This document shows, piece after piece, positions 1-32,867 of a stretch of DNA of 32,867 nucleotides; positions within the stretch are counted from its first letter, which is position 1; each line of letters opens with the position of its first letter. The position numbers were made by a program, and so were the translations under genes. Where the stretch lies: assembly GCA_019894885.1 (NCBI GenBank), contig JAGXNP010000013.1, positions 1 to 32,867 on the forward strand, in the 5' to 3' direction. The notes beneath the pieces are model-generated. The model did not search any database. It was not told the DNA's origin and worked only from the letters and a program-made list of their open reading frames with translations. Origin of the DNA: Promethearchaeota archaeon. GTDB lineage: Archaea > Asgardarchaeota > Lokiarchaeia > Sigyniarchaeales > SOKP01.

Positions 1-28
1 ATATTAAAGACAAAATTAATGAATATAA

Positions 29-1162
29 ATGAATGACGATAACAACTCCTCTGTGTTAAAAGAGTGTATAGATTTTATTCAACAACGCAAACGAGAAATC
101 AAAATTGAAGATTCACCATTTACCGAAAGAGATAATGAAATAAGTTATGATATTGCAGAAGAGAGAATTTTTCCAATTCCGATCTGTGATGTATCGCGAA
201 AATTAGCCTTCGTAGATGGGGGAACTGCATCAATTTTGAGCGCAGCGGATTTTAATATTAGTTTGAATAGAGTTGCAGGAGTGCTATTTGAAGGAAACAA
301 AATTAAATCATCCAAGAAAACTCCTGAGGTTATAGAATTTTATACTGCAACGATCCTAGAGCCTATGATAGATGGAAAAATGGCATACAATATCCAAATA
401 TTTCCGAGAGAACCAAGATTTAAAGAATTCTTGCCAGACAAGGAAATTATTATACCTTTGAGTGAAGTAAGGGATTTAATAGGATTTCGATTTATGCCGA
501 ATATTGAGATTTTCGGTGGAGTTGCAATGAGGTTTGCAGAATGGACATACGCCACCAAACTTATTGAGTATGAACTGGATAAGGGAGATATATTTACACG
601 AGACGGATCGCTTCAAACAGGATATAAAGATGAAATCTTGTTAGTGAGAGAGTTACACTCGGCAGCCGAGGAGAAAAGTGTCTATATTACGGGACTCTCG
701 AAGACGTGTAGGTTGATTACAAAGAGTGGAGATTCCTTAATTTCATTAGTTGATATGATAGCAAGTAAAAAATATCCAGAAGAAAAATGGTATTTTCATC
801 CAATTTATAAAATAACTAGGGCGGATAATTTAGCAGACGTCTATTTCGTGAAACTTCATAAATTTGCCCGTTCACCTTTTAGGTTTGATATTTATTTGGA
901 CCAATCAGAAAAGTTAGATCAACAAGAAAAAGAAGTTATAATCTCAAATCTAGCCATAAATTCTACTGATTTATCGTTTCCAGGTTATCCGTATGGCTTA
1001 ATAAAGGTAGATCAATTGTCGAGAGTAGGTGCAAGGGAAATTGGCCCTCAAAAAATTCAGTTAATGTCTGAATTCGATTCGGATTTATATGCTAAATATA
1101 TTTTACCTCGCATTCGCTCTATCGATGCGCATGATTTATTAAATGCAATAAGAAAAAACTAG
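29..1162 (+). CDS. nurA: NurA-type 5'-3' DNA-end-resection nuclease
   Basis: 377 aa ORF with NurA-like N-terminal 'LAFVDGGTASILSAADFNISLNRVAG' and C-terminal 'FPGYPYGLIKVDQLSRVGAREI'; directly upstream of HerA. Confidence 0.88.
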   Translation: MNDDNNSSVLKECIDFIQQRKREIKIEDSPFTERDNEISYDIAEERIFPIPICDVSRKLAFVDGGTASILSAADFNISLNRVAGVLFEGNKIKSSKKTPEVIEFYTATILEPMIDGKMAYNIQIFPREPRFKEFLPDKEIIIPLSEVRDLIGFRFMPNIEIFGGVAMRFAEWTYATKLIEYELDKGDIFTRDGSLQTGYKDEILLVRELHSAAEEKSVYITGLSKTCRLITKSGDSLISLVDMIASKKYPEEKWYFHPIYKITRADNLADVYFVKLHKFARSPFRFDIYLDQSEKLDQQEKEVIISNLAINSTDLSFPGYPYGLIKVDQLSRVGAREIGPQKIQLMSEFDSDLYAKYILPRIRSIDAHDLLNAIRKN

Positions 1163-1217
1163 AAAAAAACAATGGAATAAAATTATAATTTTAAAATAAT
1201 TATGAGTGTAATAAAAA

Positions 1218-2807
1218 ATGACAGAATTAGGTAATAAAATAGGAAGTTTCGTGTCAGGGTCTTTTGCAAAATTAATGTTACGGCAAAAATCCGACGAAGA
1301 TTTTGAGATTGGAGAATTGATTGTCGCTGGAAAAAGTATGGAGGAATATTCAATCTTCCAGATTAAAGATCTATTCTACGGAAGCCAAATTCCTGATAGT
1401 TCTTTGGAGTTAATGGCAGGGTATGGATTGGAAAGAGAACGTTCAAATCTCAAAATTTACGAGCCCGAACTGAGAAATTACGTGCTTGCTCACGCAAGAG
1501 AATTAATTTCTGTTAGAAAAAATAAGGTCTTAGAAAAATATGAGCTTACAAGTCCCAAAAAATTACCCAAATTCTTCTCAGATGTTTTCGAATTAGAGGA
1601 ATCTCATCTTCAATTTTTTCAAGAAGAAGAGATTGAGACGCCATTAAATCTTGGTAAAGTGCGTTCCGGTTCTAAAGTCTTAGATATAAATGTAAAGGTT
1701 AATGCTACTGAGGTATTAAAACATCACATATTAATACCCGCAGCAACAGGAAGAGGTAAATCAAATTTAGTAAAAACAATGCTCTACGGTCTTTTGGATA
1801 ACGAAAAGTGTGGAAAATTAATATTTGACCCTCATAATGAATATTATGGAACAATAACTCAAAAGGGTTTGAGAGATCATCCAAGAAGTCCTGAATTCTT
1901 AGAATATTATACTATTAGAGATACATCAGGAGCTAACGATTTGAAATTTAATATGAATCTCATTAATCCAGCTCATATTATCGGGAGTATAGAGCTTACA
2001 GACGCCCAAAAACAAGCGATCGTAGTGTTTTATCGATCTGATAGAAAAAAGTGGATTCAAAATATATATGAAGATCACACTTTAGAAGAACTTAAAAAAA
2101 AAGGAATTCAACTTACAACTATCGAAGTTCTAAGGAGGAAGCTTGGTCTATTATTAAACCTTTATCTTGAAGACGACGGAACTCTAACCGAAAAAGGGAT
2201 CTACTCATCGAGTGGCTACGAGCAAACTACCCACGCTATAATAAGTTCTTTATCAAAAGGTAAAACAGTAATAATCGACACATCTTTATTAGAAGGTGCA
2301 GAAGAAATATTTATTGCATCTATTATCGTAGAAGGTGTTTTTAAAGAATATAAAAACCTTAAGTTTCAAGATAAATTACACGAAAGACCCGTTATTTCGA
2401 TCGTAATCGAAGAAGCTCCGCGTGTTATAGGAAAAAAAGTGTTAGAATCAATTGATAATGTCTTTGGAAAAATCGCACGAGAAGGAAGAAAATTTCAAAT
2501 TGGTCTTATTGCAATTACACAGCTTCCAAGTATAATCGATCGTGAAATATTGGCAAATATGAATACGAAAATTATTCTTGGTAACGAGATGGGTCCAGAA
2601 CGCAGGGCTTTAATTGATAGTGCTGCACAAGACTTATCGGATGATAATCAAGCAATCGGAAGTCTTGATAAAGGAGAGGCCATTGTTACATCTACCTTTA
2701 CTAAATTTGCAGTTCCAATTAGCATTCCTTTATTTGAAGATTTTATTAAGGAAGGTAAACAAAAACAAAATTCAAAAACTAAAATAGTATCGCCAGGATT
2801 TTCTTGA
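1218..2807 (+). CDS. herA: HerA hexameric DNA translocase/helicase
   Basis: Walker A '[13 protein letters not shown]', Walker B-like '[11 protein letters not shown]', '[27 protein letters not shown]' typical of HerA; next to nurA and mre11/rad50. Confidence 0.93.
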
Positions 2808-2835
2808 ATCTTAATTTAATAAAAAATAGGAAAAT

Positions 2836-4146
2836 GTGAAAAGGATGTTTGTAAAATTCGCCCATTTATCTGATTGTCATTTGGGAGCTTGGAGAAATGA
2901 GATATTAAATCAAATGGGATACGAAGCGTTCGAGCAGGCAATTAATAAAATTGCTGAAGAGGAAGTAGACTTTGTTATTATTAGTGGCGATTTATTTGAT
3001 ATAAGTAATCCAAAAGTAGATGTTGTGGATTTAGCTGTAAGGGAGTTAAAAAAATTACGCGATAAAAACATACCTGTCTATGGGATAATGGGCTCACATG
3101 ATTTTTCTCCATCCGATAATTCTATGATCCGTCCCTTAATTTCGGCAGGACTCTTTATTGACGTATCTAAAGGCGAACTCACGGATGATAAAAAATTAAA
3201 ATTACATTTTATCCAAGATTCAAAAACGGGTATAAAATTAACGGGATTACGAGCACGAAAAAGAAGTTTAGAAATCGAAGATTATAAGCGATTACTACGA
3301 GAAGATTTAGAGAACGAAAAAGGAATTAAAATATTTGTATTACACACTATGCTGAGCGAATTAAAACCAGTAGAATTCAAAGATATGGAATCTGCTCCTA
3401 AATCGCTATTACCCCAAGATTTTGCTTATTATGCCGGTGGCCATCTTCATAAGACTGTTCCTGAAAAATTACGAGAAGGAGATCACACTCTTATTGTTGA
3501 TCAAAGTAATAAAATTATTTATCCTGGATCGCTTTATCCAACGGATTTTCGCGAGCTTGAAAAATATCAATATGGTGGCTTCTGTATCGTTTCTGGAGAT
3601 ATTAACGTCGAATCTCAAAGTTCAGATTTTAAGATTACATTTATTCCAATAAAACCAAGAGAAATTCTTACACTGATAATTGATTGCACTAATAAAACTG
3701 CTATAGATGCTTTAGAACTTATTGACCAAAAAATTTCAGCTTTAAGTGCTGAAGATAAAATTGTAACAGTTCGAATTATAGGTTCGCTTACCTCTGGTAG
3801 AACGTATGAGATTAAATCAAACGAAATTGCAGAACAATTAAGAAATAAAGGAGCGCTTGAGGTATTAATAAATAAAAATGCTCTTACATCCAAAGAATAC
3901 GCTCCAATTAGCGTTGCAGTTGGAAAAACAAACAAGGAGATCGAAGAGGCGCTCATTCACGAACATGCTGAAAAAACCGATATGAAAAAAACATCTAAAA
4001 AAGACATGGAAAATAAAATCCATGGAATCTTAGGAGTATTAGGTACTGATAGAAAAGAAGGAACTCAAGTCAGAGAATATAACGAAGAACTGTTGCGTCA
4101 ATTTCTTAAGATTTTTGATTTAAATAAAACGGGGAAGAACCTATGA
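2836..4146 (+). CDS. mre11: Mre11 nuclease (DNA repair exonuclease)
   Basis: Metallophosphoesterase motifs DCHLG, GDLFD, GSHD, HTM, GHLH; the given start is GTG, with an alternative ATG at 2845 (MFVKFAHLSDCHLG). Confidence 0.93.
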   Translation: MKRMFVKFAHLSDCHLGAWRNEILNQMGYEAFEQAINKIAEEEVDFVIISGDLFDISNPKVDVVDLAVRELKKLRDKNIPVYGIMGSHDFSPSDNSMIRPLISAGLFIDVSKGELTDDKKLKLHFIQDSKTGIKLTGLRARKRSLEIEDYKRLLREDLENEKGIKIFVLHTMLSELKPVEFKDMESAPKSLLPQDFAYYAGGHLHKTVPEKLREGDHTLIVDQSNKIIYPGSLYPTDFRELEKYQYGGFCIVSGDINVESQSSDFKITFIPIKPREILTLIIDCTNKTAIDALELIDQKISALSAEDKIVTVRIIGSLTSGRTYEIKSNEIAEQLRNKGALEVLINKNALTSKEYAPISVAVGKTNKEIEEALIHEHAEKTDMKKTSKKDMENKIHGILGVLGTDRKEGTQVREYNEELLRQFLKIFDLNKTGKNL

Positions 4147-6227
4147 TTTTGGAATCGATTAAAATAGGGAATATTAGAAGTATCAAAAATTTAGATCTTA
4201 CTTTTCCCCGGTCAACAATGCTTTTTTATGGAGATATCGGTAGTGGAAAAAGTTCAGTTCTAAAGGCAATCGAATTTGCTTTATTTGGAACGCTAACGAG
4301 CGCCGATTTAAGTGGAGATTCTGTCTTACGTCGAGGTGAAAGCAGTGCGTCTGTAGAGTTAACATTTTTACTCGATAACGATAAATACGTAATAAAGAGA
4401 GGGCTTTCAAAAAATAAAAAGGGGAATGTTTCGCAGACAAAAGGTTCGTTAACGATAAACGAGAGCGAAACATCTTACGCGGCAACTGATCTACGTAGAA
4501 AGATTTTAGAAACGCTCAACTATTCAGTTACTCGATACGAACGGGCACAAAAAATTGATTTGTTTCGATATACGGTATATACCCCCCAAGAATCAGTAAA
4601 AGAGATTTTAGAAGCCGATCCAGATAAACGATTTGAAATTTTAAAGGATGTATTTGGTATTGAGAAATACGAAGTTGCTTTAAGAAATATCAAGATTATT
4701 GGCGATTTTTTACGAGACGATATTAAAGAGACTGAAATTCGAATCGGTCAATTTGAAGGAATCGAAGATCTGATTCCACAAAAAGAAATCGAACTAAGAG
4801 ACCAAGAGAGCAAAATTAGTGGTATGGAGAAGGAGAGCAAATTAAAACAAAACGAGGTTGATCTTGTTCAAAAGGATCTTAATGCCATAAAAACAAAAAA
4901 AGAAGATGTATCAAAGAAAATAATAGAACTGGATAGTAAAGAAGAGAAATTTAAAGAATATACTGAACTAAGAGAGCAACACGCTAAAGATCTAAACACT
5001 GCCCAGAATAACATTAAGGCGAACGAAGAAGAAGCTAAAAAAATTATATTAGCTGAACTGTCAATAGATTTAACTGAAGACCAGATACGTGAACAGATCT
5101 CTAAAACCCGAAAACAAATATCCGAAAAAGAAAAAAAGAGAGCAGTTATCGAACAAAAAATTAAAGATATTGACGAATTGTTAGAAAAAGGAAAATGTTC
5201 GTTATGCGGACAAGAAATTCACGAAGAGAAAAGATTTAGAGCAGAATTAAAGGACGAATTAGGAAAAGTTGAATCGTTTTCAAACGAAATAGATGTATCA
5301 TCAAAAAAAATTGACGTATTAGAAGTTAATCTGAAGGATTTACAAGAATTTACCGCAAATAAAAGCAAAATAGAATTATACGAAAAACTAGTAGAAGCGA
5401 GCAAAAGACAAGAGAAAGATAGTCAGAACAAACTCGACGAAATCATAAAAAAATTAGATCAGCTACAAAAAGATATAGATGGAATGTTAAAAGCTTTTAA
5501 AATTACTGATATAACAGAATTAAAAAAATTAGACTCGGAGATTAAAGAAAATCTAGAGTCTTTTGAAAAGAAGATAGAAGAATTGAAAGCCCAAAAAAAT
5601 GCTATTGAAATAGATTTAAGTGCTGAAAGGACAAAACAAGAGTATATGAAAAAAGAAGTTAACGAATTAAAAGCCGGATTAGAAGATAAGAAGAAATTAA
5701 AAGAGAAGCTGGAATACTCTACTGAAATAAAAAATTGGGTAAAAGATCAATTTCCTGTTTTACTAAGGGATATTGAAAGGCAGATATTAATTTCGAGCGC
5801 TCGCGATTTTAATGTGTTTTTTAAAGAATGGTTTAACGTCTTAGTTGAGGAAGGAAATATAGAAGTTGAGATTCGCCCCGACGATTTTCAGCCAATAATC
5901 AACGTTAACGGTTACGATTCTCCATTTCATGACCTATCAGGAGGAGAAAAGAGTGCAATATCGTTAGCTTACAGGTTAGGACTAACTAAAATCATTAACG
6001 AAAGATATCAAGACGTTAAAACTAAAGATTTATTAATTTTAGACGAACCCACCGATGGTTTTAGTCAACAGCAAGTCAACCGGATGCAAGAAATATTCGA
6101 TACACTCAATACAGCTCAGATGATAATCATTTCTCATGAAAGATCGCTGGATTCCTTTATAACAGACATTTTTACGTTCAAGAAGGGAAATCATCAAACA
6201 AAAGTGGTTAAAGAAACAATAGAATAA
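4143..6227 (+). CDS. rad50: Rad50 ATPase
   Basis: Walker A 'GDIGSGKSSVLKAIEFALFG', coiled coil with zinc-hook CSLC (5196-5207), ABC signature 'DLSGGEKSA', Walker B 'DLLILDEPTDGFS'; ATGA overlap with mre11. Confidence 0.95.
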   Translation: MILESIKIGNIRSIKNLDLTFPRSTMLFYGDIGSGKSSVLKAIEFALFGTLTSADLSGDSVLRRGESSASVELTFLLDNDKYVIKRGLSKNKKGNVSQTKGSLTINESETSYAATDLRRKILETLNYSVTRYERAQKIDLFRYTVYTPQESVKEILEADPDKRFEILKDVFGIEKYEVALRNIKIIGDFLRDDIKETEIRIGQFEGIEDLIPQKEIELRDQESKISGMEKESKLKQNEVDLVQKDLNAIKTKKEDVSKKIIELDSKEEKFKEYTELREQHAKDLNTAQNNIKANEEEAKKIILAELSIDLTEDQIREQISKTRKQISEKEKKRAVIEQKIKDIDELLEKGKCSLCGQEIHEEKRFRAELKDELGKVESFSNEIDVSSKKIDVLEVNLKDLQEFTANKSKIELYEKLVEASKRQEKDSQNKLDEIIKKLDQLQKDIDGMLKAFKITDITELKKLDSEIKENLESFEKKIEELKAQKNAIEIDLSAERTKQEYMKKEVNELKAGLEDKKKLKEKLEYSTEIKNWVKDQFPVLLRDIERQILISSARDFNVFFKEWFNVLVEEGNIEVEIRPDDFQPIINVNGYDSPFHDLSGGEKSAISLAYRLGLTKIINERYQDVKTKDLLILDEPTDGFSQQQVNRMQEIFDTLNTAQMIIISHERSLDSFITDIFTFKKGNHQTKVVKETIE

Positions 6228-6308
6228 TGAGTAATATGATAGATTTCTTAAGATTTTCAATATTACATTATCAATTGTTAAATTAATTGTGACTCATACT
6301 TTATATTT

Positions 6309-7244
6309 TTGAAAATAAATAAAAACTTTAATAAATCTCAAGCTAATAATGTGAAAGAAATCATGATAAACGATGATGTTTTATCATCTGAAGCGAATCA
6401 TCCCCTCTTTAACTCGTTCACGTTTGTAAAAGGGATTGGCATTAAAACAGAAATAACACTCAGAGAATTAGGGATATCTTGTTGGAATGACGTGATAAAA
6501 AAGCAGTGTCCTAAATTGTTTCCAAAACAAAAGTGGTATGCTATATGGAATGGCGTCAATTCAGCAATTGAAGCTCTTAAAACCCTCAATATTTCCCAAT
6601 TAACAAATCTTATACCCAAAATACAACATTGGAAGATAATTCCAAACTTTATTAATCGCATAGCTTACCTCGATATTGAGACGACGGGTCTAAGTCCTCA
6701 TTATAGCCATATAACGACTATTGCTGTTTATGATGGAACGAAAGTTCATGATTTTGTTCGAGGTGACAACTTAAATGAATTTTCCACGTTTATTTCAAAA
6801 TTTCCGGCAATAGCAACATTTTATGGCAAAGCTTTTGATATTCCATTTATCAAGCAAGAAATGGGAATCGCATTTAATCAGATCCATTTTGACGTGTGCT
6901 TCTTACTCAAGAGATTAGAGATAAAAGGCGGGTTAAAAAAAATTGAGAAAAGGTTTGGAATCTCGCGCGGAGCTCTTGAAGATTTGGACGGCTATACTGC
7001 GGTGCTCTTATGGGACAAATTTAAAAAAACCAAGAAAAAAGAATATCTCGAAACGTTATTAGCCTATAACAACGAAGACGTTATAAACCTCGAGTTTCTC
7101 TTGTATAAAGCCTTCAATTTATTGATAGAAAGAGAACAAACCCTTACAGCTCCTTTAGAACTTCCAAAGAAGCAGGTTACAAATCCTTTTCGAGCAAATA
7201 AACGGGTAGTGCGGGAAGTTTTAGGAAGAAGGACCTATTTTTAG
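6309..7244 (+). CDS. YprB-like RNase H-fold (DEDD) 3'-5' exonuclease with HhH-like N-terminus
   Basis: 'IAYLDIETTGLSPHYSHITTIAVYDG', 'FYGKAFDIPFIKQ', 'YNNEDVINLEFLL' give the DEDD pattern; N-terminal 'GIGIKTEITLRELGI' resembles HhH. Start is TTG as called; an ATG at about 6363 is possible. Confidence 0.8.
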   Translation: MKINKNFNKSQANNVKEIMINDDVLSSEANHPLFNSFTFVKGIGIKTEITLRELGISCWNDVIKKQCPKLFPKQKWYAIWNGVNSAIEALKTLNISQLTNLIPKIQHWKIIPNFINRIAYLDIETTGLSPHYSHITTIAVYDGTKVHDFVRGDNLNEFSTFISKFPAIATFYGKAFDIPFIKQEMGIAFNQIHFDVCFLLKRLEIKGGLKKIEKRFGISRGALEDLDGYTAVLLWDKFKKTKKKEYLETLLAYNNEDVINLEFLLYKAFNLLIEREQTLTAPLELPKKQVTNPFRANKRVVREVLGRRTYF

Positions 7245-7266
7245 GGTTAAAACTCAAAAATTGTAG

Positions 7267-9420
7267 TTATTTCTTACCAAGCTTATCTGCCGTCGTAAAT
7301 AACGATCCATCGCTTTTTTTTGGATTCTTTTTGTCAATCGGAGTGGGTTTATAGCGAACCGACGATCTTTTATAGACTTTAGGCTTCAATTCTTCAACAA
7401 ATTTAGATATGCGCACTGTCTGAGGTCCTCTGTAGGATTCTATTACTGCAGGCGAAATCAGATACAATTCGTCCTTCGTTCTGGTTGTTGCCACGTAAAA
7501 CACCCTTCTTTCCTCTTCGTAAGCGTCAGCATCGCCAACCACCCTACTGGATGGAAAAAAATCTTCGCACAACATTGGGATGAACACTACCCGCCATTCC
7601 AAACCCTTAGCCCGATGAATAGTAGATAAGACCAGCGGTTTTTCTTCTTCGTTCGGAGAGCCCATTGAGAACGTTTTAGACTCAATAGCTGAGGCGTTCA
7701 AACTTAAGTTCTCTAAAAATTTTTGAGTGGTAGGATAATTTTGAGCGTAAACTCCTAATTGATGTAAATCTTCTATTCTATCTTGCCAATTATCGTACTT
7801 AGCCTTAATATGATCTTCAAGCGCTTCTATTAACTTTCTAATTACTTCAGTTGGAGCGTCTTCAATTGTAAAACCAATTAACTGTTTGGTATGAGAAATT
7901 AGGTTTTTAACGCCGTCTTTTGAGATTCTTGATCCTTTGAGCTGCTTAGCAATAAACGTATTGCTCGAAATGTTGACGATTGGATCCTCAGTTTTTGAGA
8001 TTGCTTCAAAAATCTTTGATCCTGAAACATTACCAATGCCTGAGATAATGCTAAATATTCGAGACCAAGAGATTTCGTCGTAAGGATTTTCAATTACGCG
8101 TAAATGAGCTAACATATCTTTTATGTGGGCTTTTTCGAAAAACGCTACTCCTGCTCGGACTTCGTAGGGGATGTTTTTTGCTTTTAACTCCAGCTCGATT
8201 CTTAAAGTATGAAAACCTGCTCGTACGAGAATTGCCATTTCATTTAGTTTATATCCATCTTGGCGTAATTGTAAAATTTGGTTTGCGATGAATCGCGCTT
8301 GGTCTTTGTTGTCTCCTAAATTTACTTGAAACGGTTTGACACCACTCGGTCTCGTAGCTCTCATAGATTTTTTAAATTGATTTTCGTTGTGGTCGATACA
8401 ATCGTTCGCTAACTCTAAAATTTGAGGGATGCTCCGATAATTGTAGGTAATGGTGTATCTTTTGCATTTTTTGTAGTTCTTTTCAAAATTCAATATGTTC
8501 TGAAAATTAGCCCCTCGAAACGCGTATATACTCTGGGCATCATCTCCAACCGCCATAATATTCTGTTCTGGATTTTGCAATACGATTTTATGAATAATTT
8601 CGTCTTGGATATAGTTAGTATCTTGATATTCGTCAACCAATACGTATTTAATCTTACTAGCGATTAGTTTAGCGATGTTTCTTTCGTCGAGCAATCTACT
8701 CCAGAATACCAGCAGATCGTCGAAATCTAATAAGCCGTCGTCTGCTTTTTTAGTTTTATAAATTTTAATAACTTCGTTTAATTTAGCAAGAACAGGATCG
8801 CTATCAAACTGACCGTATTTCCATTGGACCACTTCCCGAATAGATTTGTTACAATTAATCGAAAACGATAAAATTGATTTGACCATTGCTGATGTGGGAA
8901 ACCGCTCTTCGAGGTCTTTTACACCTACTTTGTCGATTGATAGTTTCATCAATCCTTTAGCGTCGGTCTCGTCCATTATAGTAAAATTAGGCTTTAGTCC
9001 AAGCGTTTTTGCGTAAATCCTCAAGAAGCGATTAGCGATTGAGTGAAAAGTACCCCCCCATATACCTTTTGGTTTTTTTCCAAGTAGAATTTCTACGCGT
9101 TTAATCATTTCGTGAGCGGCTTTATTGGTGAACGTCACCAACATTATCTGGCTCGGTTTCACTCCCGATACTAAAAGCTTAGCAACGGAATAGACGATCG
9201 TTCTCGTTTTTCCAGAGCCAGCTCCGGCAATAACCAGCATTGGTCCTTGGATATTGTTGACAATTTCGAGTTGTTCTTCGTTTAAATCTGCCTCAAAATC
9301 GATCTCGTTGTATTCCTCTATTATTTCTGGTTTTTCGACATCTTCTAGAGATTTCGCGTAGTCTTCGTCGTAAAATTCAAAGACAAATTCCTCCTCTCCA
9401 CCCTCTTTTTTTTGCGTCAT
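7267..9420 (-). CDS. UvrD/PcrA/Rep-family SF1 DNA helicase
   Basis: 'VIAGAGSGKTRTIVYSVAKLL', 'YVLVDEYQDTNYIQ', 'AVGDDAQSIYAFRGA', 'LSTIHRAKGLEWRVVFIP', 'EERRVFYVATTRTKDELYL'. Confidence 0.95.
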   Translation of the reverse strand: MTQKKEGGEEEFVFEFYDEDYAKSLEDVEKPEIIEEYNEIDFEADLNEEQLEIVNNIQGPMLVIAGAGSGKTRTIVYSVAKLLVSGVKPSQIMLVTFTNKAAHEMIKRVEILLGKKPKGIWGGTFHSIANRFLRIYAKTLGLKPNFTIMDETDAKGLMKLSIDKVGVKDLEERFPTSAMVKSILSFSINCNKSIREVVQWKYGQFDSDPVLAKLNEVIKIYKTKKADDGLLDFDDLLVFWSRLLDERNIAKLIASKIKYVLVDEYQDTNYIQDEIIHKIVLQNPEQNIMAVGDDAQSIYAFRGANFQNILNFEKNYKKCKRYTITYNYRSIPQILELANDCIDHNENQFKKSMRATRPSGVKPFQVNLGDNKDQARFIANQILQLRQDGYKLNEMAILVRAGFHTLRIELELKAKNIPYEVRAGVAFFEKAHIKDMLAHLRVIENPYDEISWSRIFSIISGIGNVSGSKIFEAISKTEDPIVNISSNTFIAKQLKGSRISKDGVKNLISHTKQLIGFTIEDAPTEVIRKLIEALEDHIKAKYDNWQDRIEDLHQLGVYAQNYPTTQKFLENLSLNASAIESKTFSMGSPNEEEKPLVLSTIHRAKGLEWRVVFIPMLCEDFFPSSRVVGDADAYEEERRVFYVATTRTKDELYLISPAVIESYRGPQTVRISKFVEELKPKVYKRSSVRYKPTPIDKKNPKKSDGSLFTTADKLGKK

Positions 9421-9468
9421 TCGTGAATCTCTTGAATTTTTTTATGTTATTATCATTTTAGTTTTAAA

Positions 9469-9765
9469 TTAAGTTTTTCTTGGTTTCCAGTAAAGCTCAA
9501 TTCCAAATTTTAAATTAATATTTTGAGCCTTCTTTTCATCTTTTGCCCAGCCGCCCTTAATTACTGATTTAGGGATAAAAAGAACTTTATCATCTATATT
9601 CCTCCCAAACATAACAGCCAAAGATGTTTCAAGTTCGTAAAAAATTTTCTCTACATAACTCCCGCCTTCTACCATGTTGTACGCGAAAGAAACAATTTCC
9701 ATGTTGTCTTTATCAGTAATATTAATCGACCTATGATGATTTAAATCGTTAGAAATTAAGTCCAA
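9469..9765 (-). CDS. hypothetical protein (98 aa)
   Basis: ORF on the same strand as the helicase in otherwise empty space; no family recognised. Confidence 0.4.
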   Translation of the reverse strand: MDLISNDLNHHRSINITDKDNMEIVSFAYNMVEGGSYVEKIFYELETSLAVMFGRNIDDKVLFIPKSVIKGGWAKDEKKAQNINLKFGIELYWKPRKT

Positions 9766-10310
9766 TTAGTTTTATGTCTTTTATTTTTTAGAGATAACAG
9801 AATTCGACAAAATTTTATAATATAGTAACAATCATTTTACTATTTAAATTTTTGCCAAACTTTATGCTAGTCAACTTGTTAGTAGTAGTAGTAAATAAAA
9901 ACGCTATTCGACCAAATACCGCAATATATCTTTACAATTTACAACTTGTCTTTACAAATTCAACTTTTTTCATCGTAAAAAATCTAAATATTTTTTTTTG
10001 AAAGCAATTGTAAGCCTTTTTGGAAAAGTAATTCTCTGAATTTGAAGACAAATATAGTAAACACTAAAGTTCAAACTCGTACATTCTTAAACTCTCGTTT
10101 TAAAGCGTATTTGGAACTGTGGGGGTTGCTGCAAAACATTCTACGGTCATTAAAAAAAAAAACTTAAAGATAATCCAATTCTTCCCTGAGCTGTGACTAG
10201 GTAGACTCAAGCTTGTACAGAGGATAAGCGAATTTGTGAGATTTCTTAGTTGAAAACAAATTGGTATCAAAAATTGGACAGGGATTTATGAGTTCACTTA
10301 GTTCTGTCTA

Positions 10311-11492
10311 TTACTTTAAGAACTCCTCAATTAAGTTATATACTTTTTCAAGTATTTTTATTTCCGGTAAGAAGGTTAATCTCATATGTCCTTTCCCATA
10401 TTCACCAAAACCTGAGCCATAGACTAAACAAACTCCAGTTTCTTTAAGTAAATTAACAACTAATTCCTTATCATCTTTCCATTTCTTTAATTCTTCTAGA
10501 TTTAGTTTAGGGAAAAGATAAAAGGCACCATTAGGCTTAACGCATGTAATACCTTCAATTTTACGCAACCTATCGTATGAATAATCACGTCTTTCTTTAA
10601 GTTTTCTAACCATATCAACGGTATGGCCACTAGGAGTTCTTAAAATGTCAATTGCAGCGAATTGTGCAATAGAACTAGCAGAAAGACGAGCACGAGCCAA
10701 TTTAGCGATGCCGTTTTTTAATTCTTCCAGTTTATTTTCTGGATCATGATAGTATAGATATCCAAGCCTCCACCCCGTAATTAAGTGAGTTTTTGAGAAC
10801 CCATTTAATCCAATTATAGGAACATCTTTAGTTAACGACGCAGGACATACATAAGGCTTTTCATAAGTAATCTGATCGTAAATCTCATCTGATAAAATTG
10901 GTAGGTTATACTCTCCAGCAAGATCGATTATCTGTTTGATTTTTTTCTCTCCGTATAAAACTCCCGTCGGATTATTAGGAGAACATATTAATACCGCTTG
11001 AGTTTTCTTAGTAATTTTTTTTCTTAAATCTTCAATATTGGGTTCCCAATCTTGTTGTTCATCTAGTATATATTCAACTGGTTTACCATCATAAAACTTA
11101 GTATAATTGATATATAGGGGATAAGATGGACCAGGTATGAGTAATTCTTTACCGTTTTCGATTAAACTCGAAATAATAAAGTTTATTCCCTCTGTAACAC
11201 CCGATGTTACAACGATCTCGTCAGTACTAACGTTAAGATTTTGTCTCTTAAGGAGTTTACTTATTTCTTCTCTTAATTCAATTACTCCCAATGAATCTAC
11301 ATAATAATTCTTGCCTTTACTACTATATTCTGATAATGCATCCGAAATAAATCTTGGAGTCTGAAAATCGTAGGCAACTGGATCGCCTATGTTTAAATGG
11401 TATACGGTTTTACCACTTTTAGCAACTTCTTGAGCTACAGCTGCGATCTCTCGAATCGCATACTCTACGCCTTTTACCCTATTAGTGAGCAT
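10311..11492 (-). CDS. class I/II PLP-dependent aminotransferase (alanine/aspartate aminotransferase-like)
   Basis: 'CSPNNPTGVLYGEKKI', 'LPILSDEIYDQITYE', 'LNGFSKTHLITGWRLGYL' (PLP lysine in GFSKTH), 'GHMRLTFL'. Confidence 0.93.
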   Translation of the reverse strand: MLTNRVKGVEYAIREIAAVAQEVAKSGKTVYHLNIGDPVAYDFQTPRFISDALSEYSSKGKNYYVDSLGVIELREEISKLLKRQNLNVSTDEIVVTSGVTEGINFIISSLIENGKELLIPGPSYPLYINYTKFYDGKPVEYILDEQQDWEPNIEDLRKKITKKTQAVLICSPNNPTGVLYGEKKIKQIIDLAGEYNLPILSDEIYDQITYEKPYVCPASLTKDVPIIGLNGFSKTHLITGWRLGYLYYHDPENKLEELKNGIAKLARARLSASSIAQFAAIDILRTPSGHTVDMVRKLKERRDYSYDRLRKIEGITCVKPNGAFYLFPKLNLEELKKWKDDKELVVNLLKETGVCLVYGSGFGEYGKGHMRLTFLPEIKILEKVYNLIEEFLK

Positions 11493-11606
11493 ACTAATTA
11501 TCCATTAACTTTTGAATTAAAATTAATCTAATACAATTAAGTTTATGGAAAGAAGAATTAAATAGCTTATCTTTCTGTAGAATGAGGTTAATTGAAATAA
11601 AAAAAG

Positions 11607-11975
11607 TTAAAACTGAAATTCCCTATTACGTAATTTTGATACCAAATGCCCTCTTGAGAGTAGCTGGATTCCAAATTGCGAACTATAATCACGCGAGAAA
11701 TCTGTGGCGATGTTACAAATCATAATTCCACCTTCTATTTCTGGTATATCAACACAAGCTTTATGAAGTTGACGTAGTTGTGTAATAGAGATTTCTCTTT
11801 TCCAATCCCGAACAAAAACGCCATATTTCCCATACTTACCGTTACTAACAACAGCGTTAAATGTCCATAATTTTCCGGATAGACCCTTTAATTTTTTAGG
11901 TCCATGCATAAACTCATATTTCTCAGAAAAGACCTTTTCAGTTAACTCTGTTAACGATTTATCTCCTAATGACAT
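11607..11975 (-). CDS. minimal Mrr/restriction-endonuclease-fold-like protein
   Basis: 122 aa; 'GKYGVFVRDWKREISITQLRQLHKAC' and 'GGIMICNIATDFSRDYSSQFGIQLLSR' resemble the beta-strand/DWK region and C-terminal part of archaeal Mrr-like proteins. Confidence 0.6.
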   Translation of the reverse strand: MSLGDKSLTELTEKVFSEKYEFMHGPKKLKGLSGKLWTFNAVVSNGKYGKYGVFVRDWKREISITQLRQLHKACVDIPEIEGGIMICNIATDFSRDYSSQFGIQLLSRGHLVSKLRNREFQF

Positions 11976-12160
11976 AAAATCACTTATTTGTTTATATAAA
12001 TATATTTTGTAAGTAATATATAAGTGTTATTTAGATAGATATGGAAAGTAATCTTAAAAATAAGTAATACGCAGATGATATCATCAGAATATGTGTAAGT
12101 TTGAAGATTACTTAACTTCATACAATACCGACAAAAATCTAGACCCGCACAATTTAGTTA

Positions 12161-13012
12161 TTAAGTATTAAAATATTTATAATTCAGTAATTTATACAAA
12201 GGATAGTGCCCCTCTACATCGGGACCTTCCATCTTTATGTATGTATAAAGATTTGACTGCAAAAATTCAATGAGTTTACTGGCAATCTCATTACAAATCT
12301 CATCACAATTAATAAAATCCTCAACGAGAAAATGACACTTGCTATTATGTTTAACACAGAATTTTTTCATTTGTAAAGATATGCCCTCAGCAGATAAAAG
12401 GCCAATATGGTTCCACAGATCTTTAAATCCCCCTAAACTATGGGGAGCAATGCTATTAAGTGCTTCTTTTAAGGTCCTAAGATTTGTTTGAGCGTTCTTA
12501 GTATCTAAGGTATCTAATCTCTTTTTAATTAAAGTTAATTCTTTTTTAGCTTCGATTTTGCATAAAAAAATATATTTCTGTAAGAGTTCTTCAGCTTTTC
12601 TTGCTTTTTTAGGATATTTTATTGTCCACCCCGAGACTTTCTTACAACTTATGCCTTTATTCTCTTGATTTGAGAATCCAGTAGGATAAATCCAGCATTG
12701 AGGTGGCTTTATTCCAGAATTGTGAATTAAACATCCATTTATTTCTTTATCGAATAAAAAACATTTTCCTGTTTTTTCATTAAATCTTAACTGAAAAGAA
12801 AAGATATTACTTCTAATAAAATCGTTTACGCTAGCATATCCTCTTTTAATATATTCTTTAGCAAGAACCTTTGGAATATCAATTTTAATAGAACAACAAT
12901 CTCCTTTACAAATTTGAGGATCTATACAATTTGGACCTTCAATAGCAGATTTCATAAAATTATTAAATTGTACAACAACTTGCCAAAAGTAAGTGTTATT
13001 TTGATCTATCAA
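12161..13012 (-). CDS. YkgJ-like CxxCxxCC-type putative metal-cluster protein
   Basis: Cysteine pattern 'CIDPQICKGDCC ... GKCFLF...GCLIH...PPQCWIYPTGF...ISCKK', plus a second Cys-rich segment near the C-terminus. Confidence 0.6.
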   Translation of the reverse strand: MIDQNNTYFWQVVVQFNNFMKSAIEGPNCIDPQICKGDCCSIKIDIPKVLAKEYIKRGYASVNDFIRSNIFSFQLRFNEKTGKCFLFDKEINGCLIHNSGIKPPQCWIYPTGFSNQENKGISCKKVSGWTIKYPKKARKAEELLQKYIFLCKIEAKKELTLIKKRLDTLDTKNAQTNLRTLKEALNSIAPHSLGGFKDLWNHIGLLSAEGISLQMKKFCVKHNSKCHFLVEDFINCDEICNEIASKLIEFLQSNLYTYIKMEGPDVEGHYPLYKLLNYKYFNT

Positions 13013-13108
13013 GACATAAAAATAATCCTAATATTTATTAAAAAATTCTCCATTTCAGATAATTAATAATTTTATTCTTTTCAGTAAAAATTCCTTATAG
13101 TGTGAGAT

Positions 13109-14188
13109 ATGAATTCTTACGAGCGTTATATAGCAGTTTACGACGATAGTAAACGAAAGAAGCTCGATAGAGTTCCAACCCACGTTCAATATATCAGAGA
13201 GGAATTTATTGTTAAAAATAAAGAAAAAATATTAAGACATTACACTGGAAAATTATTCAACGATCTTTACTTTGATATCCCTATGATCTTAGGGTTTGAT
13301 TCTATTTTTGCTCCATTTCCCCAAAGTTTAAAATTTAAAAGCATTAAAATCGATAATGGGGAAGGAAAGAGCGTTAGAATTCGAGAAAATGGACAAGCAC
13401 CCAGGCATAAGACAACATATTATGAAGGAGGTTATGTTAAAAATCTAGATATTTTAAACGAGCTTATAGCTAACTCAAAGATTGTAGAGAATTACGAGAT
13501 AATTAATAAAACTATAACTCGATATGAAAAGATATCACCCTACATTTTTCCTGTTTTAACAGTAGACGGTATATTCGATCGAGTGTGGAAAAGTATGGGT
13601 ATGATTGATTTTAGCTATCATTTCAATAAAAACACAACCCTTTATAGAGAATTGATTAAATTCTACGCTCACTTAACTCAAACTAATCTGAAAGGTTTAA
13701 TAAACGCGACAGGAAAAAGAGGTAAGGTTATCACCCTTTTAGATGATGTTGCATATAAGGGGCGACTTATGATTTCACCTAAAAGGTGGGAAGAAGATTT
13801 TATGCCCTATTACAAAAGAATTAATTCAATTATTTCAGACGCTAATATGATTTCTCAAATACATACAGATGGAGACGCTACTGCTTTGATTTCCTCTCTT
13901 AAGAAAGCTGGATTTCGAGGATTACAAGGATTCGAAGGGGGGTGTGATCCTAATTACATCAATGAACACCATCCAGACTTTGTTTTAATTGGTTTTGGAG
14001 ATGTGTCTTTTACACTACCATACGGAACGAGTTACCAAATCGAGTTACATGTAAAGCAATTATTGGATGTATTAAAAGAAAATAGGCATTTTATTCTAGG
14101 ACCAAGTACAGTAATATTTAAAGAGATACCTTTAAAAAATGTAAAGAAGTTTATTAATACTGCAAAAGATTATGGAAAATATAATTGA
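13109..14188 (+). CDS. uroporphyrinogen decarboxylase (UroD/MtaA) superfamily protein
   Basis: 'SQIHTDGDATALISSLKKAGFRGLQGFEGGCDPNYINEHHPDFVLIGFGDV' resembles the C-terminal half of UroD/corrinoid methyltransferase-type TIM barrels. Confidence 0.65.
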   Translation: MNSYERYIAVYDDSKRKKLDRVPTHVQYIREEFIVKNKEKILRHYTGKLFNDLYFDIPMILGFDSIFAPFPQSLKFKSIKIDNGEGKSVRIRENGQAPRHKTTYYEGGYVKNLDILNELIANSKIVENYEIINKTITRYEKISPYIFPVLTVDGIFDRVWKSMGMIDFSYHFNKNTTLYRELIKFYAHLTQTNLKGLINATGKRGKVITLLDDVAYKGRLMISPKRWEEDFMPYYKRINSIISDANMISQIHTDGDATALISSLKKAGFRGLQGFEGGCDPNYINEHHPDFVLIGFGDVSFTLPYGTSYQIELHVKQLLDVLKENRHFILGPSTVIFKEIPLKNVKKFINTAKDYGKYN

Positions 14189-14248
14189 ATATTATTTTTC
14201 TTTAATTTATTTTGTACACTTTCAAATTCGAGTGGATATTTCTTAGTT

Positions 14249-15442
14249 TTATTGTTTCTTGATTTTTTTTATTTCTTCTTTTATATTTTCTTGAAGATTC
14301 TTTACTTCGCGCATTTGTTTACTAATTACATCTATATCTCTTTTTAAAGGAGTAGTATCTGATCGTTTTCCTTTCTCTAAGTCGCTCCTAATTAAATTAT
14401 ACGACTTTATCTGGTTGATATTATTTATGATATACTCTGTCACATCTTTCCTGTCTGTTTTAATTCGTTGTAGAGTATCTAAAATTATTTTAATATTATC
14501 AATAGAATTCGCCCAATAGCTCAAATTTTCGTTCTCTCTTAAAGAATCAATCGCTTGATCGATAAATTCTAAAGCTATTAAAAATACATTTTCAGAGTTA
14601 ATTTCATGGGTCTGACTTTTTGAAAAAGGTTCTAATCCTATTTCACCTAAAATATCGGAACCGTAGTTAATTAAAATGTTTTCGATAGATAATTGATGTT
14701 CAGGAACATCATCTCTTGGATTGATTTCAGTGATTTCTGTCATAAGTTTGAGTTCTTCCAACTCAATTTGGGTAATCAATGGAGTGAAGCGTACTTGAAG
14801 GTGCTTTTTTCCATAAAATTCGTTTCCTATACGTATTATTTGAGTGTAGTTTTGTATAAAATTTTCACCAATGGGGGCGAATAAAACCCCGTCTGAAGAA
14901 TCAAGCTGAAGTAACAATGGATAAATTCTTTCTTGCTTTATAGCACCAGTTACAAGAATTTTTTGCCACGGAGCTAATTCAGGGAGGCCGTTTAGTGGAT
15001 TATCTACAATTACCCTTACTTTATCTTGAAGACCATTTATCTCTAAATTATCTTGCGTAATATTAGCAATATCTTGATTTGCTTCTAATATTACGATTTT
15101 CCCTTTAGGGGCTAACTTATGTGCAAGTGCGGCAATATACCCACTTTTAGCCCCTAAGATAAGAAGATCGTCATCTTCTTCTAATAATAACTGTTGTAGC
15201 ATAATTGAAATCATATGCGGAGCAGATATAGTTCTAAGCGTTTCAGGGTTCTCTTTATTCAAGTAAAATAACATTGGAGCATCGGTATAAATTTTAAAAT
15301 AGCTATGTAATTCTTTAGGTATAAACTTCTTTAGAGGTACATCTAAAAAGGCTTTAACTAATCGGATATCTCTCAAGTACCCATTATAAATTAGGGTAAA
15401 CAACAGCTGAATTTTAGACCGAAATAATTTGCGACTCTCCAT
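14249..15442 (-). CDS. protein-L-isoaspartate O-methyltransferase (PCMT)-like protein with C-terminal helical extension
   Basis: 'APHMISIMLQQLL', 'LLILGAKSGYIAALAHKLAPKGKIVILEAN', 'KILVTGAI', 'LFAPIGE' follow the PCMT motif order; about 170 aa of charged helical tail. Confidence 0.75.
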   Translation of the reverse strand: MESRKLFRSKIQLLFTLIYNGYLRDIRLVKAFLDVPLKKFIPKELHSYFKIYTDAPMLFYLNKENPETLRTISAPHMISIMLQQLLLEEDDDLLILGAKSGYIAALAHKLAPKGKIVILEANQDIANITQDNLEINGLQDKVRVIVDNPLNGLPELAPWQKILVTGAIKQERIYPLLLQLDSSDGVLFAPIGENFIQNYTQIIRIGNEFYGKKHLQVRFTPLITQIELEELKLMTEITEINPRDDVPEHQLSIENILINYGSDILGEIGLEPFSKSQTHEINSENVFLIALEFIDQAIDSLRENENLSYWANSIDNIKIILDTLQRIKTDRKDVTEYIINNINQIKSYNLIRSDLEKGKRSDTTPLKRDIDVISKQMREVKNLQENIKEEIKKIKKQ

Positions 15443-15542
15443 TTAAACTACAAGATAATGATAAAATTTATAGTTATTATATCTTTTTATATTAAAATAT
15501 TCGATCTTCATAACTATGTCACAACTTTAGGTTTTTACTTTT

Positions 15543-16121
15543 ATGTTTGTTTTAGATGCATCAAACATCAAAAATGCACGGATTACGATATTTTTGATAA
15601 CTTTCAATACGCTCCTGTATCTTTTTTTCTCATTTGGTTTCGAAGATGTATTTTATTTATTAGTTCAAATCAATAGTAAAGTGGTCTATGATTTAGAACT
15701 ATGGCGTTTAGTAACATCAATGTTTCTACACGGAGATGCTCTTCACCTTTTATCAAATATGGTTTCTCTATTGATATTTGGATCGTATGTTGAACTCAGT
15801 TTTTCAAAGTATAAATTTGTCTTAATATACTTCATTTCAGGTTTTCTAGGAAGTTTGTTTACTATATTTCTTTTACCTCTAAACACGATTAGTTTAGGAG
15901 CCTCTGGTGCAATTTTTGGGTTAATAGGGGCTGCTCTATCAATTTTGATAGTAGATAGAAACAATCCTTTAATTATTTTAGGATTGATCTATGCTTTTTA
16001 CTTCGTGATCACATCCTTCTCTCCTGGAATCAACTACTTTGCTCATATTTTTGGGTTATTAGGAGGTTTCTCAACAGGATATATTCTCAGAAAAAATATA
16101 CATAATGAACAACCATATTGA
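15543..16121 (+). CDS. rhomboid family intramembrane serine protease
   Basis: 'HGDALHLLSNM' (H/N), 'GASGAIFGLIGA' (GxSG Ser), 'YFAHIFGLLGGF' (catalytic His); multiple TM helices. Confidence 0.92.
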   Translation: MFVLDASNIKNARITIFLITFNTLLYLFFSFGFEDVFYLLVQINSKVVYDLELWRLVTSMFLHGDALHLLSNMVSLLIFGSYVELSFSKYKFVLIYFISGFLGSLFTIFLLPLNTISLGASGAIFGLIGAALSILIVDRNNPLIILGLIYAFYFVITSFSPGINYFAHIFGLLGGFSTGYILRKNIHNEQPY

Positions 16122-16126
16122 ACCCA

Positions 16127-16792
16127 CTATTTTTTTTTCCTTTTATTTTTCATTGCTAACTCCATTGTAAAATCTTTTGGGCATATGGCAGTTAATGGGC
16201 ATGAATCACATTTAGGATGAACAGGTAAACAAATTTCTTGACCAAATCGTACAAATAAGCGATTTACCCTAATCCACTGGCTTTTTGGCAGGATTTCTTT
16301 TAATCTTTTCTCAGTTTGCTCCGGTTTAGTTGTTTTAATCCATCCTAATCTATTTGGTATCCTATGTACATGCGTATCCACTGGGATTGCAGGAATATTA
16401 AATGCATATACCAACACACAATTCGCTGTTTTTGCGCCTACCCCTGGTAAAGAAACCAACTCGTTGAAATCACACGGTACTTTTCCCATATAATCTTCTG
16501 AAATGATCTGAGAGACTTCTTTTATACGAGCAGCTTTAACCTTATAAAATCCTGATTTACGCACTAATTTCTCTAGGATTTCAATATTTGCGTTAGAAAT
16601 ATCTCGTGGAGTTTTATATCTGGAAAATAAATTCTTGGTAACTTCTTCAGTGCTCGAATCTCTCGTTCTTGCAGAGAGAATTGTCGATATTAATATTTTA
16701 AAGGGATCATTTTTTTTCTTTGCTAATTGATCTAAATGTGCTTCTCCTTCTATAGATTTCTCTATTTCATCGAGAGTTTCTACATAATTCAT
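16127..16792 (-). CDS. nth: endonuclease III (DNA glycosylase/AP lyase)
   Basis: HhH 'LPGVGAKTANCVLV', 'VDTHVHRIPNRLGW', FeS cluster C-x6-C-x2-C-x5-C ('CLPVHPKCDSCPLTAIC'). Confidence 0.95.
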   Translation of the reverse strand: MNYVETLDEIEKSIEGEAHLDQLAKKKNDPFKILISTILSARTRDSSTEEVTKNLFSRYKTPRDISNANIEILEKLVRKSGFYKVKAARIKEVSQIISEDYMGKVPCDFNELVSLPGVGAKTANCVLVYAFNIPAIPVDTHVHRIPNRLGWIKTTKPEQTEKRLKEILPKSQWIRVNRLFVRFGQEICLPVHPKCDSCPLTAICPKDFTMELAMKNKRKKK

Positions 16793-16795
16793 AGC

Positions 16796-18217
16796 TTAGC
16801 TTGATTCATCGATTTTTTCGAAAACATAAATTTTTCTTTTGACAATTTGGCTTTTTTTAGCATCAAGGATTGATCTAACATGCTTTTGTTTAAATTGGAG
16901 CTTATTATTTGATTTGTTTACGATTCTATTTAAATCTAGCATTGGTACAAGTTTGAATTTGTAAAAGTTAGCCATTTCTTCTATTCTTAATTGTACCTCT
17001 CCTCCGTCGATAGTGCTAAAAACGGGTGCGATTATACTAATCCTACCCTTTGGAGCTAAAACTTTGAAACTTTCCCTAAAAGTGGCTTTGAATAATGGAT
17101 TTAATTTCGATTCAATCAAGTCAACAATTTCAGTATAATATGGTGTTTGCGTGTAAAATGGACCCAACTCTGGTTCGGTACAAATCCCGTCAAATCTTTC
17201 ATTCTTTAAAACTGAAGATAGTTGATTGATGTCAACTCTTTTAATTCTCTCGTTTAGCATATATGGCACTGTTTCTTCGAGTTCGTTTAATAACCAGTTT
17301 ATGTTTCTTTCAGTATTTTTCACTTTAGTTTCGTTAATGTCCGTTCCAAAAATTTGAAAGTCTTCAATCAAGGCAAATAATAATATAGTCCCATTTCCAA
17401 CAAATGGATCCAGAATTATTTTCTTCTCTCTCTGTTCAAATAAATTTAGAAAGTTTAACATTATGAGAGACAATTTTGGTGAAATTGCGCTTTTAAACTC
17501 TTTAAACGGTTTTTCTTCATCAACGTGTTTTTTGAAGCTAGGATCGTCGCAAGTAAGCGTTCTAGCAATGTAAAAACCTTCCTCTGTGAATCCGAATATA
17601 ATCTCAGCTCGGTCCTTATTAAACAAACCGTATTTAATAATATGATGAGGGAATATTGGGTTTAAATTACCTGCGTCAATATTTTCTTGAGGGTATTTAT
17701 AATATAAGGATTTCTTAGCACCATTTTCTTTTAATAAGGTCATGATTTCTTTATTTAAAAACGGTAGGAAGTGTTTTAGGAGCACTTCAGAATAATAATT
17801 ATCGTCATAGAGATTAGGGTAAATTGAAACAGCAAAAAATAAACTTTCCCTTCTAATACTAGGAAAAACCTTTTTTAAAGATGAGTCGATAACTTTAAGA
17901 ATCTCTTTCCTCTTTACTTCGATCTGCTTATACTTTTCGATTTGTAATGGAAACGCAAAATGCACGGTTTGGATGTCAATAAAATCATAAATTTCGGCGA
18001 TTTTTTGGCATCCGCCTAGAATGTATTGAAGCTCCATTAGTTTATTAATGTATAATCTAACTTCATGCAAATCATCGAATTCTACAATGGCAACATTCGC
18101 CGAATAATCTGTAATTCGACCTTTAAACTGTATTGAATTTTTCAATACATGATCTAATTCAGCTAAGGATAAAAGCCAGTTTTTTCCTAAAACAAATAGA
18201 AAGCGATTCATTATCAA
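16796..18217 (-). CDS. Trm11-like SAM-dependent RNA methyltransferase family protein
   Basis: 'ILDPFVGNGTILLFALIEDFQIFGTDINETKVKNTERNINWLL', 'RFDGICTEPELGPFYTQTPYY', 'GRISIIAPVFSTIDG'; N-terminal 'LFVLGKNWLLSLAEL' typical of Trm11 relatives. Confidence 0.78.
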   Translation of the reverse strand: MIMNRFLFVLGKNWLLSLAELDHVLKNSIQFKGRITDYSANVAIVEFDDLHEVRLYINKLMELQYILGGCQKIAEIYDFIDIQTVHFAFPLQIEKYKQIEVKRKEILKVIDSSLKKVFPSIRRESLFFAVSIYPNLYDDNYYSEVLLKHFLPFLNKEIMTLLKENGAKKSLYYKYPQENIDAGNLNPIFPHHIIKYGLFNKDRAEIIFGFTEEGFYIARTLTCDDPSFKKHVDEEKPFKEFKSAISPKLSLIMLNFLNLFEQREKKIILDPFVGNGTILLFALIEDFQIFGTDINETKVKNTERNINWLLNELEETVPYMLNERIKRVDINQLSSVLKNERFDGICTEPELGPFYTQTPYYTEIVDLIESKLNPLFKATFRESFKVLAPKGRISIIAPVFSTIDGGEVQLRIEEMANFYKFKLVPMLDLNRIVNKSNNKLQFKQKHVRSILDAKKSQIVKRKIYVFEKIDESS

Positions 18218-18285
18218 TTAAAAATAGGTTGCTTAGGTTTAAAAAGCAAGCATGTTATTAGTAGTTTTAGTTAAGGAAGAATAAG

Positions 18286-19566
18286 TTAGTCTTTACCTAA
18301 TACATATCGAATTATACGTATTATGTCAGCTTTACGACTATTGGGGGGCAGATTTATATCGTTAGTAGTGCAATAATTTTTCAATTCCTTAACGGTTAGA
18401 CTATTTAAATCCTCAGGTAAGTCACCTATTAGATCAGCATTAACTCGAACTTTTTTGTCTGTTTCTTCGCTGGAATCTTCATTATCTCCAGTTATAGTGC
18501 GCTCATATTTTTCACCTGAGATATTTTCAATTGCACTTATGATAGAGTCCAGATCTTCTTTCTTTCTTTTCGGGAGCAGAGATATAACCTCTTCCTCTTC
18601 TGGTTCTTTAATTTTTGTTTTCTGTTCTCGTTTCCTTTGATACTTCTCATGTTGTAAGGTTTCCATTTCTTTCATTACAGTCTGATAATTATCTTTAAAA
18701 TATTTCAAACTAATATTTATTATATCTGAGAGATTATCCCATCTTTTCTTTTTAACTATTGATTCTCCCCAATGGAATAAATCTCTCTGTAAATCTATAG
18801 TGACTACTTTACCTTCATATGTTATATCTAAAGTAAGCCACCTTAGGATATTTGCTATTATAATGTCATTATCAAATGCAGAAAACCCGTACTCTCTTCC
18901 TAGAGAAGAGAAGATAGATAAAGTACCGAACGCTGCGACCTGACCGCTGTGATATTCTGAGGTTATAAGTAATGGAACTTTAGGACAATCTTCTTCAATC
19001 CATTTTTCTCCATCAAATCGGTTTCTCCAGCAATTCAGACCCCCTCTTACAATGACTTCGACTTTTACATTTTTTTCTGCCTTTGGCAGTTTAAGCGTTC
19101 CTAAAGAGCAGGCACTTGATAAAATTATTTTTTTAATATTTTCAGTGATATAGTGCGGTGTAAAATTAACGATCATTGGTCTTTTTTGCATATTAACATA
19201 ATTTACAGAATCAAAAATTTCATCATCTATAAATTCAAAACCGAAAAACCTGGTTAATTCGTTAATATTAGTTCTATTTATGTGTTCTCCACCCCTCGAG
19301 CCAACGATTAGTAAACTTCCACCCTCTCTAACATATTCCTCTAATACTTCTATTTCTCGTGGACTAAGATTAACATTTTTAGGTATAGACATTATGATGG
19401 CATTATAATTTTTGATTTTGTCTAATGAATGGAATCCAGCTTCAATTTTCCCTAATTTGTAAGCTGAAGTGAACAGGAACTGAGTGAAATCAGCATAACT
19501 CGAAGCCTCTAAGGTTAACATATTATTATGGCTATAATCAAGACCAACTGTAATGTCACTTTTCAT
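18286..19566 (-). CDS. GIFT/IFT52-like (glutamine-amidotransferase-like fold) domain protein with C-terminal SAP domain
   Basis: 'AIIMSIPKNVNLSPREIEVLEEYVREGGSLLIVGSRGGEHINRTNINELTRFFGFEFIDDEIFDSVNY' and 'GQVAAFGTLSIFSS...DNDIIIANILRWLTLDI' follow the GIFT-domain layout; C-terminal 'LTVKELKNYCTTNDINLPPNSRKADIIRIIRYVLG' is SAP-like. Confidence 0.7.
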   Translation of the reverse strand: MKSDITVGLDYSHNNMLTLEASSYADFTQFLFTSAYKLGKIEAGFHSLDKIKNYNAIIMSIPKNVNLSPREIEVLEEYVREGGSLLIVGSRGGEHINRTNINELTRFFGFEFIDDEIFDSVNYVNMQKRPMIVNFTPHYITENIKKIILSSACSLGTLKLPKAEKNVKVEVIVRGGLNCWRNRFDGEKWIEEDCPKVPLLITSEYHSGQVAAFGTLSIFSSLGREYGFSAFDNDIIIANILRWLTLDITYEGKVVTIDLQRDLFHWGESIVKKKRWDNLSDIINISLKYFKDNYQTVMKEMETLQHEKYQRKREQKTKIKEPEEEEVISLLPKRKKEDLDSIISAIENISGEKYERTITGDNEDSSEETDKKVRVNADLIGDLPEDLNSLTVKELKNYCTTNDINLPPNSRKADIIRIIRYVLGKD

Positions 19567-19725
19567 AATAAAATCATTCCTAAATATTTGTATTCAAAAA
19601 TATAATAATTTCCACTTTTAAATATTTACAGTAAAATTATCATTTCTTTTCCTCTAAAATGAAATAATAAAATCGTATAATATAGTCGTTTTATAAAAAT
19701 AACAGTTACTCGTAAAAAAAAAAGA

Positions 19726-20814
19726 TTAGATTTTAATCTTAATATTCCATCTAGCTAGAAGTAGCGCTATTCCTGCTTCTATCACTATTGGTAGAACTCC
19801 AACCAAAAGCATTGTAATTAAAGGATTAGCCACAAGAAAACTTCTATCAAGAAGACCTATTGCAACATCGAAAATGAACGCTAGGATAAAAAGGAGTAGC
19901 ATATTTTTACCCATTTCTGATAGTACAGGGACTTTAAAGTTCATTTTTTCGAATCCATAGAAAACAGCTATTAAGAAACCAGAAGCTGCGATCGCTAGGA
20001 AAGCTAAAGATGTTGTTGCGTCGTGATGTTCTGCAGGTTGGATCCAGTCAAAACAGTAGAATGCAATTATGAAAATGCTTGAAACTGGTAAAATTCTTTT
20101 TTTAAATCCAACATTTGGATCTTCCGAATCCATTTTGTACCATTGAGAGAAACAAGTCCCAGCAATAGCAATTGCAGCATGATTTAACGAATTAAACGGA
20201 AATGGAATGGTTCCCACTCCTCCAAGCCCTTTATGCTCAAGTAGAGGCGTTGCGTAGAGTATCGCGTGAATAATTAGTATTCCGATGCATACATATAACC
20301 GTTTATCTGCACTTTTAGGGATTAAATACGCCAAGAGATAAGCAGCAAAAGTACCAATCGCCAAATTTGCTAAGGTACCATACCATAACACTTCATCCCA
20401 AGGAATCCCGTCACCAAAAAGTAACCCTCCAATCAATCCGTCATCTATGAATGCTAACCCATATAGAACTGCCACACGAATAATCCCATGTTTCCATGCG
20501 GCTCCAGCGCCTTTTTTTTTCATCCTGCTCGTAAAAGCAATATATCCCACAAAACCTAAGATGAACATGAAAATTTGTTGGCCAATATCAATAATTGTTA
20601 TTAAAGCTGGATACCCGTCATAGTATTGAAACCCGTGATTTAAAAGGGGTGGTCCTATAGGAGCCTCTCCGGGAAAGTTGCCCGAGAGTGGCCAAGTTAT
20701 CACTGAAATAATTAGAAATATAATAATTAATCCCCGAAATTGATCTAACCATTCATACCGTTTATGCAAATTAGGTTTTTCTTCTTGCTCTTCTTCAATT
20801 CTTTCTTCAACCAT
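19726..20814 (-). CDS. polytopic membrane protein, DUF5009/heparan-alpha-glucosaminide N-acetyltransferase-like
   Basis: 'RYEWLDQFRGLIIIFLIISVITWPLSG' N-terminal signature plus about 9-10 hydrophobic segments. Confidence 0.6.
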   Translation of the reverse strand: MVEERIEEEQEEKPNLHKRYEWLDQFRGLIIIFLIISVITWPLSGNFPGEAPIGPPLLNHGFQYYDGYPALITIIDIGQQIFMFILGFVGYIAFTSRMKKKGAGAAWKHGIIRVAVLYGLAFIDDGLIGGLLFGDGIPWDEVLWYGTLANLAIGTFAAYLLAYLIPKSADKRLYVCIGILIIHAILYATPLLEHKGLGGVGTIPFPFNSLNHAAIAIAGTCFSQWYKMDSEDPNVGFKKRILPVSSIFIIAFYCFDWIQPAEHHDATTSLAFLAIAASGFLIAVFYGFEKMNFKVPVLSEMGKNMLLLFILAFIFDVAIGLLDRSFLVANPLITMLLVGVLPIVIEAGIALLLARWNIKIKI

Positions 20815-20850
20815 TTTTTAATCAACACTTTTTATTTTTCAAATTCTGAC

Positions 20851-20869
20851 AGTAAATATGGCATTTACT
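20851..20869. promoter_or_regulatory. perfect inverted repeat in the divergent promoter region of the DUF5009-like and MFS genes
   Basis: AGTAAAT-ATGGC-ATTTACT: 7 bp arms, 5 nt spacer, between the starts at 20814(-) and 20981(+). Confidence 0.4.
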
Positions 20870-20980
20870 AGTTTTGACACTCCTAAATTTAAAAGTATCT
20901 CTCCTAAAAAAAGCAAACTTATTATAAGATTACAACGAAATAAAATTAATTTTACAGATTATTAGAAGTGTATCTTAAAT

Positions 20981-22435
20981 ATGAAGAAAAGAGAGTTGGT
21001 TTCGCTATTTTTCTTTTTGACGTTAATTTTAATCATTATAATGGATAGTGCTTTGTTTCTACCTAATGAAGTATTAATTGCAGCTGATTTAGGAATATAT
21101 TTTGATGCTCTAGGCATAATCATAGGTATATATACTATCGTAAATGGTATTTCAATTCTAATATTCGGATATTTAACCGATATGATAGAGAGAAAAAAGA
21201 TTTTAATCCTTGCTGGAGTAATGTGGTCATTAACGGCAATATTGCATATATTTGTGGAAGAATTCTGGCAACTAGTGCTTGTCAGGATCGTAGCAGCAAT
21301 CGCCGTAAGTGTAACCACTCCACTTGTAATTTCTTATTTAGCAGACATAATCTCATCCGATTCACGTTCTAAATCTTTTGCATTTTGGGGCTTGATAACA
21401 AGTATAGGAACCTTGGTTGCAGGAGTATTAGCTTTAGCGTTTAACGTTATTGATTTTGAAGCTATTGAATTACCACTCCTTGAAAAAATTGACTTCATTG
21501 CCCTAAATTATCCCAATGTATTACAGACTTGGCAGCTTCCATATTTTTATCTTGGTATCATAGCTCTCATATTTACAATCCTTAATTATTTCATTACTAT
21601 AGAACCTAAAAGAGCAGCAAAAGAAAAACAATTAGAAGAGGTTTTTTCAGATGAAAATCTGCGGTATTCCTATAAGATCAAAATATCAGATCTAAAATTC
21701 GTTTTCAAAAGGAAATCAAACTTCTTCTTGATGTTTAATTTTTTTGATGTGATTGCCTCAGGATTAGTATTAGCCTATATTTTCCCTTACATCCAGCTTG
21801 AAATTGGTGTTAGCGTTATCGATATCAAGGTAATCATTTTGTTTTTATTTATAATTGTCTTGGGATTAATAGTTGGACAATTTTGGCTCGCACATTTGGG
21901 TGATAAAAAAGTACAGCGTGGAGATCTTTCTGGCAGGGTGAAAATAGCGGTTATATGTTCAATTTTGAATTTACCTTTCTTTTTATTTGGATTTGCGATG
22001 ACACCTAATGTTGCAAACTCTACTTTCTTCTTTGGTACTTTATTGGTCAACGATATTGGATTTTGGGTTTTGTGGTTAGTCTATTGTACATTTCTAGGTG
22101 TAGGTCTCGCTTTTACTATGGGAATTGGTCCCAACTGGTATAGTTCTCTTATTGATGTTAATTTTCCAGAGAATCGAGGGACTATGGTTGCAGTCGGGTC
22201 CTTTATAGATTCCATCGGACGAGCCTTAGGTGCAGTTATAGGTGGTTTCGTGGTAACTTTGACAGGAAGCTTTTCTGCGACAATTTTTTGGTCTTTTCTA
22301 ATATTTGGGATATTTTCTACATGCTTATGGATTCCGCTTTTCTTTACTGCTAAAAAAGATTATATAGAAATAAACGAGGCCATGAAAAATAGAGCATCCT
22401 CGTTGAGTAAAATGCAACCAGAGGAATCTCGGTAA
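20981..22435 (+). CDS. major facilitator superfamily (MFS) transporter
   Basis: About 12 hydrophobic segments; MFS loop 2-3 'LIFGYLTDMIERKKILILAG'; 'GFVVTLTGSFSATIFWSFL'. Confidence 0.9.
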   Translation: MKKRELVSLFFFLTLILIIIMDSALFLPNEVLIAADLGIYFDALGIIIGIYTIVNGISILIFGYLTDMIERKKILILAGVMWSLTAILHIFVEEFWQLVLVRIVAAIAVSVTTPLVISYLADIISSDSRSKSFAFWGLITSIGTLVAGVLALAFNVIDFEAIELPLLEKIDFIALNYPNVLQTWQLPYFYLGIIALIFTILNYFITIEPKRAAKEKQLEEVFSDENLRYSYKIKISDLKFVFKRKSNFFLMFNFFDVIASGLVLAYIFPYIQLEIGVSVIDIKVIILFLFIIVLGLIVGQFWLAHLGDKKVQRGDLSGRVKIAVICSILNLPFFLFGFAMTPNVANSTFFFGTLLVNDIGFWVLWLVYCTFLGVGLAFTMGIGPNWYSSLIDVNFPENRGTMVAVGSFIDSIGRALGAVIGGFVVTLTGSFSATIFWSFLIFGIFSTCLWIPLFFTAKKDYIEINEAMKNRASSLSKMQPEESR

Positions 22436-22440
22436 TAACT

Positions 22441-23220
22441 TTAACGAGTAATCATTTGTTCATGTTTAATTGATAGTAATTTTTTACTCCAACCAGGAAG
22501 GATAAATCCAAGGTAAAAGAAAAAATGTGCTAAGTCTAAGATAATTCTCATTATTATTAATAAAATGGGATCCATCTCAATTATGGCATCAAATATGGCA
22601 GAGATTCCAAATAATAGAAAAGCTATCAAAAGAAACCTTCCCTTCCATCGTATCTCGGGTTGTTCTTCCTTTTTCATGGATACTAAAGCAAATTGAACTC
22701 CTGTTATGCAAGCAGTCATTATACTCACACCTAAAAATATCAATACAAAACCCTTAAAATCTATGTCATAAGGATTAGTTGGATCTTTTATAATTCCTAA
22801 TAATGAATCAATAGGTGCTCCAGGAGCTAATATAAGGAAATAAAATAAATACAATTCAAAAAAAATCGATAATGTTCCATATATGATTAGTACTGACTTC
22901 CTTTTTTTTGGTTTCAATGTAGTCAAGTATACATTTAACCATGCTAAAATGGCAATGGGTACACCTACAGTTCCAATAAGAACATATACTTGGTAAAGCA
23001 GAAATTCTCCAGTGATGATCCAATATAAGTATCCCAATCCACTTGGATACCAAGGGGATAATGTAAAAATTATGCATAAAAAGAAGTTGAAGATTAAAAA
23101 CTGCCTTGTCCTAATATACTTTATTAAGACAACAGACCCTAATATGAAACCTATTAGTACGGAAATTAAGGCGGTTAAGCCTGAAATTTTTGCTAATTCA
23201 CTTAGAACTTGAAAAAACAT
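22441..23220 (-). CDS. uncharacterised membrane protein (about 7 TM segments)
   Basis: 259 aa ORF with about seven long hydrophobic stretches; no family recognised. Confidence 0.6.
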   Translation of the reverse strand: MFFQVLSELAKISGLTALISVLIGFILGSVVLIKYIRTRQFLIFNFFLCIIFTLSPWYPSGLGYLYWIITGEFLLYQVYVLIGTVGVPIAILAWLNVYLTTLKPKKRKSVLIIYGTLSIFFELYLFYFLILAPGAPIDSLLGIIKDPTNPYDIDFKGFVLIFLGVSIMTACITGVQFALVSMKKEEQPEIRWKGRFLLIAFLLFGISAIFDAIIEMDPILLIIMRIILDLAHFFFYLGFILPGWSKKLLSIKHEQMITR

Positions 23221-23334
23221 ATTCTCTACCTTTGAATTTCAATATTTTTCTAGTTGAGTATCGTAATATAATAAATAACAAAATTAAAGTAATTTAAATT
23301 TATTTTTATACAAAAATGAAAATCATTTTTAAAA

Positions 23335-24192
23335 TCATTTTTTATGTACTTTTATATCAAATACAACATGGTATAAACCAGGACCGTAACTTTTTACAAA
23401 TCTTTTTGTTAATAAATCGCATTTGTAATCATTTCTTTCCGCGATTTCTTTAAACTCATTAAACAACCCTAAGTACTTTTCTTTGTCTACAATTCCCTCA
23501 TAATGATAAATCGTACCTTCAGCTTTTGCTAAGGTTAACGCTTCGTTTATGAAGTCTTTTGGGGCGGGAAATACTCCCATAATAACACGATCAGCTTTAA
23601 GCCCAGATTTACTCAGTTTTATTACTTCAATCTTACTATCTCCTTTTATCGGAGTAATAATGTTCTCACAATGATTAAGCTCTATATTCTCATTTAAATA
23701 GTTAAATGAATCAGGGTTCAACTCTATACTAAAAATCTTTTTAGGTTTTGAGTGTTTTGCTATGGGTAAAGAAAAATAACCTATACCAGCGAACATATCA
23801 ACAATTATCTCGCCTTCTTTTACTAAAGTTGCTAGGAATTTCCTTTCGCTTAGATTTCCCATACTAAACATTATCTTAGTAAAATCAAATTTATAGATCA
23901 CTCCATGTTCTTTATGTTTAATAATAGAATTTTTGACACCAACTAAATATTCTATCTTTTCCGGAGTTCTAAATTGCCCTTTTACCCTTCCCGAGTTCAA
24001 ATAAACTGATTTAATGCTTGGTAATAATTCTAAATATTTTTCGCCAATTTTTTTTTTTTTCCCCATTAATTTAGGATTTAATTTAATAATTACTACATTA
24101 CCAATTGTCTGAAATCCGCGGGGTAAAAGCAGTAATTCCTCATCTGATAAAGTTCCGATTAAAACATCTTTGAGTTTAGTTTTAAATCCCAT
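23335..24192 (-). CDS. Taw2/Trm5-family class I SAM-dependent tRNA-modifying enzyme (Taw2 favoured)
   Basis: 'IVDMFAGIGYFSLPIAKHSKPKKIFSIELNPDSFNYLNENIELNH' and 'RVIMGVFPAPKDFINEALTLAKAEGTIYHYE'; lacks the NPPY-type motif expected of Trm5. Confidence 0.82.
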   Translation of the reverse strand: MGFKTKLKDVLIGTLSDEELLLLPRGFQTIGNVVIIKLNPKLMGKKKKIGEKYLELLPSIKSVYLNSGRVKGQFRTPEKIEYLVGVKNSIIKHKEHGVIYKFDFTKIMFSMGNLSERKFLATLVKEGEIIVDMFAGIGYFSLPIAKHSKPKKIFSIELNPDSFNYLNENIELNHCENIITPIKGDSKIEVIKLSKSGLKADRVIMGVFPAPKDFINEALTLAKAEGTIYHYEGIVDKEKYLGLFNEFKEIAERNDYKCDLLTKRFVKSYGPGLYHVVFDIKVHKK

Positions 24193-24279
24193 AACATGTC
24201 AAATTTGTAAGTCCAATTATCATTCTTTGATTAATTACAAGTTAAATTATTATATTATAGTAAATCAAACATATTATAA

Positions 24280-24300
24280 TAATAGAAAAATTTTCTATTA
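24280..24300. promoter_or_regulatory. perfect inverted repeat, candidate operator upstream of acyl-CoA ligase
   Basis: TAATAGAAAA-A-TTTTCTATTA: 10 bp arms, 1 nt centre, about 42 bp before the ATG at 24342. Confidence 0.4.
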
Positions 24301-24341
24301 CTTTTCAAAAATATTTGTTGTATAAAATTAGAGGTTAAAAA

Positions 24342-26201
24342 ATGACTAGTTTAGATGATCAAGAGTTCTTGGTTGATGAAAATAAGGTTTGGTTTACCGG
24401 AGGTTATTGGCCTGAGGGAGTTCCTCATCAGATTAAGGATATAGAGGGTATCGAAATGCTCCCTATGTGGGAGGGATTCATAAAATCTGCTAATGACTAT
24501 GGAATCTGGGATAGTGATATTTGTATCTTTGTATATGGTCCTTACATGGAAAGAGTAAAACTGAGAACACTTTTCGAATACGGAAAGAAGTTTGGCACGT
24601 TTCTCTACGACAATTTAGGCATAAGGAAAGGAGATGTGGTTGCGATAGATCTTCCAAATTCTATTAACTTCGTTGTTGCTTATATGGGGTGTATGTATAT
24701 TGGTGCTATCGCACAAGGTATTAATCCTACTTATAAACCAATGGAACTATTGCACTCGTTAACAATGACAAAAGCAAAGGTCTTAGTGCTAATGGATATG
24801 CTCTATATCGCTGGACCTGCTACTATTCTACCAAAAACCGACATAAAATATCTGATCCCCTCCAATTTTCTTGACTTCTTTACAGCTGACGAAGAAACTA
24901 TCCAAAAACTTGGAATTCCAAACGCTAAAGAGAAAATCCCGAACGAAACAGAGGATTATAAAATATATTGGATGAAAGACATAATAGAAAAAACGGATTC
25001 AAAAGAAATTTCAGTTGAAATAGATATTTGGAAAGATCCCGCAGTCTACTTAATGACGGGAGGTACAACAGGCCTTCCTAAGGTAGCGATGCTAAGTCAC
25101 GCGAATCTTCTCGCGAACCTACACATGATTAAACCTTGGACTAATCTTGAACCGGGGATGATCACCATTGGAAGCATTCCATTTTTCCATAGTTTTGGAA
25201 TGACTTGTGTTATGAATGGAGCGTTATCCTTAGGAATGCAGATGTTACTCTTCCCTAAACCTCCTACTGATGATGTATTATCAGAAACTATAAATAAGCT
25301 CGAAGCTCCCCAAGGAATCATATATACGGGAGTAGAGATGTTATTTAAAAGACTTACAGATTACGTAAACGAAGTAGGTGTTGAAGAATACAAGAAAAAA
25401 TACAGTTTTACAGAGAAACTAAAATATGCTACACAAGGAGCTGGCCCACTTCACGATCATATTCGTGTTCCTTTCGAAGAAATCTTCTGTCCAATAAGAG
25501 TTGGTTATGGGTTAACTGAAACATCTCCAGTAACTAGTATTGCTCCATTCTGGGGCCCCAATAAAACAGGCAAACTGGGATTACCTATAACAGGGGTAGA
25601 CTGGGCGATTTTCGATTCAGCTAACTTTGAAGCTGGACCTATATGCGACGGTACTCCAGAACGCAACAACTTTGGAGTAGAGCATACCGGGGAAATCTGT
25701 CTTGCTGGGCCACATATAATGCTTGGTTACTTGGGAGTCCAAAAAGAGCTAGAAGATAACCTTAAGATGTGGAATGGAAAGAGATGGTTGCTCACTGGGG
25801 ATATAGGATTTATGGATGAACATGGGTTCTGTGAAATTCGAGATAGAAAAAAATCGCTAATAAAAGTATCTGGTCACTCAGTTTTCCCAAAAGAAGTAGA
25901 GGAATTGATGGGTCACCATCCTATGATTGACGATGTTGCCGTTGCAGGCCTACCTGATGTAACAACAGGTGAAAAAGTTAAAGCGTGGATAACTCTTAAA
26001 ACAGGATACAAAGTCGGTAAAAATGTGGAGATTGAAGACATAAAGAAATGGTGCTTAGAAAACATGGCAAAATGGAAAAGTCCAAGACTAATTGAGGTTG
26101 TTCGGAAACTTCCCATAACTATGACTGGAAAAGTTCAGCGTAGGGAACTTCAAGAAAAAGATATCTCAAAAATAGAAAGTGGAAAAGAAATAAAAGGTTA
26201 A
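24342..26201 (+). CDS. AMP-dependent acyl-CoA synthetase/ligase (ANL superfamily)
   Basis: 'LMTGGTTGLPKVAMLSHANL', 'GYGLTETSPVTS', 'WLLTGDIGFMDEHGFCEIRDRKKSLIKVSGHSVFPKEVEE', C-terminal 'MTGKVQRREL'. Confidence 0.95.
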   Translation: MTSLDDQEFLVDENKVWFTGGYWPEGVPHQIKDIEGIEMLPMWEGFIKSANDYGIWDSDICIFVYGPYMERVKLRTLFEYGKKFGTFLYDNLGIRKGDVVAIDLPNSINFVVAYMGCMYIGAIAQGINPTYKPMELLHSLTMTKAKVLVLMDMLYIAGPATILPKTDIKYLIPSNFLDFFTADEETIQKLGIPNAKEKIPNETEDYKIYWMKDIIEKTDSKEISVEIDIWKDPAVYLMTGGTTGLPKVAMLSHANLLANLHMIKPWTNLEPGMITIGSIPFFHSFGMTCVMNGALSLGMQMLLFPKPPTDDVLSETINKLEAPQGIIYTGVEMLFKRLTDYVNEVGVEEYKKKYSFTEKLKYATQGAGPLHDHIRVPFEEIFCPIRVGYGLTETSPVTSIAPFWGPNKTGKLGLPITGVDWAIFDSANFEAGPICDGTPERNNFGVEHTGEICLAGPHIMLGYLGVQKELEDNLKMWNGKRWLLTGDIGFMDEHGFCEIRDRKKSLIKVSGHSVFPKEVEELMGHHPMIDDVAVAGLPDVTTGEKVKAWITLKTGYKVGKNVEIEDIKKWCLENMAKWKSPRLIEVVRKLPITMTGKVQRRELQEKDISKIESGKEIKG

Positions 26202-26233
26202 TTTTTTATTATTTTTTTTTTAGTTTTATTCGT

Positions 26234-27913
26234 TTAGGTGTTTAGGCGTTTATGCGTTTTTTTCATAATTTTATAAATATTTGTGAATTCATTAAAGAGC
26301 TTGTCGTAAACTGCCCTGTTTTCTGGATTTGGTTTGAAAATGTTGGAGTATTGGATTAAATCAGGAATTTGATCCCAGGTGAGGTAGCCCAATCCCACTG
26401 AAGCGATAAAAGCAGCTCCACGAGCATTTGCTTGAATGGGATCTTTAACTTGCTTGATAGTTCTGTTGAGAACATCAGCAAAAATTTGACACCAGACATT
26501 ACTAGTTGCACCTCCGCCAATTATGCTAAGCTCAGGCATTACAACATCTTTCTTCGTCATTCCCGGATTAGCTTTCATCTTCCATTTCTGGATGAATTTT
26601 TCGACGTACATATGGAGCCACCTTACATTGTAAGCAACACCTTCAAAAATTGCTCTTATTAGGTGTTCTCGAGACATTTCAAGAGATAAATTATAAATCC
26701 CACCACGAACAGCATGATCGTCAACAGGAGCTCTTTCTCCAATAAGCCATGGAGTAAAAATCAAATTGTTGGACCCCGCAGGAACTTTCTCAACAATTCT
26801 ATCCAATATTTTATATACATCCGGGACTTGTTCTTCTCTTAACAATTCATCTTTATGATATAAAATTTTATCCCTTAAAAATTGTAAAGCCCCTCCAGCG
26901 ATTTCTTGCTCATTTGCTACAAAATATTTTCCCCTAATTGCAGCAGGGAAACTTCCCATATTATGAAAGATGTCTGTTTTCTTGTAAGGTACATGGCATA
27001 TCAGCCAATCAGATGTTCCAATGTAAATATGTCCTTCGTAATCTCTAATAGCTCCAGAACCTATAGTAGCTGCATGCAAGTCGGGAGCACCCATAATTAA
27101 TTGAACTCCTTTGTTTAAACCAAGTTCGCTTGCTACTTCGTCTTTCAAAGGTCCTAAGATATCTGTGGACCACCTTAAATCGGTCGGAAATTTATCTGGA
27201 TTAACTTTAAACATTTTCATTAACTTGTTATAATATTTCATGTTGTTAATATCGCGGATATCAACTAAAGTATGCATTTGAATGGAAGCATACGAGGCTG
27301 CGAATTTACCTGTGAATTTCAAATTAATAAAATCTTGAGGTTCCAGAAACATGTAAGTATTATCATATACATCTGGTCTCTTATCTTTTATCCATAGGAT
27401 ATGAGCAATGGGATCTTTACCAGATAAGCTTGGACCTCCTCCAGTGATCCTCACGAATTTTAACATTTTACGTGCAGAATACCCACTAACTTGTATTAAA
27501 CTTTTATGGAACTTCTTCATGTATGGTGCTCCTCTGGTATCCATCCATATCAGTGAATTCATCAAATGATTTCCGTCTTTATCAAGAGCGACTGTACCAC
27601 TCCATTGACTTGAATTGCATACACCTACGATGTCTTCAACTGAAACTTTTCCGCTATTAATGACTTTTTTAGCCGTAGTAAGAATGGCATTCCACCAGTC
27701 GTCCGGATCTTGTTCAACTCCACCACCTTTTTCTGCAAGTATTGGAACTTCTTGATAAGCCCAATCAATTACATCTCCTTTAATACTAACGATCGCCGAT
27801 TTTGGTCCTTGGGTTCCATGGTCGATTGCTAAAATATATTTATGAGAATTTTCTGTATCTGACATATTTAATATAAATGTTAATAAAGTAAATAAAGATT
27901 TTTTGAAATGCAA
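26234..27913 (-). CDS. FGGY-family carbohydrate kinase (xylulokinase-like)
   Basis: 'ILAIDHGTQGPKSAIVSIKGDVI', 'LIMGAPDLHAATIGSGA', 'SIIGGGATSNVWCQIFADVLNRTIKQVKDPIQANARGAAFIASVGLG'. True start probably ATG at 27865 (MSDTENSHKYILAIDHG). Confidence 0.92.
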   Translation of the reverse strand: MHFKKSLFTLLTFILNMSDTENSHKYILAIDHGTQGPKSAIVSIKGDVIDWAYQEVPILAEKGGGVEQDPDDWWNAILTTAKKVINSGKVSVEDIVGVCNSSQWSGTVALDKDGNHLMNSLIWMDTRGAPYMKKFHKSLIQVSGYSARKMLKFVRITGGGPSLSGKDPIAHILWIKDKRPDVYDNTYMFLEPQDFINLKFTGKFAASYASIQMHTLVDIRDINNMKYYNKLMKMFKVNPDKFPTDLRWSTDILGPLKDEVASELGLNKGVQLIMGAPDLHAATIGSGAIRDYEGHIYIGTSDWLICHVPYKKTDIFHNMGSFPAAIRGKYFVANEQEIAGGALQFLRDKILYHKDELLREEQVPDVYKILDRIVEKVPAGSNNLIFTPWLIGERAPVDDHAVRGGIYNLSLEMSREHLIRAIFEGVAYNVRWLHMYVEKFIQKWKMKANPGMTKKDVVMPELSIIGGGATSNVWCQIFADVLNRTIKQVKDPIQANARGAAFIASVGLGYLTWDQIPDLIQYSNIFKPNPENRAVYDKLFNEFTNIYKIMKKTHKRLNT

Positions 27914-28072
27914 TTTTTAATTATTTTTAAGTTAATGTTGAAAAATCATGTTAGATTTTAATCTTATCAGCCCCATCAAATAACCTTCTAACCTAATTTT
28001 AAGATTATGAGGTTAAATTGTGTAAATTCGTGAAAATTAAAAGACAAATTTAATTTTTGATCGATAGCTTTC

Positions 28073-28089
28073 CTAATTAATTTAATTAG
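28073..28089. promoter_or_regulatory. perfect inverted repeat in the divergent promoter region of the FGGY kinase and PLP enzyme
   Basis: CTAATTAA-T-TTAATTAG, with a third CTAATTAA copy at 28106-28113. Confidence 0.4.
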
Positions 28090-28143
28090 TTTAGCTTCTT
28101 ATACTCTAATTAAGTAAATTATGGAATTAGTTGATGATTTTTA

Positions 28144-29541
28144 ATGGACTATGAGGAAAAAATAGCTAAAATTAAAAATATTGTTGATTTGCCTATAAGT
28201 AAATTCAAATCCGAAGAATTGAAGGCAATCATTGAGAGATACGAAAAGAATCATGTGAAATCAAAAGTGGCTTTTGAGAGGGCAAGAAAAATAATCCCTG
28301 GAGGTGTAGAACATAATCTCGCCTTTAACTATCCATTCCCTTTAGCTAGTAAGCGCGTTTTTGAATGTTACATGGAAACTGTAGATGATATTGTACTTAC
28401 GGATTATTTAATGGATGGAGGCCCTATTATCCTTGGTCATAATCATCCAGTTTTGACGGAAAAGATTATCGAAGTTATTCGGGAAGTTGGACCGTGTCAT
28501 GGAATAACTAACGAATATGAATATCTTGCTGCTGAAGAACTTCAGAAACATTTTCCATCTTGTGAAGTTATAAGATGGCTCCAAACAGGAACAGAAGCCG
28601 ATATGCTTGCTATAAGGATTGCCAGAGTTGCTACAAATCGTAAATGGATTATTAAAATGGGTGGCAGTTATCACGGATGGTCAGATCAATTAGTTTACGA
28701 TATGCACGTTCCTGGAACAAAACTATTAGAATCGCATGGAATACCAAAAAATGTATTTAAATTCATCGATTCTTGTCCTCCAAACGATATTGAAACATTA
28801 CGGCAAATGTTTGCAGAAAAGCGAAAAGTTGCTGCCGTTATAATTGAACCAATGGGAGGAGAATCAGGAGCTAATCCTGTTAAACCTGGATTTAATAAAG
28901 AAGTAGAAGAACTTTGCCATGAAAATAAAACACTTTTGATTTCCGATGAAGTTGTATGTGCTTTTAGATTGCATATGGGTGGTGGTCAAGCTTATTATGG
29001 TTATGAACCGGATTTATCTGTGTTTGGTAAAATTGTTGGACATGGATATCCCTCCGCTGCTGCTATTGGTGGTAAAGAAGAGTTTATGAAATACTGCGCT
29101 GCAGGAGTGGGTGGTGGAAAAAGAGCTTATAGCGGAGGAACACTAGCTGCTAATCCATTAACGTGTGCTGCTGCTTATAATGCTATTAAATTAGTCGAAG
29201 AGACTGGAGCAACGGAAATAGCTGGAAAAGCTGGAGCTCGCTTAGCAAAGGGATTAAATCAAGTTTTTGAAAAATATGAATTACCTTGGTTTTCATACAA
29301 TTTAGGTGGAACCGTACATTTTCATACATCTTGTCTTTTTGGTTTAAGCTTTGATATTCCCGATCAAGTAGGGCAATTACCATTAAGGAAGAAATTTATG
29401 GAATACATAGGAGCAGCTCTAGTAGACCAAGAAATTATCTCTGTTGCAGGAAGCAGATTCTATATGTGTATACTCCATACCGATGAAATAATAGATCAAA
29501 CTGTTGATAAAATTGAAGAGATTTGTAAAAAGATTGAGTAA
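28144..29541 (+). CDS. class III PLP aminotransferase, glutamate-1-semialdehyde aminomutase-like
   Basis: 'ARKIIPGGVEHN', 'LQTGTEADMLAIRIAR', 'VIIEPMGGESGANPVKPGF', 'LISDEVVCAFRL', PLP lysine in 'LSVFGKIVGHGYPSAAAIGG'. Confidence 0.9.
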   Translation: MDYEEKIAKIKNIVDLPISKFKSEELKAIIERYEKNHVKSKVAFERARKIIPGGVEHNLAFNYPFPLASKRVFECYMETVDDIVLTDYLMDGGPIILGHNHPVLTEKIIEVIREVGPCHGITNEYEYLAAEELQKHFPSCEVIRWLQTGTEADMLAIRIARVATNRKWIIKMGGSYHGWSDQLVYDMHVPGTKLLESHGIPKNVFKFIDSCPPNDIETLRQMFAEKRKVAAVIIEPMGGESGANPVKPGFNKEVEELCHENKTLLISDEVVCAFRLHMGGGQAYYGYEPDLSVFGKIVGHGYPSAAAIGGKEEFMKYCAAGVGGGKRAYSGGTLAANPLTCAAAYNAIKLVEETGATEIAGKAGARLAKGLNQVFEKYELPWFSYNLGGTVHFHTSCLFGLSFDIPDQVGQLPLRKKFMEYIGAALVDQEIISVAGSRFYMCILHTDEIIDQTVDKIEEICKKIE

Positions 29542-29577
29542 ATTCTCTTTTTATTTTTAAAAGAAAACAAAATTAAA

Positions 29578-30612
29578 GTGAAAGTAATGGGTAATCAGAA
29601 TGAGATAAAGGATTCGTCTAATTTGTTTAATGACGATGGCTCCCTTGTTCAACGGGGATGGGCAAGAAAGCCTATGCTGAAATACAACAAGGATAAAATT
29701 GGAAAAGGGTGGTCTCGGATTAAAGAGTGGGATCATTTATCAGTTTTAAACAAGGATTTTGGTTTCCAATTAACCATAGGAGATATAGGATACTTAACTC
29801 AAATGAGTTATGTGTGGCTTAATTTCGAAAAAAAAGAACGAGATGGAAGGGGTTTATTTAAATTTTTTACAAAATCAAAAGTGCTCCCATTGAATTCTTT
29901 AGAGGACAGTGAAATTGAGTTTCCTACTAAAAAATTTAATGCTACAATCTCAAGACAGAAAAACACAAGAGTACTTACAATTGATGATCCCTCGTTTCAA
30001 GATAAAGGGTTAAAAGGAAGTATTGTATTGAAGGATGATCCTAAAGCTGATAATACCGTAGTTGTGACGGGATATAAAGAGGACCCAAGGTTGTTCTATT
30101 ATAACCATAAGATTAATTACATGCCTGCGGAAGGCTCTCTTACTATTGGAGATAAATCGTATTTTTTTGAACCTGAAACTTCTTATGGGCTCATGGACTG
30201 GGGTCGTGGAATATGGCCCTACAAGACTCATTGGTTATGGGGTTCGGGTTGCGGGCTCGTAGATGGAATCCCTGTTGCGTTTAATATTGGCTACGGTTTT
30301 GGAGATTTATCTACTCATACTGAAAATATCATATTTTACGACGGAAAAGCGCACAAAATTGATGAAGTCATATTTCATCATGAAAATAGAGACCCAACAA
30401 AACCTTGGAAATTTACTAGTAACGATAATAGGTTTAATATGGTTTTGAAACCACTTATTCCAAATAGGGAAAAGATAAATTTTGGTGTTATCTATTCTAA
30501 TTCGTCATTATTGCATGGTTTATATTCTGGAGAAGTGGTTTTAGACAATGGAGAAACAATCAAGATTGAAAATATGTTAGGACACGCCGAAGATATATAT
30601 TGGCGTTGGTAA
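29578..30612 (+). CDS. DUF2804 family protein
   Basis: 'GWARKPMLKYNKDKIG...RIKEWDHLSVLNKDFGFQLTIGDIGYL' and 'SYGLMDWGRGIWPYKTHWLWGSGCG' match my recollection of DUF2804; start GTG or ATG at 29587; 36 bp after the PLP enzyme. Confidence 0.75.
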   Translation: MKVMGNQNEIKDSSNLFNDDGSLVQRGWARKPMLKYNKDKIGKGWSRIKEWDHLSVLNKDFGFQLTIGDIGYLTQMSYVWLNFEKKERDGRGLFKFFTKSKVLPLNSLEDSEIEFPTKKFNATISRQKNTRVLTIDDPSFQDKGLKGSIVLKDDPKADNTVVVTGYKEDPRLFYYNHKINYMPAEGSLTIGDKSYFFEPETSYGLMDWGRGIWPYKTHWLWGSGCGLVDGIPVAFNIGYGFGDLSTHTENIIFYDGKAHKIDEVIFHHENRDPTKPWKFTSNDNRFNMVLKPLIPNREKINFGVIYSNSSLLHGLYSGEVVLDNGETIKIENMLGHAEDIYWRW

Positions 30613-30635
30613 AAGAAGTAGAAAAACTTTTTTTT

Positions 30636-31544
30636 TTAATGATTTATAATAACTTCATAAGAATGCTGTTCAAACAAATTAGCTATTCTTTCTAGATTTT
30701 CATCGGGAAAATCTCCCATATCCTTATATAAGTCTCCCATTCCAACTTTCTCATACTTAGTTTTCGTTAATTTATTATAGGGCATTAAATGTATTTGACC
30801 CTTGTAATTAATTTTTTGTAAAAAGGTTATTATATGTTGAATTGTGCTTACATCTGTATTAACTCCCGGGATTAAAGGGATTCGGGGTATAATTCTTTCA
30901 CTTCCAACTTTGGAGAGAATTTTAGAGAAGTTTGTAAGAATCTTTTCATTAAATACATCAGTAAATTCCTTATGTTTTTCACTATCAATTAATTTGATAT
31001 CAAATAGAAATAAATCTACATATTTCACTAATTCGCTAGTAAAATCTTCATTAAAGTAGCCACATGTTTCCAATGCCGTGTGTATCCCTTGTTTTTTTAA
31101 TGCTTTAAGCAATTCTAAAAGATAATTGATTTGCATGGTAGGTTCTCCTCCAGAAATAGTTGCTCCTCCACCAGAATTATCGTAAAAAGGTTTATCCTTT
31201 AATACAAATTCTACCAGTCCTTCCACGGAGCTCTCTCTACCAATAATTTCCATTACTTGATTCGGGCATATTTCAGAGCATTTTCCACACATAGTACAGA
31301 GGGCTTTATCTCTCTTAATTTCGTCATTTAATAACTGAAGAGCATTATTAGGGCACGCATTAACGCAAATTTCACATAGTTGACATTTTTCTTTAAAATA
31401 AGACATTTCAGGGGATAATTTTTGCGACTCGGGATTTTGGCACCATTTACACCTTAGAGGGCAACCCTTCAAGAAAATTATCGTTCTAATACCAGGGCCA
31501 TCATATATTGCATAATTTTGAATATCAAATATAATTCCGTTCAT
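30636..31544 (-). CDS. glycyl-radical enzyme activating protein (radical SAM, PflA/YjjW-like, two extra 4Fe-4S ferredoxin motifs)
   Basis: 'GPGIRTIIFLKGCPLRCKWC' (CxxxCxxC), 'CQLCEICVNACP' and 'CTMCGKCSEICP' ferredoxin motifs, 'GGGATISGGEPTMQ'. Confidence 0.95.
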   Translation of the reverse strand: MNGIIFDIQNYAIYDGPGIRTIIFLKGCPLRCKWCQNPESQKLSPEMSYFKEKCQLCEICVNACPNNALQLLNDEIKRDKALCTMCGKCSEICPNQVMEIIGRESSVEGLVEFVLKDKPFYDNSGGGATISGGEPTMQINYLLELLKALKKQGIHTALETCGYFNEDFTSELVKYVDLFLFDIKLIDSEKHKEFTDVFNEKILTNFSKILSKVGSERIIPRIPLIPGVNTDVSTIQHIITFLQKINYKGQIHLMPYNKLTKTKYEKVGMGDLYKDMGDFPDENLERIANLFEQHSYEVIINH

Positions 31545-31552
31545 AAAACTCT

Positions 31553-32867
31553 TTAAACCATAGTATGTTCAGTTCTCGAAATGATTTCGTCCTGAATTTC
31601 TTTTCCTAAGTCAGTAAAATAAGCAGAGTACCCCCCTACTTTAACAATAATATTTCGATAGCTTTTAGGCTTTATCTGTGCTGCTTTTAAAACATCGGTC
31701 GATACTACAGTAGGTTGGAGTTGTTCTCCCCCTAATTGAAAGTAAGTTTTTATTAACGAAATCCATTTTTTCTTAGATTCTTCAGATTTTCCGATTCCTG
31801 AGGGATGCATCCTAATATTAACTGCACATCCCATTACATGTTCGTATTCTAATGCTGATACAGAGCGCAATACTCCTGTAGGACCATGCTTCTCGACATT
31901 GTAGGGATTACAACTAGCAGCAAATGGTCGACCTCCTAACCTTCCATCAGGGGTTGCTATTGAAATTCTCCCATCATAAGTATGGGTTGTCATACTATTA
32001 ATAAAAGGTGCATAAAATCCATCTCTATAAGTTTTGTATTTGTAAGTCTCATTAAACATATGAGAAGTTACCTTTCTAGCAAGTTCATCTGACTCGGGAT
32101 TGCCATTACCCCATTTTCCATCTAAGTCCAATATTAACTTGTGGATATGTTCATATCCATTACTAAAATTATTATCAATCGCATTAATCAAGTCTTTGAA
32201 AGTGAATTTCTTTTGTTCAAAAATTAGATTTTTAATAACATAGAGCGAATCAATAGTGTTAGCAATACTTGTCATAAATAGAATGCCTTCGCAATCGTAA
32301 ATAGCACCTCCCTCAGTTATATCTCTTTTATTCTCAAGACAACCTTGCATAAAAGCTGAAATGTATGGAGCTGGGAGATATTCAGCGTATAATCTATCGC
32401 GAATTGTAGAGCCTTCAACGATTTTCTTAATCATAAAATCAGACTGAGCGAAAAAACCATCTAAAAACTCCTCAAAATTAGAGAATTTATCGGGATCCCC
32501 TGTTTTTAAACCAGCATTCTTGACCAACCCTACTAAGGTTTGCGAATCGCCATTTCTTAACGCTAAATCAAGCGTTCTGCACAATAATATTGAAGAAAAT
32601 CCTTCTCCTCCTGTCTTTCCTGGACTGCACATGTCTACACAACCTGTAACGGCGTATCCATTCGCATCTTCCTGAGTAAATCCTCTATTCAATAAAGCCT
32701 GAAGGCAAATCTCATCGTTCATTAATGATACGCTAGAGACTCCATGGTAATGTAAATCTGCAACTTTCAATAATAGTTTTTCAGGGCTATTTTTATGTAT
32801 ACGCACAGCAAAATTTAATGAAGCTTTCGAACGATCAACTGCTTCTAGCATAACATATGTCAGTTCG
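31553..32867 (-). CDS. glycyl radical enzyme (PFL/glycerol-dehydratase superfamily), C-terminal part; N-terminus lies beyond the window
   Basis: 'GCVDMCSPGKTGGEG' (Cys loop), 'TPDGRLGGRPFAASCNPYNVEKHGPTGVLRSV', C-terminal Gly-radical motif 'VKVGGYSAYFTDLGKEIQDEIISRTEH'. The reading frame stays open past the called Met (ELTYV|MLEAVD), so the 32851 start is internal. Confidence 0.93.
   Translation of the reverse strand, partial: ELTYVMLEAVDRSKASLNFAVRIHKNSPEKLLLKVADLHYHGVSSVSLMNDEICLQALLNRGFTQEDANGYAVTGCVDMCSPGKTGGEGFSSILLCRTLDLALRNGDSQTLVGLVKNAGLKTGDPDKFSNFEEFLDGFFAQSDFMIKKIVEGSTIRDRLYAEYLPAPYISAFMQGCLENKRDITEGGAIYDCEGILFMTSIANTIDSLYVIKNLIFEQKKFTFKDLINAIDNNFSNGYEHIHKLILDLDGKWGNGNPESDELARKVTSHMFNETYKYKTYRDGFYAPFINSMTTHTYDGRISIATPDGRLGGRPFAASCNPYNVEKHGPTGVLRSVSALEYEHVMGCAVNIRMHPSGIGKSEESKKKWISLIKTYFQLGGEQLQPTVVSTDVLKAAQIKPKSYRNIIVKVGGYSAYFTDLGKEIQDEIISRTEHTMV

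Follow-up and report, generated by a model that had tools for sequence, protein, structure and literature searches.

The window analysed here is a 32,867-nucleotide contig stretch from a Lokiarchaeial MAG, closest among named genomes to Candidatus Lokiarchaeia/Lokiarchaeota MAGs. On its reverse strand lies a gene with an ATG start (18286..19566) that encodes a 426-amino-acid protein, made up of an N-terminal GIFT domain (residues 1-247; 18826..19566), a helical segment (residues 261-350; 18517..18786), an acidic linker modelled with low confidence (residues 351-384; 18415..18516) and a genus-specific tail with an HeH/SAP-like helix-loop-helix (residues 385-426; 18289..18414). Directly downstream, after a 68-bp gap and on the same strand, is a gene for a Trm11/Trm-G10-type tRNA methyltransferase-like protein (16796..18217), followed, as the third gene of the cluster, by one for an endonuclease III-like (Nth) HhH-GPD glycosylase (16127..16792); upstream, again on the reverse strand, a Taw2/Trm5-like tRNA position-37 modification enzyme is encoded (23335..24192).

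The open reading frame was confirmed to be a real, conserved Lokiarchaeial protein. Orthologs are found throughout the genus (57-85% identity) and across the family and order (~29-58%), and the reading frame is under purifying selection, given a dN/dS of 0.16-0.19 for its whole length and 0.11-0.12 in the GIFT part (the first 250 residues), both against two 85%-identical orthologs. An alignment of 25 orthologs retained two motifs, GG(S)LLI...GG(D/E)...TN(I/L)N and SIFSSLGxEYGF...DN..IANIL.WL, as well as six invariant polar residues (D10, H13, N15, N100, H138 and C153); the motifs on which a first-pass annotation of this DNA had been based are thus present in the protein and conserved among its relatives.

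That annotation had likened the N-terminal ~250 amino acids to the GIFT domain of the intraflagellar transport (IFT) subunit IFT52, a component of the cargo trains of eukaryotic cilia, and both profiles and predicted structure bear this out, the assignment to a GIFT domain being beyond chance. The Pfam model IFT52_GIFT (PF23355) matched the window protein at 34.1 bits (curated cut-off 27.2; E 1.9e-8), aligning to residues 47-124 only. In searches of the PDB, IFT52 was found at E 1.9e-9 with the single protein as phmmer query and at E 2e-15 with a profile of the 25 orthologs, for which the next natural protein was 2gk3 (GATase-like) at E 0.0016. The GIFT blocks of an AlphaFold2 model were mostly at pLDDT 67-95, and Foldseek placed IFT52 N-terminal domains at all of ranks 1-5 against the PDB (E 1e-14 to 6e-12; TM on target 0.73-0.85), followed by ThuA/GATase-like proteins from E 3e-9 (TM ~0.6). 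A generic DUF4350 or ThuA identity, the outcome that would have spoken against an IFT52-like domain, was rejected as weaker both by profile (13.5 bits for DUF4350) and by fold (E 4e-9 for a ThuA-like match).

For the bacterial gliding protein GldG, the family model ABC_transp_aux (PF09822) matched 25/25 orthologs at E<=0.1, but in the window protein it scored 29.9 bits, under its curated cut-off of 34.7. At E<=1e-8 the IFT52 model matched 14/25 orthologs and the GldG model 13/25, and because the two models match equally across this set, the GIFT domain of the window group does not lean strongly in sequence towards IFT52 rather than GldG.

Beyond the GIFT domain, the helical segment is delimited by alignment blocks (SLKYFKDNY and RKKEDL..IISAIE.ISGEKYE) and predicted helices, and the linker by pLDDT values below 50 at residues 355-380. 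In the tail, helices are predicted at residues 392-401 and 412-425, within a helix-loop-helix block (392-425) of pLDDT ~80-84. The Pfam HeH model reached E 0.0012 in the window protein (18.9 bits, under the cut-off of 28.9), and among the 25 orthologs HeH was matched in 6 (E 4e-5 in the best of them) and SAP in 4. The SAP-like C-terminus described at first is real but weak by itself: the helix-loop-helix is predicted and occurs in 19/19 same-genus orthologs, and the model matches are weak. It was found in no other genus among the orthologs compared, so a SAP fusion as a broader Asgard feature, for which a survey had been suggested, was rejected.

Other genera of the family mostly end in a different module, GKxAIWxGKxTxxFxxWL, for which a search of the PDB gave nothing credible and which shows no detectable homology with the HeH/SAP-like tail (hhalign probability 0.2%). 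Some proteins have neither module, among them the core orthologs at loci L077, L079, L081 and L082, so the core function does not depend on the tail. Both modules are mobile within the Lokiarchaeia and recur in other proteins. An HeH/SAP-like module closely similar to that of the window gene is found in the topoisomerase VI B subunit (L153, L147), and gelsolin-like Lokiarchaeial proteins carry C-terminal SAP/HeH/Ish1-like modules, some in tandem (L146, L148, L149, L151). The C-terminal end of Lokiarchaeial RNA polymerase A' has a GKxAIWRGKxTxxYxxWK-like module (L132, L136, L138, L134, L135), which also occurs in response regulators and in GIFT proteins from other genera. Nucleic-acid binding by the tail seems likely; recurrence of tail-type modules in topoisomerase VI B (L153) and RNA polymerase A' (L132) is consistent with work on nucleic acids, although presence of a SAP-like module in gelsolin-like proteins (L149) means that such a module need not bind them.

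The window protein belongs to a larger set of Asgard GIFT proteins. PF23355 exceeded its cut-off in 140/149 Asgard genomes versus 0/14 control genomes, which were the sole representatives of non-Asgard prokaryotes. The window's own genome encodes at least four GIFT proteins: the window gene product, a 307-amino-acid protein (contig C110), a 457-amino-acid protein (contig C205, 7300-8681; L092:3300-4673 in the locus set) and a divergent one on contig C33. The 457-amino-acid protein is this genome's copy of a paralog, here termed group B, whose members occur across Asgard lineages. All 21 group B members compared matched IFT52_GIFT at E<=1e-8 (best 1.3e-28), and 3/21 matched ABC_transp_aux. The match of a group B profile to IFT52 spanned both domain halves (E 9e-27), and a group B model matched IFT52 structures at E 4e-19, with TM on target up to 0.92 and an rmsd of 1.8 A. 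The group B protein contains a long disordered stretch and, at its C-terminus, a coiled coil instead of the SAP-like tail; homology with the window protein extends across residues 1-250 (E 9e-43, hhalign probability 100).

In a tree from which long-branch rows had been removed and in which IFT52 was represented by two fragments and no outgroup was included, IFT52 fell on the group B side (branch 100/99); under the same conditions a clade of IFT52 with the window group was marginally rejected (p-AU 0.043) and one of IFT52 with all Loki-type rows was not rejected (p 0.256). The two fragments were mouse and Chlamydomonas GIFT sequences taken from PDB alignments and joined with short same-chain segments, and, with no bacterial outgroup, the placement is provisional. 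Eight long-branch GIFT-like sequences of unsure placement (L040, L042, L044, L059, L063, L106, L107 and L122) were omitted from this second tree, one of them (L063) having met IFT52 directly. Sequence profiles, structural models and the provisional tree show group B to be a closer relative of IFT52 than the window group is, and the window gene is a Lokiarchaeia-restricted side branch, one of several GIFT paralogs. The early view of the window gene as the informative relative of IFT52 was not supported, group B being the better candidate (E 9e-27, TM 0.92), with the window group showing p 0.043 in the tree test and 14 versus 13 matches to the two models.

Two further observations concern the surroundings of GIFT paralogs. 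In one family (f4; L104, L105, L108), two related proteins that match TPR/MIT models (tested in L104) directly flank a short GIFT paralog; this arrangement is a possible parallel to eukaryotic IFT52, the central disordered region of which threads through the TPR proteins IFT88/IFT70. Genes for Ras/Rab-like small GTPases also adjoin GIFT paralogs, at a distance of 3 bases in one case (L106:1995-2537) and downstream in two others (L100 and L102).

The best functional clue for the window protein is an order-wide tRNA-modification gene cluster, with the conserved order Taw2/Trm5-like enzyme, GIFT protein, Trm11-like methyltransferase, endonuclease III. The Trm11-like protein matched an N2,N2-dimethylguanosine tRNA methyltransferase (PDB 5e71, E 2e-6) and TIGR01177 (E 3.5e-11, under cut-off), the endonuclease III-like protein matched Pfam HhH-GPD (E 9e-29), and the Taw2/Trm5-like protein, also placed by synteny, matched Pfam TRM5-TYW2 (E 1.6e-50) and a Taw2 model (E 2e-58, under the equivalog cut-off). 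A Trm11-like gene lies directly downstream of the GIFT gene on the same strand in 42/51 loci, the two reading frames overlapping by 1 base in two genomes (L081, L082), and endonuclease III usually comes after it where the contig reaches, an order kept in relatives. Outside the window's genus, the Taw2/Trm5-like gene is directly upstream of the GIFT gene in 26/31 loci; within the genus, inserted genes part the two. The neighbours in the conserved cluster are tRNA and DNA enzymes, with no ABC-transporter genes among them, and a plasmid tblastn search gave one weak match. Between the possibilities raised by the first-pass annotation, an unrelated, nucleic-acid-linked use of the fold fits this cluster better than a forerunner of the IFT machinery does. 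Elsewhere in the window, NurA-, HerA-, Mre11- and Rad50-like genes stand in a row (29-6227) as an ordinary archaeal end-resection cluster, and a glycyl-radical-enzyme-like protein, its gene cut by the contig end, has a radical-SAM activating-enzyme-like neighbour (30636-32866), all of these being named from sequence.

Because of the order-wide gene clustering, we propose that the window protein is a scaffold that cooperates with enzymes modifying tRNA (or DNA). Our main reading, to which we give slightly less than even odds (a probability of about 0.45), is that the gene encodes a soluble, order-restricted paralog within the Asgard GIFT family, of which eukaryotic IFT52 is also a member, and that its product acts in RNA modification as a non-catalytic scaffold or as a subunit delivering the substrate, rather than as part of a transport train. 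The GIFT domain would serve as a non-catalytic protein-interaction platform, by analogy with IFT52; the helical segment would contact the co-encoded methyltransferase; and the HeH/SAP tail (in other genera, the GKxAIWxGKxTxxFxxWL module) would hold the nucleic-acid substrate, most likely tRNA. Against a scaffold, gene order shows co-occurrence rather than physical interaction, and the Trm11-like gene no longer adjoins the GIFT gene in family f2; against a non-catalytic role, the invariant D10, H13, N100, H138 and C153 may leave catalysis possible.

This last point bears on the idea of the GIFT domain as an enzyme or small-molecule binder with a class I amidotransferase/ThuA/GH42-like fold, in which the conserved DYSHNN motif, GGD/E and TNLN would surround a pocket. 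The six polar residues invariant in 25 orthologs, the ThuA and GH42 domains among the Foldseek neighbours and the recurrence of much of the D, H, GGD, N pattern in the Asgard-wide group B would all suit such a role. We nevertheless consider it unlikely, given that all 25 orthologs lack, behind the GGSLLI strand, the nucleophile-elbow Cys of the Cys-His-Glu triad of class I glutamine amidotransferases, that no catalytic-family Pfam model reaches its cut-off in the window protein and that the fold serves non-catalytic purposes in GH42 and IFT52. A module for DNA repair or genome maintenance, with the GIFT protein bridging DNA through its SAP-like tail and working with endonuclease III, would account for Nth following in the cluster, for the similar module in topoisomerase VI B and for the NurA/HerA/Mre11/Rad50-like genes ~12-19 kb away within the window, and HeH/SAP modules are classically DNA-binding. 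It is made doubtful by the nearest and most constant neighbours, which are tRNA-modifying enzymes rather than Nth, and by families f2 and f3, where the Taw2/Trm5-like adjacency persists though Nth is not next.

Very improbable, in our judgement, is a strict archaeal IFT52, that is, a pre-ciliary transport or scaffold part co-opted by eukaryotes for IFT-B. Such an identity would agree with a GIFT domain that is most like IFT52 among solved structures, with the PF23355 score above cut-off and with the GG(D/E)..TN(I/L)N block common to IFT52 and the Asgard proteins, but Itf52_C and IFT46 (PF12317) each exceeded their cut-offs in 0/149 Asgard genomes, the clade of IFT52 with the window group was marginally rejected (p 0.043), the sister paralog group B is much closer to IFT52 and the genes clustered with the window gene are those of tRNA modification.

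Of greater interest than the window gene itself are the Asgard-wide sister group B and the tRNA-modification cluster. A broader scenario, which we offer tentatively and place on the unlikely side of possible, is that the GIFT family had diversified already in Asgard archaea, with group B (GIFT domain, disordered stretch, coiled coil) as the direct forerunner of IFT52, and with the window gene as a parallel recruitment to tRNA modification by way of a swapped-in nucleic-acid-binding tail. If so, a central IFT-B1 subunit would have archaeal roots older than cilia. A GIFT family that occurs in 140/149 Asgard genomes and has IFT52 as its best match would open the origin of an IFT core subunit to testing, and the link between GIFT scaffold and tRNA methyltransferase, kept across the order, predicts a concrete complex. 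The open literature yielded no paper pairing IFT52 with Asgard archaea, most subscription journals and preprints lying outside its scope, which leaves novelty unproven; there are zero mentions of IFT or cilia in Eme et al. 2023 (PMC10307638) or in a 2026 review (PMC12993045).

Among known systems, ThuA, GATase1-like proteins, DUF4350 and OST48_N share the wider fold with the window protein and resemble it more weakly in sequence and structure. GldG (ABC_transp_aux) belongs to the same GIFT superfamily, and the GIFT domain and its link to GldG have reportedly long been known from the work of Beatson and Ponting in 2004; unlike GldG, the window protein falls under the PF09822 cut-off and is encoded in a cluster without ABC-transporter genes. 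IFT52 (PF23355; 5fmr, 5fms, 8bd7), which has a scaffold role as the centre of IFT-B1 assembly and whose GIFT domain is named as such (PMC10191852), is the best match by profile and fold, sharing with the window protein the GIFT fold, its core motif and an order in which the GIFT domain precedes low-confidence and helical segments. The window protein differs from it in its HeH/SAP-like tail, its tRNA-modification gene neighbourhood, a profile similarity to GldG about as great as that to IFT52 and the absence of Itf52_C, the IFT46-pairing C-terminal domain (Pfam, E up to 10), and on account of this absence, together with that of Itf52_C and IFT46 across the 149 Asgard genomes, it is not classed as IFT52. 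Group B, homologous to the window protein over residues 1-250, differs from it in a match to IFT52 that takes in both domain halves and in continuing into a disordered stretch and a coiled coil in place of the SAP-like tail.
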